Below are positions 1 through 64,000 of a stretch of 64,000 nt of DNA, one piece after another. Origin of the DNA: Levilactobacillus angrenensis (GTDB taxonomy: Bacteria > Bacillota > Bacilli > Lactobacillales > Lactobacillaceae); the NCBI RefSeq assembly GCF_003946085.1, contig NZ_RHOB01000006.1, positions 62,001 through 126,000 of the forward strand, read 5' to 3'. Under the pieces are notes generated by a model. The model was not told the origin of the DNA, did no database searches, and saw nothing but the letters and a program-made list of their open reading frames with translations. The stretch's first letter is position 1. Each line of letters begins with the position of its first letter. Position numbers and translations under genes: made by a program.

Positions 1-188
1 CGATTTCCGGCTCAAAGCGAGGCCGAGACCGTCTCTCAGGCTCGGTCCGGTCCGCCCACTGCGTTCCAACCCATAGTTGGCGGACGGTAGGCGACCAGTA
101 CACACTACGAAGCTGTAAACGACTAATTTTTACGCCATCAGTCGCACGGTGACAATGGTTCTAGCTGATTTCCATCTTTCAACCTTTA
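1..188 (+). repeat. Right-hand part of interspersed inverted-repeat element (copy 1)
   Basis: This matches the right third of the element described at 21173-21810, including the nested hairpin around CCAACCCATAGTTGG and the right terminus CTTTCAACCTTTA at 176-188. The left part lies outside the window. No coding potential is visible. Confidence 0.85.
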
Positions 189-199
189 ATTACCTAACA

Positions 200-240
200 C
201 AAAAGGACCACCAGCACTTTTCGCTAGTGGTCCCTTTTGT
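200..240 (-). terminator. Rho-independent terminator after the MurJ-like gene
   Basis: The arms AAAAGGACCACCAGC and GCTAGTGGTCCCTTTT pair around a short loop. U-runs exist on both sides, so it could also act on rightward transcription. It sits about 65 bp past the stop of the leftward flippase gene. Confidence 0.8.
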
Positions 241-305
241 TGGACTGGCGCTGGTCTAAGCCACCAGGTAAGTCCAGATTTTTTCTGATAGGTACGACGA
301 CTGAT

Positions 306-1916
306 CTACCGGCGCAAAGCCAATTTAATCGGCCGTTTGAAAATCAACTGGGCCACGCCCAACCGATTGGCCAAGACGATGTAAATGCCCAGCGTCACCA
401 AGCCCAGCACGCCAACGTAACCCATGGCGAGGAGCTTGCTGGTGAAAAACAGGTGGCCGAATGCCCATTGACAACCGTCGACCAAGACCGTGGCTACCAC
501 GGCAAAAATCAGGTTTAGCCGGGCAATCGGTCCGATGGCACGCACCTGAACCGCATAGCTTCGGCGAATCAACCGCCAACTCACCAACGTGATCCAGCCA
601 AAGGCGATGCCCGTCGTCAGCAGGGCCCCGTAACCTTGAAATGCGTACACGAACGGCAACTGTAGCACGATTTTAATGCCCAACCCCGTTAAGAGATAGG
701 TCGTGGCCTTCTTACTCATCCGCAGCGCTTGTAACACCGTCAATAGGTCCAGCGCTAATCCCAGCACCAGGCTTTGCCAGACGTTAGCCACCAGGTAGGT
801 CGCTCCCGCCCCGTCAAAGTTAAAGAAGATGCCGTACGTTGGGTAGGCAAATACGCTGACCAAGATGACCAGTGGCAAAAGGACAAACGTTAACAGCTGA
901 AAATTATTCGTTAATAACGCACTGATCTGCGGCCGATTCCGTTTAATATCCCCTAACTTACTAGCCAGCAACGGTAGCGACGTTTCCGCCACCGCCATGG
1001 CCAGTGACACGATGACCGTGGTAATCTTGTTAGGATTAGCGGAAAAAATCGTGAAGACGTACTGTGTCATAGCCGCCGTTTGATGTAACATCCCCTGCAT
1101 GATTTGCTTGAAAAACAACTGATCCACTAATTGACTCAGGGTAATTCCCGACCCCACAATCACGAAGGGAATCGATTCATAGCCAATCATCTTCAGCAGT
1201 TGGCCGGCCGCGTGCTGCTTCTTATCCTGGCTCTTAGCCGCCAGCTGACGGTACGTCCCGCGTTGTCGCCACAGATGGCCCAACAGGTACAGATAACTAC
1301 CGATTGCCCCGACGAAGGCTGCCGCCACACTGATAAAGACCGCCTGCACATAACTTTGATGCCAGACCTCGATCAGCAAATAAGTGCCGCCCAGAATCAC
1401 TAAGATGCGAATGAACTGTTCCCACAGTTGTGAGATACCAAAGGGCTTTAAGTCCCCATTTCCCTGGAACCATCCCCGCAAAATGCTCATAGACGGTAAG
1501 ATGATAATGGCCGGTACCAAGCAGCGAATCGCCGTCGTCGCGTTGGCCACCGAACTGACAGGACTGTTGGCCGCCAAAAGCGGGGCCAAGCCGTACAGTA
1601 GCGCGCCACAGATGACGCCGGACGCCACCATGAAGCCAAAACCCGCTACGGCAATGTGTTTAGAATTTTGAAAACTATCTTCCCCATTAAAAAACGCCAC
1701 CCGCCGAGCAATCGCGGACGGAAAGCCCGCCGTCCCCAGCGCGATGAATAAGGCATAGGGCGTGTACGCCGTGTTGAACAGCGCCTGCGCCACGGTTTGA
1801 TGCTGCGGCGATCCAATCATCGCCAACCACGGAATCAGGTAAACCACCCCTAAGACCCGCGAAAAAATGCTCCCAAATGAGAGCCAAAACGATCCAGAAA
1901 TAATTTTTTTATCCAT
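306..1916 (-). CDS. MOP-superfamily flippase, MurJ/YtgP-like polysaccharide transporter
   Basis: The 536-residue polytopic membrane protein starts MDKKIISGSFWLSFG, followed by a segment typical of the YtgP/SpoVB branch of MurJ-type lipid II flippases (FSRVLGVVYLIPW). About fourteen hydrophobic segments can be read. The family moves lipid-linked cell-wall precursors across the membrane. I chose the ATG at 1916 because GAGAG lies upstream; a GTG five codons earlier is also open. Lipid II as substrate is inference; an exopolysaccharide flippase remains possible. It stands alone, with element copies on both sides. Confidence 0.85.
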   Translation of the reverse strand: MDKKIISGSFWLSFGSIFSRVLGVVYLIPWLAMIGSPQHQTVAQALFNTAYTPYALFIALGTAGFPSAIARRVAFFNGEDSFQNSKHIAVAGFGFMVASGVICGALLYGLAPLLAANSPVSSVANATTAIRCLVPAIIILPSMSILRGWFQGNGDLKPFGISQLWEQFIRILVILGGTYLLIEVWHQSYVQAVFISVAAAFVGAIGSYLYLLGHLWRQRGTYRQLAAKSQDKKQHAAGQLLKMIGYESIPFVIVGSGITLSQLVDQLFFKQIMQGMLHQTAAMTQYVFTIFSANPNKITTVIVSLAMAVAETSLPLLASKLGDIKRNRPQISALLTNNFQLLTFVLLPLVILVSVFAYPTYGIFFNFDGAGATYLVANVWQSLVLGLALDLLTVLQALRMSKKATTYLLTGLGIKIVLQLPFVYAFQGYGALLTTGIAFGWITLVSWRLIRRSYAVQVRAIGPIARLNLIFAVVATVLVDGCQWAFGHLFFTSKLLAMGYVGVLGLVTLGIYIVLANRLGVAQLIFKRPIKLALRR

Positions 1917-2075
1917 AAAACTTGCTCTCACTCTTCTAGTCTAATGCGTCAAGCACCACTAGTCAGGATACACTTCTCACCCACCACTGTACATAACCAA
2001 TGCCAAAGCAGCGGTGAAATTTTAGGATACTTGGCAAACGATTGGCGGTTGCTGCGGGCAACCTTAAGGCGTGTT

Positions 2076-2306
2076 AACTGGCCGCCTGCCGTTGCGCGAG
2101 TAGACGCTGGAACGCGGTGGGCGGACCGGGCCGAGCCTGAAGTGCGGTCTCGGCCTCGCTTTGAGCCGATGGCCCACGTCTCAGGCTGGCGGTATTCCCC
2201 AGAGCAAGCGGCACCTTGGCTGACGCAGGCCCTGGTTTCACTAGTTTTGGTGGACAAACTGCTGTCGCTCTGGGAGTCAATATACTAATTCAGCTTTCAA
2301 CCTTTA
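2076..2306 (-). repeat. Interspersed inverted-repeat element, shortened copy 2
   Basis: In leftward orientation this carries the element's left terminus (CTTTCAACCTTTA on the plus strand at 2294-2306), the TGGTTTCACTAGTTTTGGTGG block, and then the core with GAACGCGGTGGGCGGAC. It lies between the 5' end of the flippase gene and the 3' end of the peptidase gene. The boundary near 2076 is approximate. Confidence 0.8.
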
Positions 2307-2401
2307 CACAAGAAAAAGGAGTCCGGACAGTCGCGTCCCGAACTCCAGAATTTTAAATGAAATTTTTACACACTACTGATTGACTAGCCTGTCACTGGTA
2401 C

Positions 2402-4375
2402 CTAATCGTTAACAACAGATGGATGCGCCGTGAACCAGTCCGTCATGTCGTCCAGTCGCTGGATACGCAGGCTCGGCAAGCCGCCCCGTGAGATGCCGTG
2501 GAAGCTTTGCGGGTAGCGGACGAGATCCGCATCGACACCGGCCCGTTTGACCGCAGTGAAGTACTCTTCCGATTGACTGATGGGACAACGCATGTCCCAC
2601 TCGCCGTGTAGCAGGCGAATCGGCGTGGTCACGTCCGGAGCATACGCCAGCGGAGATTGCCGCCAATACGCCGCGGCACCCCCTTCCGCAAACAAGTCCG
2701 TCGCCAATTCTTCTGGATTGAAGTAAAAGCCAATGTCGCTGGTCCCAAACAGGCTGATCCAGTTGGTCACCGCACGTTGGGCCACAGCCGCCGCAAACCG
2801 CTGCGTATGCCCCACGGCCCAAGTCGTCATGAACCCACCGTAGGACCCCCCAGCGATGTATTGTCGGTCAGCATCCAGTTGCGGGAAGCGCGTCAAGGCT
2901 TCATCTAAGCCCGTCATCACGTCCGTATAATCGTCCTCACCATAGTGGCCGTTGACGTGGTCTTCGAAGGCCTGGCCGTAACTGGTCGACCCGCGGGGAT
3001 TGAAGAAGACCACCCCAAAGCCGCGGCTCGCGTGGACCTGGAATTCATAGAAGAACGTTTCCCCATAGTTAGCGTGCGGACCGCCATGCACGTAGAGCAA
3101 AACGGGTTGTTTAGCAGCCGTCGTTTGGGCCGGTAAATACCAGCCTTCTAGCGCTTGACCGTCTTCGGCTTGAAAGTCAAAGCGCTGCGGATGGGCAAAT
3201 TCATGCGTGTCTTCGTAGGCGGCGTTGGGGTCATACAACGCGGTCTCTTGACCCGTCGTCAAATCCAATTTGACCAAGGCGCTCGGCTGGTCCTGATAGG
3301 AAACTGCCAAGACCACCGTCTGGGCATCGACAACGGTGAAGTCCACGATTTGCCGCGCCGTGTCGTCCACCAATTTTACGCCCTGCGCATCACCCACGTA
3401 GAGTTGGCTGTGGGCATGGAAGCACGCCGCAAAGACGACTTGGTCGGCGCTCAGCCACCGCACCAATTTTCCCCCCGCCTGCTGAACGAAATCGCCCGCA
3501 AATTCTGGGGCCAGGTCGGCCTGCAGCTCAGCCGTCAAGTTGGTCACGTGTTGGCCCGCCTGGTCGACCAGATACAGGTTGGCTACGGTATGGCGGCCAA
3601 ACGCGCCATCGTCACCAATCAGCGCGACCTGTTGGCCATCCGGTGAAAGCGTGGCGTCGTCAAAATGCCCCTGCGCAAAACTAGCCGTCAAGTCGGTCAA
3701 CTCACGGGTCACCACGTCAAAGCGGTAAGCGCCGTGGGCAAAGTCGCGGTCGTTGTCCGGCTGGTCATCTTGTAAAATGGTGACTGCCTGGCCATCGTCG
3801 CTGACTGAGGTCAAACTAAAGTCAGCACCCTGCTGGAAGAGCTCCTCTACCACACCCGTCGCCGGCTGATACCGGCGTAAGCGATAGGTCACGTTCAGAG
3901 GCAACCAGCCGTAGCCATCGGCCTTATTGATCAGCCGTTCCACGTGACGGGTCTGCGGAAATTTTTGCGGACTCGGCAGCTTGGGTTGCTCAGCCGTTTC
4001 GGTCGTCTTGAAAAACACGCTCCGACCGTCCGCGGCGGCAATCACCGTGTTCACGGCTTCGTTTTGACCGGTCGTGGTCACTAACTTGGGCTCACCACCC
4101 GTGACGTTGACCTGAAAGAGTTGCGCCTTGGCGTCACCCACGTTGGCCGCGTAAAAGAGCTGGTCGCCCGCCACGGCTGGTTGAACGTTCAGCCGACCGT
4201 TGACCGCCACTGTTTGCGGATAGCCGGCCGCATCGAGGCGCTTGAGTTGCGCGCGATAGTCATTGGCGGCTTCGTCAATACCGTTTTCCACGAAGACAAC
4301 CTGATTTCCTGTCGCTAGCGGTTGGGTCACCGATTTTAACTTAAACAGATCCTGAGCACTAACACCCTTTGCCAT
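2402..4375 (-). CDS. S9 (prolyl oligopeptidase) family serine peptidase
   Basis: The protein has 657 residues, with an N-terminal beta-propeller-like half (about 1-400) rich in WD40/TolB-like strands and a C-terminal alpha/beta-hydrolase domain. The nucleophile sits in GGSYGGF (Ser511), the acid in HGEWD (Asp594) and the base in FHGIS (His626), a complete triad. No signal peptide is seen, so it is probably cytosolic. The family cleaves short peptides or acylated amino-acid termini, which fits a peptide-scavenging cell. The ATG at 4375 follows AGGAG at good spacing; an in-frame start ten codons upstream lacks one. Confidence 0.92.
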   Translation of the reverse strand: MAKGVSAQDLFKLKSVTQPLATGNQVVFVENGIDEAANDYRAQLKRLDAAGYPQTVAVNGRLNVQPAVAGDQLFYAANVGDAKAQLFQVNVTGGEPKLVTTTGQNEAVNTVIAAADGRSVFFKTTETAEQPKLPSPQKFPQTRHVERLINKADGYGWLPLNVTYRLRRYQPATGVVEELFQQGADFSLTSVSDDGQAVTILQDDQPDNDRDFAHGAYRFDVVTRELTDLTASFAQGHFDDATLSPDGQQVALIGDDGAFGRHTVANLYLVDQAGQHVTNLTAELQADLAPEFAGDFVQQAGGKLVRWLSADQVVFAACFHAHSQLYVGDAQGVKLVDDTARQIVDFTVVDAQTVVLAVSYQDQPSALVKLDLTTGQETALYDPNAAYEDTHEFAHPQRFDFQAEDGQALEGWYLPAQTTAAKQPVLLYVHGGPHANYGETFFYEFQVHASRGFGVVFFNPRGSTSYGQAFEDHVNGHYGEDDYTDVMTGLDEALTRFPQLDADRQYIAGGSYGGFMTTWAVGHTQRFAAAVAQRAVTNWISLFGTSDIGFYFNPEELATDLFAEGGAAAYWRQSPLAYAPDVTTPIRLLHGEWDMRCPISQSEEYFTAVKRAGVDADLVRYPQSFHGISRGGLPSLRIQRLDDMTDWFTAHPSVVND

Positions 4376-4542
4376 ACGCATCACTCCTATTATGTATTTT
4401 CTCATTATTTTCTCATCAAATAATTGTTTTTCATCTTAGCCCAGTGGTTTGCCAATGTCAATCATGATTACACGCTTTTCGCCCACGACCGCAACAAAAC
4501 CTGCTACACTGAACTTAACACGATTAAAGGAGTGAATTGAAC

Positions 4543-5475
4543 ATGAAAATTGCGATTGCAGGAGCTGGCGCCATGGGTAGCCGATTTGGCGTTAAACTCC
4601 AAGCAGCTGGTAACCAAGTCACGTTGATCGACAACTGGGCGGCTCACGTCGCGGCAATCAATCAGCATGGTCTGACGGTAACGACTGACGATGGGACCGA
4701 CCACGTCTATCATCTAACGGCGGTGGCGCCACAAGCCGTGACCGGGGAATTTGACCTGGTCATCCTCTTTACCAAAGCCATGCAGATGGACCAGATGTTG
4801 CAAGACATCAGTGGTATCTTAGGCAACCACCCCATGGTCTTAACGCTGGCCAACGGGATTGGTAACGTCGAGACCATTGAACGCCACGTGCCTAAGCGCC
4901 AAATCGTCGTCGGGACGACGGTTTGGTCCTCCGGTATGCCAGGACCCGGCCATATCAAGGTGACGGGGACCGGGAGCATTTCACTACAGGCCGTGGTTCC
5001 AGACGAGTTCGCGGACTTGCCTGGCCTATTGACCACGCTGAATGATGCTGGCCTCAACGCCAGCGAGGCGGACAACGTTATGGCCGCCATTTGGAAAAAA
5101 GCCGGGCTCAACAGTGTGCTCAATACCTACTGCACGCTCTTCGACTGCAATATCGGCGAGTTCGGCGCACTGCCAAACTGGCGGGCACTCAATGACGCGG
5201 TCTTAAACGAATTTGAAGTTGTGGCGACCGCTGCGGACATCTCCTTTAGCGCCAAGGCTGTCACCGACCTGATTGCTGCTCAGTTCTCACCGGAAACCAA
5301 CGGCGGCCATTACCCGTCGATGCACCAGGACATGGCGCACCTCCGGCCAACCGAAATTGACTTTCTCAACGGCTACGTCGCCAAGCTCGGGGATCAACTC
5401 GGGGTCCCAGCCCCCACGAACGCGATTTTGGCCCAAGAAATTCATGCGCAAGAGGCCCTCAAGGGAATTTCTTAA
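4543..5475 (+). CDS. panE: 2-dehydropantoate 2-reductase (ketopantoate reductase family)
   Basis: The 310-residue protein opens with the Rossmann motif GAGAMGSR, binding NADPH in this family. The lysine in FTKAM and the conserved WKKAGLNSVLN segment mark the catalytic site and the start of the all-alpha C-terminal half. The enzyme reduces 2-dehydropantoate to pantoate for CoA synthesis; some lactobacillar homologues act on other 2-oxo acids, so the substrate is inferred. AAAGGAG precedes the ATG at 4543; a TTG two codons upstream is too close to it. The gene is monocistronic in its surroundings. Confidence 0.88.
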   Translation: MKIAIAGAGAMGSRFGVKLQAAGNQVTLIDNWAAHVAAINQHGLTVTTDDGTDHVYHLTAVAPQAVTGEFDLVILFTKAMQMDQMLQDISGILGNHPMVLTLANGIGNVETIERHVPKRQIVVGTTVWSSGMPGPGHIKVTGTGSISLQAVVPDEFADLPGLLTTLNDAGLNASEADNVMAAIWKKAGLNSVLNTYCTLFDCNIGEFGALPNWRALNDAVLNEFEVVATAADISFSAKAVTDLIAAQFSPETNGGHYPSMHQDMAHLRPTEIDFLNGYVAKLGDQLGVPAPTNAILAQEIHAQEALKGIS

Positions 5476-5529
5476 CTGATTGTAGCGGGTCAATAGCCAC
5501 CTGTGATAACTAACAGAAAATTTAGTGAA

Positions 5530-5542
5530 CCACGCTCTGTGG
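5530..5542. promoter_or_regulatory. CCACNCTCTGTGG motif, site 1
   Basis: CCACGCTCTGTGG is a 13-bp interrupted palindrome 54 bp past the panE stop and just upstream of the NrdR-like boxes. The same motif with one variable base recurs at 5980 and, inverted, at 17830. It could be an operator, or a weak terminator since TTTT follows. Confidence 0.45.
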
Positions 5543-5550
5543 TTTTGCTA

Positions 5551-5590
5551 CTATATGTAGGATTTCTTCAAAAATCACCCCTATATCTAG
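5551..5590. promoter_or_regulatory. Tandem NrdR-box-like sites
   Basis: Two decamers, CTATATGTAG at 5551 and CTATATCTAG at 5581, both fit the core CWATATNTWG of the NrdR box (family consensus known from comparative genomics). They start exactly 30 bp apart, three helical turns, as is usual for paired NrdR boxes. The second abuts the -35 hexamer of the following promoter, a position suited to repression. Confidence 0.7.
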
Positions 5591-5619
5591 TTGTATTTTT
5601 TCTGAATTCATCGTACTAT
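5591..5619 (+). promoter_or_regulatory. SigA promoter of the ATP-cone gene
   Basis: TTGTAT at 5591-5596 and TACTAT at 5614-5619 are separated by 17 bp. The leader to the ATG at 5694 is about 70 nt. Confidence 0.7.
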
Positions 5620-5693
5620 AGTTGTACAGGCTTTTTTCGGTCAGCAAATTTAGCTCCCCCAAGAAGTCGTAAAACCTAGGAGGGTTAAAGACG

Positions 5694-5978
5694 ATGGACG
5701 TTATTAGAAGATCTCAGGCGACGGTGGACCCTACCGGTCTGACCGTGGAAACCCCTAACGGAAAACACATACCGTTTAATTCGCGTAAAATCCACGCGGC
5801 GCTGGCGGCCCTCACTAACGACCCAACTGTCGTGCACCGGGTAGAAAGCCTCATTGTGGCGCAATTAGCGGGATTTGACGTCGTCGCGACCGGTACGATT
5901 CAGGCCACGATTGTCGACACGCTGGAGCAATTAGGCTACGCACACATGGCCAAAAGTTATTTAAAGGCCAGTCACTAA
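5694..5978 (+). CDS. Stand-alone ATP-cone domain protein
   Basis: Residues 16-90 of this 94-residue protein read as a complete ATP-cone: VETPNGKHIPFNSRKIHAAL at the front, a central helix pair, and a C-terminal LEQLGYAHMAKSYLKA. ATP-cones sense dATP/ATP at the N terminus of ribonucleotide reductases and in the repressor NrdR. Here there is neither a reductase body nor the N-terminal zinc ribbon of NrdR (no cysteines at all). AGGAGG precedes the ATG. The paired NrdR-like boxes upstream suggest it belongs to the NrdR regulon; a role as nucleotide-sensing partner of NrdR or the reductase is inference. Confidence 0.8.
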   Translation: MDVIRRSQATVDPTGLTVETPNGKHIPFNSRKIHAALAALTNDPTVVHRVESLIVAQLAGFDVVATGTIQATIVDTLEQLGYAHMAKSYLKASH

Positions 5979-5979
5979 G

Positions 5980-5992
5980 CCACACTCTGTGG
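5980..5992. promoter_or_regulatory. CCACNCTCTGTGG motif, site 2
   Basis: CCACACTCTGTGG lies just past the ATP-cone stop codon and differs from site 1 by one base. Its position after a gene argues for an RNA hairpin as much as for an operator. Confidence 0.4.
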
Positions 5993-6018
5993 TTGCAACA
6001 CTCAAGCTGACTGTAAAC

Positions 6019-6068
6019 AAATAGTGCTCATCACCTGTGGTTCGCCACAAGTCATGAGCACTATTTTT
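6019..6068 (+). terminator. Terminator of the ATP-cone gene
   Basis: AAATAGTGCTCAT pairs with ATGAGCACTATTT, with an inner CTGTGG/CCACAA stem, followed by a U-run. Confidence 0.9.
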
Positions 6069-6134
6069 CCGCCATTTTATAAATTTTTCAATAAAAAACC
6101 GACCAGCACTCCCCCGAGAACTGATCGATCCGAT

Positions 6135-6533
6135 CTATGAGCTTAATTGTGATTCCAAATGGTGCAATTCTGCCGTCCGCACTTCACGTGGTAAGAACCG
6201 GCGAATTTCTTCTTCGTTGTAGCCAACTTCCAGGCGCTTGTCATCAAAGATGATCGGCCGCTTGATGAGGTCAGGGTACTTCACAACCAAATCAACGAGT
6301 TGACTGACAGACAGACTATCGAGATCTACGTGCAGTTCCTTGAATACATTGGAACGGGTAGAAATAATGTCTTCACTACCGTTTTCGGTTAAGCGTAAGA
6401 TCTGTTTAACCTCAGCTGCATTCAATGGCTTGGACTTGATATTCCGTTCTCTAAACGCAATGTCATGTTCCTTCAGCCAAGCGCGTGCTTTCCGGCTGGA
6501 TGCGCTACTTGGTGCAATGTACAAATTGATCAT
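6135..6533 (-). CDS. Spx/ArsC-family regulator lacking the CXXC redox switch
   Basis: The 132-residue protein has the Spx length and fold signature: MINLYIAPSSASSRKARAWL at the front, LTENGSEDIIS, and RPIIFDDKRLEVGYNEEEIR near the end. Spx binds the RNA polymerase alpha subunit C-terminal domain and redirects transcription under disulfide stress. In classical Spx the residues after the first strand read CxxC; here both positions are serine (codons AGC and AGC in AGT AGC GCA TCC AGC), so thiol sensing through this switch is impossible. AAGGAAG precedes the ATG at 6533. It may be a constitutive or differently controlled paralogue. Confidence 0.88.
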   Translation of the reverse strand: MINLYIAPSSASSRKARAWLKEHDIAFRERNIKSKPLNAAEVKQILRLTENGSEDIISTRSNVFKELHVDLDSLSVSQLVDLVVKYPDLIKRPIIFDDKRLEVGYNEEEIRRFLPREVRTAELHHLESQLSS

Positions 6534-6632
6534 ATTCAGCACTTCCTTATCGTTGGATTGAGTAACGATAACAGACAACGTAACTAAGCTCGCCTAAACA
6601 ATTCATTGAACCATCTAGTAGAACCAACTTAT

Positions 6633-6660
6633 ATGTTACCACAATTGAATGAATAATCAA
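6633..6660 (-). promoter_or_regulatory. Promoter of the Spx-family gene
   Basis: On the minus strand TTGATT and TAACAT are separated by 16 bp, leaving about a 100-nt leader. Confidence 0.55.
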
Positions 6661-7071
6661 CCTTTTTTGGAAACTTTCTAAATAATTCGCCACATTTCTT
6701 AGTGGGTTGGTTGTGGTTCCCAACCATTGTCTGACCATAAAATAACTTTGTGAGGAAACTATAAAATAGCCATAACATCGGCTTGCCACGCCGCTACAAG
6801 GTTTCACCCATTGACCAATTATCTGCTGATAAGTTTTGAACTTTTACAAACTATCTCGCCGGGCGTCTCTTTTTCATCCAAATGTATGGATATTCATTTA
6901 AGCAGTATTAATATTCATTGTTCTTTCCCCAACTCCCCATTATCCTCTAGCCACTTTCCTTAAATTGGTCAAACCCCAGTTACCCAGAATTTCTCGAGAA
7001 CTTTTCCGCCATTTTTAAAGCGACTGGCGTAGAATAAAACGTAACGAATAAACTCATCTGGAGGGATTAAT
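6661..7071. other. AT-rich intergenic stretch between divergent genes
   Basis: I see no gene. A short inverted repeat, GGTTGG/CCAACC, lies near 6703-6725. GGAGGG at 7060-7065 serves the antiporter gene. No convincing promoter for that gene was found. Confidence 0.5.
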
Positions 7072-9147
7072 TTGGAAGTCTTCTATGCCGTCCTCTTGCT
7101 TGTGCTGGCAACCATCGTGGCCAATACGGTCTATCCGTATTTCCCGGTGATTCCCCAAGCTTTCTATCAGATTTTTGCCGGAGCGATGCTGTCGCTGGTT
7201 CCCCTATATCACCACTTTGTCCTGGAACCTGAGGTATTCATGCTCCTGATCATTGCACCGTTAATGTTTTACGACGGCCGCAACGCCAACGCCCAGGAAC
7301 TCCGGCGTAACGTGGGGTCCGTCATGTCAATGGCCGTGATTTTGGCCATCCTCACCGTCATCTTGATGGGGTATCTCAGTCACGCCATCCTGACCACCCT
7401 GCCATTGGCGCTGGCCTTCGCGCTGGCCGCCATCGTTACGCCGACTGATGCCGTGGCCGTCAGTTCCATTACCACCAATATGGCAGTTCCCGAGCGCGTC
7501 ATGGGGATGCTGGAGCGTGAATCACTCTTCAACGACGCTTCCGGTTTGGTTGCCTTCAGTCTGGCTCTGACCGCCTTCACCACGGGTAAATTTTCCGTGG
7601 GCGGCGGGATCAAACACTTCCTGGTCGTCTTCTTCGGTGGCCTGCTGATTGGCCTCATCCTGGGGGTACTAGCCGTTTGGGCTCGGGTCTTCCTGGTCCG
7701 CAGCGGCAAAGATTCCGCCAGTGTGATTATTCCCTACGACGTTTTGGTCCCCTTCCTAATTTATTTGGCCGCTGAACATGTTGGCCTCTCTGGTATCTTA
7801 GCGGTCGTGGCGGCGGGGTTGATGTACAGCCTTTCCACGACGCAATTGCGACTGTCCAGTACGCAATTACAACTGGTCACCCGCTCGACTTGGCATTTCC
7901 TGACCAGCATTTTAAACGGGTTCGTCTTCGTTTTACTGGGCGTTTCACTCCCGACAGTCTGGGTAAATATTCAACAAGACACCTCCAAGACGCTACCAAT
8001 CCTGATTTTCCTGGCCGTCGTCTTGTACCTGGTCATGTTAGGTCTCCGGTATTTATGGATTCGCTTCGACTGGGCCTTGATTCGTTCGCAAGCCCATGAA
8101 CGGCGGACCAATGCGCTAGTCGGGGCCCTTTCCGGCGTTCACGGAACCATCACGCTGGCCATGGCCTTTTCACTGCCACTGACGCTAAACGGCCACGCCT
8201 TTCCGTTCCGGAATTCACTGATTTTCGTGGCCGCCGTGGTCATCATTTTAAGTTTGTTGGTGCCCACCATTATCATGCCCCACATCTTGCCTAGCAAGGA
8301 ACAGCCCGTGGATCCCGCTGAAGCGCTACAGCAGCGTAAAGCCCTGGTGGCCTATGCCAGTGAACGGTTGGTCCAAGAAAACCCGGACAATCCCAGTGCA
8401 ACGCAAGCCGTCATTGAAATTTTGAATAGCCAAGCGACCGCCGACCGACCGGACAAACGCAAGGTCCGAGACCTGTTGAATCAAGCGACTGAGATCGAAG
8501 TACAAACGGTCCAGGAGCTGGCTGACCAAGGCGTCATTCCCGCTGGCTATGCGAACCGCTACGTGCGGATGCTGGTCCTCAAGACCCAGATGAGCAGTAA
8601 CAATCCTTTCGTCAACCTCACGCTGTGGTTCCGGTTTGTGGGCCACCGCCTGACACACATGGTCAGTCGCCGACAACACCGCGACCAACGCATTGCCCAG
8701 CAACGTCAACGGTTAGCGCAAACGCCACACACGGCTGAACAAGAACGGTTGCAAGAACAACGCATCCACCAAGAACAGCAAACACCGCGCCAACGACCGG
8801 CGCGTAACCCGCAAGCTGATGCCAAACGCCGGGAAAACTTTTTGACCATCGAAGCGGACATTTACAACAATGTGGCTAGCTTCCTAAATAATGTTTCCAG
8901 CGTGGACAATCAAACGGAAGTCAATGCGGTGCGGAACTACTACAACGCCCGGCACCGCCGCTTCGTCTCCAAGGAGACCACCGATTTAGAGAGCGAATTG
9001 TTCATTCAGGCCTTCCAGTATGAATACACTTATATTCGCCAGCAACGCAGCGCTGATCTCCTGTCCCCCGCACTGGCCGATGAGTTGTACCAACAGATTT
9101 CGACCGACCAAATGCTGTACATGCAGGAAAATGCAGGTACGGATTAA
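7072..9147 (+). CDS. Na+/H+ antiporter, CPA1 (NhaP/NhaK-like) family
   Basis: The 691-residue protein has an N-terminal membrane domain of about twelve helices (1-405) and a long hydrophilic C-terminal tail (about 410-691) rich in Gln and Arg. The motif ALAAIVTPTDAVAVSS carries the Asp of the ion site, and ERESLFNDASGLVAF carries the conserved ND pair of this family. It exchanges cytoplasmic Na+ or K+ for H+. The start is a TTG at 7072, six bases after GGAGGG; no ATG in the frame fits better. The tail, unusually long, is probably regulatory. The gene is followed directly by repeat copy 3. Confidence 0.9.
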   Translation: MEVFYAVLLLVLATIVANTVYPYFPVIPQAFYQIFAGAMLSLVPLYHHFVLEPEVFMLLIIAPLMFYDGRNANAQELRRNVGSVMSMAVILAILTVILMGYLSHAILTTLPLALAFALAAIVTPTDAVAVSSITTNMAVPERVMGMLERESLFNDASGLVAFSLALTAFTTGKFSVGGGIKHFLVVFFGGLLIGLILGVLAVWARVFLVRSGKDSASVIIPYDVLVPFLIYLAAEHVGLSGILAVVAAGLMYSLSTTQLRLSSTQLQLVTRSTWHFLTSILNGFVFVLLGVSLPTVWVNIQQDTSKTLPILIFLAVVLYLVMLGLRYLWIRFDWALIRSQAHERRTNALVGALSGVHGTITLAMAFSLPLTLNGHAFPFRNSLIFVAAVVIILSLLVPTIIMPHILPSKEQPVDPAEALQQRKALVAYASERLVQENPDNPSATQAVIEILNSQATADRPDKRKVRDLLNQATEIEVQTVQELADQGVIPAGYANRYVRMLVLKTQMSSNNPFVNLTLWFRFVGHRLTHMVSRRQHRDQRIAQQRQRLAQTPHTAEQERLQEQRIHQEQQTPRQRPARNPQADAKRRENFLTIEADIYNNVASFLNNVSSVDNQTEVNAVRNYYNARHRRFVSKETTDLESELFIQAFQYEYTYIRQQRSADLLSPALADELYQQISTDQMLYMQENAGTD

Positions 9148-9162
9148 GACCTAAGGGGTGCT

Positions 9163-9377
9163 AGTAGCGGTTGGGTTAGCCCCAGTCAGCAGTTGATTTA
9201 ACAACTAGTCTTTGATATTGCTGATAAGTCCCACCCTGCCAGAGGTAGCCAGAATGGCGCTAGCTGTGGCGACGCTATAAACTGGAGGTGTTCCTCAGAG
9301 CAGGCCCTGGTTTCACTAATCTTGGTGGATAAAATGCTGCTCCAGGAGTCAACGTATCAATTCAGCTTTCAACTTTA
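9163..9377 (-). repeat. Interspersed inverted-repeat element, shortened copy 3
   Basis: In leftward orientation this contains the block around ACTAGTCTTTGATATTGCTG (as in copy 7 near 21440-21480), then CTGGAGGTGTTCCTCAGAGC, TGGTTTCACTAATCTTGGTG and the left terminus CTTTCAACTTTA at 9366-9377. The internal spacing shows deletions relative to the complete copy. Confidence 0.8.
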
Positions 9378-9902
9378 AGTCCATCTCACGCCGACCACGT
9401 TTAGGCGGCTTCAGCGTACTATCAAACGTGTCGAGCCGATTGGTTTCGATAGTTCTCCCCCTAAACGAGTTCGTGCAAAGTCGGTGTGATTGTAATATTC
9501 GCGTCACATTTTCTTCACAATTTGTTGGTATAGTAAATTCATAACTTACGACTAAAACAAACGAATAAGTTACCAATTTTACTCCTCCAAGTAAAAAAAG
9601 GGCGGCACTGCTACTGCAACCAGCCCACTCCAAACGTAAGATACATTATCCTCTAAGCGACGACGCAGGTAATCAAGGCCTGGCCGCCGTTTTTTGTTAC
9701 CCTGGAACTGAGATTGCTGCCCGTCTGCCGTTGCAATCAGCCGACGCAGGCCCCTAGTTTGGTCAATTGTACCGGCAAACCGAGAATTCGTTAGCGACCG
9801 GTAAGGCGGCCAGCAGTCATGATGCCAGCAGCGATTTTTTACCACCCGGAATCGTTTTCAGGAAGAAAATTCACAATTTTTTACGATTTTAGCCAGCTAA
9901 AA
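9378..9902. other. Intergenic region with one hairpin and a repeat relic
   Basis: No gene is supported. On the minus strand GGGC-GG/CC-GCCC followed by seven U at about 9594-9628 looks like a terminator, yet no gene ends there. At about 9740-9835 there is a degraded piece of the repeat element (CGACGCAGGCCCCTAGTTTG and GGTAAGGCGGCCAGCAG). Confidence 0.45.
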
Positions 9903-9931
9903 TTTACACGCAACCCAAACTAGCTTATAAT
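9903..9931 (+). promoter_or_regulatory. Promoter of the 5'-nucleotidase-family gene
   Basis: TTTACA and TATAAT are separated by 17 bp. The leader of about 100 nt contains the small hairpin AAAGATTCGGCGTCTTT at 9946-9962. Confidence 0.75.
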
Positions 9932-10037
9932 TTCTTTAACACGTTAAAGATTCGGCGTCTTTTCGCGAACGGTCTGCCAGCAACTGGTCTACGTGACCCG
10001 TGGCCAGCCAGACTTCCTATTGGAGGGTGACATTACA

Positions 10038-11615
10038 ATGAAGCTGACAATTTTATCGACAAGTGATACCCACGGGTACGTCTTCCCCACGAACTACGTG
10101 AAGAAGGGAAGCCACCAAGGGTTTGGCCTGGCCCGTGCGGCCACGGTCATCGCCCGCGAGCAAGCCGCTGCCAAGGAACAAGGCCCCGTCGTGACCATTG
10201 AGAACGGGGATTTTCTGGAAGGCTCACCGCTGGCTTACTACGTGGCGCGAGTCCAGCCTAAACGCGACCCACAGCCACTGATCAACATTTACAATCAAAT
10301 CGATTATGATTGTGGCATTTTGGGCAATCATGAGTTTAACTACGGCCAGGAATACCTTCAGGCCGCGATTCGTGATGCTAAGCGCACGATTTTATGTGCC
10401 AATATTTTAGACAAAAACGGTGACCCTGAATATGGGCAGCCGTACAAAATTATTGAAAAAGATGGGCTCAAGATTGGCGTGCTGGGGTTAACGACTCAAG
10501 CCGTCTATAAATGGGAAAAGGCGACGAATATCAGCGGCCTGCAATTTGAATCGGCCTTCATTGCGGCCAAAAAATACGTCCCGATCATCCGTGAACAGGC
10601 AGACGTGGTCATTGTGTGCTACCACGGCGGCTTTGAGCGCGATTTGACCACGGGGCAGCCTAATGACATTCACGTTGGCGAAAACGAAGCCTACCACATT
10701 TTAGAGGCCATTCCGGGCATCGATGCTTTGGTGACCGGCCATCAGCATCGCCAACTGGCCACGGACGTCTTTGACATCCCCACGACCCAACCTGGGTTCC
10801 GGGGCCAAGCCGTGGGTAAAATCACGCTGGACCTCGACCGCGATGCCCACGGTCAGGTGACCGTGACGCAGCATCATTCCGAACTGGTCTCCGCGCAAGA
10901 GGCACCGCTAGATCAGAAAGTTCTCAATGCGGCTAGCGACTTGAATGCGGCGGTGGGCCACTGGCTCGACCAACCACTCGGCCACATCAAGGGCGACATG
11001 ACCTTTGATGATCCCTTTGATGCCCGCATCCACGAGACGCCGTACATCGAATTCATTCAAAAGGTCCAAATGGCCACGATGGGCGCGGACATTTCCGCCA
11101 CGGCCCTCTTCAACAATGAAGCGCGCGGCTTTGAGAATCCAATCACCATGCGCAATATCATGACCAACTACGTCTATCCCAACGGGCTGTCCCTGCTCAA
11201 CATCACTGGGGCAGACTTGCGCGCGGCGCTGGAGGTCAGTGCCCGCTACTTCAGTAATGAAGACGGCAAGATCATCGTGAACCCCGCCTTCATTCATCCC
11301 AAACATCGCCAGTACAATTACGACATGTATGAGGGTATCGATTATACCTTAAACATCGCCAATCCCGTCGGTCAACGTGTGGAGCACCTGACCTACCACG
11401 GCCAGCCCGTCACGCCTGACCAGCCCTTACGCATCGTGTTAAACCAGTATCGCGCGGTCGGTGGCGGTCACTACAGCATGTACAGTGCTGACAAGATCAT
11501 CGCTGAAAGCCAAGGGGCCATGAGTGAAATCATCGCCGACTATCTCCAGGAACATCCGGTGATTGACGCCACGGCCAACGCCAACTTCACGATTATCAAT
11601 GAACCGCGTCACTGA
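10038..11615 (+). CDS. Cytosolic 5'-nucleotidase / cyclic-nucleotide phosphodiesterase family protein
   Basis: The 525-residue protein joins an N-terminal calcineurin-like metallophosphatase domain to a C-terminal 5'-nucleotidase domain. Metal-binding motifs appear in order: STSDTHG, a central ENGDFLEGS, LGNHEFNYG, VCYHGG and TGHQHRQ. The C-terminal half (about 310-525) shows FNNEARGF and the RAVGGGHY loop of the nucleotide pocket. Secreted relatives hydrolyse nucleotides outside the cell, but no signal peptide is present here, so it probably acts in the cytosol. GGAGGGTG precedes the ATG at 10038. Exact substrate unknown. Confidence 0.88.
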   Translation: MKLTILSTSDTHGYVFPTNYVKKGSHQGFGLARAATVIAREQAAAKEQGPVVTIENGDFLEGSPLAYYVARVQPKRDPQPLINIYNQIDYDCGILGNHEFNYGQEYLQAAIRDAKRTILCANILDKNGDPEYGQPYKIIEKDGLKIGVLGLTTQAVYKWEKATNISGLQFESAFIAAKKYVPIIREQADVVIVCYHGGFERDLTTGQPNDIHVGENEAYHILEAIPGIDALVTGHQHRQLATDVFDIPTTQPGFRGQAVGKITLDLDRDAHGQVTVTQHHSELVSAQEAPLDQKVLNAASDLNAAVGHWLDQPLGHIKGDMTFDDPFDARIHETPYIEFIQKVQMATMGADISATALFNNEARGFENPITMRNIMTNYVYPNGLSLLNITGADLRAALEVSARYFSNEDGKIIVNPAFIHPKHRQYNYDMYEGIDYTLNIANPVGQRVEHLTYHGQPVTPDQPLRIVLNQYRAVGGGHYSMYSADKIIAESQGAMSEIIADYLQEHPVIDATANANFTIINEPRH

Positions 11616-11621
11616 GACTTT

Positions 11622-11679
11622 AAAAAAGGTTATCCTGGTTTCACCACTTTGTGTGGCTGACTGAGAATAGCCTTTTTTC
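11622..11679 (+). terminator. Terminator after the nucleotidase gene
   Basis: AAAAAAGGTTATCCTG pairs imperfectly with CTGAGAATAGCC, followed by six U. Confidence 0.65.
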
Positions 11680-11691
11680 GTCGAATTAGAC

Positions 11692-11745
11692 AAAAAATCC
11701 GCTTCAACACGGTGTCTATCAGACAGCGTGTTGAAGCGGATTCCT
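11692..11745 (-). terminator. Terminator of the RNase Y gene
   Basis: AATCCGCTTCAACACG pairs perfectly with CGTGTTGAAGCGGATT; the minus-strand side is followed by U-rich sequence, 12 bp past the stop codon. Confidence 0.85.
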
Positions 11746-11756
11746 TCACAGGCCGA

Positions 11757-13367
11757 CTAGCTCGCACTAGCCGCCTTTTTCTTTTTCTTCTTTTTGGTCT
11801 TTTTCTTTTCATCGCCGACATACTCGACCGCCGTCGACTGGCGAATCGTAGTGACCTTGATTTTCCCGGGATAGGTCAGCGTGTTTTCAATCTGCTTGGC
11901 CACTTCTTGGGTCAGGCTGGCCGCGGCATGGTCATCCAATTCCTTGGGCTTGACGATAATCCGCAGTTCCCGGCCGGCTTGAATGGCGTAGCTTTCCGCG
12001 ACACCCTCTTGGTCGTTAGCGATTTTTTCCAAAGCGCGCAACCGATTGATGTAATCTTCAACGGATTCGCTTCGAGCCCCTGGCCGCGCACCGGAAACGG
12101 CATCAGCAGCCGCCACCAAATCAGCCAGCGGTGACGTCTTTTCGACATCCCCATGGTGGGCCGCAATGGCATTGATGACCACGTCGTCCTCGCCATACTT
12201 CTGAGCAAATTCCGTCCCGATTTCCACGTGGGTTCCCTCGACTTCGTGGTCGATGGCTTTCCCAATGTCGTGTAAGAGACCGGCACGGCGGGCCAAACGG
12301 GTGTTGTACCCCAAACGAGCCGCCATGGCCCCGGTCAGTTGGGCCACTTCAATCGAGTGCAGGAGAACGTTTTGCCCGTAACTGGTCCGGTACTTGAGAC
12401 GACCGATCAGCTTCATCAAATCGGGATGCATCCACCCCACGTGTAAGAGACTGACGGTTTGTTCCCCGGTTTCCCAGAGGCTGTGGTTGACGTCGCGTTG
12501 GGCGTTTTCCACCTGCGTTTCAATCTGGTTAGCCGAAATGCGGCGACTGGCGACCAAATTGGTCAACGCCAGTCGGGCAACTTCGCGGCGAATCGGATCG
12601 TGCGTGCTAATAAATAACGTGGTGTTGTCATCCGGCACGAAGATCAGGTCAGTCCCGGTCAGCGTTTCTAACAAACGAATGTGCTGGCCATCGCGGCCGA
12701 TGATCTTACTGCGAATCTCACCGTTGGGCACGGTCACGGTGTGCTCCATGTGTTCCTTGGGTAAGTCTTGCGGACCGCTTTCCGTGGCAGATAATACCAC
12801 GTCTTTGGCCCATTTTTCAGCGTTGGCTACGGCGTTATCATTGAGGGCTTTGATCTCAATGTCGCGGTCCCGTTTCAAGGCCAACTCAGTGTCTTGTAAC
12901 ACGTGGTCCTTAGCCGCCGCGTCGTCCATCCCGGCCCGGTCAGCCAGCGTCTCGTCGCGCGTCGTCCGTAAGACTGCCGCGTCATCTCGCAAGCCGTGAA
13001 TGGCCTGCCGTTGGTCGCGGTTACTTTGACTCCGCTCGTCTAACATCGCCGTTTGGTCGTCTAACCGGACACTCATTTGGCCCAGTAACTGTTCGCGTTG
13101 TTGTCGCCGTTGTTCTCTGACAGCAATATCATTTTTTTGTTCGGTCAATTCATCTTTAACTGACTGTTGATAGGCTAACGTGTCACGCTTGGCTTCAGCG
13201 TTTAATTTTGCCACACGCTGCTGCGTTTTCGTCTTGGCCTGGGCAATGATGCCACGAGCCTGTTCCTGAACCGCCAGGAGCTCCTGACGATGCTTGTGAC
13301 GGCGCACCAGATAGCCGACCAGCAATCCGATCAATAGGAGACCGATGATGAGTCCTGTATTTAGCAA
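11757..13367 (-). CDS. rny: Ribonuclease Y family endoribonuclease with poly-lysine tail
   Basis: The 536-residue protein has an N-terminal membrane anchor (3-21), a coiled-coil of charged heptads (about 25-190), a KH domain with GxxG in IIGRDGQHI (about 210-270), and an HD domain with LLHDIGKA (His366-Asp367) and AAHHGD. RNase Y starts mRNA decay at the membrane. It is more diverged than usual between KH and HD (LLHVGWMHPDL), and ends in a tail where KKKTKKKKKKK follows the normal AVEYV terminus. It starts with TTG after AAGGAG. No recA or mutS neighbour is present, so a second rny copy elsewhere is possible. Confidence 0.85.
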   Translation of the reverse strand: MLNTGLIIGLLLIGLLVGYLVRRHKHRQELLAVQEQARGIIAQAKTKTQQRVAKLNAEAKRDTLAYQQSVKDELTEQKNDIAVREQRRQQREQLLGQMSVRLDDQTAMLDERSQSNRDQRQAIHGLRDDAAVLRTTRDETLADRAGMDDAAAKDHVLQDTELALKRDRDIEIKALNDNAVANAEKWAKDVVLSATESGPQDLPKEHMEHTVTVPNGEIRSKIIGRDGQHIRLLETLTGTDLIFVPDDNTTLFISTHDPIRREVARLALTNLVASRRISANQIETQVENAQRDVNHSLWETGEQTVSLLHVGWMHPDLMKLIGRLKYRTSYGQNVLLHSIEVAQLTGAMAARLGYNTRLARRAGLLHDIGKAIDHEVEGTHVEIGTEFAQKYGEDDVVINAIAAHHGDVEKTSPLADLVAAADAVSGARPGARSESVEDYINRLRALEKIANDQEGVAESYAIQAGRELRIIVKPKELDDHAAASLTQEVAKQIENTLTYPGKIKVTTIRQSTAVEYVGDEKKKTKKKKKKKAASAS

Positions 13368-13467
13368 ATTGGTCGTGCTCCTTAGTTTGTCAATCCCGAC
13401 GATTCGCCGGGTGGATTGGTCACTTATCTCGTTAATTATACGCTATTTACGGCCACAACCCAACCAA

Positions 13468-14160
13468 TCATCTATCTGGATTTTCCATGGCTGCTGGGAC
13501 GAATAGCCAGGCCAGCAAAATTAATTTTAATGCGGTCGCAATCCACAACACACCCAGTGCCGTTAACACCGCCAGCCGCGCGCCAATGGCACAACCGAGA
13601 ATAAACGTGACTAAGACGATGGCGATGCGCCGTTGCTTGTCGCGGGCCGCGCGGTCGCCGTCGAACCAAGCGCGATAGGTAGCCGTCGCCAAATTCTTGG
13701 TATTGCCGGTCATGATGCCGTTGTTGATACCGATGCCGCCGACCTGACGAAAGACCGTCAGCTCATAGCCAGCCACGATACCCAAGCAAAAAATCAACCA
13801 CAGGGTCGGTATCGCCGTCTGCAGGCTCGCCAACACCGTGTAAGCGACCACGTCCAGTAGCATCAGCCACCGCATTTGCCGGCGCTTATTGCCCTGACCC
13901 AGATGTTCACTCAAGCCTTGCGCCAAAAAGCAGCCCAGAAAATAACCGATCCAAACGGGCACGTTGACCCACGCGGCTCGCCAGCCGTGTTCGACCAGTT
14001 TCACCACGAAGACCACCAGGTTCCCCGTTTGGGCACTCACGAAGACTGCCCCGTGATTCAGAAACGTATCAGCATCGACCATCCCCATGACCAGCGTGGC
14101 GCCTAGCGTCAGGATGGTCTCGGTCACGGGCCGAAATTGCCGCGAAACTGTCGGTCCCAT
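13468..14160 (-). CDS. DUF1275 (YoaK-like) membrane protein
   Basis: The 230-residue protein with about six membrane segments carries the DUF1275 hallmark at its front (MGMVDADTFLNHGAVFVSAQ, then TGN) and again TGNTKNLA in the middle. The function of the family is unknown. The ATG at 14160 is preceded by AAAGGAG. The frame stays open 67 codons further upstream, but that part is translated repeat-element DNA and is not included. No partner gene is adjacent. Confidence 0.85.
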   Translation of the reverse strand: MGPTVSRQFRPVTETILTLGATLVMGMVDADTFLNHGAVFVSAQTGNLVVFVVKLVEHGWRAAWVNVPVWIGYFLGCFLAQGLSEHLGQGNKRRQMRWLMLLDVVAYTVLASLQTAIPTLWLIFCLGIVAGYELTVFRQVGGIGINNGIMTGNTKNLATATYRAWFDGDRAARDKQRRIAIVLVTFILGCAIGARLAVLTALGVLWIATALKLILLAWLFVPAAMENPDR

Positions 14161-14204
14161 CCAATCATCTCCTTTGTCTTCAACGTTATTGCAATTCGGT
14201 TGCC

Positions 14205-14829
14205 CCTTGGTGATAACGACGAAACTGGTCGCCTGCCGCCTGCCGCTCCGCGAATAGGTGCTGGAACGCGGTGGGCGGACGGGGCGAGCCAAAGGTCGGT
14301 CTCGCCGCCTCGCTTTGAGCCGAAGACCGCGTCTCAAAGACGCCAGTTCCCTAACCGACAAAGCCCGTCGCTAAGGGAACTCCCACGGCTGAGCACCTAT
14401 TCGCTCCACTCTCGGCTACGATAGCGGTCGTCAGTGGGCAGGTGTTAACGCAGACACCACTGTAGTTGACAGTGATACCCGGCCGTCGCATCGTTGAAAC
14501 GTGGCCGCTTAGTTGTGGCATCTTATCAGCCCAAAATTGGTTAGTCTGCCTGGCCTACGCCAAAGCTCGGGCGAAATCAATCTTGCCGGAGGAGGCCAGG
14601 GGTGGAGCCAGCTGTGTCGACGGTGTTGGCTGAGGTCCCTTCTCAGCCTACAGCGTGGGGCGACTTCGAAGACTCGCGGCTTTTGCGAGGCTTTGAAGCG
14701 AGCCGGAAGCCCGCTTCTCAGGCTGGAGGTGGTCCCCATAGCAGGCGGAACCCCTGGCAGCCGCAGGCAACTGGTTTCGACTAGCGTTCCAGCGCCTAGT
14801 CGTGGAGCGGTAAGGCGGCCAGCACGAAT
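14205..14829 (-). repeat. Interspersed inverted-repeat element, long diverged copy 4
   Basis: This leftward copy of about 620 bp aligns by eye along nearly the whole element: the GGAACGCGGTGGGCGGAC core, CGCTTTGAGCCGAAGACCGC, GTCTCAAAGACGCCAGTT, then GTCGACGGTGTTGGCTGAGG, CTCAGGCTGGAGGTG and AGCAGGCGGAACCCCTGGC. Clear TIRs are not kept. It fills the whole gap between two leftward genes and ends a few bases from the stop of the hydrolase gene at 14836. Confidence 0.8.
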
Positions 14830-14835
14830 GACCAT

Positions 14836-15780
14836 TTATTGAATATACTTCGCCAAGAATTCGCGGACCTTTTGCGTGTAGCGCTTAGGTGAATGCGACA
14901 GGGATGCGGCGTGCGCAGCGCCGGGGACCACCAGCAATTGCTTAGGCCCGGCGTCGGCGCGATAAACCTGGTACACCATCTTCGTGGGCACGAAGGTATC
15001 TGCGCCCCCGTGAATGAACAGCATCGGCTTGTGATTGCGTTTGACCGCGGCGACACTGTTGGCGTCCTTGAAGTAAAATCCTGCCCGCAACTTCGTGACC
15101 AGACTGGTCAAGGGTACCAGTGGCCAGTGGGGCAAATTGTACATTTGCTTGGCTTGATACGTGATTTCTGCGTCGGCATTGGTGTAACCGCAGTCTTCAA
15201 TGTAGGCCTTGAGTTGTCGCGGCGTCTTTAAGCCACTGGTCATCATGGTCGTGGCGCCCCCCATCGACACGCCGAACAAGACCACTTGCGACTGCGGCCC
15301 CTGTTTGGCGATGACCTGGTTGACCCATTTCAAATAATCTCGGCTCTCATAGTGGCCGTAACTGATGACCTTCCCCTGACTTTGCCCCTGACCGCGGGTG
15401 TCCGGAATCAACGTGTTGTAGCCCAGGTCATGGAACATGCCGGCGTAACCGCCCATGGCTTCCTTATTAGAAGCGAAGCCGTGGACCAGCACCACGGTCT
15501 TCTTGGTCGCCTTAGCGGCTGGAATGTAGTCGGCCACCAATTTCAAATTCGTACCCGCCGCCTTTTCCGTCCAACGATACTTGTGAACGTCTTGGTACCA
15601 CTTCTTTTGGGCGTACAACGGATTGGATTTCTTCAACGGTTTGGCCGCCGCGATGAAGTCCTTCTTGCCACTCGCTACTGTCATGTTATAAAAATAAAAG
15701 CTGGCACCGATCAGGCCGCCCAGAATTAGAATTACCAAAATTCCGCCGGCAATCAGCCACCGTTTTCGTCGTTTACTCAC
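14836..15780 (-). CDS. Membrane-anchored alpha/beta hydrolase
   Basis: The 314-residue protein has one N-terminal membrane segment (about 8-32) that should leave the catalytic domain outside the cell. The nucleophile lies in FGVSMGGA, the acid in HGGADTFVP and the base in PGAAHAAS; the oxyanion segment is VLVHGFASN. It belongs to the family of YqkD/BAAT-type hydrolases; esters or peptide-like wall components are possible substrates, which I cannot narrow. It starts with GTG at 15780, nine bases after AGGAGG. Confidence 0.85.
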   Translation of the reverse strand: MSKRRKRWLIAGGILVILILGGLIGASFYFYNMTVASGKKDFIAAAKPLKKSNPLYAQKKWYQDVHKYRWTEKAAGTNLKLVADYIPAAKATKKTVVLVHGFASNKEAMGGYAGMFHDLGYNTLIPDTRGQGQSQGKVISYGHYESRDYLKWVNQVIAKQGPQSQVVLFGVSMGGATTMMTSGLKTPRQLKAYIEDCGYTNADAEITYQAKQMYNLPHWPLVPLTSLVTKLRAGFYFKDANSVAAVKRNHKPMLFIHGGADTFVPTKMVYQVYRADAGPKQLLVVPGAAHAASLSHSPKRYTQKVREFLAKYIQ

Positions 15781-15905
15781 AGTCCCTGTCCTCCTAAATT
15801 TCTCAATTCTCTCTCACTGGTAAGTATACGAAGTTCTTTAAGCCAGCGCAACGCCTATGAAGTTTGCTATAATGGTTTCAACTTAATTTGTAGGAGGGGT
15901 CGCTG

Positions 15906-17714
15906 ATGACTTACGCTTTAACTTGGGATCTCGATTCACTATTTCCGGGCGGGATCAACTCCGCGCAATTGAAAACCAAGCTTACCCAGACGCAAAGTGC
16001 CATTGCGTCATTGGGAGACCTGTTAGACCGCTGGGACGCTGCGAGTGACGCACCGGCATATCACCAATTTGTTAAATTAATGACGCAACTGCAAAAGATC
16101 GCCGCTGCCCTCGGGCAAATGGGCATCTTCATTACCGCCGTCGGTTCAGCGGACGTGAACAATCCCGACGTTGCCCCGATGGAAGCCGAACTGCGCAACT
16201 TAGGCACTCAGGCCGATAACGTCAGTGGCAAACTGAAAAAGGTGTTGGTCCAAGTGCCCGACGCTAATTTCACCGCCATGTTGGCCACGCCAGCCCTCCA
16301 ACCGATTGCGTTTAACTTAAAAGAAATGCGCGACGACGGCAAGGAACTGCTGGACGACAAGACGGAAGCTTTGATCAGTCGCCTCAATCTCGACGGCAAG
16401 GCTGCCTGGAGTAGTCACTACGATTCGCTAGTCGCCACCGTGACCGTGCCCTTCCACGACGCGGCCGGTAACGCGGTAACGTTGTCCGCTGGGCAAGCCG
16501 ACAACAATCTGTTGGGCAACGCCGACCCCGACTACCGCGCCGCCTTACTGCCAGCCTGGGAACAGGCGTGGACGGATAAGGAACAGCTCTTCGCCGACAC
16601 GTTGAACCATTTGGCCGGCTTCCGGTTAACGGAATACGCCGCCCACGGCACCACCGATTTTCTCCGGGAACCGCTGCGGGATAACCGGATGAGCGCCGCC
16701 ACGCTCAACACCATTTGGCAAGTCGTCGACGATAACAAGCAATTCTTGCTCGACTACCTCGACCGCAAGGCGGCGTTGCTGGGGAAGAAGCACGCCGGTT
16801 GGCAGGACGTGGAGGCGCCTTTGAATCTGCCAGGTAGCACGCCCCATCAGTTCACCTATGACGAGGCCGCAGACTTCATCATCAAACACTACGGCGAATT
16901 CTCACCAAAAATGGCGGCCCTGGCCAAACACGCCTTTGAACACCGCTGGATCGAAGCCGAGGACCGCGCGGGGAAAGCACCTGGTGGCTGGATGGAAAGC
17001 GCGCCGGAAACCAATGAGTCACGGATTTTCATGACCTTCACTGGCTCGCCCAATGACGTCGCCACGTTGGCTCACGAACTGGGGCACGCCTTTCACTCCA
17101 GCGTCATCAGCGACCTGCCCCAATTGCGGCAAGATTACGCCATGAACGTCGCGGAAACGGCCTCGACCTTTGGCGAACTGATTGTCGCCGACGCCAACGT
17201 CAAGGCAGCCCAGACCGACGCGGAAAAAATTTCCCTGCTGAACGCTAAGATGGACAATCCACTGGCCATGTTCCTCAATATTCGGGCCCGCTACCTCTTT
17301 GAAACGCGCTTTTACCAACTGCGCCAAAAGAAGCTGGTCACGCCAGCCGAATTAAACGAACTCATGCTCAATGCGCAAAAAGAAGCCTTTGGCCATGACC
17401 TGTCGACGTACTCACCCCATCTGTGGGCTAGCAAGCTGCATTTCTACATCGACGAACCCGCCTTTTACAACTTCCCGTACGTCTTCGGCTACCTGTTTAG
17501 TCTGGGCATCTACGCCAAGGCGCAACAATCCGGCGATTTCGAGGACAGCTACATCGCCCTCTTACGCGATACGGCCAACATGACGACGGAAGAATTGGCG
17601 CAAAAACACCTGGGCGTTGATTTGACCCAGCCCGACTTCTGGCTAGCCGGTGTCAAACTGATCAAGCGCGACGTCGCCGACTTCATGCGCCTTACTGACC
17701 CGCTGGTGAAGTAA
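15906..17714 (+). CDS. pepF: Oligoendopeptidase F (M3 metallopeptidase)
   Basis: The 602-residue cytosolic zinc peptidase has the family length. The zinc site is HELGH (His390-Glu391-His394) within TLAHELGHAFHS, and the third ligand region is NVAETASTFGE. The C-terminal FYNFPYVFGYLFSLGIYA is typical of PepF. It cleaves peptides of about 7-17 residues and so can follow Opp uptake. GGAGGGG precedes the ATG at 15906. A relic of the repeat element starts directly after the stop. Confidence 0.95.
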   Translation: MTYALTWDLDSLFPGGINSAQLKTKLTQTQSAIASLGDLLDRWDAASDAPAYHQFVKLMTQLQKIAAALGQMGIFITAVGSADVNNPDVAPMEAELRNLGTQADNVSGKLKKVLVQVPDANFTAMLATPALQPIAFNLKEMRDDGKELLDDKTEALISRLNLDGKAAWSSHYDSLVATVTVPFHDAAGNAVTLSAGQADNNLLGNADPDYRAALLPAWEQAWTDKEQLFADTLNHLAGFRLTEYAAHGTTDFLREPLRDNRMSAATLNTIWQVVDDNKQFLLDYLDRKAALLGKKHAGWQDVEAPLNLPGSTPHQFTYDEAADFIIKHYGEFSPKMAALAKHAFEHRWIEAEDRAGKAPGGWMESAPETNESRIFMTFTGSPNDVATLAHELGHAFHSSVISDLPQLRQDYAMNVAETASTFGELIVADANVKAAQTDAEKISLLNAKMDNPLAMFLNIRARYLFETRFYQLRQKKLVTPAELNELMLNAQKEAFGHDLSTYSPHLWASKLHFYIDEPAFYNFPYVFGYLFSLGIYAKAQQSGDFEDSYIALLRDTANMTTEELAQKHLGVDLTQPDFWLAGVKLIKRDVADFMRLTDPLVK

Positions 17715-17739
17715 CGCTCCTGGCACCACGTTTCCAACA

Positions 17740-17811
17740 GACCGACCTTTGGCTCGACCCGTCCGCCCACCGCGTTCCGGCCCGTATTTGGCGCCACGGT
17801 CAGACGACCAG
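17740..17811 (+). repeat. Core relic of the interspersed element (copy 5)
   Basis: GACCTTTGGCTCGACCCGTC followed by CGCCCACCGCGTTCC matches the core of the copy at 42660-42730. Both ends are missing. Confidence 0.7.
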
Positions 17812-17828
17812 TAAACTTTCCCTTAAAA

Positions 17829-17848
17829 ACCACAGAGAGTGGTATAAT
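17829..17848. promoter_or_regulatory. Promoter -10 with overlapping palindrome (motif site 3)
   Basis: ACCAC-AGAGA-GTGGT at 17829-17843 runs into a consensus TATAAT at 17843-17848. The inner 13-mer is the inverted form of CCACNCTCTGTGG seen at 5530 and 5980. Position over the -10 suggests repressor binding, perhaps by the HTH protein encoded just downstream. Confidence 0.55.
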
Positions 17849-17877
17849 AGTCTTAATCAAGACTAGGAAAGAAACGG

Positions 17878-18306
17878 GTGAGTGAAATGTTTCCAGAACG
17901 ACTTCGGGCCTTACGGCGAGGCCAACATATTACTTTGGGTGAGCTGGCCGCGGCGCTAAACGCCCTCCCAACCGAGGCGCATACACGCAAGAATACCGCC
18001 TCACAACTGGGTAACTGGGAACGCGGCATTCGGACCCCGTCCTTCATGGAAGTGCGCAAGCTTGCCGAATACTTTGACGTCACGATGGACTACCTCACGG
18101 GGAAGGCCGAACGTGACGAATACGATTTGGGACGCCTCTTCTTGTCCGGCAAGCAACTGAGCTTTAACCGGGAACTGTTGAGCGGCCAAGACCGTTATGA
18201 AATTTACCAATTGATCGATGGCTACCTGCATGGCCGGGAAAACCGGACCACCACGTCGTCACCGAACCAACAAGAGGAACTGGATCTACATTTAGACGAC
18301 CATTAA
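17878..18306 (+). CDS. Small HTH (XRE/Cro-like) transcriptional regulator
   Basis: The first 75 of 142 residues form an XRE-type helix-turn-helix domain: FPERLRALRRGQHITLGELA, then SQLGNWERGIRTPSFMEVRK and DVTMDYLTG. The insertion between the helices is longer than usual. The C-terminal part (about 85-142) is polar with no recognised domain. I use the GTG at 17878, with AGGAAA eight bases before; an ATG three codons later is possible. The palindrome over its own promoter suggests autoregulation. Targets unknown. Confidence 0.8.
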   Translation: MSEMFPERLRALRRGQHITLGELAAALNALPTEAHTRKNTASQLGNWERGIRTPSFMEVRKLAEYFDVTMDYLTGKAERDEYDLGRLFLSGKQLSFNRELLSGQDRYEIYQLIDGYLHGRENRTTTSSPNQQEELDLHLDDH

Positions 18307-18312
18307 TCAGGG

Positions 18313-18352
18313 GTCGGCTGGTCAGCGAACCTGCTAACCAGCCGGCTTTTCT
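18313..18352 (+). terminator. Terminator of the HTH gene
   Basis: GGCTGGT pairs with AACCAGCC, followed by GGCTTTTC. Confidence 0.75.
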
Positions 18353-18456
18353 TGTGGGTCGCCCTACTCTTACTAACGAAATCCCCGCGCGATTTGTGAC
18401 CCGTTTGCGGTCGATTTAAACTTTTCTTAGTATTTCTATCAGAAAGGACCTTTACT

Positions 18457-19308
18457 GTGAATCCGAAGAAGCTGCAAAAACTCAAGAAAAAAGTCCGCCA
18501 CGCCCCGTTGAGTCAGCGCAAAACGACCTACATCGAGCGCATGACGGCCTACTACCACCAATTTAATGATTACCCGGCCATCAAAATTTTAATTAGCAAC
18601 GTTCTGTTAGCTGATCGGATGCTGGCGGCGGGTGACTTGCCCCAACAGTTGCCGCTCTTACAATTGCCCGACGACAGCCAAGACCAGGTCTACCGCAAGC
18701 TCAACGAAAGCTACCCCGCGGGCGACGCGACCGGCGACCGGCTCTGGAATGAACTGACCGACGCACTGCCGCGCTTAGACCATGACCTGCGCTCTTTCCG
18801 TGATTATTTAGAAAATCATTATGGGATGTGGGCCTACACGTCGGCACCCTTTATCAGTGACTTGGCCAAGTTCGTTGGCGACCGATCCGTGCTGGAAGTC
18901 ATGGCGGGCAACGGCTACATTTCCAAAGGCCTGCGTGACAAGCACAAGACGGTCTTCGCCACGGATAGTCAGGCGTGGACGGCGGAAAATGAGACTGGCC
19001 GTCATCCCCTGACCACTATCGAACCCCTCTCCGCATTGGACGCTTGGGCCAAGTACCAAGACCAGGTGGGCGTGGTCGTCATGTCGTGGTCGCCGGATGG
19101 CTTGCCGCTGGACTGGGAACTACTGCAGGCGATTCGCCAATCAGGAAAGGCCGTCGACTTCGTGGTACTGGGTGAACCCCATGGTGCCACCGGCTCAGCT
19201 GACTTCTGGGACCACGCCGACTTGCTAGAAAATAAGGCCACTCGCGATTTGAACCGGCATTATACGCCGATCGACCTGATCCAAGACCACGTCTTCTTGG
19301 TCAAATAA
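18457..19308 (+). CDS. SAM-dependent methyltransferase-like protein
   Basis: The 283-residue protein has a basic N-terminal start (MNPKKLQKLKKKVRHAPLSQ), a helical region (about 20-130), and a Rossmann-like part whose VLEVMAGNGYISKGL resembles motif I for S-adenosylmethionine binding. VVMSWSPDG could correspond to motif IV. No substrate-defining motif is visible. GTG start at 18457, eight bases after AAAGGA. Low-confidence function, high confidence that it is a real gene. Confidence 0.75.
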   Translation: MNPKKLQKLKKKVRHAPLSQRKTTYIERMTAYYHQFNDYPAIKILISNVLLADRMLAAGDLPQQLPLLQLPDDSQDQVYRKLNESYPAGDATGDRLWNELTDALPRLDHDLRSFRDYLENHYGMWAYTSAPFISDLAKFVGDRSVLEVMAGNGYISKGLRDKHKTVFATDSQAWTAENETGRHPLTTIEPLSALDAWAKYQDQVGVVVMSWSPDGLPLDWELLQAIRQSGKAVDFVVLGEPHGATGSADFWDHADLLENKATRDLNRHYTPIDLIQDHVFLVK

Positions 19309-19344
19309 CCCCAGAAATGTAATATTACATTCACCATTCATCTA

Positions 19345-19373
19345 TTTACCCCTGTTGGGTGTTTTGCTATGAT
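19345..19373 (+). promoter_or_regulatory. Promoter of the 37-residue peptide gene
   Basis: TTTACC and TATGAT are separated by 17 bp, with the start codon about 35 nt downstream. Confidence 0.7.
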
Positions 19374-19408
19374 ATGACAAGTAATAGGCATACAGGGAGG
19401 AACCATTG

Positions 19409-19522
19409 ATGGTCGCACTGGGGAATATTTTATTTTACGGCTTGGGCACCTTGCTCCTGCTCGCGTTAGGTTACGCAGCGGTCGCCAGCTACCAAGCTCA
19501 TCGCAATGATGAAGAAAATTAA
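19409..19522 (+). CDS. 37-residue single-span membrane peptide
   Basis: The peptide starts MVALGNILFYGLGTLLLLAL, has one hydrophobic helix and a charged C-terminal tail (HRNDEEN). GGGAGG lies at ideal distance before the ATG, a sigA-type promoter is just upstream and a perfect terminator just downstream, so it is a complete small transcription unit. Function unknown; it might act on a membrane partner or be a type I toxin-like peptide, for which there is no direct evidence. Confidence 0.75.
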   Translation: MVALGNILFYGLGTLLLLALGYAAVASYQAHRNDEEN

Positions 19523-19570
19523 AAATGAGGTTAGAACCTGCCGGCTGGCAGTGATTCTAACCTCATTTTT
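19521..19570 (+). terminator. Terminator of the small membrane peptide gene
   Basis: AAAAATGAGGTTAGAA pairs perfectly with TTCTAACCTCATTTTT. Confidence 0.92.
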
Positions 19571-19581
19571 CGTTGCGTAGC

Positions 19582-19936
19582 TAAAGATTGAAAGTGGCAT
19601 TGATGTGCCAGTTCTTGGAGCAACAGCGTTCTATCCACTTAAAATTAGTGAAAACGGGAGCTTGCGTTGGGCAGAAGTTAGCCGACAATTTAATTTTCGT
19701 CAAGGTCTAAATCGGTTGTTATTGCCGCACATTCTTGTAGCCAGGAGTCCGCCAAATATGGGTTCAGCCGTGGGAGTTGCCTTAGCGGCGCGGTTCATGC
19801 TGCTTAGACAACTGGCGTCTTTGAGACGTGACCTTCGGCTCAAAGCGAGGCCGAGACCGCTTCTCAGGCTCGGTCCGGTCCGCCCACCGCGTTCCAACCC
19901 ATAGTTGGTGGACGGGAGGTGGCCAGCATAGACTAC
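19582..19936 (+). repeat. Interspersed inverted-repeat element, internally deleted copy 6
   Basis: The left terminus TAAAGATTGAAAG is at 19582-19594, followed by GTTCTATCCACTTAAAATTA. The sequence then jumps to the right half (TATGGGTTCAGCCGTGGGAG, CAACTGGCGTCTTTGAGACG, CCAACCCATAGTTGG). The right terminus is missing: the copy runs into the 3' end of the ydcF-like gene. Confidence 0.85.
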
Positions 19937-19943
19937 GTTTCAG

Positions 19944-21011
19944 CTACTGATATTCCGCCCAAGTCAGTACCAGCGTTAACAACAGCATCAGCCCGACGGC
20001 CACGGCATGCCAGCGCTTGTTGCCCACAAAGATGGCAATGTATTCGCGCAAGATAGCGTTAGGCAAGAAGAATTTGGCCGTGTGCGCGCCGATACCGTTG
20101 GCCTTTAACCCGGCCTTACGCGCAATCATCCCCGCCCGAAACGTGTGGTAGCCGTTGGTCACAAAGGTCACCCGTGGCTTGGCGGGTCCGTGTTGGGCAA
20201 TGATTCGTTGTGAAAAGACCATGTTCTCGTAGGTCGTCTTGGACTGGTCCTCAGCAATTGCATGGTCAGCGGGCAGGCCCTTAGCCAAGGCATAACGACG
20301 CATGGCCACCCCTTCGGCCACGGTCTCGTCGCCACCCTGGCCACCGGAGAAAATCATCATTGGCGGCCGACCGGTCTTGGCCAGTTGCTTACGGTAAAAC
20401 TTCAGGCCGCGGTCAATCCGTTGGCCCAACAGTGGTGAGACCTCGTCGCCATTTAGCAAGCCCGCTCCCAGCACAATTAAATAATCCTGCTTATAGCGGG
20501 GATGATTAAATTGATAAATGAATAGCATAGTCAGGTAATTGTAAAACCAAAATAACACGTAGAAGATGACCATCGCCGGGAATAAATTTAACACGGTCGC
20601 CACCGGCACGGGCAAATATAGCGTGGACAACCGCGTCACAAACGGCGCTAGTAAAATGGCGATACCTAAAATCAGCGTCAACATGTTGGCCAGCGTATGG
20701 CTCTCCCGCTTCCAGACGATCCACGCATTCCACAGCAACAAGAAGGCCTGCAGGGCAAAGACCACCCCAATCAGCAGCAGTAACAGCACGAACAACGCGA
20801 GGCTGATGACGATAAGCCATTGGTTATTGGTCCCCAGGATGGTCACGGCCAGCATGGTCAAAAACGAATAGAAAAATAGCGAAAACCAAATGCCATTGCC
20901 TAGCCGCCGTTTCTCAATGCCATAACTGATGGCAAAAATCAGGCCAAAGCTCAACGGCACCACCCACCCCAGGTACACGACTCCGGGAATATCAAATAAT
21001 TCATTTTGCAT
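19944..21011 (-). CDS. YdcF-family (DUF218) membrane protein
   Basis: Six or seven membrane segments (about 1-165) precede a C-terminal DUF218 domain (about 175-330) with YLIVLGAGLLNGDEVSPLLG, IFSGGQGGDE, QSKTTYENMVFS and FVTNGYHTFRA; a last hydrophobic helix ends the 355 residues. DUF218 proteins such as SanA/YdcF are linked to envelope integrity, without a firm reaction. The ATG at 21011 has AGAGGGG ten bases before; a TTG three codons upstream overlaps this site. The stop codon touches repeat copy 6. Confidence 0.88.
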   Translation of the reverse strand: MQNELFDIPGVVYLGWVVPLSFGLIFAISYGIEKRRLGNGIWFSLFFYSFLTMLAVTILGTNNQWLIVISLALFVLLLLLIGVVFALQAFLLLWNAWIVWKRESHTLANMLTLILGIAILLAPFVTRLSTLYLPVPVATVLNLFPAMVIFYVLFWFYNYLTMLFIYQFNHPRYKQDYLIVLGAGLLNGDEVSPLLGQRIDRGLKFYRKQLAKTGRPPMMIFSGGQGGDETVAEGVAMRRYALAKGLPADHAIAEDQSKTTYENMVFSQRIIAQHGPAKPRVTFVTNGYHTFRAGMIARKAGLKANGIGAHTAKFFLPNAILREYIAIFVGNKRWHAVAVGLMLLLTLVLTWAEYQ

Positions 21012-21163
21012 TGTTTCCAAACCCCTCTAATCCAGGATGTCATCGCGTGATTCACGCCACAACGTAACCCTAGAATAGCATAGTTTGCCACTAACCACCG
21101 GTAAATTTGGCCTAAAAAACGAGAGTGGGACAAAAGGTGGTTAGCGGGTTTCGGCCATTTAAA

Positions 21164-21819
21164 GCTGGTGCCTGAAGGTTGAAAGTATCACTAACGCGGC
21201 AATTCCCGGAACGACAGTGTTTTATCCACTAAAATTAGTGAAACCAGGAGCCTGCGTCAGCCAGAGATTCCGCCTGCTATGGGGGACACCTCCAGCCTGA
21301 GGGGCGGGCTTCCGGCTCGCTTGAAAGCCTGGCCAAGACCGCCAGTCTCTCAAGTCGTCCCACGCTGTAGGCTGAGAAAGGACCTCAGCCAACACCGTCG
21401 ACACAGCTGACTCCACCTCTGGCTGCCTCCGGCGGGTTAGCGATGACCAGCAACCTTGTCTTAGTTAAAGACTAATTGTCAAATCAGCCGCTACCTGTGG
21501 CTAAACCAAACGTTACTAGCACATACCTTAGTAGCCGGGAGTCCGCCAAATATGGGTTCAGCCGTGGGAGTTGTTTTAGCGGCGCGGTTCATGCCGCTTA
21601 GACAACTGGCGTCTTTGAGACGCGACCTTCGGCTCAAAGCGAGGCCGAGACCGTCCCTCAGGCTCGGTCCAGTCCGCCCACCGCGTTCCAACCCATAGTT
21701 GGCGGACGGTAGGCGGTCAGTTCTCGCTACGAAGCTGTAACCGACTAATTTTTTCATCATCAGTCGCACGGTGACAATGGTTCTAGCTGATTTCCGGCTT
21801 TCAACCTTCAGCTGGTACC
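21164..21819. other. 9-bp near-perfect target duplication around copy 7
   Basis: GCTGGTGCC at 21164-21172 directly precedes the left terminus and GCTGGTACC at 21811-21819 directly follows the right terminus of copy 7: eight of nine bases agree. This is what a transposition event would leave. Confidence 0.65.
21173..21810 (+). repeat. Complete 638-bp interspersed inverted-repeat element (copy 7)
   Basis: This is the reference copy. TGAAGGTTGAAAG (21173-21185) and CTTTCAACCTTCA (21798-21810) are perfect 13-bp terminal inverted repeats. The inside has no credible gene but many hairpins, for example GCGTCT-TTG-AGACGC and the nested stem around CCAACCCATAGTTGG closed by GTCCG/CGGAC. It looks like a non-autonomous MITE-like element. 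It sits between the ydcF-like gene and the candidate RNA gene. Confidence 0.88.
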
Positions 21820-21841
21820 CCAAAAGGCGTTTGCCCCAAAC

Positions 21842-22052
21842 AAAAAAAAACGCCCAACCAGTCAAAGACTGATTGGACGCTTTTACACAGCATTCGATTG
21901 CTCGAATGGATCTATCTCGGAATCCACATTCCCTCAAGATCAGACACGTCACAAATCCGGTGACATCTGTGCCCTGCTGACAAATTCACCTAGCCGCTTG
22001 CGCGGACGCTCCTTGCAAGCAAGGGACGCGTGATTTCTCGACTCATCGCATA
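21842..22052 (-). ncRNA. Candidate structured non-coding RNA, about 210 nt
   Basis: The unit has its own sigA-like promoter at its 5' end and a strong terminator at its 3' end (GCGTCCAATCAGTC pairing with GACTGGTTGGGCG, then nine U, 21842-21880). In between there is no ORF with a ribosome site. On the minus strand local hairpins follow one another: CCTTGC-TT-GCAAGG, CCGC-GCAA-GCGG, GTCAC/GTGAC inside CAGA/TCTG, GGAAT/ATTCC, and CATTCGA-GCAA-TCGAATG; two have GCAA tetraloops. I do not recognise 6S, tmRNA, SRP or RNase P signatures, although 6S has similar length. A long 3' UTR of the 22090 gene is the alternative. Confidence 0.6.
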
Positions 22053-22058
22053 GGAACA

Positions 22059-22087
22059 ATACTACCACATGACTGCGGTGAGTTCAA
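22059..22087 (-). promoter_or_regulatory. Promoter of the candidate RNA gene
   Basis: On the minus strand TTGAAC and TAGTAT are separated by exactly 17 bp. The -35 begins three bases after the stop codon of the upstream gene. Confidence 0.65.
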
Positions 22088-22089
22088 GC

Positions 22090-22692
22090 TTATTTGGTTT
22101 TCTTAGTCGTGGTCCGCTTAGCCGCTGGCTTCTTGGCCGGCGCCTTCTTAGCTGTCGTCTTGCGCGTTGTTTTCTTAGCGGCCGGTTTCTTGGTGGCCGT
22201 GGTGTCTTCAGCGGGCTTTTTTACGTCCATTTCTGCCTGATTAGCAGCGGCCGTCTGCAGCTTTTCAATCTGGAGCTTCAACCAGTCATGGAGACTTTCA
22301 TCCGCCACTGCGGCTTGGTCCACGTAGGTCGTTGCCGGTGCCAAGGCATCGATGCGCAGACCAGAAACGTTGATGTCTGGCGTTTCAATGACGGCGTAGA
22401 CGTTGATATCTGCTTCGTCATCCGTTTCTAAAATCTTGCCAATCGTCTTACTATCCTGTAGCGGCAGGTTGATGACGCTCATTTCCAACCGCACTGACAC
22501 CGCCGTATCGGTCAATTTCAGTTCCGCTTGGGCAAGCCGGTCCTTGCCAATCTGTTCGCGGATAAATGCAGCCAGTGGTGCCATCGCCCCGTCTGGATCT
22601 TTCTCAAAGTCCTTTTCAGTGGTGTCCACCGTGAAATGTTGGATTTCATCAGCTTCGACCGCGTCAATAAAAGTTTGAATTTCACGTTTCAT
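22090..22692 (-). CDS. Unknown cytosolic protein with Lys/Ala/Pro-rich histone-like tail
   Basis: Residues 1-150 of 200 form an acidic alpha/beta-looking region (VEADEIQHFTVDTTEKDFEK near the front) with no domain I recognise. From about residue 157 the protein is a low-complexity basic tail of KKPAAKK, KKTTRK and AKKAPAKK units, like bacterial histone H1-like or nucleoid-associated tails. Non-specific nucleic-acid or ribosome binding by the tail is inference. GAGGTG precedes the ATG. It is the second gene of a probable two-gene unit, 10 bp after the 22703 gene. Confidence 0.8.
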   Translation of the reverse strand: MKREIQTFIDAVEADEIQHFTVDTTEKDFEKDPDGAMAPLAAFIREQIGKDRLAQAELKLTDTAVSVRLEMSVINLPLQDSKTIGKILETDDEADINVYAVIETPDINVSGLRIDALAPATTYVDQAAVADESLHDWLKLQIEKLQTAAANQAEMDVKKPAEDTTATKKPAAKKTTRKTTAKKAPAKKPAAKRTTTKKTK

Positions 22693-22702
22693 TCTCTACA
22701 CC

Positions 22703-23125
22703 TCATTTTTTAGCAGCAAATCGCTTGCGGTCGGCGATCTTTTGTTGCCGTTGCCGTAACCGTAATGCCAGGACCAACCAGTAGGCATTGCCCACAATCA
22801 GCGCCAGGCTGTACGCTGACATTAACATTTTAATCATGACGCTAGCGCCACTGTCCATCCACATGTTGAAGAGCACGCTGATGGGCGACAACGTGTACAG
22901 CGCAATGACCAGCCCCATCAAGTAAAACGACGGGTGCCAATCCAACGCTGCCAACACGATGGGAATCACGTACAGCACGAGCGCAATCAGCGTGGTCCGC
23001 AAAAATTCACTCATGGTCATTTGGACGTTAGTCGAGTCAACAAAGGGCCGCGACATTAAGAAATTCAGAATCACAAAGCCGACCATGGAAATGATGGCCC
23101 AGGCAATTACGTTACGATCTTTCAT
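22703..23125 (-). CDS. Unknown four-span membrane protein
   Basis: The 140-residue protein has four hydrophobic segments (about 7-25, 45-62, 68-85, 100-122) and a basic C-terminal end (RQRQQKIADRKRFAAKK) that should face the cytoplasm. GAGGAG sites precede the ATG at 23125. It is co-oriented with the tail protein 10 bp downstream and probably co-transcribed. No family recognised. Confidence 0.75.
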   Translation of the reverse strand: MKDRNVIAWAIISMVGFVILNFLMSRPFVDSTNVQMTMSEFLRTTLIALVLYVIPIVLAALDWHPSFYLMGLVIALYTLSPISVLFNMWMDSGASVMIKMLMSAYSLALIVGNAYWLVLALRLRQRQQKIADRKRFAAKK

Positions 23126-23158
23126 TTTAAAATAAACTCCTCAAATAAATTCAAAAAA

Positions 23159-23195
23159 TAAAAGACGCAGTCAAACCGACCACGTCTTAGTCAAT
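23159..23195 (-). terminator. Terminator of lplA
   Basis: On the minus strand AAGACG(TG)GTC pairs with GAC(TG)CGTCTT, followed by TTATTTTTT. Confidence 0.75.
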
Positions 23196-23257
23196 TCCAT
23201 TCTATTCTAACTTATTCCTGCTAGAAAATCAGCTAATCGCCGAAAACTAACGGGAAT

Positions 23258-24271
23258 CTAATCAACTAACAAGTCCAAAACGTCTTGCTTGTCGATCCCG
23301 TTGAAGTACAACTGGGTGTTCACGCTGTCCAGGACCTTGCCGACATTTTCGCGGTCATAACGCACACCAGCCAGCTTGTCTGCCAGTTCCGTTGCGTCAG
23401 ATGGTCCGAAGAAGTCACCGTAGAACTTGATGTTCTTGATCTTGCCGTTTTCAACTAACAAACGGGCATCAATGGTCCCAGCCGTAAAGTGCTGACGCTT
23501 CTTGACCGTGAATTCTGGTGAGTTGCCGTAGACCCAATCCCAGTTGCTGTAGTAATCATTGTAGATCTTGTCAATGGCAGCCTTTTCGTCGTCTTCGATA
23601 ACGACTTCCTTGTCCTTGATGGCATCCAGACTGTCCACGTGGAACAATTCCTTCAGCAAGGTGTCTCGGAATTCTGGCACCGTTAAGTTTTGATATTCCG
23701 GTGCTAAGTAAGGCTTCAAGTTCGTGACCCGTGAACGGACTGACTTGATTCCCTTAGACTTCATCTTGTCTTCTGGCACGTTCAAGGCATGTGCGATCAC
23801 GTCTTGGTCCACGTCGAGCATCAAAGTTCCGTGAGAGAAGGTCTTGCCGCTGTGCGAGTACATCGCGTTACCGGAGAACTTCTTGCCGTCAACTAAGATG
23901 TCGTTTCGGCCAGAGACTTCAGCAGTCGTGGCACCCATTTGGTGTAAGGCATCGACGATGGGTTGGACGAAGGACTTGAAGTCCCCGAACTCTTCGCTAT
24001 CGCTATCAACCACGAAGCTGAAGCAAAGGTTCCCGAGGTCTTGATAAACAGCACCGCCACCCGATAACCGACGAGTGACCGTAATATTGTTTTCCTCAAC
24101 GTATTTTTGGTTGATCTCTTCCAACGTATTTTGGTTGCGACCAACGATGATGCAAGGTCCTTCATAGTAGAACAACACTAATGGTTCATCAAATTTCTTG
24201 TTGTTCATTAAGTATTGTTCCGTTGCTAAATTGTGGCGAATATCGTGTGATTTCATGGCATACCAATACAT
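23258..24271 (-). CDS. lplA: Lipoate-protein ligase A
   Basis: The 337-residue enzyme activates free lipoate with ATP and attaches it to E2 or H-protein lysines. The lipoyl-AMP binding signature RRLSGGGAVYQDLGN is complete, as are GRNQN near the front, SGRNDILVDGKKFSGNAMY, and SHGTLMLDVD. The C-terminal accessory domain (about 250-337) is present. AAGGGG precedes the ATG. A cre site overlaps the -35, so catabolite repression through CcpA is expected. No lipoylated enzyme gene is in the window. Confidence 0.95.
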   Translation of the reverse strand: MYWYAMKSHDIRHNLATEQYLMNNKKFDEPLVLFYYEGPCIIVGRNQNTLEEINQKYVEENNITVTRRLSGGGAVYQDLGNLCFSFVVDSDSEEFGDFKSFVQPIVDALHQMGATTAEVSGRNDILVDGKKFSGNAMYSHSGKTFSHGTLMLDVDQDVIAHALNVPEDKMKSKGIKSVRSRVTNLKPYLAPEYQNLTVPEFRDTLLKELFHVDSLDAIKDKEVVIEDDEKAAIDKIYNDYYSNWDWVYGNSPEFTVKKRQHFTAGTIDARLLVENGKIKNIKFYGDFFGPSDATELADKLAGVRYDRENVGKVLDSVNTQLYFNGIDKQDVLDLLVD

Positions 24272-24341
24272 AACCCAAAAACCCCTTTCAAATTAACCAA
24301 CCCGGGGCCGTCCCATACGGTAACTTTCCCGGTTACTTTAA

Positions 24342-24370
24342 ATCATAGCACGAGTTGTAATCGATTACAA
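24342..24370 (-). promoter_or_regulatory. lplA promoter with cre site (CcpA)
   Basis: On the minus strand TTGTAA and TATGAT are separated by 17 bp. TGTAATCGATTACA at 24356-24369 is a perfect palindrome and a full match to cre TGNNANCGNTNNCA. It overlaps the -35, the classic layout for CcpA repression. Confidence 0.85.
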
Positions 24371-24405
24371 TTCAGCTTACAAACCGCTGCCATACCGTGA
24401 AAAAA

Positions 24406-24513
24406 TCCGGTAACTCACCGGCATTTCCCCAGTCATTTGCGCCAATTCCGGTGGCATTTTTCAGGTTAAGCACCGAAAAAAATCGTCCAGGTTCACCCCG
24501 GGCGATTTCCAAC
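24406..24513 (-). terminator. Tandem terminator-like hairpins after the Rrf2 gene
   Basis: On the minus strand AAATCG pairs with CGATTT plus a U-run (24478-24513), and further on CCGGT-GAGTT-ACCGG plus a U-run (24406-24434). They separate the Rrf2 gene from the lplA promoter. Confidence 0.65.
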
Positions 24514-24610
24514 GACATTAATGGTGGCCGTAACCACCATCCCTTATCTATACCTCTATTATACCCGCTTCATTTTCAGAAGGGCAGCAAATTGCTCACC
24601 AACGCAGCAT

Positions 24611-25075
24611 TTAATCATGGTTAATTAAGCGGCGGAAGAATCCGTGTTGATGGAGATCCTTTTTGAGGTCCGTCATCGTGAACTGGTGATAGAATTTGCG
24701 ATAATCTTCATCAGCCAACGTGAAGAGATCCGTCAACGTTTGCGAAATGTTGGCGGAGATATCCGTGTTGTCACTCGCTTTGGTTCCCTTGGAATCCCCA
24801 GTAATGAACCGCGCGTAACTGATTGTGGGCGGGATGGTCAGGTCATACAGTTCGCCCACATTAATATCTGTCAGGTCACGGACCAACTGATACCCCCCGT
24901 TCTTCCCAACAGAGCCTTCAATATATCCCTGTTTATGTAGGACGGAGAGAATGTTGCGAATCATGACCGCATTCAGTTGTAAGGATGTTGCCAACTCCCG
25001 GCTCGCAATCTTGCGGGGACGATTCTCGTCCAGGTAGAGCAAGCTGTGGACCGCAACAGAAAAGTCTAATCTCAT
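24611..25075 (-). CDS. Rrf2-family transcriptional regulator
   Basis: The 154-residue protein has the Rrf2 winged helix: MRLDFSVAVHSLLYLDENRP, then ASRELATSLQLNAVMIRNIL and the wing VGKNGGYQL. The cysteines that hold an iron-sulfur cluster in IscR or NsrR are absent, so it resembles YwnA/CymR-type members. Target genes are unknown; the opp operon and lplA are the neighbours. The Shine-Dalgarno is poor. A short palindrome GGTATGATACC at about 25117-25127 overlaps its likely -10 and might be its own operator. Confidence 0.85.
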   Translation of the reverse strand: MRLDFSVAVHSLLYLDENRPRKIASRELATSLQLNAVMIRNILSVLHKQGYIEGSVGKNGGYQLVRDLTDINVGELYDLTIPPTISYARFITGDSKGTKASDNTDISANISQTLTDLFTLADEDYRKFYHQFTMTDLKKDLHQHGFFRRLINHD

Positions 25076-25375
25076 CGTTCAGCCATCGCTTTCAAAAATT
25101 CTGTAGTTATTACTGGTATCATACCACATCTTGTGAAATCAGACGACGTTCCCCGCCATCACCTAAGTATTTTCTCATTCAGAATATACATGCATATTGT
25201 TTCAAGGAAATGTATAGCTTAACCCTGTAAATCACTAGTTTGATAACCAGATTGTCCAACTATTTACTTTCAAGTTAAATTTTTTATCATTTTGTCAATT
25301 GTCTGCGATGATTGATATAACAAAGTTCGTGAAGATTCTATGAAGACTTAATGGCAAAATAATTCAAATTTGGGG

Positions 25376-25404
25376 TTGTAAATGAGAATTTGATTAACTA
25401 TAAT
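25376..25404 (+). promoter_or_regulatory. Promoter of the opp operon
   Basis: TTGTAA and a consensus TATAAT are separated by 17 bp. The leader is about 105 nt with no obvious riboswitch. Confidence 0.75.
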
Positions 25405-25513
25405 CAAACACAATTATTGTTAAGCACCGAACTGAATACGGAAAGATGTTTATTCACCGGGCTTTATGCAAAAATGAGAGATATATTAGAATTAACATTG
25501 GGGAGGGATTTCC

Positions 25514-26527
25514 GTGACGACCACATCAAACTTTTTAAGTATTAAAGACGTCAGTACGGCTTTCAAGATTGATGGCCAATTCTACGACGCCATTTCTCAC
25601 ATTGATCTCCAAGTCCAACGTGACGAAATTCTCGCCATTGTCGGTGAATCAGGTTGTGGTAAGAGTACGCTAGCCACTACGATCATGGGGTTGCATGACC
25701 CCCACGAAACCAAGATTTCTGGTGAAATTGATTTTGAAGGTACCGACCTCTTGCAGCTGGATGACGCTGGCTACAATCAATTCCGCGGTGCCAAGATTGG
25801 CATGATCTTCCAAGATCCCCTATCTGCTTTAAACCCGCTTAAGCGCGTTGAAGACCAGATCAGCGAGGTCATGGATTACCACACCGACCTGACTAAGGAA
25901 GAAAAACATGACCGCGTCTTACAATTACTCGACGAAGTTGGCATCGTCAATCCTAAACGAACGGCTCATCAATTTCCTCACGAGCTGTCCGGCGGGATGC
26001 GTCAACGGGTCATCATCGCCATCGCCATTGCCTGCAAGCCGGACCTCATCATCGCCGACGAACCGACCACGGCCCTGGACGTCACGATTCAAGCACAGAT
26101 TTTGGATGTCTTACGGGCAATCCAAAAGGAAAACCACGCCGGCATCATCCTGATCACTCATGATTTGGGAGTCGTCGCCGAAACAGCTGACCGGGTGGCC
26201 GTCATGTACGCGGGGCAAATCGTCGAACAAGGAACGGCAGAGCAGATCTTCAATACGCCGGAACATCCTTACACCCGTTCGTTACTCCGGTCCATGCCAC
26301 AACGGGATAACGAAAACGATGACCTCTATGTTATCAAGGGCAATGTTCCTTCACTTCAGAAGATGCCAAGCACCGGTGACCGGTTCGCTCCCCGAATTCC
26401 GTGGGTGCCCGCCGATGCCCATGAAGCCAATCCAACCATGCATGAAGTGACTCCGGGACACGAGGTCCGTTGCACCTGCTACAAGCACTTCAAATTTCCA
26501 GATGAGAAGGGGAGCGTGACCGCATGA
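25514..26527 (+). CDS. oppD: Oligopeptide ABC transporter ATP-binding protein OppD
   Basis: The 337-residue ATPase has Walker A GESGCGKST, the Q-loop FQDPLSALNP, the ABC signature LSGGMRQR and Walker B DLIIADEPTTALD. The C-terminal oligopeptide-transporter extension with CTCYKHF (possible metal or cluster site, as in other OppD/F proteins) is present. It powers peptide import together with OppF. GTG start at 25514, six bases after GGAGGG. The gene overlaps oppF by four bases. Confidence 0.95.
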   Translation: MTTTSNFLSIKDVSTAFKIDGQFYDAISHIDLQVQRDEILAIVGESGCGKSTLATTIMGLHDPHETKISGEIDFEGTDLLQLDDAGYNQFRGAKIGMIFQDPLSALNPLKRVEDQISEVMDYHTDLTKEEKHDRVLQLLDEVGIVNPKRTAHQFPHELSGGMRQRVIIAIAIACKPDLIIADEPTTALDVTIQAQILDVLRAIQKENHAGIILITHDLGVVAETADRVAVMYAGQIVEQGTAEQIFNTPEHPYTRSLLRSMPQRDNENDDLYVIKGNVPSLQKMPSTGDRFAPRIPWVPADAHEANPTMHEVTPGHEVRCTCYKHFKFPDEKGSVTA

Positions 26528-27498
26528 GCTTAGTTGAAATCAAAGATTTAAAAGTCCACTACCCCATTCGGACAGGCTTCTGGAACCGCATCACTGATTC
26601 CGTCCGGGCCGTAGATGGCATTACCTTTAATATCGAAGCCGGCGAAACTTACGGGCTGGTCGGCGAATCTGGTTCTGGTAAGTCAACCACTGGTAAATCT
26701 GTGGTGGGTTTGGAAAAGGTCACCAGTGGATCGATTCTCTACAAAGGTGTCGACATTACCAAGAAGGCCAATCGTTCGCGGCTCGACTACAACCGCGACG
26801 TTCAGATGATTTTCCAAGATTCCCTCTCGAGTTTGAACCCGCGTAAGCGAATCGAAGACATCATCGCCGAACCGCTCCGTAACTTTGAACACCTCAGTAA
26901 AGATGAAGAAAAGCTGCGGGTCTTACAACTACTAGATATCGTTGGTCTGGATGCCGATGCCCTTTACAAATATCCCCACCAATTCTCTGGTGGGCAACGG
27001 CAACGGATTGGCGTTGCCCGTGCGGTGGCGACCAACCCCAAGCTCATCATTGCCGACGAACCCGTTTCCGCACTGGACTTGTCCGTTCAAGCTCAGGTGC
27101 TGAACTTCATGAAAAAGATTCAACGGGAATTTGGCATTTCGTACCTCTTCATCTCCCATGACTTAGGGGTCGTCCGGCACATGTGTAACAACATTGCCAT
27201 CATGAACCGGGGCCGTTTAGTCGAGATTGGGACGCGTGATGACATTTACAATCACCCGCTCCACATCTATACGAAACGCCTACTGGCTGCCATTCCGGAA
27301 ACCAACGTGAACCAGCGGATGGCTCACCGAGCTTCACGACTAGCCGTTGAAAAGATTTATCAAGAACAACAGAGTAAATACTACGATGAAAACGGCGAGG
27401 CATTTCCGTTGATTCAGGTCAGCCCCACCCACTCGGTGGCTCTCCCTGAAACGATTGCCAAACAACTTGCCAGCCAGGAAGGGGAGGTGCAGGCCTAA
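26524..27498 (+). CDS. oppF: Oligopeptide ABC transporter ATP-binding protein OppF
   Basis: The 324-residue second ATPase carries GESGSGKSTTGK, FQDSLSSLNPRK, FSGGQRQRIGVARA and KLIIADEPVSALD. The start ATG overlaps the oppD stop (ATGA), a sign of translational coupling. The stop TAA shares a base with the oppB start. Pairs with OppD on the inner face of the membrane. Confidence 0.95.
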   Translation: MSLVEIKDLKVHYPIRTGFWNRITDSVRAVDGITFNIEAGETYGLVGESGSGKSTTGKSVVGLEKVTSGSILYKGVDITKKANRSRLDYNRDVQMIFQDSLSSLNPRKRIEDIIAEPLRNFEHLSKDEEKLRVLQLLDIVGLDADALYKYPHQFSGGQRQRIGVARAVATNPKLIIADEPVSALDLSVQAQVLNFMKKIQREFGISYLFISHDLGVVRHMCNNIAIMNRGRLVEIGTRDDIYNHPLHIYTKRLLAAIPETNVNQRMAHRASRLAVEKIYQEQQSKYYDENGEAFPLIQVSPTHSVALPETIAKQLASQEGEVQA

Positions 27499-28457
27499 TG
27501 TGGAAAACGATTCTCCGTCGTATCTTAATCATGATTCCCGAAGTCATTATTCTCAGTATTCTGGTCTTCCTCTTGGCCAAAGCGATGCCCGGTGACCCAT
27601 TTACCGGTTCCATCAATCCCAAGGCTGACCCGCAACAGATCCATCATTTGATGAAGATCAACGGGTTGTATGACCCGTGGTACCAACAATACTGGCACTG
27701 GGTCGTCCACTTGTTCCACGGTAACTTAGGGAACAGTTATCAGTACCAAGAACCCGTGACGCGCTTGATTAGTGGCCGGGCAGCCAACACCTTATGGCTG
27801 GCGCTGTTCACCATGATTCTGACTTACGCGTTTGCCCTCCCCATGGGTGTTTACGCCGGGCGGCACGAAGGTAAATTACCTGACACCATCATCCGGTTCT
27901 ACACCTACGTGACCTACTGCATCCCCTTCTTCGTTATCTTAGTCTTAGGTATCTGGATCTTCGGTTACGTCTTCGGGTGGTTCCCCACGACCGGGTCAAT
28001 ATCCTCGTCGGCAAGTGGCTGGCTAAGCACTATCGGTAGTCGTTTCTACCACATCCTCTTGCCGGGGATTCTCGGGGCATTGTTTGGGACCGTCAATATC
28101 GTCCAATACCTCCGTTCCGAAGTCATCGATGCCAAAAGTTCCGATTACGTGCGGACAGCCCGGTCCAAAGGGGTGCCTAGCAAAGACATTTACCGGCACC
28201 ACATTTTCAGAAACTCGCTGCTGCCAATTGCCGCATTTGCCGGCTACTCCATCACCGGGTTACTGAACGGGTCCATCTTTACCGAAACCGTCTTCTCTTA
28301 CCCCGGGATGGGACTCCTCTTCGTGAACTCCATTAGCTACCGGGATTACACGGTCATCACCGCACTGGTCCTGATTTACGGGATTCTGAACTTACTTGGC
28401 ACATTATTATCTGACATTATCTTAAGTATCGTTGATCCACGAATTCGAATCGAATAA
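27498..28457 (+). CDS. oppB: Oligopeptide ABC transporter permease OppB
   Basis: The 319-residue permease has six membrane segments, the long extracytoplasmic loop typical of OppB/DppB (about 30-95) and the EAA-like loop YVRTARSKGVPSKDIYRHHI that docks to the ATPases. Starts at the overlap TAATG with oppF. Confidence 0.95.
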   Translation: MWKTILRRILIMIPEVIILSILVFLLAKAMPGDPFTGSINPKADPQQIHHLMKINGLYDPWYQQYWHWVVHLFHGNLGNSYQYQEPVTRLISGRAANTLWLALFTMILTYAFALPMGVYAGRHEGKLPDTIIRFYTYVTYCIPFFVILVLGIWIFGYVFGWFPTTGSISSSASGWLSTIGSRFYHILLPGILGALFGTVNIVQYLRSEVIDAKSSDYVRTARSKGVPSKDIYRHHIFRNSLLPIAAFAGYSITGLLNGSIFTETVFSYPGMGLLFVNSISYRDYTVITALVLIYGILNLLGTLLSDIILSIVDPRIRIE

Positions 28458-28471
28458 GGAGGCTAAACAGA

Positions 28472-29422
28472 ATGGCAGAAAATTTTGAACAACACTCAGA
28501 CGTTTCCGCAACTGATTTGGCCCGTCTGACGCAAGAGGCGCAGGCAGAAGCAACGCCTTCTACGGCTAAGATTATTTGGAGCGAATTCAAGGCTGACAAA
28601 CCAGCTATGGCCGCTTTATTCATCATCGTCGGCTTTATCCTCTTCGTCATGATTGGGGCCTTATTCATTAATACCCCCAAGATGATGGAAACTAACATCA
28701 TGGCTTACTTTAACCAACCGTTCACCGCGGACTTTTGGTTAGGGGCTGACTCTGGGGGGCGTTCCGTCGCCAAACAACTGATTGTGGGCTCCCGTAATTC
28801 TATCGGGATTGCCATTGGCCTGACCATTATCTCTTCCACCTTCGGGATTTGCTGGGGACTGATTTCCGGTTACTTCAACGGCTACATCGACTGGGGCATG
28901 CAACGGGTCTACGACTTCATGATGATGCTACCCATGACCATGATGATCATCGTTTTGGTTACCATCATTCCGCACTACAACTCAGTAACATTGACCCTAA
29001 TCTTCTCGATCTTCTACTGGGAAGGTACGTCGCGGCTGATCCGTTCGCGGACCTTAGCCGAATCGGAAAAAGATTACGTCGCGGCTTCCAAGACTTCCGG
29101 AACCAGCAACTGGAAAATCATCTTCCGTGAAATCATGCCCAATATTTCTTCGTTGATTATCGTCGACTGTACCCTATCCTTCGCGGAAAACATCGGGGTT
29201 GAAACCGGACTTTCCTACCTGGGCTTTGGGTTACCGGCCCAAACGCCTTCACTAGGGACCATGATTGCCAACGCCAACGACCCTAACAATATCACCCAAT
29301 ACTGGTGGACTTGGTTACCAGCCGCATTGGAAATCATCATTCTTTGTTTATCAATTAGTTATATCGGACAAGTACTCCGGCGTGCCGCTGATGCTTCACA
29401 ACGGCAAGGTGCTGCCGATTAA
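28472..29422 (+). CDS. oppC: Oligopeptide ABC transporter permease OppC
   Basis: The 316-residue permease has a cytoplasmic N-terminal stretch (1-45) and six membrane segments. The EAA loop reads YVAASKTSGTSNWKIIFREI, and LGFGLPAQTPSLGTMIA closes the family signature. AAGGAGG precedes the ATG, 14 bp after oppB. Confidence 0.95.
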   Translation: MAENFEQHSDVSATDLARLTQEAQAEATPSTAKIIWSEFKADKPAMAALFIIVGFILFVMIGALFINTPKMMETNIMAYFNQPFTADFWLGADSGGRSVAKQLIVGSRNSIGIAIGLTIISSTFGICWGLISGYFNGYIDWGMQRVYDFMMMLPMTMMIIVLVTIIPHYNSVTLTLIFSIFYWEGTSRLIRSRTLAESEKDYVAASKTSGTSNWKIIFREIMPNISSLIIVDCTLSFAENIGVETGLSYLGFGLPAQTPSLGTMIANANDPNNITQYWWTWLPAALEIIILCLSISYIGQVLRRAADASQRQGAAD

Positions 29423-29561
29423 CACGCTTGAATCCATTTGAGGAGATGGTGCCACTCAACGTCCGTATGTGTTAGCTGCGTTACTGCTTTACCAATCGAT
29501 TCTGAGGGGAACCGATTTGCGTTGATCATGAGGATTTTAAAAAACAAGGGGGAAACATAGC

Positions 29562-31370
29562 ATGGATAAGAAAAAACTCGCATTGTCAGCGATGGCAGTC
29601 TTAGCGACTGTCAGTCTCGCGGCATGTTCCAGCAACAAGAGTTCATCCAGCAGCAGTGGCACTAACGCTTCTGTCAAGTTAGCATCGGCTTACAACAACA
29701 CGAAGCCTACTGACAAGTCTGCTACGAACAATAGTACATTGAAGGTCGCCGAACCTAACGACTCGCCATTCCAAGGGATTTCTGATCCCGTTTTATCGAC
29801 TAACTCTGAAGACGCCGATGTCTTCTCTCCCAGCGGTTCAGATAGTCTCTGGAAGGTCGACAAGAACTACAAGATTATTGATGGTGGTTTAGCCAACCAA
29901 AAGATCAACCGGAAAGCTAAGACTGTGACGATCACTTTGCGCAGTGACGCCAAGTGGTCTAACGGTTCTAAGGTTACCGCTAAGGATATCGAATACCCTT
30001 ACGAAGTTATCGCTAACCCGAAGACTACTTCCCAACAATACTCAGCTGACTTCAACCACATCAAGGGGATGGCCGCTTACCACGCTGGTAAGGCCAAGAC
30101 CATTTCCGGGATTACCTTCCCCGATGGCGAAAAGGGCCGGACGGCAGTCCTTCACTTAGATAAGGTCACCCCAGCCATGCAATACTCTGGCAACTCCTTT
30201 ATCTGGAGTACCGTTGAACCTTACGAGTACATCAAGAACGTCCCAATCGCCAAACTGGCTTCCTCTAGTCAAGTGCGGAAGAACCCAATCTTCACGGGTC
30301 CTTACAAGTTGGATAAAGTTGTTGAAGGTGAATCCACGACTTGGTCACCTAACAAGTACTACTACGGCAAGAAGGCTCAAATCAAGCACATCTCCATCAA
30401 TGTTGTTTCCTCAAACAACATCGACAAGGCTATCCAATCCAAGAAGTACGACTTCACGGTTCCAGCCAGTGTCATGCACGGCACTGATTACAAGCAATTA
30501 AAGAACCTGAAGAACTACAAGATGATTGGCCAACCTGCCCTTTCTTACGACTACTTTGGCTTCAATGTTGGTCACTACGACACTAAGACCCAAAAGAACG
30601 TCATGGACAAGAACAGTAAGATGGCCAACAAGAGCTTACGTCAAGCCATGATGTACGCTTTGAACTTGGATGCTGTTACCAAGAAGTTTGGTAACGGGAT
30701 TACTTGGCGGGCTAACACCTTGATTCCACCAATCTTCACCAAGTACTACGATGCCAGCGCCAAAGGCTTCCCACTGAACATCAAGAAAGCCAACAAGTTA
30801 CTGACTGACGCCGGCTACAAGAAGCGTAATGGTAGCAAGTGGCGTTCTGATCCTAATGGCAAGAAGTTAACCATCTACTTCGGTGCCATGACTGGGACCT
30901 CTGCTCAAGCCGCAGAATACCAAGACTACCTGCAACAATGGCACAAGATCGGTTTGAATGTGCAATTCACTGGTGGTAAGACGATGGAAATGAACAGCTT
31001 CTACTCCACGTTACAACAACCAAAGCAAAGCAAGATTGACGTTTACGCCGCTGCTTGGGGCTTATCTTCAGAACCAACCCCTACGCAACTCTACGGTGAA
31101 GACGCCACCTACAACATGGGTCACTTTGTTTCTAAGAAGAACACGCAATTGATCAACAACATGAACAACGACAAGGCTTGGAACGAATCTTACCGGACTA
31201 AGGCTTTCAAGGAATGGCAAGAATACATGAACGATCAAGCCGCCGTTGCTCCTGGTTCCTTCAGTTACAACTGGGGGCCAGTCAACAAGCGGGTCAAGGG
31301 CTTCGATGTTGGTCCTGACAACAACGAATTCTGGAGCAGTTTGAGTTTGACTTCTTCAAGCTTGGAATAA
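29562..31370 (+). CDS. oppA: Oligopeptide-binding lipoprotein OppA
   Basis: The 602-residue solute-binding protein (SBP family 5) has a lipoprotein signal ending in LAACSS, so Cys22 should be lipidated and anchor it outside the membrane. A Ser-rich linker follows. It binds peptides and hands them to OppBC. AAGGGGG precedes the ATG. The 139-nt gap after oppC holds a partial hairpin (AATCGATT/AACCGATT) that could allow separate processing or higher oppA expression. Codon use is strongly biased to highly expressed codons. Confidence 0.95.
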   Translation: MDKKKLALSAMAVLATVSLAACSSNKSSSSSSGTNASVKLASAYNNTKPTDKSATNNSTLKVAEPNDSPFQGISDPVLSTNSEDADVFSPSGSDSLWKVDKNYKIIDGGLANQKINRKAKTVTITLRSDAKWSNGSKVTAKDIEYPYEVIANPKTTSQQYSADFNHIKGMAAYHAGKAKTISGITFPDGEKGRTAVLHLDKVTPAMQYSGNSFIWSTVEPYEYIKNVPIAKLASSSQVRKNPIFTGPYKLDKVVEGESTTWSPNKYYYGKKAQIKHISINVVSSNNIDKAIQSKKYDFTVPASVMHGTDYKQLKNLKNYKMIGQPALSYDYFGFNVGHYDTKTQKNVMDKNSKMANKSLRQAMMYALNLDAVTKKFGNGITWRANTLIPPIFTKYYDASAKGFPLNIKKANKLLTDAGYKKRNGSKWRSDPNGKKLTIYFGAMTGTSAQAAEYQDYLQQWHKIGLNVQFTGGKTMEMNSFYSTLQQPKQSKIDVYAAAWGLSSEPTPTQLYGEDATYNMGHFVSKKNTQLINNMNNDKAWNESYRTKAFKEWQEYMNDQAAVAPGSFSYNWGPVNKRVKGFDVGPDNNEFWSSLSLTSSSLE

Positions 31371-31385
31371 TCTAGTTTAGTTGTT

Positions 31386-32051
31386 CTAATCGCTCAGATG
31401 AACCGTCGTATCTTTCGGGATGCGGCGGTTTTTGTGTGCCGTTAAATACAGGTACTCCGCAACGCTGACACCGGTAGCGACTGGCACGATGACTGGCAAA
31501 AAGGCCAACGCCTCCGCCGCAAAGACCCCCGGATAGCTCCACGGCACTGCCGTCAACAGCAACAGGCCTCGATATCCCAACCAGCCGAGCGGGACTAACC
31601 ACGGGGCTAAGAGCGACCAGCGATGATGATACAGCTCACCGATCAATTGCAACGTGCCCAAGAGCATTAAGAGTAGCCACCATTCAACGCCCACCTGAAC
31701 ACCGGCCCAGCCACCATAAACCAATCCCGCCAATAGGACGGAATCTATCTGTAAGGGCCCTTGAAAGGTCGCTTGTGTCAGTAAAAAGAGGCCACTACTC
31801 AAGACCGCTAAGTACAACAGATTGATGACACTTAACATTGCCAGGCGTTGGCCAGGCGTCTGCATCGTCTGGCCTAAAGCCCCACCCAGTACCAGACTGG
31901 GGAGCATTACCGTAATCAAGTCCAAAGTCCCCTTGGTATCCACCTGACCTCTCAGCTGCAGGCTCGTCATTACTAGCGTCAATAGTAACAGTGTCAGTAA
32001 CAACCCAAACCGTTGACTATGCTGTACCCAAAAATCTCGTAACTGTCTCAT
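31386..32051 (-). CDS. Unknown multi-span membrane protein
   Basis: The 221-residue protein has about six hydrophobic segments starting at residue 15 and a polar end (HKNRRIPKDTTVHLSD). No family recognised. The ATG at 32051 follows AAGGGG; the frame is open further upstream but into the preceding small gene. The last codons overlap the oppA terminator, so convergent transcripts share this DNA. Likely operon with the 39-residue gene upstream. Confidence 0.75.
   Translation of the reverse strand: MRQLRDFWVQHSQRFGLLLTLLLLTLVMTSLQLRGQVDTKGTLDLITVMLPSLVLGGALGQTMQTPGQRLAMLSVINLLYLAVLSSGLFLLTQATFQGPLQIDSVLLAGLVYGGWAGVQVGVEWWLLLMLLGTLQLIGELYHHRWSLLAPWLVPLGWLGYRGLLLLTAVPWSYPGVFAAEALAFLPVIVPVATGVSVAEYLYLTAHKNRRIPKDTTVHLSD
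31401..31437 (+). terminator. Terminator of the opp operon
   Basis: AACCGTCG pairs with CGGCGGTT around TTTCGG, followed by TTTTT. It lies inside the 3' coding end of the convergent membrane gene. Confidence 0.75.
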
Positions 32052-32064
32052 CTTCTCTGTCCCC

Positions 32065-32184
32065 TTACTTTCGCCCGCGATGTCGCCACTGCCACCAAAA
32101 TCCACTCACAAAAATCAGTACCAAGCCGATCTTGACCGCCAACCAAATGACATTGACCCATTCGAGACCCGCACCATCCGACAT
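32065..32184 (-). CDS. 39-residue single-span membrane protein
   Basis: The peptide starts MSDGAGLEWVNVIWLAVKIG and ends WRHRGRK, one hydrophobic span with a basic tail. AGGA stands five bases before the ATG, and the stop lies 13 bp before the start of the 221-residue membrane gene, suggesting a two-gene operon and possibly a two-protein complex. Confidence 0.65.
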   Translation of the reverse strand: MSDGAGLEWVNVIWLAVKIGLVLIFVSGFWWQWRHRGRK

Positions 32185-32620
32185 TTTTCCTATCCCCACT
32201 TCGATTTATTTTGGTATCCATCACTATACCGGAATTAGCCGTTGATGCCAAGTGCCAAATCGCCGTTGTATCAGCGTTTATAATCATTTTAATAACGAGT
32301 TATCTCCCAGCCAATCAACCCTCAGGTCACTATTTCCTCGTAACTCAAACCAACCGAAAAATTTTTAAATTTGTAACGCCCTTCACACCCGGCTAACTAG
32401 GACTAACCGTAGCTCTGACTGTTCCTGAAAATCATCCCGCCTTGCCGACTCGACCAGCACACATGAAAAGAGATTTTTTTCTTTCTTGAAATTCCCAATT
32501 TCACGGCCTTTTCAGTGTTTTTCATCGCGACTTTTGAGAATAAAGTGCTTACACCCTGGGCAATAAATGATATAGTAAAGGTAAAGTTTTAACATGACTC
32601 GTGAAGGGGTGGCATTCCAT

Positions 32621-33076
32621 ATGTTACAACAATACAAGAACATTCTGGTTCCCGTTGACGGTTCCAAGGCAACCCAGCCAGTCTTAGAAAAAGCAATCGA
32701 AGTCGCTAAGCGCAACAAGACCCACTTGGATATTTTAAACGTGCTTGAAGTTAACCAGTTCAGCGATACCTATGGTGGTGCCGTTAGTGGCGACGTCATC
32801 TACAAACTCTCCCAAGACGTCCAAGATCGACTCGATGCCTTGAAGCAACAGGCTATCGACGCCGGTGTTCCCGATGTCAGCATTCACGTGCGGTTCGGGA
32901 ATCCCAAGCCAGTCATTGCCCGGGAATTCCCAGCGGACCACAAGTCTGAATTGATTGTGATCGGCTCAACTGGTTTAACTGCCGTTGAACGTTTAATGGT
33001 CGGCTCCGTTACCAATTACGTTAGCCGTTCTGCCATTTGTGACGTCTTGATCGTCAAGCCAGAACCAACGAAGTAA
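32621..33076 (+). CDS. Universal stress protein UspA family
   Basis: The 151-residue protein carries NILVPVDGSK at the front and IVIGSTGLTAVERLMVGSVT (the ATP-binding G-2x-G-9x-G(S/T) type loop) near the end. UspA proteins respond to starvation and acid stress; the exact role is not known. AAGGGGTGG precedes the ATG at 32621. A likely promoter TTACAC/TATAGT lies at about 32551-32577. Confidence 0.92.
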   Translation: MLQQYKNILVPVDGSKATQPVLEKAIEVAKRNKTHLDILNVLEVNQFSDTYGGAVSGDVIYKLSQDVQDRLDALKQQAIDAGVPDVSIHVRFGNPKPVIAREFPADHKSELIVIGSTGLTAVERLMVGSVTNYVSRSAICDVLIVKPEPTK

Positions 33077-33096
33077 CACCCGTTTAGAAATTTAAC

Positions 33097-33132
33097 GAGA
33101 GCCTGGGACAATCTCCCAAGCTCTCTTCTTTT
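33097..33132 (+). terminator. Terminator of the usp gene
   Basis: GAGAGCCTGGGA pairs with TCTCCCAAGCTCTC, followed by TTCTTTT. Confidence 0.85.
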
Positions 33133-33226
33133 GCGCACAAAATTTAGCTAGCCGAAAGGGTCGCCGCCAGGGCATCCCGTTGCATCTGCCCCTACGGCCA
33201 TTTCCGGCTCAAAAAGGAGCTTTACT

Positions 33227-34117
33227 ATGCAGTGGTCTTACACCATCTCGCTTCCTCAAAATCAACCAGCCATGCCGCTGCGTGCTTTGTTGTCCGCGTG
33301 GGTCCTGCCCAGCCACCTGATTCATGACCTGCGCAGCCACCGGCGTGTCTTAGTTAACGGCCAGTACCGCTCCATGAATCAGCTGGTGCGCGGTGGTGAA
33401 ACGGTTCAGCTGCAGTTCTTGCCCAGCGACTTCAAGGAACCCTTTCCCGCCGTCGAACCCGACAGTGCCGCCACCGTCAGCGTGCTCTACGAAACGGCCG
33501 ACCTACTCGTCATCAACAAGACGCGCGGTAGCAAGACCCACCCGAATCTGCCCTGGGAACGCGGCACGACCTTGAACCACGTGGCCGCTTACCTGGGGTC
33601 TGAGCAGCCTGGACCGTACATTTTAAGCCGCTTGGACCAGGAAACGACAGGCGCGCTCCTGATGACCAAGACGCCGGCCGTCGTGCCCATCATGGTCCGC
33701 TACATTGCTCAAAAACGCGTTCAGCGAACTTACCTGGCTTGGGTCCAGGGGACGCTCACCGGTCAGGGGACCTTTACCGCCCCCATCGGTCGTGACCCGC
33801 ACGATAAGCGCAAACGCCTGGTCAACGGTGACCACGCCCAGTCGGCCATCACGCACTACGAAGTCCTCGACCACCAACCGCAGGCCACACTGGTCAAGTT
33901 GTGGCTAGAGACTGGCCGCACCCATCAACTGCGGGTCCACCTCGCCCATGCGGGGCACCCGCTTGTCGGTGACCCACTGTACGCCGCCTCCAGTCACAGC
34001 CGTTTACGGCTCCACTGCTGGCAATTACGGTTTCCACAACCATTTACCTTGGATTCGGTAGAAACGACCGTGACGGCACCGCTACCCCCTGATTTCGACC
34101 AATTTCGTTTAGATTGA
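33227..34117 (+). CDS. RluA-family 23S rRNA pseudouridine synthase
   Basis: The 296-residue protein has an N-terminal S4-like region (about 20-65) and the RluA catalytic domain. The catalytic Asp is in LSRLDQETTGALLMTK; GRTHQLRVHLAHAGHPLVGD is the second signature. The residue before the catalytic LD is Arg as in the family. It modifies uridine in rRNA or tRNA; the target site cannot be read. AAAAAGGAGC precedes the ATG. Confidence 0.92.
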   Translation: MQWSYTISLPQNQPAMPLRALLSAWVLPSHLIHDLRSHRRVLVNGQYRSMNQLVRGGETVQLQFLPSDFKEPFPAVEPDSAATVSVLYETADLLVINKTRGSKTHPNLPWERGTTLNHVAAYLGSEQPGPYILSRLDQETTGALLMTKTPAVVPIMVRYIAQKRVQRTYLAWVQGTLTGQGTFTAPIGRDPHDKRKRLVNGDHAQSAITHYEVLDHQPQATLVKLWLETGRTHQLRVHLAHAGHPLVGDPLYAASSHSRLRLHCWQLRFPQPFTLDSVETTVTAPLPPDFDQFRLD

Positions 34118-34214
34118 GCATTATCGTCAAAAAAATGTCGATTTAGACGATTACAACCGTTAACCATTTTCACCTGATACACTAAATTCAGTAAGTAGGC
34201 TTAGGGGGGATTTG

Positions 34215-34301
34215 ATGCGCTGGCAATCGCGGGTTTCTCTAATTCTTTTACTTTTGCTATTAGCCATTTTATTAATCTGGGGAATTCTAAATTTATCATA
34301 G
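34215..34301 (+). CDS. 28-residue hydrophobic peptide
   Basis: The peptide MRWQSRVSLILLLLLLAILL, then IWGILNLS, is almost only a membrane helix with a basic N terminus. GGGGGG lies before the ATG and a perfect terminator follows directly. It converges with the candidate RNA gene at 34393-34664. It could be a small membrane peptide, a toxin or a signal precursor; nothing decides this. Confidence 0.6.
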   Translation: MRWQSRVSLILLLLLLAILLIWGILNLS

Positions 34302-34305
34302 AACC

Positions 34306-34361
34306 AATAAGTCACGGGCGCGACCAGCATGCGGAAACTGGTAGCGCCCGTGACTTATTTT
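34306..34361 (+). terminator. Terminator of the 28-residue peptide gene
   Basis: AATAAGTCACGGGCGC pairs perfectly with GCGCCCGTGACTTATT, followed by TTT. Confidence 0.92.
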
Positions 34362-34392
34362 TACCCGTTGAAGTCGACTTAGCTGGAGACAC

Positions 34393-34664
34393 AAAAAAAG
34401 CCGGAGTAACCACTCTCCGACTCCCACTAGCATCATTAGAGCATTCAACATAATCACAGTTTGTAGTCAGGAAAACGCTGTCACTCAAATCAGCCATAAT
34501 CTCAATATGTAGTATTGAGCAATTCAAATCACTTTTAGTTAGTTAAAACTAATTGTGCCGTGAAGTTTTTCCTAATCACACCGATTGAGAGAAACTTCAC
34601 AATGTCAAGAACCTGCAAAATCACTTTATTTTCCAGGCTCCCTGAAAGATTGATTGGTATTACA
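34393..34664 (-). ncRNA. Candidate structured non-coding RNA, about 270 nt
   Basis: On the minus strand a promoter is followed by about 270 nt without a credible ORF and a terminator (GTCGGAG-loop-CTCCGGC, then seven U, 34393-34424). Internal hairpins include a long GTGAAGTTT/AAACTTCAC stem, TTAGTTTTAACTAA, and CTCAATA-CTACA-TATTGAG. The only ATG-led frame, from 34497, has no ribosome site and runs through the terminator. It sits just downstream of, and on the same strand as, the LytTR two-component operon. I do not recognise a known RNA family. Confidence 0.55.
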
Positions 34665-34670
34665 GAACCT

Positions 34671-34698
34671 AGTATATCAGATGGCTGTAGAAATGCAA
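34671..34698 (-). promoter_or_regulatory. Promoter of the 34.4-kb RNA candidate
   Basis: On the minus strand TTGCAT and TATACT are separated by 16 bp. Confidence 0.6.
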
Positions 34699-34784
34699 GC
34701 GTTTTCAGCGAATTAGTTTATTCGAACGTCTGCATTCAGTAAACGGTTTTGCCTGCTGACTTTGTGAAAGCTCCAAGGGGCGGG

Positions 34785-36119
34785 CTATCCCGTCGATAAC
34801 TTCGGCAACGCCACAATTAATTGTCCCCAATGGAATTTGACCTGCAACGTACTAGTTGCTTTCGGGGGTAACATTTCGTGTATATTAGAAAAATCTAATA
34901 CACCAGCATCTGAGAGCACCCGACTGTGGCCGTCTAACTGAGCGTTGTTGGGTACCGGAAAAGTCAGCAGCCAGTGTAGCTCCTGAGGCGTTTCTTGGAG
35001 CTCAAAGGTCACTGCCGCTGGTTGGGCTTTCCCTAGTACGGCCAGATTACGAGGTAGCGTCTCATCAATGATCTGACTCATCTGTTTGAGCACCGCTACC
35101 GTCGCCGTCAGGGGTTCTGGGACCTGAACGAAGAGTTGGACCTCCTGTTGCCGGGCGAGCAAATAATTATGGTATAGCCGAAACCGCAATTCGGTGCTCG
35201 GCACGTTAGCCAAGTCCTCAATCGTTAATTCTGCGGCGTTGCTGGTTTCCCAACCGGAACGAATGTCGATATAGAATTGGCGAAAACCGGCGTAATCGTG
35301 ATCCGCCAGGTAGCCGCCCAATCCCAGCAGCATATTTTGATAGTCATGATTGAACTTCTTCACGGCAGCCATTTGCCGGTTCAATTCAGTGGTATATTGC
35401 TCCCGAAACTCTTGACTCTGCGCTTGGATGCGGCTGTGAGTGGCCTGCAAATGCGTTTGTATCAGCATGTACGTGCTCAACGACAGGCCCACCACCAACG
35501 TACCGGCAATCCCGCCTAAGAAAAACAGGTACTGCGCGGAGTCTTGCAGCGATTGTAAGGAGTATTCAAACAAAATGTAGACGACGGCCAGGACCGCCAT
35601 GAAGGTTAAGAACAAATACTCCATCGACCGTCCCAGCATGTCATGAATCATATTTTCCATCGGCGCACGGGTGAACCACAACCCCGACGCGACCAGCGCA
35701 AAGAGCATGTTGTCGATGACCAGTTCGCTGAGGGTCCCCCACAAGCTGGTCGCAAATGCCAGGCTGGTCAGTTGAATCGTCGCGGCAATCACGATCATAT
35801 CAATGAATTCAATCATGAGGTACGCTAGAATCGTGACGTCAATAAAGGCTGGCAAAAATTGTAGCTGGTGGCGCAGGGCCAATACGCCCCACTCAAAGCC
35901 CAGCAGTAAAATGACGGGCAATGCCCCCAGCAGCCGGCTGTCGGCTGTGAAGGGATTAAGCAAGTCAACGGCCACGTAGACACCTGCCACAATGGCGCAA
36001 AATAAGGAAATGTGTTTCATCATGACCAATTGCGAGAACCAATAGTATTGAAAGAAAACAAACCAATAGACGATGGAATAATCTGCGAGTGAAAAACTCA
36101 GCGCATCGACCGTAATCAT
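34785..36119 (-). CDS. AgrC-like histidine kinase keeping the His but lacking the ATP site
   Basis: The 444-residue protein has an N-terminal sensor of about six or seven membrane segments (1-220), a helical dimerisation region with the H-box FNHDYQNML (His258), and a C-terminal part where the GHKL ATPase should be. There the N-box reads IIDETLPRN instead of DNA.EA, so the Asn that binds Mg-ATP is gone, and no glycine-rich G-box exists; the protein ends LPKLSTG. It can be phosphorylated but probably cannot bind ATP. GAGGGGG precedes the ATG. It follows its partner kinase after four bases. Confidence 0.85.
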   Translation of the reverse strand: MITVDALSFSLADYSIVYWFVFFQYYWFSQLVMMKHISLFCAIVAGVYVAVDLLNPFTADSRLLGALPVILLLGFEWGVLALRHQLQFLPAFIDVTILAYLMIEFIDMIVIAATIQLTSLAFATSLWGTLSELVIDNMLFALVASGLWFTRAPMENMIHDMLGRSMEYLFLTFMAVLAVVYILFEYSLQSLQDSAQYLFFLGGIAGTLVVGLSLSTYMLIQTHLQATHSRIQAQSQEFREQYTTELNRQMAAVKKFNHDYQNMLLGLGGYLADHDYAGFRQFYIDIRSGWETSNAAELTIEDLANVPSTELRFRLYHNYLLARQQEVQLFVQVPEPLTATVAVLKQMSQIIDETLPRNLAVLGKAQPAAVTFELQETPQELHWLLTFPVPNNAQLDGHSRVLSDAGVLDFSNIHEMLPPKATSTLQVKFHWGQLIVALPKLSTG

Positions 36120-36123
36120 TGAC

Positions 36124-37446
36124 TCACCCCCTCGATTTCGTCAAAATCAGTGTAAAGTACAGTCGTGCCTGTTTGATTTCAATCTGCAAGGCCGCATTCG
36201 CCGTCGCCGTGACGATCTCTTGGACCGTGCTCAGCCCTTGACCGTGGCCATTGCCCTTGGTGGTGTACCCGGCATTCATGAATTGATTGATCTTCGGCGG
36301 ATGAGTCGTTGAAACGGGATTGGCCACCGCAATTTCAATGGCATCGGGGTAGTCCAAAATCGCGCAGTGAATGGTGTTCCGCTTTCCCACAGCCCCAGCC
36401 TCAATCGCATTGTCGAGCAGGATACCCACGATGCGTTGCAGCTTCACGTTGGCCAATGGAATCGTCTGAATCGCTGTCGGAATCTCTAGCCGCAGGACCA
36501 AGCCCTGATTTTGTGCCGCCAATATTTTCTGAAATAGTAGGCTCTTCAATGGCGGGTCTTGCAGCTTTTGCAGGCCAACTTCTTCCAGGCCGACCAACCG
36601 ACTAGTCGCTTGCCAGCGAGAATTCAGCGTTTGGTAATAACGGGTCAACCCGGCATAATCATTGGCATCCAGGTAGTCCCCCAAGCGTAGCATCTGCTTT
36701 TGGTAGGTCTGCTTGAACTGGCGGATGGCCTGAACCTGATTGGAGATGCGGCGGTCATAGCGCGATCGAATCAGCGTGGCCTGGTATTCGGCCTGCACGC
36801 GTTGACGGTGAAAGAAGCTCTGCAGGAAGAAAAATAAGCTGGTACTAATCACTAAAATCATCAATAGTTCAATGCTCAACGCAAACGTCATCATCGCGTG
36901 ACTGATGGCCATGCGGTGAATGATCAATGAAGACAACTGTGCCAACACGGCCAGGCTGGCCAGCATCGACATCACGGTCCACTGCTCCTTGTGACTGAAC
37001 GCCAGCCGCTCCAAATTCCCAGGCTGAACGCGCATGCCGGATACGGCCAGTGAACACAGCGTGTAGATGAAAATCTGAAAAATCAGCCGTCCCGTAATCA
37101 ACCAGGCATTCTGAGTGGCGACCATCCCAAAAACTTCAATCGTCACGGCCCGGACCACATCGTTGACCAACACCACGACTAAGTAGATCACAATCGTCGC
37201 GTTGACAAAGATCAGTGCCATCTTGGGACGGTGATGAATCAGGTAGATTAAGGCACTGATTGGCGGCAACATGAGCGCCCAGGAGCGACCCAAAAAAGCT
37301 GGAATCAAGGCCCAGCCCATCCATTTCAAGGGTAACTTCCAGTTCTGTGGCCGAATGACCCCGATCCACAACGTAATGAACCACTGCATCGTGATGGCCA
37401 ACACAAAGTTTATCCAGAAATGGGTATCAAACAGATGTAACGCCAT
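36124..37446 (-). CDS. AgrC-like histidine kinase keeping the ATP site but lacking the His
   Basis: The 440-residue protein has a similar six- or seven-span sensor (1-215). Its H-box is FKQTYQKQML: Gln246 (codon CAG) replaces the phosphorylated His and Thr the following Asp. The ATPase domain is intact, with N-box LLDNAIEAG and G-box GHGQGLSTV. It should bind ATP but cannot autophosphorylate in the usual place. Its helices align without gaps with those of the 34785 protein (both continue LG.YL...DYAG...Y). GAAGGTGAG precedes the ATG at 37446. Confidence 0.88.
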   Translation of the reverse strand: MALHLFDTHFWINFVLAITMQWFITLWIGVIRPQNWKLPLKWMGWALIPAFLGRSWALMLPPISALIYLIHHRPKMALIFVNATIVIYLVVVLVNDVVRAVTIEVFGMVATQNAWLITGRLIFQIFIYTLCSLAVSGMRVQPGNLERLAFSHKEQWTVMSMLASLAVLAQLSSLIIHRMAISHAMMTFALSIELLMILVISTSLFFFLQSFFHRQRVQAEYQATLIRSRYDRRISNQVQAIRQFKQTYQKQMLRLGDYLDANDYAGLTRYYQTLNSRWQATSRLVGLEEVGLQKLQDPPLKSLLFQKILAAQNQGLVLRLEIPTAIQTIPLANVKLQRIVGILLDNAIEAGAVGKRNTIHCAILDYPDAIEIAVANPVSTTHPPKINQFMNAGYTTKGNGHGQGLSTVQEIVTATANAALQIEIKQARLYFTLILTKSRG

Positions 37447-37458
37447 CAACTCACCTTC

Positions 37459-38214
37459 TTATGACTTCAAATGCTTCTGGACCAGCGTTTTGACCTCATG
37501 AAAGCGGCGCGTGGCCACGTCGGTCTGGTCCCCATTCGGAAAAATCAGTCGCCGATTGGCCTCATCAATGCCACTCACGTTATCGAGGTTGACCAGAAAA
37601 CTCTTATCCGTGCGGTACAGCTCCGGATACTGGTCAGCAATATCCTTCAAGAACCCCGGAAATTCCATCAACTGGGTGGCCGCATGAACCGTGACCTTAT
37701 GCGGCGTGTCGGCGGTCGCCACGAAGTAGACATCGCCCATGGGGAGATTGAAAGTTCGCCCGCCAATCGTATAAGTAAATAAATTTTCAGTATTACCTAA
37801 GTAGCTCGTGTAGCGTTGGTACCCGTAGTCAATGTTCTCCCGCAGCTTCTGGTCGATCTGCTCGCGACCAAGGTCCTTGACCACGAAGTCCATGGGCTCG
37901 ACCTTCCGTTCAAATGTGAGCAGCGCCATTTCGGAATGCGTGGTGACGAACACGATTTCCGCAAACGCCAAGTTCTGGCGAATCGTAATGGCCGTCTCCA
38001 GTCCCGTCGTTTTCTCGGCTGGGAACTCAATGTCCAAGAAAAATAACGCATACTCCGGCGGATCCGTCTGCAAGCTTTCCAGCAAAGCTGCTGGGCTGGG
38101 CGTCGCTAGCCGAATCTGCATATCATAATCATTAATCATGATGTAGCGTTGCACCACATCCGTATAATGTTTTAACTGTTCTGGATTATCTTCACAAAGA
38201 TAAACAGCTAGCAT
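37459..38214 (-). CDS. AgrA-like LytTR response regulator
   Basis: The 251-residue protein has a receiver domain with acidic pocket Glu8-Asp9, phosphorylation site Asp61 (FFLDIEF), Thr91 and Lys113, followed by a LytTR DNA-binding domain (about 145-250; ENLFTYTIGG, ELYRTDKSFLVNL). LytTR regulators bind paired 9-bp direct repeats and often control bacteriocins, adhesion or quorum sensing. AAAGGG lies before the ATG at 38214; the GTG three codons upstream lacks spacing. It is first in the operon, 12 bp before the kinase pair. No signal-peptide or processing-protease gene is adjacent. Confidence 0.92.
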   Translation of the reverse strand: MLAVYLCEDNPEQLKHYTDVVQRYIMINDYDMQIRLATPSPAALLESLQTDPPEYALFFLDIEFPAEKTTGLETAITIRQNLAFAEIVFVTTHSEMALLTFERKVEPMDFVVKDLGREQIDQKLRENIDYGYQRYTSYLGNTENLFTYTIGGRTFNLPMGDVYFVATADTPHKVTVHAATQLMEFPGFLKDIADQYPELYRTDKSFLVNLDNVSGIDEANRRLIFPNGDQTDVATRRFHEVKTLVQKHLKS

Positions 38215-38262
38215 TAATACCACACCCTTTTAACTAAACTGTCACCGTACCTATTACCCACT

Positions 38263-38291
38263 AATGTACCCTGATTTTGTCGGATTTGCAA
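38263..38291 (-). promoter_or_regulatory. Promoter of the LytTR two-component operon
   Basis: On the minus strand TTGCAA and TACATT are separated by 17 bp. Confidence 0.6.
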
Positions 38292-38499
38292 TCGTTTCGG
38301 TTGCACGCCGTTTACTTGGTGTGGAATTACTCGTTTCAAACCAAAACGTTAGTCACCCTAATTATCGCCTGACCGCCCCTGATAAATCAGCAATCACCAT
38401 CGACACCGTCAGACGGCCAGTTGGCGGGACCGGTCAAAAATATTTTTTGTTTGGGCATCGTGGCATCACACGACTCATGACGAAAAAATTAGTCGTTCA
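38292..38499. other. Intergenic stretch upstream of the two-component operon
   Basis: No gene seen. Faint similarity to the repeat element (GACGGCCAGTTGGCGGGACC, TCACACGACTCATGACGAAA) suggests a decayed copy. Confidence 0.35.
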
Positions 38500-38607
38500 C
38501 AGCAGGCGAAACCCTGGCTGACGCAGGCTCCTGGTTTTACTAATTTTAGCGGACAGAACCCTATCGTTCCGGGAATTATCGCGTCAATGCTACTTTCACC
38601 CTCTTTA
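38500..38607 (-). repeat. Left end of the interspersed element (copy 8)
   Basis: In leftward orientation CACAGCAGGCGAAACCCTGG, TGGTTTTACTAATTTTAGCG and GGACAGAACCCTATCGTTCC match the left end of the element; the terminus has become CTTTCACCCTCTTTA. Confidence 0.75.
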
Positions 38608-38616
38608 GGTCAGGAC

Positions 38617-38650
38617 TAAAAAAGAACTACCCCCATTGGTAGCTCCTTTC
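38617..38650 (-). terminator. Terminator-like hairpin
   Basis: GGAGCTACC pairs with GGGTAGTTC on the minus strand, followed by six U. No gene ends nearby: the nearest upstream leftward gene stops at 39021. Confidence 0.6.
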
Positions 38651-39020
38651 TAAGTGGATTATTTAATTCCTGCGTCGGCAATTAGCACTCCCCCAAGTTC
38701 TAACCAGTCACAACCCTAGGCCTCCAATAACCACAACTTACTCTTTAGCACATTGGTGACACCCATTTCCTAACAAACCTAAGCCATAACTTTCACTAAA
38801 ACACTGTCAAGCCGACTATTTGATTAGATAATCATTGGGTTTACCCAGCCACGATTCGTGTGACGATTCACGCACACTTTAACCGATTGACTGGCAAAAT
38901 CAGTTGCCGTAAAACTGACCCCTTCCAACTGTTACCACTTTACCATGAAATCCCCCTAGTTATAGGGAACCCGCGCAAACGTCATTAAATGCACGATAAA
39001 GCGGAGTTAAACAGCACAAT
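38651..39020. other. Gene-free stretch of 370 bp
   Basis: No ORF with a ribosome site was found. On the minus strand a consensus -35 TTGACA lies near 38808-38813 but the matching -10 (TATGGC) is poor. A leftward transcript from there would end in the hairpin at 38617-38650. Confidence 0.35.
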
Positions 39021-39449
39021 TTAATTGTGTCGTAGCGAATAAGTTAAAAACCCGCCTAAAATCAAGGGGCTTGTGAAGGCTAAAACAACATCCAAGAGCA
39101 CCCGCCAGTACCATTTGAGCGCCGTCTTGGGGGCTGCTTGTAGGCGCGGTACCCGGGCTGGCCGGTCCATTTTCTCGTAAACGGAAGCCGTTTGGTCCGC
39201 AGCGCGGCGGTGACCGCGCTTTTTCCGGCGGCGAATCGTGGGTGCTTTCACATCACGATTGTCTTCTAAGATGACCCATTTGGCCAGTGCAAAACACAGC
39301 AGACATAGCAAGAAATACCAGTCAGCGATGGTGATACCGGGCATCAAGCGCCACTGTGCATAGTTCAGATGGCCGAGGAGCATAAAGATGACGGTGAAAA
39401 CCAACCCAATGCCGGTTTGTTTAAGCCAATATGTAACTGATAATTTCAT
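39021..39449 (-). CDS. Unknown membrane protein with basic cytoplasmic loop
   Basis: The 142-residue protein has membrane segments at about 10-30, 38-58 and 118-138. The middle loop carries RRRKKRGHRR. AAGGAG precedes the ATG at 39449. No family recognised. It is divergent from greA, with 73 bp between them. Confidence 0.72.
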   Translation of the reverse strand: MKLSVTYWLKQTGIGLVFTVIFMLLGHLNYAQWRLMPGITIADWYFLLCLLCFALAKWVILEDNRDVKAPTIRRRKKRGHRRAADQTASVYEKMDRPARVPRLQAAPKTALKWYWRVLLDVVLAFTSPLILGGFLTYSLRHN

Positions 39450-39522
39450 AGGAAAACTCCTTTTCTTTTCCCGCAACCTTAGTTAGAATGGGACGTATGA
39501 GAGAACAGGTTGAGGTGATTCA

Positions 39523-40008
39523 ATGGCAAATTCACGGGATTTTAACCCCATTACGGCGGCCGGCTACCAAGAGCTACAGGATAAAATTGCGGCGCTAGAA
39601 GCCGACCGACCAGAAAAAATTGCAATTCTAGCGGAGGCCCGTGCACACGGTGACCTCTCGGAAAACGCTGAATATTCGGCGGCCAAGCGGGACCTGCGCC
39701 ACCTGGAAAGCCAATTGCGGTTTTACAACAAGCAGCTGCAATACGCCAAGGTCGTGAACCCCGCCGCCAACGACACGGTTGAGCTGGGCAAATGGGTCAC
39801 GGTCCAATTCATGGACGACGCCGACCAAGATTGCTACCAGCTGGTCGGAACTCAAGAAGCCGACCTCGATGCCGGCAAGATTACGCGCGTGTCGCCTCTG
39901 GGTAAGGCCTTGTTGGGCCACCATCCAGGCGACACCGTGACGATTCAAGCGCCCAACGCCAGCTACGATGTACAGGTGGTGGCGGTTAGCCTGGCGCGGC
40001 CCAGTTAG
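39523..40008 (+). CDS. greA: Transcription elongation factor GreA family
   Basis: The 161-residue protein has the N-terminal coiled coil with the acidic tip loop AEARAHGDLSENAEYSAAK, which in Gre factors places two acidic residues in the RNA polymerase active site for transcript cleavage. The C-terminal FKBP-like half (about 85-160) shows RVSPLGKALLGHHPGDTVTI. GAGGTG precedes the ATG. Lactobacilli often encode more than one Gre factor; whether this is the main copy cannot be told here. Confidence 0.9.
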   Translation: MANSRDFNPITAAGYQELQDKIAALEADRPEKIAILAEARAHGDLSENAEYSAAKRDLRHLESQLRFYNKQLQYAKVVNPAANDTVELGKWVTVQFMDDADQDCYQLVGTQEADLDAGKITRVSPLGKALLGHHPGDTVTIQAPNASYDVQVVAVSLARPS

Positions 40009-40026
40009 TCGGTATCCTGGTCAGCA

Positions 40027-40039
40027 TCTTTCAATCTTT
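40027..40039 (+). repeat. Terminal-repeat relic (copy 9)
   Basis: CTTTCAATCTTTA is an exact terminal inverted repeat sequence of the element, 18 bp past the greA stop, with little else of the element recognisable around it. Confidence 0.45.
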
Positions 40040-40152
40040 AACGGTTAACTTAATTTGATGTACACCAAGAGTTTGGACTGTCGGCGTCCAAGCTCTTTTT
40101 TGATCGACTTAGAAGCTTGCTGACGCTGGCTAATTAAAGAACCGCCACACTA

Positions 40153-40743
40153 TCATTGAGCAGGTCTAGCCAAAAAGATGGGGAGTAAAATATCATCTAC
40201 CATTTCCGTCTGTGCTGCCGGTGTCAGGGTCTGTTGACCTAAGATTTCGTTCAATAAGAGAACTCCTGGCAAAGTCACAACTCGGTCAGGCCAGTCAGCG
40301 TGGCTGATTTCACCGCGAGCGGCGGCGTGATCCAGCAACGGTTGAATAAGTCCTTTGAGCTGTTCGCCAGTGTTCAGGTGACTAAAGATCTCACCGAACT
40401 CCAAGTGTTGGATGCGGTCTGCTAACAAGCCTCGCAAGGTTTCTTCTTGTAACCGGTCCAGCAAAGCGGCCATTTGCCCAAATAAATTCAACAGATCGTC
40501 GCGAAGACTACCGGTGTCTGGCGCCTGATAATCCGGTAAATTGCCAAACTTACTTAACGCCGCAATAATCAGGTGCGCCTTATCTGGCCACCGCCGATAC
40601 AGCACGGTCTTGGTCGTCGCTGCGGCGGCCGCAATCCCTTCAATCGTCACGTTTTGATAGCCTTTAGCTTGGAGCTGTTCCCAAGCCGCCGTCAAGATAG
40701 CATCTACCAATTCTGTGCCACGCCGGCGCTTTTTTTTTGCCAT
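40153..40743 (-). CDS. TetR-family repressor, probable regulator of the adjacent MFS exporter
   Basis: The 196-residue protein has a TetR HTH at about 10-60 (ILTAAWEQLQAKGYQNVTIE, TKTVLYRRWPDKAHLI) and a helical ligand-binding domain. GGAGGTGA precedes the ATG at 40743. It is divergent from the exporter with a perfect 14-bp palindrome between them, the usual arrangement for local repression. Confidence 0.9.
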   Translation of the reverse strand: MAKKKRRRGTELVDAILTAAWEQLQAKGYQNVTIEGIAAAAATTKTVLYRRWPDKAHLIIAALSKFGNLPDYQAPDTGSLRDDLLNLFGQMAALLDRLQEETLRGLLADRIQHLEFGEIFSHLNTGEQLKGLIQPLLDHAAARGEISHADWPDRVVTLPGVLLLNEILGQQTLTPAAQTEMVDDILLPIFLARPAQ

Positions 40744-40800
40744 AAAGCCATCACCTCCCTTGTTTTTTGCTGGACTGAGGTGTACCATCTTCGAATATAA

Positions 40801-40814
40801 GATACGGCCGTATC
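40801..40814. promoter_or_regulatory. TetR operator palindrome
   Basis: GATACGGCCGTATC is a perfect 14-bp palindrome in the divergent region, 25 bp before the exporter start codon. TATAAG immediately upstream could be the exporter -10, so binding would block transcription. Confidence 0.75.
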
Positions 40815-40838
40815 CAATTTAGAAATCAGGTGATTCTC

Positions 40839-42218
40839 ATGTCTCCACAAACATCCACGAAAAAACTCATTCAGATTGCTCTACTTCTGGTTATCGGAGC
40901 TATCGCACCATTGCTAGACACGACCATGACTAACGTGGCCTTAGACACCATTATGCAGTCTCTCCACGTATCCGTCAACGCTGTCCAATGGGTCACCACC
41001 AGCTATGTCCTAGCCTTAGGCATTGCTGTCCCCGTGGCCGGTTGGGCGACCAACTGGTTTGATGGGAAGCATTTGTATCTGGGAGCCTTGGGCATTTTCC
41101 TACTGGGATCACTCATTTCTAGCTGGGCAACGACCTTGCCACTCTTGATCGTTGGCCGCATCATCCAGGGGGCCGCAGCCGGCATCGTTGTCCCTCTGAT
41201 TACGACTCTGATTGTCCAGGTTGCCGGTAGCCAGGGACTCGGTAAGCTGATGGCTGTCGTTGGGATGCCCGCTGTCTTGATTCCCATCTTGGGACCAACA
41301 GTTGGCGGCTATTTGATTGAGGCCGGCAATTGGCACTGGATTTTTTTAATCAACATCCCTTTGGTCTTAGTCTCCCTCATTTTGCTAAGCTGGCGGATGC
41401 CGCACTTTCCTGCACCGAAACGTGGAAAACACTTAGACTTTCCCAGTCTCGGCCTGTTAACCGGCCTCTTCACGGCGGCCATTATCGGTATCACGCGTTT
41501 TAGCACCGGCGCTGGCTTCACCTCAACTCGGGTGGCTGGCCCCTTGCTAATCGCCTTAGTCCTATTGATCGGGTATATCGCCTATGCCTACTGGCGCCCA
41601 CAACACGCCCTGGTCAGCCTCAAATTATTTCAAGCGCCTACGTTTGACGCCGCCGTGGTGATCTTGATGCTATCCGGAATTGCGGTCAACGGCGCGATGT
41701 TCCTCCTGCCCCTGTACTTGCAAAATAGCCGCGGTCTAAGCGTCATCTGGTCTGGCACCTATTTGATTGCCCAAGGCGTGGGGTTGTTAGTCTCACGTAG
41801 TCAAATTGGCAAGCTTACCGACCAGATTGGTGCTCGCTGGGTCGTTTTAGGTGCTATTATCATTGCAATCGCTGGAACGCTGCCATTCGTCTTCTTTACC
41901 GCCCACACCAGCACCTGGTGGATTCTCCTGGCCCTCTTTATCCGGGGTATTGGTCAAGGCGGCTTAACGATTCCTGTCATGGCTGATAGCTACACTGGGG
42001 TCCCTCAACTGCTGATTGCGGAAGCCACTACTGCGACGCGCATGCTCCAAAACATTGGCGGTGCCATGGGAACCGCAATTCTAGCCACTATCATCCAACA
42101 CGAACTTCCCCAAGTCGGTCAGACCGCCGCTTATCAAACTGCATTTTTGTGGTCGGTCGGTTTCATTGCCATCACCACCATTCCCGCCTGGTTTTTGAGC
42201 CACCAGTCTACACCCTGA
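40839..42218 (+). CDS. MFS drug exporter, DHA2 (EmrB/QacA) family
   Basis: The 459-residue transporter has about fourteen membrane segments. The DHA2 marker LLDTTMTNVALDTIM (motif D1) stands in helix 1, and VGMPAVLIPILGPTVGGYLI contains motif C of antiporters. Such proteins export drugs or toxic metabolites with protons. AGGTG precedes the ATG at 40839. The repeat element begins within a few bases of the stop codon. Confidence 0.9.
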   Translation: MSPQTSTKKLIQIALLLVIGAIAPLLDTTMTNVALDTIMQSLHVSVNAVQWVTTSYVLALGIAVPVAGWATNWFDGKHLYLGALGIFLLGSLISSWATTLPLLIVGRIIQGAAAGIVVPLITTLIVQVAGSQGLGKLMAVVGMPAVLIPILGPTVGGYLIEAGNWHWIFLINIPLVLVSLILLSWRMPHFPAPKRGKHLDFPSLGLLTGLFTAAIIGITRFSTGAGFTSTRVAGPLLIALVLLIGYIAYAYWRPQHALVSLKLFQAPTFDAAVVILMLSGIAVNGAMFLLPLYLQNSRGLSVIWSGTYLIAQGVGLLVSRSQIGKLTDQIGARWVVLGAIIIAIAGTLPFVFFTAHTSTWWILLALFIRGIGQGGLTIPVMADSYTGVPQLLIAEATTATRMLQNIGGAMGTAILATIIQHELPQVGQTAAYQTAFLWSVGFIAITTIPAWFLSHQSTP

Positions 42219-42221
42219 CTC

Positions 42222-42818
42222 CTGGTGCAACAGCGTTTTGTCCACCAGAACTAGTAAAACCAGGGCCTACGTCAGCCAGGATTCCGCCTGCTATGGGGAC
42301 CAGCCTGAGGAACGGGATTCCGGTTCGCTTTGAAGCCTTGCCAAAACCGCCAGTCTCCAAAGTCGTCCCACGCTGTAGGCTGAGAAAGCACCTCAGCCAA
42401 CACCGTCGACACAGCTGGTTCCACCTTGGCTGCCTCCGGCGAAGAGTGGCGATTATCAGCAATACTGTGTTAGTCAAAGACTAGTGGCGAAAACAACTGC
42501 TACCTGGGGCTAAACCAACCGTTACTAGCACGCACACTTGTAGCCGAGAGTCTGCCAAATATGGGTTCAGCCGTGGGAGTTGCCTTAGCGGTGCACTTCA
42601 TGCCGCTTAGACAACTGGCGTCTTTGAGACGTGAACTGCGGCTCAAAGCGAGGCGTCGAGACCGCCCTTTGGCTCGACCCGTCCGCCCACCGCGTTCCAA
42701 CCCATAGTTGGCGGACGGTAGGCGGCCAGTCCTCACTACGAAACTGTAAACGACTATTTTTACAACATAAGTCGCGTGGTGCCAATGTTTCTAGCTAATT
42801 TCCATCTTTCAACCTTCA
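42222..42818 (+). repeat. Interspersed inverted-repeat element, near-complete copy 10
   Basis: This copy of about 597 bp aligns by eye to copy 7 along its length: GCAACAGCGTTTTGTCCACC, GTCGTCCCACGCTGTAGGCT, CACCTCAGCCAACACCGTCG, TATGGGTTCAGCCGTGGGAG and the right terminus CTTTCAACCTTCA (42806-42818). The left terminus is lost at the MFS stop codon. Small indels, for example GAGGCGTCGAGACC, show independent decay. Confidence 0.88.
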
Positions 42819-42827
42819 GATTCCAGC

Positions 42828-42878
42828 AAAAAAGGTGTTCAACCAGTCAATTAAGACCGGCTGAACACCTTTTAGGCG
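42828..42878 (-). terminator. Terminator of the phosphoketolase gene
   Basis: AAAAGGTGTTCA pairs with TGAACACCTTTT, with inner GTC/GAC pairing. Confidence 0.9.
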
Positions 42879-42896
42879 TTAATTGTTAAATTAAAG

Positions 42897-45275
42897 TTAC
42901 TTCAGTGGCTTCCATTGCCAGTTGTTAACTTCTGGCAAGTCAGTCCCGACTTCACGAATGTAGGCAGTGTGCTTTGCCACCATGTCGTCCATCCGTTGAA
43001 TGAAGTAAGCACCCTTGACTGCGTAAGCTGGAATGTCACTAACAGCTTCCTTAGCCAGATCGAAACGATCCAATTGGTTAAGAACCCGCATGTCAAATGG
43101 CGTCGTGATGTCCCCGTTTTCACGGTAACCATGAACGTGAACGTTGTGGTTATGACGATCGAAGAAGAGATCCTTGATCAGGCCTTCGAAACCGTGGAAG
43201 GCAAAGATCACTGGCTTGTCCGTCGTGAATAACCGATCGAATTCTTCGTCGGAAATCCCGCGTGGATCCAGCTTAGGTGAACGCAACTTCAAGAGGTCAA
43301 CCACGTTAATGAAGCGAATCTTCATTTCTGGGAATTCGTCATGCAATAAGGAAATTGCGGCTAAGGATTCCCAAGTTGGTTCAGTCCCAGCAGCTGCGAA
43401 GACGATATCTGGGTCTTGACCTTGGTCCGTTGAAGCCCAGTCAATGTAGCCCAACCCATTGTGAACCAGGTTAGTGGCTTCATCAATGGAGAACCATTGT
43501 GGACGTGGGTGCTTGGACGTTACGATCAAGTTGATCTTTTCCCGACTCCGGAAGGCCACGTCACCGACAGCTAACAAGGTGTTGGCATCGGCTGGCAGGT
43601 ATTCACGGATAAATTCAGGCTTCTTTTCAGCCAAGTGCGTCAGCATACCTGGATCTTGGTGGGTGTACCCGTTGTGGTCTTGCTGGAAGACAGTCGAAGT
43701 GTCCACGAAGTTCAAGGATGGGTAATCATGACGCCATTCTTGTTCGGAAGCTTTACGCAACCACTTCATGTGTTGCGTCAACATGGAGTCAACGACCCGG
43801 CCAAATGATTCGTAAGTGGCGAAGTAGCCGTGACGACCAGTCAAAACGTAACCTTCCAACCAGCCTTCAGCTTGGTGTTCGGACAATTGTGAATCAATGA
43901 TCCGGCCTTCGTGCGCCATGTTTTCATCATTTGGTTCATGAATGTCTTCCATCCATTGACGCTTACCGTAGTCCAACGCTGCGTACAGCCGGTTAGACTT
44001 GGTTTCATCAGGACCGAAGCCCCGGAACGTGTTTGGATTTAATTTCATAACATCGGCTAAGTACTTGCCCCAAACAATCATGTCTTGCGCAACCGTCTTG
44101 CCATGTTCAGTCGTGTCGACCGCATACTTCTTGTAGTCAGGCAGCTTCAATGGTTCTGGCTTGATCCCACCATTGGTGATTGGGTTCATTGCCATCCGTT
44201 GATCACCCTTAGGGGCCATGTCGCGGACTTCTTGCTTGATTGAGCCGTCTTCGTTAAAGAGTTCTTCTGGCTTGTAAGACTTCAACCAGTTGACCAGCAT
44301 GTCGGCGTGTTCCATGTCACCAGCGGCAACAGGAATTGGGACTTGGTGGGCACGGAAGGAACCTTCGATAGGATTGCCATCTAAGTCTTCCTTAGGACCA
44401 GTCCAGCCCTTAGGCGAACGCACGATGATCATTGGCCATACTGGCAAGGAGTCATCATTGTTGTCGCGGGCTTTCTTTTGAATAGCCTTGATTTCAGGGA
44501 TAACTTCGTCCATGGTCTTGGCCATGTCTTCGTGAGCCTTCATATGGTCAGAGCCATCGGTTTCAACGAAGTGTGGATCCCAGCCCATGCCTTGGAAGTA
44601 CTTAGTTAAGTCTTCGTCAGACATCCGTGACAGGATGGTTGGGTTGGAAATCTTGAACCCATTCATGTTGATGATTGGCAGAACCGCACCATCTTTGATT
44701 GGGTTGATGAACTTGTCTGAGAACCATGAAGCAGCCAATGGGCCAGTTTCAGATTCCCCATCACCGATTTCAACAGCGGCGATGACGTCTGGGTTATCCA
44801 AGATAGCACCAGTACCGTGAGACAGACTGTAGCCTAATTCCCCACCTTCGTGGATAGAACCTGGCGTTTCGGGGGCAGCGTGAGAAGCCACACCACCTGG
44901 GAAGGAGAATTGCTTGAATAAGCGCTTCAAACCAGCTTCGTCTTGGGAAATGTTTGGATAAATTTCACTGTAGCTACCATCCAGGTACGAGTTAGAAACC
45001 ATGACTTGGCCACCGTGACCGGAGCCTTCAATATAAAACATGTTCAGATTATACTTTAAAATTGCCCGGTTTAAGTGAGCGTAAATAAAGTTTTGAGAAA
45101 CAATCGTTCCCCAGTGACCAATTGGCTTAATCTTTACATCGTCAGAGGTTAAGTCACGCTTCAATAATGGGTTGTCACGCAAAAATAATTGACCAACTGA
45201 CAAGTAGTTTGCTGCACGCCAATACTTGTCAACGCCTTCCAAGTATGCCTTGGAGTCGAAGTCTGCATTTGCCAT
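42897..45275 (-). CDS. xpkA: Xylulose-5-phosphate/fructose-6-phosphate phosphoketolase
   Basis: The 792-residue thiamine-diphosphate enzyme splits xylulose 5-phosphate into acetyl-phosphate and glyceraldehyde 3-phosphate, the key step of heterofermentation. The TPP motif starts [14 protein letters not shown] (about residue 172); [19 protein letters not shown] and the C-terminal [19 protein letters not shown] are family signatures. Length fits the family (about 790). AAGGAG precedes the ATG at 45275. Codon use is strongly biased, as expected for an abundant enzyme. A GntR regulator lies upstream on the same strand. Confidence 0.97.
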
Positions 45276-45379
45276 GTAAATAACACTCCTTCTTTGAATT
45301 CGTAACGACATTACCTAACTGCTAGATAACTTAGTAAAATTTATCCCTGATTTTTACCGGGATGCTTTTTACAAGTCCT

Positions 45380-45407
45380 ATGATAGTCTGTTTAAAATAA
45401 AAGTCAA
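45380..45407 (-). promoter_or_regulatory. Promoter of the phosphoketolase gene
   Basis: On the minus strand TTGACT and TATCAT are separated by 16 bp; the leader is about 100 nt. I found no cre match here. Confidence 0.65.
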
Positions 45408-45479
45408 CCTTTTTGACAATTGGACCGTATCAATTCTACAAGTTAGCGAACCAGCTTGTAAATCAGCGAAACGATTCCC

Positions 45480-45707
45480 TTAACCACACTACTCTAGGCC
45501 TGGCGTCAACAGGTATCCTCGCAGCCTGACGCCGGTAATCAGTGCCCATGGCGGGCTATCTCTACTGTATCAGTGGCCCTGCCGATTGACCAGCGATGAC
45601 AGTCGGCCACGACGGCCACTGAACCTACCGAGTAAAATGGGGTGGCTATAAATCAGTTGACTGGAAAACATGCCCTAACCTAGCCATTTCCTATCTTTCA
45701 ATTTTCA
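45480..45707 (+). repeat. Decayed copy 11 of the interspersed element
   Basis: Only the right end is clear: CCTAGCCATTTCCTATCTTT running into the terminus CTTTCAATTTTCA at 45695-45707. The remainder to about 45480 is GC-rich and hairpin-prone but only weakly similar. Confidence 0.5.
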
Positions 45708-45713
45708 GTTGCA

Positions 45714-45752
45714 AAACAAAAAGCCTGAGATAAATTATCCCAGACCCACATG
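45714..45752 (-). terminator. Terminator of the GntR gene
   Basis: On the minus strand GTCTGGGATAA pairs with TTATCTCAGGC, followed by TTTTTGTTTT. Confidence 0.85.
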
Positions 45753-45762
45753 TGCTTCGCCG

Positions 45763-46488
45763 TTACTCTTCATCTAATGAGACAAAGGTGTTATAGTTCA
45801 AATATTGATAGTGGAGCCGCATGTTAGACACCTCAAATGGCGTGCCATCATCTAGGAAGAAGATGCCTTCCATGATGCCAACTGGCTCGACTGGCTTCAG
45901 GTGCAACAGCTCTTGATCCTCTGCCGTCGACGGCTGTGCCTGAATCGACATGAAGGATTTAGTGACGACTTTGTCTTGGCTTTCCAGATAGTTGAAAATG
46001 GAATCGGACACGGTCGCCTGCGTCAGATTCGGGGCAATCTTGATGGGAATGTAGCCAGTCTCAATCATAAATGGTTTGTCGTCAAACAGCCGCAACCGCT
46101 TGATTTCATAGACAAAATCACCGTCGTCCAAAAAGAGATCCTGCTGGATTTCCTTGCTGGCGGGGACCACGTTAAAGTTTAACAACCGAATGCCGGGAGT
46201 GTTGCCCGCCGACTTCATACTGTCAGTAATTCCTAAATTAGAGCCCTCATATTGAAAAATTGTCTGGTTTTTCATATATAATGGGTTAATGAACGTACCG
46301 GAACCGCGCTTCTTAAAAATCAATCCCTGATTGGCTAAAATGCTGAGGGCTCGTTTCACCGAGCTACGGCTGACACCGTAAGCTTCGCTGAGGCTCCGCT
46401 CGTCAGGTAGCCGTTTGTTGGGAAATTCATTTTGATGGATTCGTTTTTTTAAGTCCCGCATCACTTGTCGATAGACTAAATCTGCCAT
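45763..46488 (-). CDS. GntR/HutC-family regulator with UTRA domain
   Basis: The 241-residue protein has an N-terminal winged helix (about 5-70: LPDERSLSEAYGVSRSSVKR, FKKRGSGTFI) and a UTRA ligand-binding domain (about 90-235). UTRA regulators usually sense a phosphorylated sugar or related metabolite. GAGGAGATATC precedes the ATG. Its position next to phosphoketolase makes control of pentose phosphate metabolism possible, but this is inference. Confidence 0.9.
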   Translation of the reverse strand: MADLVYRQVMRDLKKRIHQNEFPNKRLPDERSLSEAYGVSRSSVKRALSILANQGLIFKKRGSGTFINPLYMKNQTIFQYEGSNLGITDSMKSAGNTPGIRLLNFNVVPASKEIQQDLFLDDGDFVYEIKRLRLFDDKPFMIETGYIPIKIAPNLTQATVSDSIFNYLESQDKVVTKSFMSIQAQPSTAEDQELLHLKPVEPVGIMEGIFFLDDGTPFEVSNMRLHYQYLNYNTFVSLDEE

Positions 46489-46670
46489 GATATCTCCTCA
46501 TAACTCTGCAAATAAACTGCGCCACGTGTTGGGACTAACTACTACCCAACAATACTTCTCTGTGTTAGAGTATAACAGGTTTTACCGGCGGTGTCTTCTT
46601 TTATCGAAAAACAACCGGACCAGTTGGTTTTAAAGTGCGGTCCAATTTATTAATTTGAAAGGTGACTCTC

Positions 46671-47174
46671 ATGTCTAAAAAGAAAAAAGGGAAACGACTC
46701 CACAAGACCCTAGTGGAACAGATTTTGGATAAAAATAAAATCGCGTATAAACAATTTGAATTTGCCACCCACACCAAGGGCGACGTCGCTCAGCTGGAGG
46801 TTGACCACCAAAGCGTGGATGAACACCACATTTATAAAACGCTGGTCCTCAGTGGTCCCACGACCGGCCCAGTCGTCGGCGTGTTGCCCATCGACGAGCA
46901 CCTCGACGAAAAAAAGCTGGCTAAGGTCTCCGGCAACAAGAAGGTCGACATGGTTCCCCTCAAGGACCTGGTGAAGACGACTGGCTACGAGCACGGCGCC
47001 AACACCCCCGTTGGTATTTGGGAAAAGAACCATTTTCCAATTTACTTTGACAACACTGCACAAGAACAGGGCGACATCCTCGTTTCGTCGGGCCAAATTG
47101 GCCGGTCGGTAGAAGTCAACGCCAAAGACCTAGCTACTCTGGTCCACGGCACCTTCACCGACCTGCTGGAGTAA
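46671..47174 (+). CDS. YbaK/EbsC-family Cys-tRNA(Pro)/aminoacyl-tRNA deacylase
   Basis: The 167-residue protein has the YbaK fold pattern: basic start MSKKKKGKRLHKT, HIYKTLVLSGPTTGPVVGVL, LAKVSGNKKVDMVPLKDLVK and TGYEHGANTPVGIW. Members hydrolyse mischarged tRNA. AAAGGTGA precedes the ATG at 46671. The stop lies 3 bp before the downstream membrane HEXXH gene, and the latter's ribosome site is inside this gene, so the two are translationally coupled. Confidence 0.9.
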   Translation: MSKKKKGKRLHKTLVEQILDKNKIAYKQFEFATHTKGDVAQLEVDHQSVDEHHIYKTLVLSGPTTGPVVGVLPIDEHLDEKKLAKVSGNKKVDMVPLKDLVKTTGYEHGANTPVGIWEKNHFPIYFDNTAQEQGDILVSSGQIGRSVEVNAKDLATLVHGTFTDLLE

Positions 47175-47177
47175 CCG

Positions 47178-47981
47178 ATGAACACCGACCTGGGGATAAT
47201 CTTTAAAAACCTGGGCATCGTGGGGCTAGACCTGATCGTGATTCCCTTCGTGTTTGTGGCCCTGTTGACCTACTTGAATCGCGATACCAAACGGTTTTTG
47301 GCCAATGGTTTTGGCGTAAACAGCGAGCTGTATCTGGGGTTCATCGGGATTTTTTGCCACGAGCTCAGTCACCTGCTGGCGGCGCTGCTCTTTGGCCACC
47401 GCATCGAACAGGTCCGCTTGCTGAAACGGCCTCATCCCCAGCGGCGGGGGCGTGATGGTCAACCAGACCTGGCACTAGGCTACGTCAATCACACCTGGAA
47501 TCAGCGTAACTGGTACCAAACGACCGGTAATTTATTCATTGGTGTGGCCCCGATTTTCGGCTGTGCCGCCGTTCTGCTGGGGTTGACGGCGCTGTTGATT
47601 CCCAGCTGGTTTCACGGGATGCTGGCTTTGATCGCCAACCCCTTTGCCCTCGACTGGACGGGCTTCTTTGCCGCTTTGGGCGGTGATTCCCATCCCTGGG
47701 TGCGCTGGCCCATTATGATTCTATTGTCGCTCAACCTCAGCATTGGTGGCTTCGACCTGAGTGCTGCGGACTTCGCCAATTCACGGATCGGCCTAATCGG
47801 CTTTATCACGATCGTGGTTGCCCTGACGGTGGGTCTCACGCTGTTCAATATTGCCAGCGGTTTCCTGCGGTTCCTCACCGCCGCCATTATTTTATTGGCG
47901 GTCGTGCTGGGGTACGCCCTACTGATTTCTTTGCTGACAAATTTGTTGGTGCGCTTGGCTTTACAAATTAAAGAACATTAA
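47178..47981 (+). CDS. Membrane protein with HEXXH zinc-protease motif
   Basis: The 267-residue protein has about six hydrophobic segments. HELSH stands in IGIFCHELSHLLAALLFGH at about residue 62, at the start of the second hydrophobic segment, as in site-2-protease-like membrane metalloproteases. A soluble loop with HPQRRGRDGQ and YVNHTWNQ follows. A distal Asp in the C-terminal half (SIGGFDLSAADF) could be the third ligand. I do not recognise a named family; M50-like activity is inference. GGAG overlaps the stop of the YbaK gene. Confidence 0.75.
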   Translation: MNTDLGIIFKNLGIVGLDLIVIPFVFVALLTYLNRDTKRFLANGFGVNSELYLGFIGIFCHELSHLLAALLFGHRIEQVRLLKRPHPQRRGRDGQPDLALGYVNHTWNQRNWYQTTGNLFIGVAPIFGCAAVLLGLTALLIPSWFHGMLALIANPFALDWTGFFAALGGDSHPWVRWPIMILLSLNLSIGGFDLSAADFANSRIGLIGFITIVVALTVGLTLFNIASGFLRFLTAAIILLAVVLGYALLISLLTNLLVRLALQIKEH

Positions 47982-47985
47982 GTTT

Positions 47986-48022
47986 TGAGCCCGTGATTGG
48001 TTTTGGTCACGGGCTTTTTTGA
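47986..48022 (+). terminator. Terminator of the ybaK-membrane protein operon
   Basis: AGCCCGTGA pairs with TCACGGGCT, followed by TTTTT. Confidence 0.9.
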
Positions 48023-48066
48023 TGCACGAGAAAAAAGGCCAGGACAAACGCCCCCGCCTCTCATCA

Positions 48067-49470
48067 CTACTTATCATTTTTCTGATAACGGAACACAATA
48101 AAGTAAAAGCCAAAATTAATGATACTCAACACAAAGATCAGGCCAAATGCCAGCTGGCTCCCCATTGCCGTTTCGTGGGCATAGGACAGGCCACTCACCT
48201 TGACTGATGACATCAGCGCGGCCAGAATCGTCGTCCTGACCGACCCAGCAAATTGTTGACCGGTGTTGTAAATGGCATTGGCGTCTGCCCGTTGGCTCAT
48301 GTCGACTTCCTTGAGCCCATTGGTTAGCGTATTACTGAAGGCCATCGACCGACCAATACTGAAAACAATGTACATCACTGAAATCAAGACGATGCTGAGG
48401 TGCTGGCCAAACACGGTAAAAATCAGCGCAGAGAACAAAAACAGGCTGCTCCCCAGTAAGATAGGCAACCGCGCCCCGTGTTCGTCTAACAAATGCCCAA
48501 ACCACGGCTGCAAGATCGCCGTGATCAGACTTCCTGGCAGGAGCATCAGGCCACCGAACAGCGACGTCGCCCCCACCACGATTTGCGCATAGTTTGGCAA
48601 GGCAAAGTTGATTCCAATATTGCAAAACTGCAGGACGAAGTAGGCAAAGAAACTGTAAGTGAAAACCGGATTTTTAAAAATTTCCAACTTCAATAATTGT
48701 TGCTCACTGTGTTTGGCTAACCAAATGTAGCCGAAAAGCGCCACCACGGCTAGCACCAAGCCACCGAGAAATTGCCAGCTCAATGCGCCGGCCGTAGATA
48801 CGCTGTTGAGTCCCAAAGTAAAACTAATAAAGGCCACCGCCAACAAGAGAAATTGTCCCCAGTTGAATTTAACCTTTTGGACCGGTGAAAATTGCTTGAT
48901 AGCACCGAACCCTAGCAATAAAATCAGGGCTTCAACGGGTAGCGTGGACCAGAAAATCATTCGCCAATCCGCCAAGTAGACCATGATGCCCCCAAATGTG
49001 GGGCCGCTCGCTGGCGCAATCATCAAAATCAGCCCAGCCATCCCCATGTAGAACCCTAACCGGGACCGCGGCACGCTTTCCACGACAATGTTAAACATCA
49101 ATGGAATCGCTAACCCCGCACAGCCGGCCTGAATCAGTCGCCCAATCAATAAAATGGGAAAGTTAGTTGCGAGCGCACAGATTAAGTCGCCTAAAATAAA
49201 CGCCGTGGCCGCCGCCACAAACAACTGGCGGTTGGTAAAGCGCTGCTTCAAAAAGGCGGATGTGATCATCAGCAGGGCCACCGTCAACAGGTACCCTGTC
49301 GTGATCCACTGCACCGTGTTCAAAGACACGTGCATTTGCGTCATCAGCGTGGGAAACGCCACGTTCATGGATGTTTCCACTAGAATTCCCAAGAACGCCA
49401 TTAGGGCAATCGCAAAAATCGCAATCAGATTTCCCCGCGGCACCTTCTCGGGTTGGACAGTCGTTTGCAT
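48067..49470 (-). CDS. MFS drug exporter, DHA2 family (second copy)
   Basis: The 467-residue transporter has about fourteen membrane segments, motif VETSMNVAFPTLM in helix 1 and PASGPTFGGIMV as motif C. It is related to, but clearly different from, the exporter at 40839. AGAGAGAAG precedes the ATG. No regulator gene is adjacent; the region up to 49586 has only a short spacer. Confidence 0.88.
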   Translation of the reverse strand: MQTTVQPEKVPRGNLIAIFAIALMAFLGILVETSMNVAFPTLMTQMHVSLNTVQWITTGYLLTVALLMITSAFLKQRFTNRQLFVAAATAFILGDLICALATNFPILLIGRLIQAGCAGLAIPLMFNIVVESVPRSRLGFYMGMAGLILMIAPASGPTFGGIMVYLADWRMIFWSTLPVEALILLLGFGAIKQFSPVQKVKFNWGQFLLLAVAFISFTLGLNSVSTAGALSWQFLGGLVLAVVALFGYIWLAKHSEQQLLKLEIFKNPVFTYSFFAYFVLQFCNIGINFALPNYAQIVVGATSLFGGLMLLPGSLITAILQPWFGHLLDEHGARLPILLGSSLFLFSALIFTVFGQHLSIVLISVMYIVFSIGRSMAFSNTLTNGLKEVDMSQRADANAIYNTGQQFAGSVRTTILAALMSSVKVSGLSYAHETAMGSQLAFGLIFVLSIINFGFYFIVFRYQKNDK

Positions 49471-49585
49471 GTTATTCGCTTCTCTCTAAATTTAGCATTA
49501 CTATCCATGATACGCATTTTTAGCGAGAAATGCACCAGCCAATTTTGATTAAAACGATTTCAATTGTAGAAAAAAAGCGGTCGCC

Positions 49586-50245
49586 TTAAGCTTCCGCATG
49601 CCATTCGGCCTTATACTCGGCCAAGTAGTCCAACATCACCTGTTGACGGTGCTCCGCGATTTGCTTAGCGGCCGTTGTATTCATCAGATCCTTTAACGTT
49701 AATAATTTTTCGTAGAAATGATTGATGATTGTCTCGTTATCAAGATTGCGATACTCGGCATGGGTCATTGCCGTGCGCGGTTGAACGGCCGGGTCATAAA
49801 TCTTTTCACCAAAATGGCCACCGAAGTAGATTGCCCGGGCGATACCGATGGCGCCGATGGCATCGAGGCGATCAGCGTCTTGTACGATCTGACCTTCTAA
49901 CGGCAGTGGCTTGGCGGTTCCGTCGAGCGTCTTGTGGTAGGACATGTTGTCCATGATCAAAAACACCGTGTCAATCTGCGCTACTGAAAAGCCCTGCGCC
50001 ACCAAGAATTGCCGCACCTCGGCACTCGCTGCAGCGGTATCCGCCACTAATTTTTCATCAATGACATCGTGCAAATACGCTGCCGTGAGCGTCTCCAGAT
50101 GGTCGACTTCTGGGTAAGACTGACTGATGCGGTCGGCCAACCTCACGACCCGTTGAATGTGATCGAAGCCGTGACCCGTCTCGTCATCCCCCATTTTGGC
50201 TTGGGAGAATTGGCGGACTGCTGCTAAAACTGTGGTCTCTGTCAA
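49586..50245 (-). CDS. HD-domain phosphohydrolase (YedJ/YpgQ-like)
   Basis: The 219-residue protein shows the HD metal site in order: HGFDHIQRV, AAYLHDVIDEK and QDADRLDAIGAIG. Relatives such as YpgQ hydrolyse nucleoside triphosphates to monophosphate and pyrophosphate. It starts with TTG at 50245 after AAGGAGG, overlapping the TetR stop (TTGA), so it is translationally coupled to the regulator. Why it shares an operon with a regulator of an ABC exporter is unclear. Confidence 0.88.
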   Translation of the reverse strand: MTETTVLAAVRQFSQAKMGDDETGHGFDHIQRVVRLADRISQSYPEVDHLETLTAAYLHDVIDEKLVADTAAASAEVRQFLVAQGFSVAQIDTVFLIMDNMSYHKTLDGTAKPLPLEGQIVQDADRLDAIGAIGIARAIYFGGHFGEKIYDPAVQPRTAMTHAEYRNLDNETIINHFYEKLLTLKDLMNTTAAKQIAEHRQQVMLDYLAEYKAEWHAEA

Positions 50246-50877
50246 GATTTTTCCTCCTTGGTCGGCTGCGGATGGTCGCTAGTCGCCGGCACGCCCGCAA
50301 ACCCGTAGAAAAACAAATGCATTAATTGATCGATGAGTCGCTGGTACTTTTCCGGTGCAATATTGGCCGTCGTAAAGTACGACACGTACATTTCCAAGTA
50401 TAACAGTAATGCCTCGTCAGAAACATTAGGATTGATCATCCCCGCTGCCCGACCGCGGGCCACCACGGCATCCCAGAACTTCTTTTCGCCCGCCACGTAG
50501 GCTGCCTTGACCACATTACTGCCATTCTTGCCGCTCATCTCATCAATCACGAACTGGTAGAAGTCCGGGTGAATCTTATCGCTGAGTTTGACCTTATTGG
50601 CCATCATCGCCTTCACGATATCGGGGAATGGGACTTGGTCATCGTCGATCAGCTTTTGAAAGCTGGCATACCCCTGTGTGATCATCTCAATGACCACCTG
50701 GTGGCCCAACTCCAGCTTGCTATCAAAGTATTTATATAACGTGACTTGCGACACGCCGGCTGCCTGCGCGACGGTCTTCACGTGCGTGGGTTTAAACCCT
50801 TGCGTGCTAAACAGCTTGATTGCTGCGTCCAAAATACCCTGCCGTTGCTGGGCCTTACGTTCCCGATTGGTTGCCAT
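50242..50877 (-). CDS. TetR-family regulator of the divergent ABC exporter
   Basis: The 211-residue protein has an N-terminal HTH (about 10-55: GILDAAIKLFSTQGFKPTHV, VSQVTLYKYFDSK) and a helical effector domain. AAGGTGA precedes the ATG. Divergent from the ABC exporter, with an AGTGAACT inverted repeat between them. In Lactobacillaceae such triplets usually respond to toxic compounds. Confidence 0.9.
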   Translation of the reverse strand: MATNRERKAQQRQGILDAAIKLFSTQGFKPTHVKTVAQAAGVSQVTLYKYFDSKLELGHQVVIEMITQGYASFQKLIDDDQVPFPDIVKAMMANKVKLSDKIHPDFYQFVIDEMSGKNGSNVVKAAYVAGEKKFWDAVVARGRAAGMINPNVSDEALLLYLEMYVSYFTTANIAPEKYQRLIDQLMHLFFYGFAGVPATSDHPQPTKEEKS

Positions 50878-50953
50878 CTACTTTCACCTTCCTCACCAAT
50901 GCCCTGTTAGTCTTTATTCTATCATACCGCCAATCGTCGGTCGTTGGTATTTT

Positions 50954-50982
50954 AGTGAACTTTTTTGTAAAAATAGTTCACT
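50954..50982. promoter_or_regulatory. Inverted-repeat operator between tetR and the ABC exporter
   Basis: AGTGAACT at 50954 and AGTTCACT at 50975 are perfect inverted arms around a 13-bp AT-rich spacer. It lies just upstream of the exporter promoter and within the likely tetR promoter. Confidence 0.7.
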
Positions 50983-50988
50983 TTTTCA

Positions 50989-51017
50989 TTGACTTTACCT
51001 GACCGGGGGCTTACGAT
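50989..51017 (+). promoter_or_regulatory. Promoter of the ABC exporter
   Basis: TTGACT and TACGAT are separated by 17 bp, directly after the inverted-repeat operator. Confidence 0.7.
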
Positions 51018-51053
51018 GTAATCGATTTTAAAACTGTGAGGAGGGGATTTTCT

Positions 51054-51947
51054 ATGACAGATCCTGTACTGCAAATTAATCATCTACAAAAGAAGTTTGG
51101 TCATTTTCAAGCGCTCAAGGATATCACGTTTGACGTGCACTCGGGCGAAGTGTTTGGCTTTATTGGTCCCAATGGCGCGGGCAAATCTACGACGATTCGC
51201 GTGTTACTCGGCCTGATCCGGGCGACTGGGGGCACGGCCAGTATCTTTGGTCAAAATGTTTGGACCGACAGTGTCGCCATCCATCAACGCTTGGCCTACG
51301 TTCCGGGCGATGTCTACCTGTGGCCGAACCTCACTGGCGGAGAAATCATTGATCTCCTCCTCAAGATGAACGGCACGGCCCACTCTGCCAAAACTGACGA
51401 CCTCATTCAGCAGTTTGGCTTAGATCCCACTAAGAAGGCACGGACCTACTCCAAAGGTAACCGGCAAAAAGTCGCTTTGATTGCTGCGTTTTCGCAGGAC
51501 GCCGACTTTTACATCTTCGACGAACCGACCTCTGGCTTGGACCCGTTAAACGAACGAATCTTCCAAGATGCCGTCATGGCCCTGAAACAGCAAGGCAAGG
51601 CCGTCTTACTTTCCAGCCATATTCTCTCTGAAGTCGAGCGTATGTGTGACCGCATTGGTATCATTCGCGAAGGCCAAATCATTGAGACCGGTAGCTTAGC
51701 GGACATGCGCCACCTGACGCGAACCATGGTCACCGTCACGCTAGGCGATGACTTTGATGTCGCGACGCTTCCTGGTGTTCACGGTGTCGAAGCTGGCCAT
51801 GCCCCCCACGAATGGCAATTTTCCGTCGAGGCCGAACACCTCAGTACGGTGATGGCCACGCTAGGGCAACACCACATCGCTGCGCTGCAAAGCACCCCGC
51901 CGACACTGGAAGACCTCTTCATGCACTACTACACGGGAAAGGAGTGA
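51054..51947 (+). CDS. ABC-2 exporter ATP-binding protein
   Basis: The 297-residue ATPase has Walker A GPNGAGKST, signature YSKGNRQKVAL, Walker B DADFYIFDEPTSGLDP and H-loop LLSSHILSE. The C-terminal extension (about 225-297) is typical of drug/bacitracin-type exporter ATPases. GAGGAGGGG precedes the ATG at 51054. It pairs with the permease starting 5 bp downstream. Confidence 0.93.
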   Translation: MTDPVLQINHLQKKFGHFQALKDITFDVHSGEVFGFIGPNGAGKSTTIRVLLGLIRATGGTASIFGQNVWTDSVAIHQRLAYVPGDVYLWPNLTGGEIIDLLLKMNGTAHSAKTDDLIQQFGLDPTKKARTYSKGNRQKVALIAAFSQDADFYIFDEPTSGLDPLNERIFQDAVMALKQQGKAVLLSSHILSEVERMCDRIGIIREGQIIETGSLADMRHLTRTMVTVTLGDDFDVATLPGVHGVEAGHAPHEWQFSVEAEHLSTVMATLGQHHIAALQSTPPTLEDLFMHYYTGKE

Positions 51948-51952
51948 GTGCC

Positions 51953-53575
51953 ATGACGCGCTATGGACGTACAGGACAATTGGTGCGCTTAAATTTCCGT
52001 CGCGACCGCTTCCGAATTCTCATGTGGATTCTGATTCTCGCCGCTCTCATGGCCAGTGTGGCCTGGAAGTTTGAGGGAATTTACGGCACACCACGGGAAA
52101 TTAATGCCATTAAAGATACGCTAGCTAGCCCCGGCATCGTCGCCATGTTTGGTGCCTTTTCCTTTAAGGGACAGGTCACCACGGCCGAGATTTTTGCCAA
52201 CGAAATGTTACTCTTCATGGCTCTGATCCAAGTCGTCATGAACCTGGCATTGAGCGTTCACGCGACCCGGGCCGAGGAAGATCTCGGCATCACCGAGCTG
52301 GTCCGCGCGCACGCTGTGGGGACCACTGCGCCACTGCTAGCCGCCACGATTGAATTGGTTATCGTCAACGGTCTCTTGGGCATTCTCTACAGCGTCGGGC
52401 TGATGGCCGCTAACATGCCGGGGGCCACCACTGAGGGTAACTGGCTCATCGGCCTAGGCTTGGCCACGACCGGTCTACTATTTGGGATACTCGGGCTACT
52501 CACCGCCCAGGTTGCCGACCACGCTCCAAGCGCGACTGGCCTCGCCTACGCGGTCTTTGGTATTAGCTATTTGGCCCGAATGATTACGGACGTCCAACAT
52601 CCCCGGTTAACCTGGTGGTCGCCATTGGGCTGGGTCGAAAAACTCGCGCCCTACAACGATCCCCGTTGGTTGCCCGTCGGCTTGAGCTTACTACTGGCCT
52701 TCGTGCTCTTACAACTGGCGTTACTGGCCAATAGCCGCCGTGATATCGGGGCCGGGGCCATCACGACCCGTCCTGGCCGGGCGCAAGCTTCCGCGATGTT
52801 GCGGGGTCCCGCCACGCTGATTTGGCGGCGACAACGCAACGTTATCATCGCTTGGATCGTGGCAGTCATCATCTTTGGGGTGGCTTACGGCACGGTCTTC
52901 AACACGATTGGCGACATTCTCAAGACGAACCCGACGATGCAACAGGTCTTCGGCGCGGCTATGGTCCATGAGGCCAATCACAAGGTCCTATTGAGCTTCA
53001 CGTCCCTGCTCGCCATCGTCATGGCCGCCGTCGCCATCATCCCCGGCATGCAGTTGATTTTAAAACTTCACACCGACGAGACGCGGGGCTGGTTAGAGGC
53101 CCTTTATGCGCGACCACTCAGTCGGACCCACGTCCTCTTCAGTTACGTGGGCATCGCCTTTGTTACCAGCACGCTTGCATTTATCGGCGGCCTGGCCGGC
53201 ATCGTCGTGATGGGCGATGCTAGCCTGACTCACGTCAAGGACGGGATTAGCGCAACTGAATTTTGGCACGGCGTCGCGGCCCAACTCCCTGAGATCTGGG
53301 TCTTTCTCGCTCTAAGCGTCTTGCTGGTCGGCTGCTGGCCACGGTTGAAAACACTGAGCTGGTTATACCTAGCGTTGGGATTCATCAGCGTTTACATGGG
53401 GAGCTTACTGAAACTACCGGATTGGGTAAAAAATGTGACCCCCACTGGCTGGATGCCCCGCGTTCCCCAGCACGCCCTGGACTGGACGACTTTCAGTTGG
53501 ATGGTCGTCCTCGCCGTGGTGTTGATCCTAATTGGCTGGTTGGGCTACCGGCGGCGTGATTTACAGATGAGCTAA
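51953..53575 (+). CDS. ABC-2 exporter permease (polyketide-type exporter family)
   Basis: The 540-residue permease has twelve hydrophobic segments in two homologous halves, as in ABC exporters annotated as polyketide or antibiotic exporters. NAIKDTLASPGIVAMFGA and AEEDLGITELVRAHAVG in the first half and DETRGWLEALYARPLSRTHV in the second are the cytosolic loops expected to meet the ATPase. AAAGGAG precedes the ATG at 51953; the frame upstream of it lies within the ATPase gene and is not used. Confidence 0.9.
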   Translation: MTRYGRTGQLVRLNFRRDRFRILMWILILAALMASVAWKFEGIYGTPREINAIKDTLASPGIVAMFGAFSFKGQVTTAEIFANEMLLFMALIQVVMNLALSVHATRAEEDLGITELVRAHAVGTTAPLLAATIELVIVNGLLGILYSVGLMAANMPGATTEGNWLIGLGLATTGLLFGILGLLTAQVADHAPSATGLAYAVFGISYLARMITDVQHPRLTWWSPLGWVEKLAPYNDPRWLPVGLSLLLAFVLLQLALLANSRRDIGAGAITTRPGRAQASAMLRGPATLIWRRQRNVIIAWIVAVIIFGVAYGTVFNTIGDILKTNPTMQQVFGAAMVHEANHKVLLSFTSLLAIVMAAVAIIPGMQLILKLHTDETRGWLEALYARPLSRTHVLFSYVGIAFVTSTLAFIGGLAGIVVMGDASLTHVKDGISATEFWHGVAAQLPEIWVFLALSVLLVGCWPRLKTLSWLYLALGFISVYMGSLLKLPDWVKNVTPTGWMPRVPQHALDWTTFSWMVVLAVVLILIGWLGYRRRDLQMS

Positions 53576-53583
53576 CTTTAAAG

Positions 53584-53621
53584 AAAAAACGAGGCTGGAC
53601 GATTACGCTAGCCTCGTTTTT
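53584..53621 (+). terminator. Terminator of the ABC exporter operon
   Basis: AAAAAACGAGGCT pairs with AGCCTCGTTTTTT. Confidence 0.92.
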
Positions 53622-53847
53622 TCAGTTTACTTGATTTTTGACCAAGTTGCAACAGTTAACTATCCATAACGTTATCAACATTTTATCATCGCTTTATTTA
53701 TCAAAACAACTGTCTGGACGCCATCATTTTTAGTTCAATTGGTTAACCCCTAAGCGACCAACTAAATTAATTAGATATCACTCGCAATTCGGCTAAACAT
53801 CAGGTATGCTATAGATACGTTGGCTCCCCCAGCCATTTAGACGTAAA
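53622..53847. other. AT-rich gene-free stretch
   Basis: No ORF, repeat or clear promoter pair was found. TATGCTATAGA at 53806-53816 could be an isolated -10. Confidence 0.4.
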
Positions 53848-53892
53848 CAAAACCGCACCCCCTCGGTTCAACCGAAGAGGTGCGGTTACGTT
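53848..53892 (-). terminator. Terminator of the 3D-domain gene
   Basis: AACCGCACC and GGTGCGGTT pair, with inner CTCGGTT/AACCGAAGAG; TTTTG follows on the minus strand. Confidence 0.85.
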
Positions 53893-53904
53893 TATCCTCG
53901 ACCG

Positions 53905-54396
53905 CTACTGCAGGACCACGTCATAGTGGTTGCCCGTAATGGCCGTCCCGCGGTCATGCACGACGCCCATGCCTAAGGGGGTCATGATCTTGGTGCCAAA
54001 GGGAATATTTGCGGGGGCCGCAACGACCCGATACCCATTGGGATCCAACCCGTTGGCGCTGATTTGCGTACCGTCAGCGGTCAGGCTACCTGAATAATAC
54101 GTCCATTTATTGCCATTGAGATAGACGACGCCTTGCTGTTCAAACTGCGCGGCGGTAATCGTTGCCCCGGTGGCGTTGTTGCTAGTTGCGGAACTCGTGG
54201 TGCTGGTCGAATTGGCCGCCGGTGTGCTCAGACTGACGGTTGAAGCTGCGTAAGTGCTCGCTTGTGGTTGTTGGTATTGGGTGTTTTGCGCCGAACCGCG
54301 CAATGCGTGAGCACTGGCATTGACGCCGGAAAGACCGATGCCGGCGGCGAAAACCGCAACGGCGCTGAAGGTGGTAATAATTACTTTTCTAATCAT
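53905..54396 (-). CDS. Secreted 3D-domain (RlpA-like double-psi barrel) protein
   Basis: The 163-residue protein has a signal peptide (about 1-30, cleavage after ASA), a Ser/Thr/Ala-rich linker (about 35-80) and a C-terminal domain where RVVAAPANIPFGTKIMTPLG, VHDRGTAITGNHYDV resemble the 3D domain named after its aspartates. Such domains occur in wall-active proteins (MltA/RpfB relatives). Of the three usual Asp, those in HDRG and HYDV are visible. It may bind or cut peptidoglycan; activity unproven. Confidence 0.8.
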   Translation of the reverse strand: MIRKVIITTFSAVAVFAAGIGLSGVNASAHALRGSAQNTQYQQPQASTYAASTVSLSTPAANSTSTTSSATSNNATGATITAAQFEQQGVVYLNGNKWTYYSGSLTADGTQISANGLDPNGYRVVAAPANIPFGTKIMTPLGMGVVHDRGTAITGNHYDVVLQ

Positions 54397-54632
54397 CGAA
54401 TGGTTCCTCCCTTTTGATTGACCCTAGCATACCGCCGCGATATCTCAACGTCGTTAGCAATACGTTACCACTCAATTAAAGAATGCCGGCTTTCATGACA
54501 AATTGTCACGGTCTTTACCTAACTGACATAGTGGTCAAGAAAGGGTTAAGCCCCCAATTAAGGTCCCCTTAACATGGTGATGCTACGGTATAATGAAGGC
54601 AACTTATCGGCTTTTTTGAGGAGGGTCCATCG

Positions 54633-55430
54633 ATGCAATTACATTATGATTTACGCGGCCAAGGCAGTCCCATCGTCTTCATTCACGGTGCCGCCATCGA
54701 CCACGACGCCATGGTTCAGTGGTTTGAGCCGCTCATGGCTGATCAGCCGCACACTCGGCTTTATCTCGACTTACCAGGCATGGGGCAAACGCCCGCCTTA
54801 CCACCCGACCAAACGGACAGTAACCACGTCTTAGCCGCGATTCAAGAAACCATCCACGCCGTTTTGGGCACGCAGCCTTACACCATCGTCGGCTATTCCT
54901 ACGGCGGCTACCTGGCGTTGGGTCTGGCTTTTCAGCAGCCCGAACGCGTACAGCGGCTCTTCTTGGTCTGCCCAACGCTCACCGGTGTCAAAAGTGAGCG
55001 TCACGTGGCGCCCCACCGGGTCATCACGACCACGCCAATTGATGTGACGACCAATGCGGACTACTTTGCCAACTATCAAAAGGTCACAGTCGTGCAAACG
55101 CCGGCGACCTGGCAAGCCTTTCAAACACAGGTCATTCCCGGCATCCGCCGCACTGATCTCGCCGCCTTACACCAGCTCCACCGCGACCACGGTCAACACT
55201 ACCGCCTGACCTTTGAAACGGACCTCAAGGCCACCCGCTTTACCCAACCAATCACCCTGCTGTCCGGCCGCCATGATGTCACGATTGGGTACACCGACCA
55301 TCTGGCTTTCATGGCCAACCAACCAAATGGCTCTCTGGGACTCCTCGCCGACGCCGGCCACAATCTGCCCATCGACCAGTACGGCATGATGGCTGCTTAT
55401 TTCCAGCATTTTCTCACCACATTCGCCTAA
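54633..55430 (+). CDS. Alpha/beta-fold hydrolase
   Basis: The 265-residue protein has the oxyanion motif VFIHGAAIDHD, the nucleophile elbow VGYSYGGYLAL, acid in LSGRHDVTIGY and base in DAGHNLPID. No signal peptide. Similar cytosolic hydrolases act on esters or lactones; the substrate cannot be read. GAGGAGGG precedes the ATG. Single gene with its own terminator. Confidence 0.88.
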   Translation: MQLHYDLRGQGSPIVFIHGAAIDHDAMVQWFEPLMADQPHTRLYLDLPGMGQTPALPPDQTDSNHVLAAIQETIHAVLGTQPYTIVGYSYGGYLALGLAFQQPERVQRLFLVCPTLTGVKSERHVAPHRVITTTPIDVTTNADYFANYQKVTVVQTPATWQAFQTQVIPGIRRTDLAALHQLHRDHGQHYRLTFETDLKATRFTQPITLLSGRHDVTIGYTDHLAFMANQPNGSLGLLADAGHNLPIDQYGMMAAYFQHFLTTFA

Positions 55431-55466
55431 AAAAAGTCTGGGACCAAAACATCCCAGACTTTTGTG
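55431..55466. terminator. Bidirectional terminator between hydrolase and ackA
   Basis: AAAAGTCTGGGA pairs with TCCCAGACTTTT; U-runs occur on both sides, so it can serve both convergent genes. Confidence 0.88.
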
Positions 55467-55516
55467 CTCTTATTTAAATGGCCGAAACATCCGCCCTAAG
55501 GCAGCCAGTCTCGCTT

Positions 55517-56704
55517 TTATTTAGTCAACCGCGCGACATCCCGCACGATCATTAATTCTTCATTCGTTGGGACGACCAGCACTTGAACCTTACTGCCGTC
55601 GGGACTAACGATGTGTTCCTCGCCTCTGAAATCATTCTTGGCGGGGTCGATGGCGATGCCAAAGTAGTTCAGCTTGTCTGCCACGGCTTGGCGCATGTCC
55701 ACACCGTTTTCACCGGAACCCGCCGTGAAGACGATGGCGTCGACACCACCTAATTCAGCGATGTAACTGCCGACGTAGCTCACGACCCGGTCGACAAACA
55801 TCTGGAGTGCCAGCTTGGACTTGGGCCGTTCGTCTTGGGTCTTTTCCAAGTCCCGTTGGTCAGGTGACAGTTCGGAAATACCCAGCAGGCCAGACTTGTG
55901 ATTCAAAATGTCGATCATTTCTGGCATGGTCTTGTGTAGCTTTTCAGCTAAGAAGGCCACCAGCGAAACGTCGATATCGCCGGACCGCGTGCCCATCATG
56001 ACCCCCGCCAGCGGCGTAAAGCCCATGGACGTGTCCAGTGCGTGACCGTGGTCAAAGGCCGTGATGGACGACCCCGAACCCAGGTGCAACGTGATCAGCT
56101 TCAAATCGGCTAACGGCTTGCCTAAGATTTCAGCCGTCCGGTGGGCCACGTAGCGGTGACTGGTACCGTGGGCCCCGTATTTCCGGGCACCCAACTTATC
56201 ATAATATTCATAAGGAATGCTGTACATATAGTTGACTGCTGGCATTTCCGTGTAAAGCGACGTGTCAAAGACCGCGACCTGCTTGGCCTCTGGCAAGAGT
56301 TGCTGGAAGACCTCAATATAGTAAGCCTGAACGGGATTATGTAATGGTGCGTAATCCTTGAGTTCCTTGATCTGCTTCAACACGATGGGCGTGATCACGG
56401 CGGAGTCCTTGAAGACTTCCCCGCCGGCAACGACCCGGTGGCCCACACCCGTGATTTCACTCAGGTGCTTAACGATGCCATAAGACTTCAGCCGCGTCAG
56501 TACCATGGCTGCCGCCAACTTATTGGTGATATTGTCCTGTGTATCAGTAATTTTCTTACCATTGGGTAGCTTGACCTTGAAAATGGACCCCGGTAGATTC
56601 AACCGGTCAACCATCCCTGAGGCAATCACCGTCTCCTCTGGCATGGAAAATAACTTCCACTTCAATGTTGAGCTTCCTGCGTTAATTGCTAATGTCTTTG
56701 CCAT
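55517..56704 (-). CDS. ackA: Acetate kinase
   Basis: The 395-residue enzyme makes ATP and acetate from acetyl-phosphate, the product of phosphoketolase. It starts MAKTLAINAGSSTLKWKLF (phosphate-binding NAGSSS-type motif), and shows VGHRVVAGGE, FDTSLYTEMP, YGAHGTSHRYVA, HLGSGSSITAFDHGHALDTS and FTAGSGENG, all expected signatures. GGGAGG precedes the ATG at 56704; an upstream in-frame start lies inside that site. A cre site overlaps its promoter. Confidence 0.97.
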   Translation of the reverse strand: MAKTLAINAGSSTLKWKLFSMPEETVIASGMVDRLNLPGSIFKVKLPNGKKITDTQDNITNKLAAAMVLTRLKSYGIVKHLSEITGVGHRVVAGGEVFKDSAVITPIVLKQIKELKDYAPLHNPVQAYYIEVFQQLLPEAKQVAVFDTSLYTEMPAVNYMYSIPYEYYDKLGARKYGAHGTSHRYVAHRTAEILGKPLADLKLITLHLGSGSSITAFDHGHALDTSMGFTPLAGVMMGTRSGDIDVSLVAFLAEKLHKTMPEMIDILNHKSGLLGISELSPDQRDLEKTQDERPKSKLALQMFVDRVVSYVGSYIAELGGVDAIVFTAGSGENGVDMRQAVADKLNYFGIAIDPAKNDFRGEEHIVSPDGSKVQVLVVPTNEELMIVRDVARLTK

Positions 56705-56742
56705 CGTCCTGATCCTCCCAATCATTTTCTCGGTTACTTCCC

Positions 56743-56771
56743 AGTTTAAATGATTTTGTAACCGCTTTCAA
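56743..56771 (-). promoter_or_regulatory. ackA promoter with cre site (CcpA)
   Basis: On the minus strand TTGAAA and TAAACT are 17 bp apart. TGAAAGCGGTTACA (56757-56770) matches cre TGNNANCGNTNNCA in full and overlaps the -35. In Bacillus the ackA cre lies further upstream and activates; this position suits repression instead. Confidence 0.8.
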
Positions 56772-56823
56772 GAAAAGATTGGCTTTCTGTGAGAATTTTT
56801 AGGGTCGGCTTCCAGTCCCAGCA

Positions 56824-56856
56824 TGCAAAAAAGCCACGACCGCAGCCGTGACTCAT
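56824..56856 (-). terminator. Terminator of the small Apf-like gene
   Basis: On the minus strand AGTCACG pairs with CGTGGCT, followed by six U. Confidence 0.85.
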
Positions 56857-56877
56857 TTCATCATCTGATTAAATTAG

Positions 56878-57231
56878 CTAGAACCAGCCATACCCCAACC
56901 AATGACGCTTGGCTTTGACCCAAGAACCGTAGCGGTTGTGCGCATAACGATCCGCGGTCTTTTCTTGGTTGGCTTTACTGTAGTCACCCTTCAACATGGA
57001 AATGGTCAGTTGGTACTTACCATAGTACCGACCGTTTCTGGCGCGGTAATTGCCACCAGATTCCTTGACGGCGATCCAGGCCTTGGCCCGCTTTTCTTTC
57101 TTGGACAGCGTGCTCGTGTAGGTCACACTGGCTTCGGCCGTCGTTGCGGGGGTGATGACTGAGGACACACTAGGAAGGGCCATTGCAATGACCATCACGA
57201 TTAACATGAAAACGGTTTTTACTTTCAACAA
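56878..57231 (-). CDS. Small secreted Apf-like transglycosylase-domain protein without LysM
   Basis: The 117-residue protein has a signal peptide (about 1-34, EASV) and directly the C-terminal domain shared with aggregation-promoting factors: AKAWIAVKESGGNYRARNGR, YYGKYQL and NRYGSWVKAKRHWLGYGWF. The Glu in KESGG corresponds to the catalytic Glu of lysozyme-like folds. It lacks the LysM and linker of its two neighbours and its domain is more basic. Three family members follow one another here, each with its own terminator. Confidence 0.85.
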   Translation of the reverse strand: MLKVKTVFMLIVMVIAMALPSVSSVITPATTAEASVTYTSTLSKKEKRAKAWIAVKESGGNYRARNGRYYGKYQLTISMLKGDYSKANQEKTADRYAHNRYGSWVKAKRHWLGYGWF

Positions 57232-57373
57232 CGAGCCCTCCTAATGAATTTGTTAAGAATATCATAACGTTTTTAAGTTACAGCCAGATTGTCCGTATGT
57301 TACAAACTTGTAACGGGGTCCACCATTTCTGGTAACCTGGTGTAACAATATGTCGCTACGGCCCGGTCTAGAC

Positions 57374-57420
57374 ACGAAAAAGGATGGCCAGCAATCTTTC
57401 ACTGGACCATCCATTTTTCT
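57374..57420 (-). terminator. Terminator of the first LysM-Apf gene
   Basis: GGATGGTCCAG pairs with CTGGCCATCC on the minus strand, followed by TTTTT. Confidence 0.88.
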
Positions 57421-57443
57421 AAGATTTATTTGGTTAAACTGGT

Positions 57444-58088
57444 TTAGTACCAGCCGTTTGCTTGCCAGAAAGACTTGGCAGCAGACCATGAGCCATAACG
57501 GGAAGCAACATATGAGTTCGCAACCTTTTCTTGGTTAGCGGCTGAGTAGTCACCGTTCAGGTAAGACTTGCTCAATTGGTACTTACCGTAGTAGTTACCG
57601 TTCGTAGCGGTGTAAGAGCCACCAGATTCCTTGTTGGCAATCCAAGCCTTCGCTGAAGAGCTAGAGCCACTCGTGGACGTCGATGCCGTAGAAGCGTTGC
57701 TAGTCGTCCCAGTTGAGGTGCTGGCCTGGTTGCTGTACGTGTTCGTGTTAGTATTGGCCGTGTTAGCCGTGTAGTTCGTGTTATTAGTCGTTTGCGTCGT
57801 GGATTGGCTAGGCGTCGTCGTAGCGCTAGTCGTAGTCGTTGAGGCACTCGTGGCGTTAGGAATCTCTAAGGATTCGCCCACATAAATCAAGTTAACATTC
57901 TTTAAGTTGTTGGCTTGTTCGATAGCAGAAATGCTGGAGTTGTATTGGTTAGCGATTTTAGCAACCGTGTCTCCCGACTTCACCGTTACCCGGACGTCGG
58001 CGTTAGCGGAAGTAGTCCCGGCGAAGATGCCGGCACCTAAGATGGCTGCAGTTCCTAAAGTAGTGATGAAAGCTTTTTTGATATTCAT
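57444..58088 (-). CDS. LysM-containing aggregation-promoting-factor-like surface protein
   Basis: The 214-residue protein has a signal peptide (about 1-30, ANA), one LysM wall-binding domain (about 32-76: VTVKSGDTVAKIANQYNSSI, LIYVGESLEIP), a Ser/Thr/Asn linker (about 80-145) and the Apf C-terminal domain (about 148-214: AKAWIANKESGGSY, YYGKYQLSKSYLNGDYSAAN). Apf proteins affect cell shape and adhesion in lactobacilli. Highly expressed codon use. RBS GGAGG lies about ten bases before the ATG. Confidence 0.9.
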   Translation of the reverse strand: MNIKKAFITTLGTAAILGAGIFAGTTSANADVRVTVKSGDTVAKIANQYNSSISAIEQANNLKNVNLIYVGESLEIPNATSASTTTTSATTTPSQSTTQTTNNTNYTANTANTNTNTYSNQASTSTGTTSNASTASTSTSGSSSSAKAWIANKESGGSYTATNGNYYGKYQLSKSYLNGDYSAANQEKVANSYVASRYGSWSAAKSFWQANGWY

Positions 58089-58364
58089 ATAAATGAATGT
58101 CCTCCTTTTGATTAGTGAATCTGTCTATCAATTACTTAACGAGACCTATCATAACCCGCGGAGGTTACACCGCGATTGTTCCTGAGTTACACCCACGTTA
58201 AGAAATACTAGCTTAAATGACAAAGCGTAATGTGGTTAATCCGGTTGCAACATTAACCGGGTTTTCGGTTCTTACGTTGCACGGGTGTGACGGCAACCAC
58301 GGTACTGCAACGTTGCTCGCAAATAGAATCTGGCTGACAACGTTTTGTGGCGCGGATTATAATC

Positions 58365-58643
58365 TAAAGGTTGAAAGCCGAAAGTCAGCTAGAAGCATTA
58401 GCCTCACACGACTTCTCGCGTTAAGCCTAGTCGTTTACAACTTTATAGTTCGATCTGGCCGCCTACCGTCCGCCAACTATGGGTTGGGACGCGGTGGGCG
58501 GACCTGAAGACCGCTCCTCAGGCTGGAGGTGTTCCCCGTAGCAGGCGGAACCCTGGCCGACGTAGGTCTTGGTTTCACTAGTTTTAGTGGACAGAACACT
58601 GTCGTTCCGGGAACTACCGCTTTGATGTTACTTTCAATCTTTA
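58365..58643 (-). repeat. Interspersed inverted-repeat element, 279-bp deletion derivative (copy 12)
   Basis: Both termini are kept: TAAAGGTTGAAAG at 58365-58377 and CTTTCAATCTTTA at 58631-58643 (12 of 13 paired). Inside, leftward right-end sequence (GGCCGCCTACCGTCCGCCAA, GGACGCGGTGGGCGGAC) is joined directly to left-end sequence (CCTCAGGCTGGAGGTGTTCC, TGGTTTCACTAGTTTTAGTG). More than half of the complete element is missing, yet both ends survive. It separates the two LysM-Apf paralogues. Confidence 0.88.
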
Positions 58644-58652
58644 GTTGGCCAA

Positions 58653-58690
58653 CAAAAAACGCCCGCGGACCTGCATCCGGGGGCGTTACT
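58653..58690 (-). terminator. Terminator of the second LysM-Apf gene
   Basis: On the minus strand ACGCCCCCGGAT pairs with GTCCGCGGGCGT, followed by TTTTT. Confidence 0.88.
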
Positions 58691-58735
58691 TGATTTTAAA
58701 CGTAAATTAGTTGGCTTATCTAAAAGTTGGTAGGT

Positions 58736-59359
58736 TTAGTACCAGCCGTTTGCTTGCCAGAAAGATTGGGCAGCAGACCATGAGCCGTAACGGGAAGCGA
58801 CGTATGAGTTCGCAACCTTTTCTTGGTTAGCAGCTGAGTAGTCACCGTTCAAGTAAGAAGAGCTCAGTTGGTACTTACCAATGTATTGGCCGTTAGTAGC
58901 TGAGTATGAACCGCCAGATTCCTTGTTAGCGATCCAAGCTTTGGCACTAGCTTCGGAACCAGACACACCAGTTGAAGCAGAGTTGCTGCTTGATTGGGTG
59001 TTGTTGGTCGTCGTTGCTTGGTTAGTGGTTGCTTGACTAGTCGTGGATTGGCTAGCTTGGTTGTTCGTAGACGTGTAGTTTTGGCTAGCAACGCTAGAAC
59101 TGTTAGTCGTCGCCGTCTTCGTGCTGGTTGGCACGTTCAAGGTTTGACCCACGTAGATCAAGTTGCTGTTGCTCAAACTGTTGGCACTTTCGATGGCACT
59201 AACGGATGAACCGTATTGGTTAGCTAATGACCAAACAGAATCCCCCTGCTTGACCGTAACATTAGTGTCGGCGTTGGCCGTGACGTTGGTGGCGAACAGG
59301 CCGGCACCGACAACGGCAACCGTACCCAAAGTATTAACTAAAGCTTTTTTGATATTCAT
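58736..59359 (-). CDS. LysM-containing aggregation-promoting-factor-like surface protein (paralogue)
   Basis: The 207-residue protein has the same plan as the 57444 gene: signal peptide (1-30), LysM (about 32-76: VTVKQGDSVWSLANQYGSSV), Ser/Thr/Gln linker, and a C-terminal domain nearly identical to its neighbour (NQEKVANSYVASRYGSWSAA). The linkers differ fully. A tandem duplication is the simplest origin. GGAGG precedes the ATG. Confidence 0.9.
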   Translation of the reverse strand: MNIKKALVNTLGTVAVVGAGLFATNVTANADTNVTVKQGDSVWSLANQYGSSVSAIESANSLSNSNLIYVGQTLNVPTSTKTATTNSSSVASQNYTSTNNQASQSTTSQATTNQATTTNNTQSSSNSASTGVSGSEASAKAWIANKESGGSYSATNGQYIGKYQLSSSYLNGDYSAANQEKVANSYVASRYGSWSAAQSFWQANGWY

Positions 59360-59866
59360 GATAAATGAATGTCCTCCTTTGTTTGCTTAACGGGTATTAG
59401 AATAACTGATGGTTGTGTCAGTTAGGTTGGGGTTACGTTACGCCCGCATTAAGAAAAATATTACAGTATGACAATCTGTAATATTTGTAACGGGTTTGTT
59501 ATATAAAACGCTTTTCTAGCCCAATTTTTACCCATTTTGGCGCAAACGACCGGGATTTTTCGGTGCTTTTTGCACGAAAAATCCCGAAAAACTTGTCATT
59601 TTTCATGAAAATTTGATGAAAATCAGCCGAATTTGCGCGGATTTTATGGTTGCAATCGTTAATAGTTAAGTAAAATCGGCCGAAATTTCTGTCGATTTTG
59701 CCTAAAACCACCAATGATTAGCTTGCCCAATGCTCAGCCCCCATCATCATTTACGCTTAATTACCGCTATAATATAGTAGAAACCGGCATTTTTCAGGGG
59801 ACCAATCCCCACTGAACCCACGCCAGTAGCCGGATTGACCCATTAACTCACCCGAAATCACCACAA
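59360..59866. other. Gene-free stretch with a strong hairpin
   Basis: The first 100 bp serve as the leader and promoter region of the LysM-Apf gene. GGGATTTTTCG at 59552 pairs perfectly with CGAAAAATCCC about 12 bases later. AAAATC-led tetranucleotide-like repeats occur up to 59700. On the plus strand TATAAT at 59769-59774 is followed by a structured stretch (TTCAGGGG/CCCCACTGAA), but no good -35 exists. Confidence 0.45.
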
Positions 59867-59916
59867 GAAAAACTAGGCCAGCCTCCCCGGGTAAAGGGAA
59901 ACTGACCTAGTTTTAA
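59867..59916 (-). terminator. Terminator of adhE
   Basis: AAAACTAGG and CCTAGTTTT pair, with inner CAG/CTG; the minus-strand side is followed by TTTTC. It may be bidirectional. Confidence 0.8.
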
Positions 59917-59949
59917 CGAGAGTTGGGCTATGAATACTAGCGAGATGCG

Positions 59950-62568
59950 TTATTTTTCAACGTTCTTCCCGTCGTATTCGTCAATCATAATTTGTTTCAG
60001 TTCAGAAACAAGTGGTTCACGTGGGTTAGCGGTCGTGCATTGATCTTCGAAGGCCAATTCGGCTAATTTGTCGACGGCCTTGTCGAAGTGCGCCTTGTCG
60101 ACCCCGTTGGCCTTCAGGCTCAGCGTAACGCCGACTGAGTGAGCCAAGTCGATGATCTTGTTGACCAAGGCTTCCTTCAATTCTTCCTTCGTCGTGCCTG
60201 GTAAGCCCAGGTAACGGGCAATTTGGGCGTAGTCTTCGTCGGCCCGGAAGTATTCGTACTTCGGCCACATGGTCAACTTGGAAGGTTCCTTGAAGTTGTA
60301 GCGAATGACGTGTGGCAAGGTGATGGCGATGGCCAAACCATGAGGTAAGCCAAATTCCCCACCCAGTTTGTGGGCAATCGAGTGGTCGACCCCGAGGAAG
60401 GCGTTGGCGAAGGCCATGCCGGCTAAGGTCGAAGCGTTATGCATTTCTTCGCGCGCCGTGATATCGCCGTTGTAGGAATTGGTCAGGTTGTCCATGACCA
60501 ACTTGATGGCTTGCAGCGACCATGGCCGCGTGTAGTCGGAAGCCATGTTGGATACGTAGGATTCGATGGCGTGGGTCAAGACGTCCAGTCCAGAGTAAGC
60601 CACCGTCTTCTTTGGCACCGTTTCGATAAATTGTGAATCCACGATAGCCACGTCTGGTGTCAATGCATAGTCAGCCAGTGGGTACTTCACGTGGGTCTTG
60701 GAATCCGTGATCACGGAGAATGGTGTCACTTCAGAACCAGTCCCAGAGGTCGTTGGAATGGCCACGAATTGGGCCTTGTGTGGCTTGTTGAACTTGTAAG
60801 CCCGCTTCCGAATATCCAGGAATTTTTGCTTAGCACCAAAGAAGCTGGCTTCTGGGTCTTCGTAGAATAACCACATGTTCTTGGCAGCATCCATTGCGGA
60901 GCCCCCACCTAAAGCCACGATCGTATCTGGCTTGAACATCCGCATTTGCGTGACCCCACGGTTGACCGTATCAGTCGTTGGATCAGGTTCAACGTCGGAG
61001 AACAGGGAGTATTCGATGCCGTTTGGTTGGCGTTTCAATTCATTCAAAACCGTGTCGACGTAACCTAACTCAACCATGGCTGGGTCGGTCACTAAGAAGA
61101 CGCGCTTGATGCCAGGCATGTCGTCCAGGTAACGGACAGAAGTCTTTTCAAAGTAAACTCGAGGTAATTTAATCCATTGCATATTATTTCGCCGCTTTGC
61201 AATCGTTTTGATGTTCAACAGGTCAAATGAGGAAACGTTGTGGGATACAGAGTTCTTACCCCATGAACCAGTCCCCAAGGTCAGTGATGGCACCATTTCG
61301 TTGTAGAGGTTCCCAATCCCACCAATGGCGGATGGCGTGTTGACCAAGACCCGGCTGGCCTTCATCTTGATGCCAAATTCCGTGGCCAAGTCATCGTTCA
61401 TGGTGTGGATAGCCGCCGTGTGGCCCAGCCCGCCGAAGTGGAGCAGTTGGTCACAGAGGTCAAAGGCGTTGTCCTTGCTGGTAGCCTTGTACACAGAAAT
61501 CATTGGGCAAAGTTTTTCTTGAGACAGTGGGAACTTAGGCCCCACCCCAGTGATTTCAGCAGCTAAGACCTTGGTCCCAGCAGGAATCTTGATGCCGGCA
61601 ATGTCAGCGATCTTTTGCGCAGACATCCCGGGAACGGGTCCCTTAACGCCGCCTTCTGGCTTGAACATTGCTTCGGCTAAGGCCTTTTCGTCACTCTTCT
61701 TAATGAAGAAAACGCCCCGGTCTTGCATTTCTTTTTTAACTTCTGCATAGATTTCTTGATCGATGATGGCACTGTTTTCAGAAGCACAGACCATCCCGTT
61801 GTCAAACGTCTTGGACAACACAATGTCATATACGGCGCGCTTGATGTTGGCCGTCTTTTCAATGTAGGCAGGCCCGTTACCAGGACCGACCCCTAAGGCT
61901 GGCTTCCCAGTGGAGTACGCGGCTTTGACCATGCCGGGACCCCCAGTTGCCAAGACACTGGCAACCATGGGGTGGTTCATTAAGGCCGTCGTCGCTTCAA
62001 TACTTGGGGTCTCGATCCAAGAGATGACCCCTTCAGGAGCACCAGCAGCAATGGCAGCGTCGCGAACGACTTTGGCCGCCATCACGGAAGACTTCTGAGC
62101 TTGGGGGTGGAAGGCGAAAATGATTGGGTTCCGCGTTTTCACAGCGATCAATGACTTGAACAGCGTCGTGGACGTTGGGTTCGTGACTGGCGTAACCCCA
62201 GCTAAGATACCCAGTGGTTCAGCCACCGTGATCAGTTGCCGTTCGTGGTCGTCTTTAATGATGCCCACCGTCTTGTCCTTCTTGATTGAGTGCCAAATTT
62301 CTTCGGTGGCGTACATGTTCTTGATGGCTTTGTCTTCCATCACACCCCGACCGGTTTCGTCAAAGGCCGCCTTGGCTAATTCCATATGGTGGTCCAGCCC
62401 GGCGATGGCCATTTGATGCACGATGTGGTCGACCTTGGCTTGGTCGAAATCGTCCATGGCGCACAGGGCGTCGTGGGCCTTAGCAGTTAAGCGGTCGATC
62501 ATTTGATCAACAGTTTCATGGTTTTCTTGTTTTTTATTAGTAGTTTTCTCTTTCACGTCTTTTAACAT
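59950..62568 (-). CDS. adhE: Bifunctional acetaldehyde-CoA/alcohol dehydrogenase
   Basis: The 872-residue fusion reduces acetyl-CoA to ethanol with two NADH. The N-terminal aldehyde dehydrogenase domain (about 20-440) has the catalytic Cys261 in GMVCASENSA. The C-terminal iron-dependent alcohol dehydrogenase (about 470-865) has VALGGGSAMDAAKNMW, PTTSGTGSEVTPFSVI and the iron-ligand segment GVDHSIAHKLGGEFGLPHG. Spirosome formation is known for the family. GGAGG precedes the ATG. A Rex-like box and a cre-like site upstream suggest control by NADH/NAD+ ratio and carbon source. Confidence 0.97.
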   Translation of the reverse strand: MLKDVKEKTTNKKQENHETVDQMIDRLTAKAHDALCAMDDFDQAKVDHIVHQMAIAGLDHHMELAKAAFDETGRGVMEDKAIKNMYATEEIWHSIKKDKTVGIIKDDHERQLITVAEPLGILAGVTPVTNPTSTTLFKSLIAVKTRNPIIFAFHPQAQKSSVMAAKVVRDAAIAAGAPEGVISWIETPSIEATTALMNHPMVASVLATGGPGMVKAAYSTGKPALGVGPGNGPAYIEKTANIKRAVYDIVLSKTFDNGMVCASENSAIIDQEIYAEVKKEMQDRGVFFIKKSDEKALAEAMFKPEGGVKGPVPGMSAQKIADIAGIKIPAGTKVLAAEITGVGPKFPLSQEKLCPMISVYKATSKDNAFDLCDQLLHFGGLGHTAAIHTMNDDLATEFGIKMKASRVLVNTPSAIGGIGNLYNEMVPSLTLGTGSWGKNSVSHNVSSFDLLNIKTIAKRRNNMQWIKLPRVYFEKTSVRYLDDMPGIKRVFLVTDPAMVELGYVDTVLNELKRQPNGIEYSLFSDVEPDPTTDTVNRGVTQMRMFKPDTIVALGGGSAMDAAKNMWLFYEDPEASFFGAKQKFLDIRKRAYKFNKPHKAQFVAIPTTSGTGSEVTPFSVITDSKTHVKYPLADYALTPDVAIVDSQFIETVPKKTVAYSGLDVLTHAIESYVSNMASDYTRPWSLQAIKLVMDNLTNSYNGDITAREEMHNASTLAGMAFANAFLGVDHSIAHKLGGEFGLPHGLAIAITLPHVIRYNFKEPSKLTMWPKYEYFRADEDYAQIARYLGLPGTTKEELKEALVNKIIDLAHSVGVTLSLKANGVDKAHFDKAVDKLAELAFEDQCTTANPREPLVSELKQIMIDEYDGKNVEK

Positions 62569-62619
62569 GGTTATGCCTCCATCTTTGAAAACATCTTTGT
62601 TAACTTCTTCACGAGATAT

Positions 62620-62672
62620 ATCATATCATGATTTCAGAATTACGCAAGACCTTTTTGTTAAAATAATCACAA
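62620..62672 (-). promoter_or_regulatory. adhE promoter with Rex-like box
   Basis: On the minus strand TTGCGT and TATGAT (62620-62625) are 16 bp apart. TTGTTAAAATAATCACAA at 62655-62672 resembles Rex boxes (TTGTGAA/TTGTTAA half-sites around a short spacer) and lies just upstream of the -35. Rex is the NADH-sensing repressor of adhE in many Gram-positive bacteria. Confidence 0.6.
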
Positions 62673-62726
62673 TTAATTTAACTAGCTTACTATCGCTTAT
62701 GTAGCAGGACTTACGGGTGATTGATA

Positions 62727-62740
62727 TGTAAGCGCATACA
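62727..62740 (-). promoter_or_regulatory. cre-like site upstream of adhE
   Basis: TGTAAGCGCATACA fits the relaxed cre TGTAANCGNWWNCA, with one mismatch (A for T at position 10) to the strict form. It lies about 90 bp upstream of the -35, so its role is less clear than at lplA or ackA. Confidence 0.5.
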
Positions 62741-62974
62741 CATTATTCAAAACAAATCAGCCATTTTATTTTCTGTGAATAATATCACTACCTGACTATT
62801 TCGTTTTCATAACTATCGACCGTCTTTTTCATAAAACGCCCGTTATCTTGCCGGTCGCGCCGGTTATTTTCTCAGGTAACCGTCGTACCATTGTGCTAAA
62901 GTAGTAGGTAAACACATACCCGAAAGTTCCGACAATCTCTGGGGCTTTTCGTGCATCGAGAGGAGTTGAGAACT

Positions 62975-64000
62975 GTGCAAGCTTGGCGGTTCTGGCGGGA
63001 AGCAACCCACCACTTTTTCCAGCACTGGGGGAGTTACGTCACGCTGGTCTTCGTGACCAACCTGGCTATCAGTTATTTGGCGGTGCCAGCCTTAACCTGG
63101 CTGACATCCGCGCTGATGGCGTGGCAACACGTTCCCTACGTGTCTTATACCAATATTGGCGCCATCGCGTTAAACCATCCCCTGGCCATCGTTGGCCTGC
63201 TTTTGATTTTACTGGCGGTCGTTACCCTGATCTACTGGCAATTCGCTTACCTACTACTGGGGATCATCAATATCCGCAACGGCCGACCGGAATCTACCCG
63301 CGCCTTGCTGGGGGACACGGTCCGCAGCATTGCCGGCGCCTCACCCAGTACCTTTTTCTTCTTTATTGGCTACTTCATCGTCATCATTCCATTTGGTAGT
63401 GAGCTGTTCACCACGCCCCTACTCAATAAGGCCAAGATTCCCGCGTTTATCGTGAGTTACCTCCTGGCTAACCCACTGTGGGCCGGGTTACTAGGCATCG
63501 TCTACGTGGTGGCGGCCTACATCGGTATCCGCTTGATTGCGGTCCTCCCGCTGATGATGCTTGACCATTACCACAGTCGCGAGGCCATCCGCTTGAGCTG
63601 GCAACGGACGCGCCACAATTTCTGGAATTACTTTAGTAAAATTGTTTTGACGTTGGTCTTGATCAGTGCCGTGGTTTTTGTCATTTACGCCATCCTGTAC
63701 ATCGGTCAGGTGCTGTTCGACAAGACCGGCGTGGCACTGGTAGCGGCGACCGCCAACCTCTTCTTGATGGAAGTGATCACGGAATTTCTGGTGTGCTACG
63801 CCACAGTGCTGTTCATGATGATCATCTTGAGCAGTCACGACACTCACCAGCAGACGCCCCTGTCGCTCTTTAGTTTCCGCGAACCCGCCAAGACCAAGCT
63901 GCGAACCCGCCTGCTAATCATCAGTGGTCTGGCCGTCATCAGCGCGACCCTGGTCGGCTTCAACCTCATTTACTTAAACGGCCTGGCCATGACCAAGCCG
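62975..64000 (+). CDS. Membrane-anchored glycerophosphodiester phosphodiesterase-like protein (5' part)
   Basis: The gene runs off the window; 342 codons are visible. It starts GTG (MQAWRFWREATHHFFQHWGS) nine bases after AGAGGAG. The visible part is the multi-span membrane domain found at the N terminus of lactobacillar glycerophosphodiesterases (GPDPase_memb type), with about eight hydrophobic segments, LDHYHSREAIRLSWQRTRHN as a cytosolic loop and a final helix at about 310-330. The catalytic domain would lie beyond base 64000, so the function is inferred from the membrane domain only. Confidence 0.65.
   Translation, partial: MQAWRFWREATHHFFQHWGSYVTLVFVTNLAISYLAVPALTWLTSALMAWQHVPYVSYTNIGAIALNHPLAIVGLLLILLAVVTLIYWQFAYLLLGIINIRNGRPESTRALLGDTVRSIAGASPSTFFFFIGYFIVIIPFGSELFTTPLLNKAKIPAFIVSYLLANPLWAGLLGIVYVVAAYIGIRLIAVLPLMMLDHYHSREAIRLSWQRTRHNFWNYFSKIVLTLVLISAVVFVIYAILYIGQVLFDKTGVALVAATANLFLMEVITEFLVCYATVLFMMIILSSHDTHQQTPLSLFSFREPAKTKLRTRLLIISGLAVISATLVGFNLIYLNGLAMTKP

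Follow-up and report, generated by a model that had tools for sequence, protein, structure and literature searches.

A putative split AgrC-type sensor kinase and an adjacent conserved RNA gene in Levilactobacillus

Organization of the locus

The window analyzed here is a stretch of 64,000 nucleotides from Levilactobacillus angrenensis. Positions 34785–38223 hold a Levilactobacillus operon in which a response regulator gene is followed by the genes for two AgrC-type sensors, HK2 and then HK1, all on the minus strand:

37459–38223, minus strand: response regulator, with receiver and LytTR DNA-binding domains (Pfam Response_reg, E 2e-8; LytTR, E 6e-14); first gene of the operon
36124–37449, minus strand: HK2, AgrC-type sensor kinase of 441 aa from a TTG start, with intact N-box and G-box and a Gln at the phospho-His position (HATPase_c_5, E 9e-9)
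34785–36119, minus strand: HK1, AgrC-type sensor of 444 aa with a degenerate ATP domain and His258 in the sequence FNHDYQNML

The first-pass annotation of this DNA had described the coordinates and lesions of both kinases correctly, and the LytTR regulator that it placed beside them is matched in both of its domains. The Gln that it numbered 246 is residue 247 from the TTG and 246 from the next ATG, so its numbering fits a count from the latter. Its assignment of the kinases as AgrC-like also holds. The AgrC kinase module 6e52 is the best PDB match of both halves, with E 1e-21 for HK2 and E 5e-5, over residues 227–343 only, for HK1. HK1 matches no Pfam family at E ≤ 1.

In the 33 loci beyond the window, all 31 regulator-homologous ORFs longer than 200 aa contain the acceptor motif LDI(E/D); the regulator gene is interrupted in L096, broken in L115 and off the contig in L098. 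Neither agrB nor agrD was recognized among the gene clusters common to more than five loci, a comparison of ORFs of at least 60 aa that misses shorter peptide genes. Our searches of the lactobacillus literature turned up no recognizable published work on this locus among the matches listed, and the terms FasB, heterodimer and Lactobacillus are all absent from the searched part of PMC8895600.

Complementary losses in HK1 and HK2

BLASTP shows homology between HK1 and HK2 (E 7e-16, 23% over 259 columns), and a profile comparison with hhalign (99.6% over 400 columns) aligns the C-terminal part of HK1 with the ATP domain of HK2. The earlier statement that their helices align without gaps is correct around the His, but the 259-column alignment as a whole has 11 gap positions. 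An adjacent HK1–HK2 pair is present in 34 of the 35 genomes of the genus that were searched; the remaining genome, which is 72% complete, has neither gene.

Comparison of the orthologous loci, which had been proposed as the check on a functional split, reveals complementary losses in all 34, the window included. In HK1, His-Asp-x-x-Asn is present in 34/34 sequences, while the N-box Asn and the Gly equivalent to G405 of HK2, the last Gly of the G-box, are missing from every one. In HK2, N347, G399, G403 and G405 are kept in 34/34, the His is missing from 29 and the acidic residue at +1 and the Asn at +4 are missing from all 34. A complete orthologue of either kinase had been named as evidence for simple decay. 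No HK1 is complete (0/34); a His does occur in five HK2s (L095, L096, L097, L099 and L111), yet their +1 residue is Asn or Thr and their +4 residue is Gln or Lys, and four of the five make up a single clade that is nested within HK2s bearing Gln. With the reservation of those five sequences, the recurrence of the complementary pattern is not chance.

The acceptor His and the ATP site thus lie on separate proteins, which is the sense in which split kinases are defined in PMC3591291. Neither half has the combination of H-box, N-box and G-box that characterizes an AgrC/HPK10 kinase, but the pair holds all three. Since each sensor has lost the kinase part that the other has kept, the two are most likely functional only as a mixed pair. 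The split-kinase interpretation first put forward for the window is supported by this conservation, and we consider it very probable that HK1 and HK2 constitute a split kinase. Single-chain AlphaFold models built from seven sequences per protein were unusable (mean pLDDT 41.1 for HK1 and 56.8 for HK2) and were set aside.

The most conserved segment of HK1 is the first DHp helix, with 83% mean pairwise identity among 33 HK1 rows. The segment identities exclude the HK1 of L114, which is frame-broken near its N-terminus (377 aa) and is retained in the residue tallies; the L114 genome has a second His donor. Seven Levilactobacillus genomes have two His donors, HK1 and HK3, per one ATP half. The HDxxN sequence of 34/34 HK1 and 7/7 HK3 proteins fits H(E/D)xx(N/T), the phosphatase motif expected of a bifunctional split kinase.

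Selection and ancestry

Both whole genes are under purifying selection, with dN/dS of 0.02–0.07 in 14/14 genome pairs, and the degenerate C-terminus of HK1 gives 0.03–0.12 in the 13 computable pairs; these ratios are rough because many dS values exceed 1, and saturation of dS left some individual regions without a ratio. As judged from the sequences, the split is fixed and complementary and is not decay.

Outside the genus, all 24 AgrC-like kinases that were read, the nearest relatives included, have intact H-, N- and G-boxes, and those nearest relatives are single intact kinases behind a regulator; the 20 stretches used for this comparison were hand-chosen among the matches listed. In a tree of 67 rows (HK rows from 19 of the 34 loci and 24 others), HK2 forms one clade and HK1 together with HK3 forms another, both with support of 100/100. 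At E ≤ 0.001, searches of the window's genome with the HK2 sequence and with the HK1 profile found no third AgrC-like kinase.

An RNA gene downstream of the kinases

Four further features lie beyond the HK1 stop codon:

34758–34768, minus strand: TTCACAAAGTC, a conserved box located after the stop codon of HK1 and ahead of the RNA promoter; a candidate site for the regulator
34694–34707, minus strand: TGAAAACGCTTGCA, a putative cre-like palindrome that overlaps the -35 element of the RNA gene
34671–34698, minus strand: RNA promoter, read by eye, with a weak -35 (TTGCAT), 16 nt and a -10 (TATACT)
34393–34669, minus strand: non-coding RNA gene of ~275 nt, with an approximate 5′ end, terminating in an intrinsic terminator at 34396–34425

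The RNA gene, which the first-pass annotation did not include, follows the last kinase gene in 34/34 loci (alignment A1). Compensatory changes are seen in 18 of 41 pairs, covariation is 0.323 versus 0.207 in shuffled alignments (0/500 shuffles as high) and the folding z score is -3.48. An RNA model, R2, matches 34 of 35 genomes of the genus, that is, all 34 near-complete ones with one copy each, but 0 of the 193 genomes sampled from other genera; an earlier model, R1, had only eight pairs and played no part in the searches. We dropped the possibility that this stretch encodes a small protein, since in L086 the would-be frame has lost one base. Rfam gives no match over the RNA gene at E ≤ 1. 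Across positions 33000–40000, the only Rfam matches are two sub-threshold ones to miRNA precursors, at a hairpin at 34306–34359. A target search of the window's genome with one conserved stretch of the RNA returned the RNA gene itself and two sites with three mismatches, fewer than the five for a control pattern, and we put forward no target.

A consensus promoter scan did not report the RNA promoter, presumably because its -35 has three of six consensus bases; such a weak -35 would fit an activator-dependent promoter. The TTCACAA of box TTCACAAAGTC is found in 33/34 loci, the exception being L115, and the 34-locus alignment contains no conserved second half-site for it. The core AA[AG]CGNTTGCA of the palindrome occurs at a near-constant distance in 31/34 loci. 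Two cre consensus strings matched 0/34 and 5/34, and we retain only the designation cre-like.

Relationship to other kinase systems

Histidine kinases are textbook homodimers. AgrC of Staphylococcus aureus belongs to the same kinase family as HK1 and HK2 but is one complete kinase, of which His-dead and ATP-dead mutants have reportedly been paired in the laboratory.

In CheA3/CheA4 of Rhodobacter sphaeroides, separate proteins carry the kinase and the phospho-His, each is unable to autophosphorylate by itself, and phosphatase activity also resides on the His-bearing protein (PMC3591291). These are CheA-type chemotaxis proteins lacking whole domains, whereas HK1 and HK2 are full-length membrane sensors. 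Hik36–Hik43 of Synechocystis, called a split histidine kinase in PMC7656254, has partners that interact in a two-hybrid test; it is a cheA homologue divided between two distant genes, in contrast to the full-length duplicates with complementary lesions described here.

There is also a likeness to FasBCAX of group A Streptococcus, where FasB and FasC were reported in 2025 to form a heterodimer (Baral et al. 2025, PMC12675982). In two-hybrid tests the two interact with each other and neither with itself, and FasC H246 is required while the FasC ATP domain is dispensable (PMC12675982). Together with the biochemically characterized CheA3/CheA4 (PMC3591291), this precedent calls for correction of the earlier description of obligate split kinases as rare. 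Both loci have two AgrC-like membrane sensors, the ATP half corresponding to FasB and the His donor to FasC, together with a ComE-like regulator and, at the same locus, a gene for a small RNA. On sequence grounds, the Levilactobacillus locus has the components of a Fas three-component system: two complementary AgrC-like sensors and a LytTR/ComE-like regulator. The likeness of the RNA gene to FasX is one of position in the locus, and gene order differs, being regulator-HK2-HK1-RNA in Levilactobacillus and fasB-fasC-fasA-fasX in Streptococcus.

The same kind of split pair is evident in 11 pairs that we read from a genus taken to be Streptococcus, which are part of the Streptococcus-like genomes with neighboring matches (G653, for one, was left out). 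In L157 the kinase lengths (448 and 427 aa) and His positions (246; 241 and 284) match those of FasB and FasC in PMC12675982. The FasB-like protein of L157 has Ser254 at the H-box, in the canonical His position, an observation that affects the Fas model. The L157 His donor keeps the N-box Asn that is absent from HK1, and the His-bearing member in L166 looks complete (1/11 pairs).

A second tree of 59 rows covered 8 of the 34 loci, 10 of the 11 Fas-like pairs (L159, a near-copy of L158, was omitted) and 20 of the 24 other kinases. The Fas-like pairs group together (99/87) among other kinases of the Streptococcus-like genus and its relatives. AU tests reject a joint clade of the His donors, or of the ATP halves (p-AU 8e-5 and 1.3e-4), and with it a shared origin of this split and the one in FasB and FasC; the split thus evolved at least twice.

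A model for signaling

We propose that HK1 and HK2, products of one operon, would dimerize via their DHp helices. HK2 would bind ATP and phosphorylate His258 of HK1 in trans, and HK1 would hand the phosphate to the LytTR regulator; with its HDxxN phosphatase motif, HK1 probably also dephosphorylates the regulator. The phosphorylated regulator may then activate the small RNA promoter, which would make the RNA a principal output, in the way that FasX serves FasBCA. The sequences themselves establish the homology, the complementary lesions and their conservation, the selection and the RNA gene, whereas the heterodimer, the trans-phosphorylation and the action of the regulator on the RNA promoter are inferred. 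The probable explanation of the locus as a whole is a split AgrC-type sensor kinase, an obligate heterodimer that drives a LytTR regulator and probably also the adjacent RNA.

We somewhat favor the RNA being a regulated output of the kinases, and a conserved 3′UTR or unrelated neighbor is a less likely but serious alternative. The regulator site is only a candidate, given the single half-site of box TTCACAAAGTC, and the cre-like site hints at other control; against this, the RNA has its own -10, terminator and covariation, co-occurs with the kinase pair in the sampled genomes and has the Fas precedent.

A second alternative, which we regard as improbable, is that HK1 is a pseudokinase acting as an allosteric sensor or inhibitor, with no phospho-transfer from HK2 and no phosphate passing via His258. 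DivL is an example of a non-canonical kinase. RetS/GacS is named as another (PMC12675982). However, HDxxN is invariant in HK1, which would not be required if the phospho-acceptor were idle, the regulator acceptor motif is kept in 31/31 ORFs and the published counterpart needs FasC H246. It is more improbable still that each half partners some other kinase encoded away from this locus: with HK1 unable to autophosphorylate, its phosphate could in principle come from any kinase with a suitable type of DHp, but the window's genome encodes no further AgrC-like protein at the search threshold and HK1 and HK2 are adjacent in 34/34 loci. Decay, with one or both kinases pseudogenes or disappearing and their lesions independent accidents, has broken parts in some strains in its favor (the regulator in L096 and L115, HK1 in L114) but is largely contradicted by the low, if rough, dN/dS ratios, the conservation of the first DHp helix of HK1 and the genus-wide occurrence of both lesions, and we give it almost no credence.

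Implications

The maintenance of a natural complementary pair throughout a genus argues strongly, on evolutionary grounds, that trans-phosphorylation within a heterodimer is used and selected. Modeling links split kinases of the bifunctional kind to responses that are bistable and switch-like (PMC3591291), and in the seven genomes with two His donors per ATP half, signals could be merged or branched through different heterodimers. Split AgrC-type kinases with a dedicated small RNA may form a convergent class of three-component system, a proposition to which we give even chances, with at least two origins from intact kinases, at the base of Levilactobacillus and inside Streptococcus, each by duplication and complementary loss and each with an adjacent RNA output. 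Two separate origins make it testable whether kinase splitting and the driving of a small RNA go together, and the food-associated genus Levilactobacillus offers a safe model for a design so far studied in a human pathogen.

Operon organization and domain make-up

The regulator and both kinases are encoded in one tightly packed operon, with gaps between reading frames of 9 bases (regulator–HK2) and 4 bases (HK2–HK1). The features are:

37459-38223, reverse strand: LytTR response regulator, in an operon with HK2 and HK1
36124-37449, reverse strand: HK2, the ATP-site kinase; Pfam HATPase_c_5, E 9e-9
34785-36119, reverse strand: HK1, the His-donor kinase; no Pfam family at E<=1
34396-34425, reverse strand: intrinsic terminator of the RNA gene 3′ of HK1

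HK2 matches the AgrC kinase module of S. aureus (PDB) across the DHp and ATP domains (E 1e-21), and HK1 matches it at residues 227–343 only (E 5e-5). The two proteins are homologous (23% identity, 259 columns), and in a 400-column profile alignment the C-terminal part of HK1 falls on the ATP domain of HK2. Judged from this alignment, HK1 still has an ATP domain, though a degenerate one. Searches of the window's genome with the HK2 sequence and the HK1 profile found no further AgrC-like protein at E<=0.001.

Conservation of the complementary lesions

HK1 and HK2 are adjacent in 34 of the 35 genomes searched in the window's genus; neither was found in the remaining one (G305, 72% complete). The named relatives, six records including L. 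brevis CD0817 and L. suantsaiihabitans, are all Levilactobacillus. The first-pass annotation had proposed that one kinase keeps the phosphorylated His and the other the ATP site, and residue tallies over all 34 loci (the window and 33 fetched) show these complementary lesions to be kept in the orthologues. The HK1 H-box has His, Asp at +1 and Asn at +4 in 34/34, with the N-box Asn and the last G-box Gly each present in 0/34, and HK2 has the N-box Asn and G399, G403 and G405 in 34/34. The loss of His from HK2 holds in 29 loci (Gln in 24, Arg in 5) and fails in five, which do carry His (L095, L096, L097, L099 and L111) and count against a strict split reading, though an acidic residue at +1 and Asn at +4 are absent from all 34 HK2s, these five included. 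Four of the five group as a single clade within the Gln-bearing HK2s, a placement suggesting that His was regained in them.

Seven genomes (L110–L116) encode a further kinase, HK3, which is a His donor without an ATP site in 7/7. In L114 the HK1 frame is broken near the N-terminus and HK3 is whole. Insertions carrying an ORF on the opposite strand lie between the regulator and HK2 in L084 (4733-6759, 429 aa) and inside the regulator gene in L096 (10004-11333, 391 aa); both kinases stay open in each.

Ratios of dN/dS are 0.02–0.07 for HK1 and 0.03–0.05 for HK2 in 14/14 pairs of related genomes, and are rough because many dS values exceed 1. His-Asp, N-box and G-box are all kept in 24/24 control AgrC-like kinases from 20 stretches outside the genus, hand-picked among the listed matches to HK1. 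L135, the nearest by score among the matches listed, and L136, both of one other genus, are single kinases directly behind a regulator. In the tree, HK2 forms one clade and HK1 with HK3 another (100/100 each), and their union with L135 and L136 is supported at 98/90; the sequences are compatible with HK1 and HK2 as each other's closest kin (p-AU 0.20).

Comparison with Fas-like pairs

In the available text of a 2025 study of group A Streptococcus (PMC12675982), FasB and FasC are reported to interact with one another and neither with itself, FasC is reported to need H246 and to be able to dispense with its ATP domain, and FasA is proposed to drive the RNA FasX. We searched 59 genomes of a genus, that of G440, which we take to be Streptococcus because kinase lengths (448/427 aa) and His positions (246 in FasC; 241 and 284 in FasB) in L157 (genome G675) match that text. 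The set comprises 11 pairs, drawn from 10 stretches in 8 genomes whose matches neighbour each other, and is a selection of such places. One member lacks the H-box His and the other has HDxxN in 11/11. The His-bearing member lacks the G-box in 10/11, the exception, L166, looking complete. Loss of the ATP site goes less far here than in HK1, since the N-box Asn persists in three of these 11 donors (L157, L166 and one of L164). The FasB-like protein of L157 (4675-6021) has Ser254 at the H-box position, with His 241 and His 284 elsewhere; H241 and H284 are the FasB residues considered in the available part of PMC12675982, in which we found no statement on the H-box lesion.

A 59-kinase tree places the Fas-like pairs in a single group (99/87), set among other kinases from their own side and separated from Levilactobacillus by intact kinases. 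Joint clades of both His-donor sets (p-AU 8e-5) and of both ATP-half sets (p-AU 1.3e-4) are rejected, with groups set by lesions before the tree, AU tests run after it was seen, and several branches long. These sequence comparisons point to two origins of the split.

A conserved RNA gene and neighbouring elements

Directly 3′ of the last kinase gene, all 34 loci carry a conserved non-coding gene (266–283 nt as delimited), whose promoter, read by eye, combines a weak −35 with the −10 TATACT. Compensatory changes, on both sides with the pair kept in at least one sequence, occur at 18/41 consensus pairs. Covariation is 0.323 versus 0.207 in shuffles (0/500 as high) and versus 0.055–0.119 with partners slid, a control that favours the structure because it was derived from the same alignment. 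The window's RNA has a folding z of −3.48 (2/200 shuffles as good). With a model of the 3′ half, 34/35 genus genomes each show exactly one copy and G305 shows none. Among 201 family genomes the model gave 8 matches, all within Levilactobacillus, and 0/193 in 39 other genera; the filtering in this family search was stricter and may miss weak matches. No Rfam family matches the gene at E<=1.

The box TTCACAAAGTC (34758-34768, reverse strand) sits between the HK1 stop codon and the RNA promoter; its TTCACAA is kept in 33/34 loci, and it is a candidate regulator site. A near reverse complement lies inside the RNA at 34596-34606 (window, GACATTGTGAA; many loci, GACTTTGTGAA) and may be either an additional site for binding or a partner in RNA pairing.

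Another conserved non-coding element, around GAACTTGGGGGAGTGCTAAT, lies upstream of the regulator (38615-38900, reverse strand; folding z −2.48) and ends in a terminator-like hairpin with a T run. Its motif was matched there in 33/33 loci, two of them doubtful (L097, another sequence; L111, cut short). In a 151-genome family sample, its 19-mer is exact in 6/6 genus genomes and occurs with 2 mismatches in three others. Between the RNA gene and a pseudouridine synthase-like gene lies a strongly hydrophobic 28-aa ORF, MRWQSRVSLILLLLLLAILLIWGILNLS (34215-34301, forward strand), a candidate small membrane protein or type I toxin; a simple motif scan over 4 kb found similar peptides in 20/34 loci. 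The long GC-rich hairpin AGTCACGGGCGC...GCGCCCGTGACT (34306-34359), which carries sub-threshold Rfam matches to mir-5880, is possibly a two-way terminator.

Mechanistic implications

The simplest reading of these sequences is a split kinase, in which HK2 would bind ATP and phosphorylate His258 of HK1, and HK1 would serve the LytTR regulator. The earlier proposal of partners acting in trans gains overall support at the level of sequence; the HK1–HK2 heterodimer, trans-phosphorylation and control of the RNA by the regulator are predictions. The HDxxN of HK1 is the motif that the available text of PMC3591291 flags for possible bifunctional split kinases, for which ultrasensitivity and bistability are predicted. 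The supposed rarity of obligate split kinases is weakened by the Fas-like pairs and, since CheA3/CheA4 and FasBC are already known split kinases, the Levilactobacillus pair would be a variant of a known design. What is new here, as predicted from sequence, is an independent, genus-wide, complementary split kinase with its own RNA gene.
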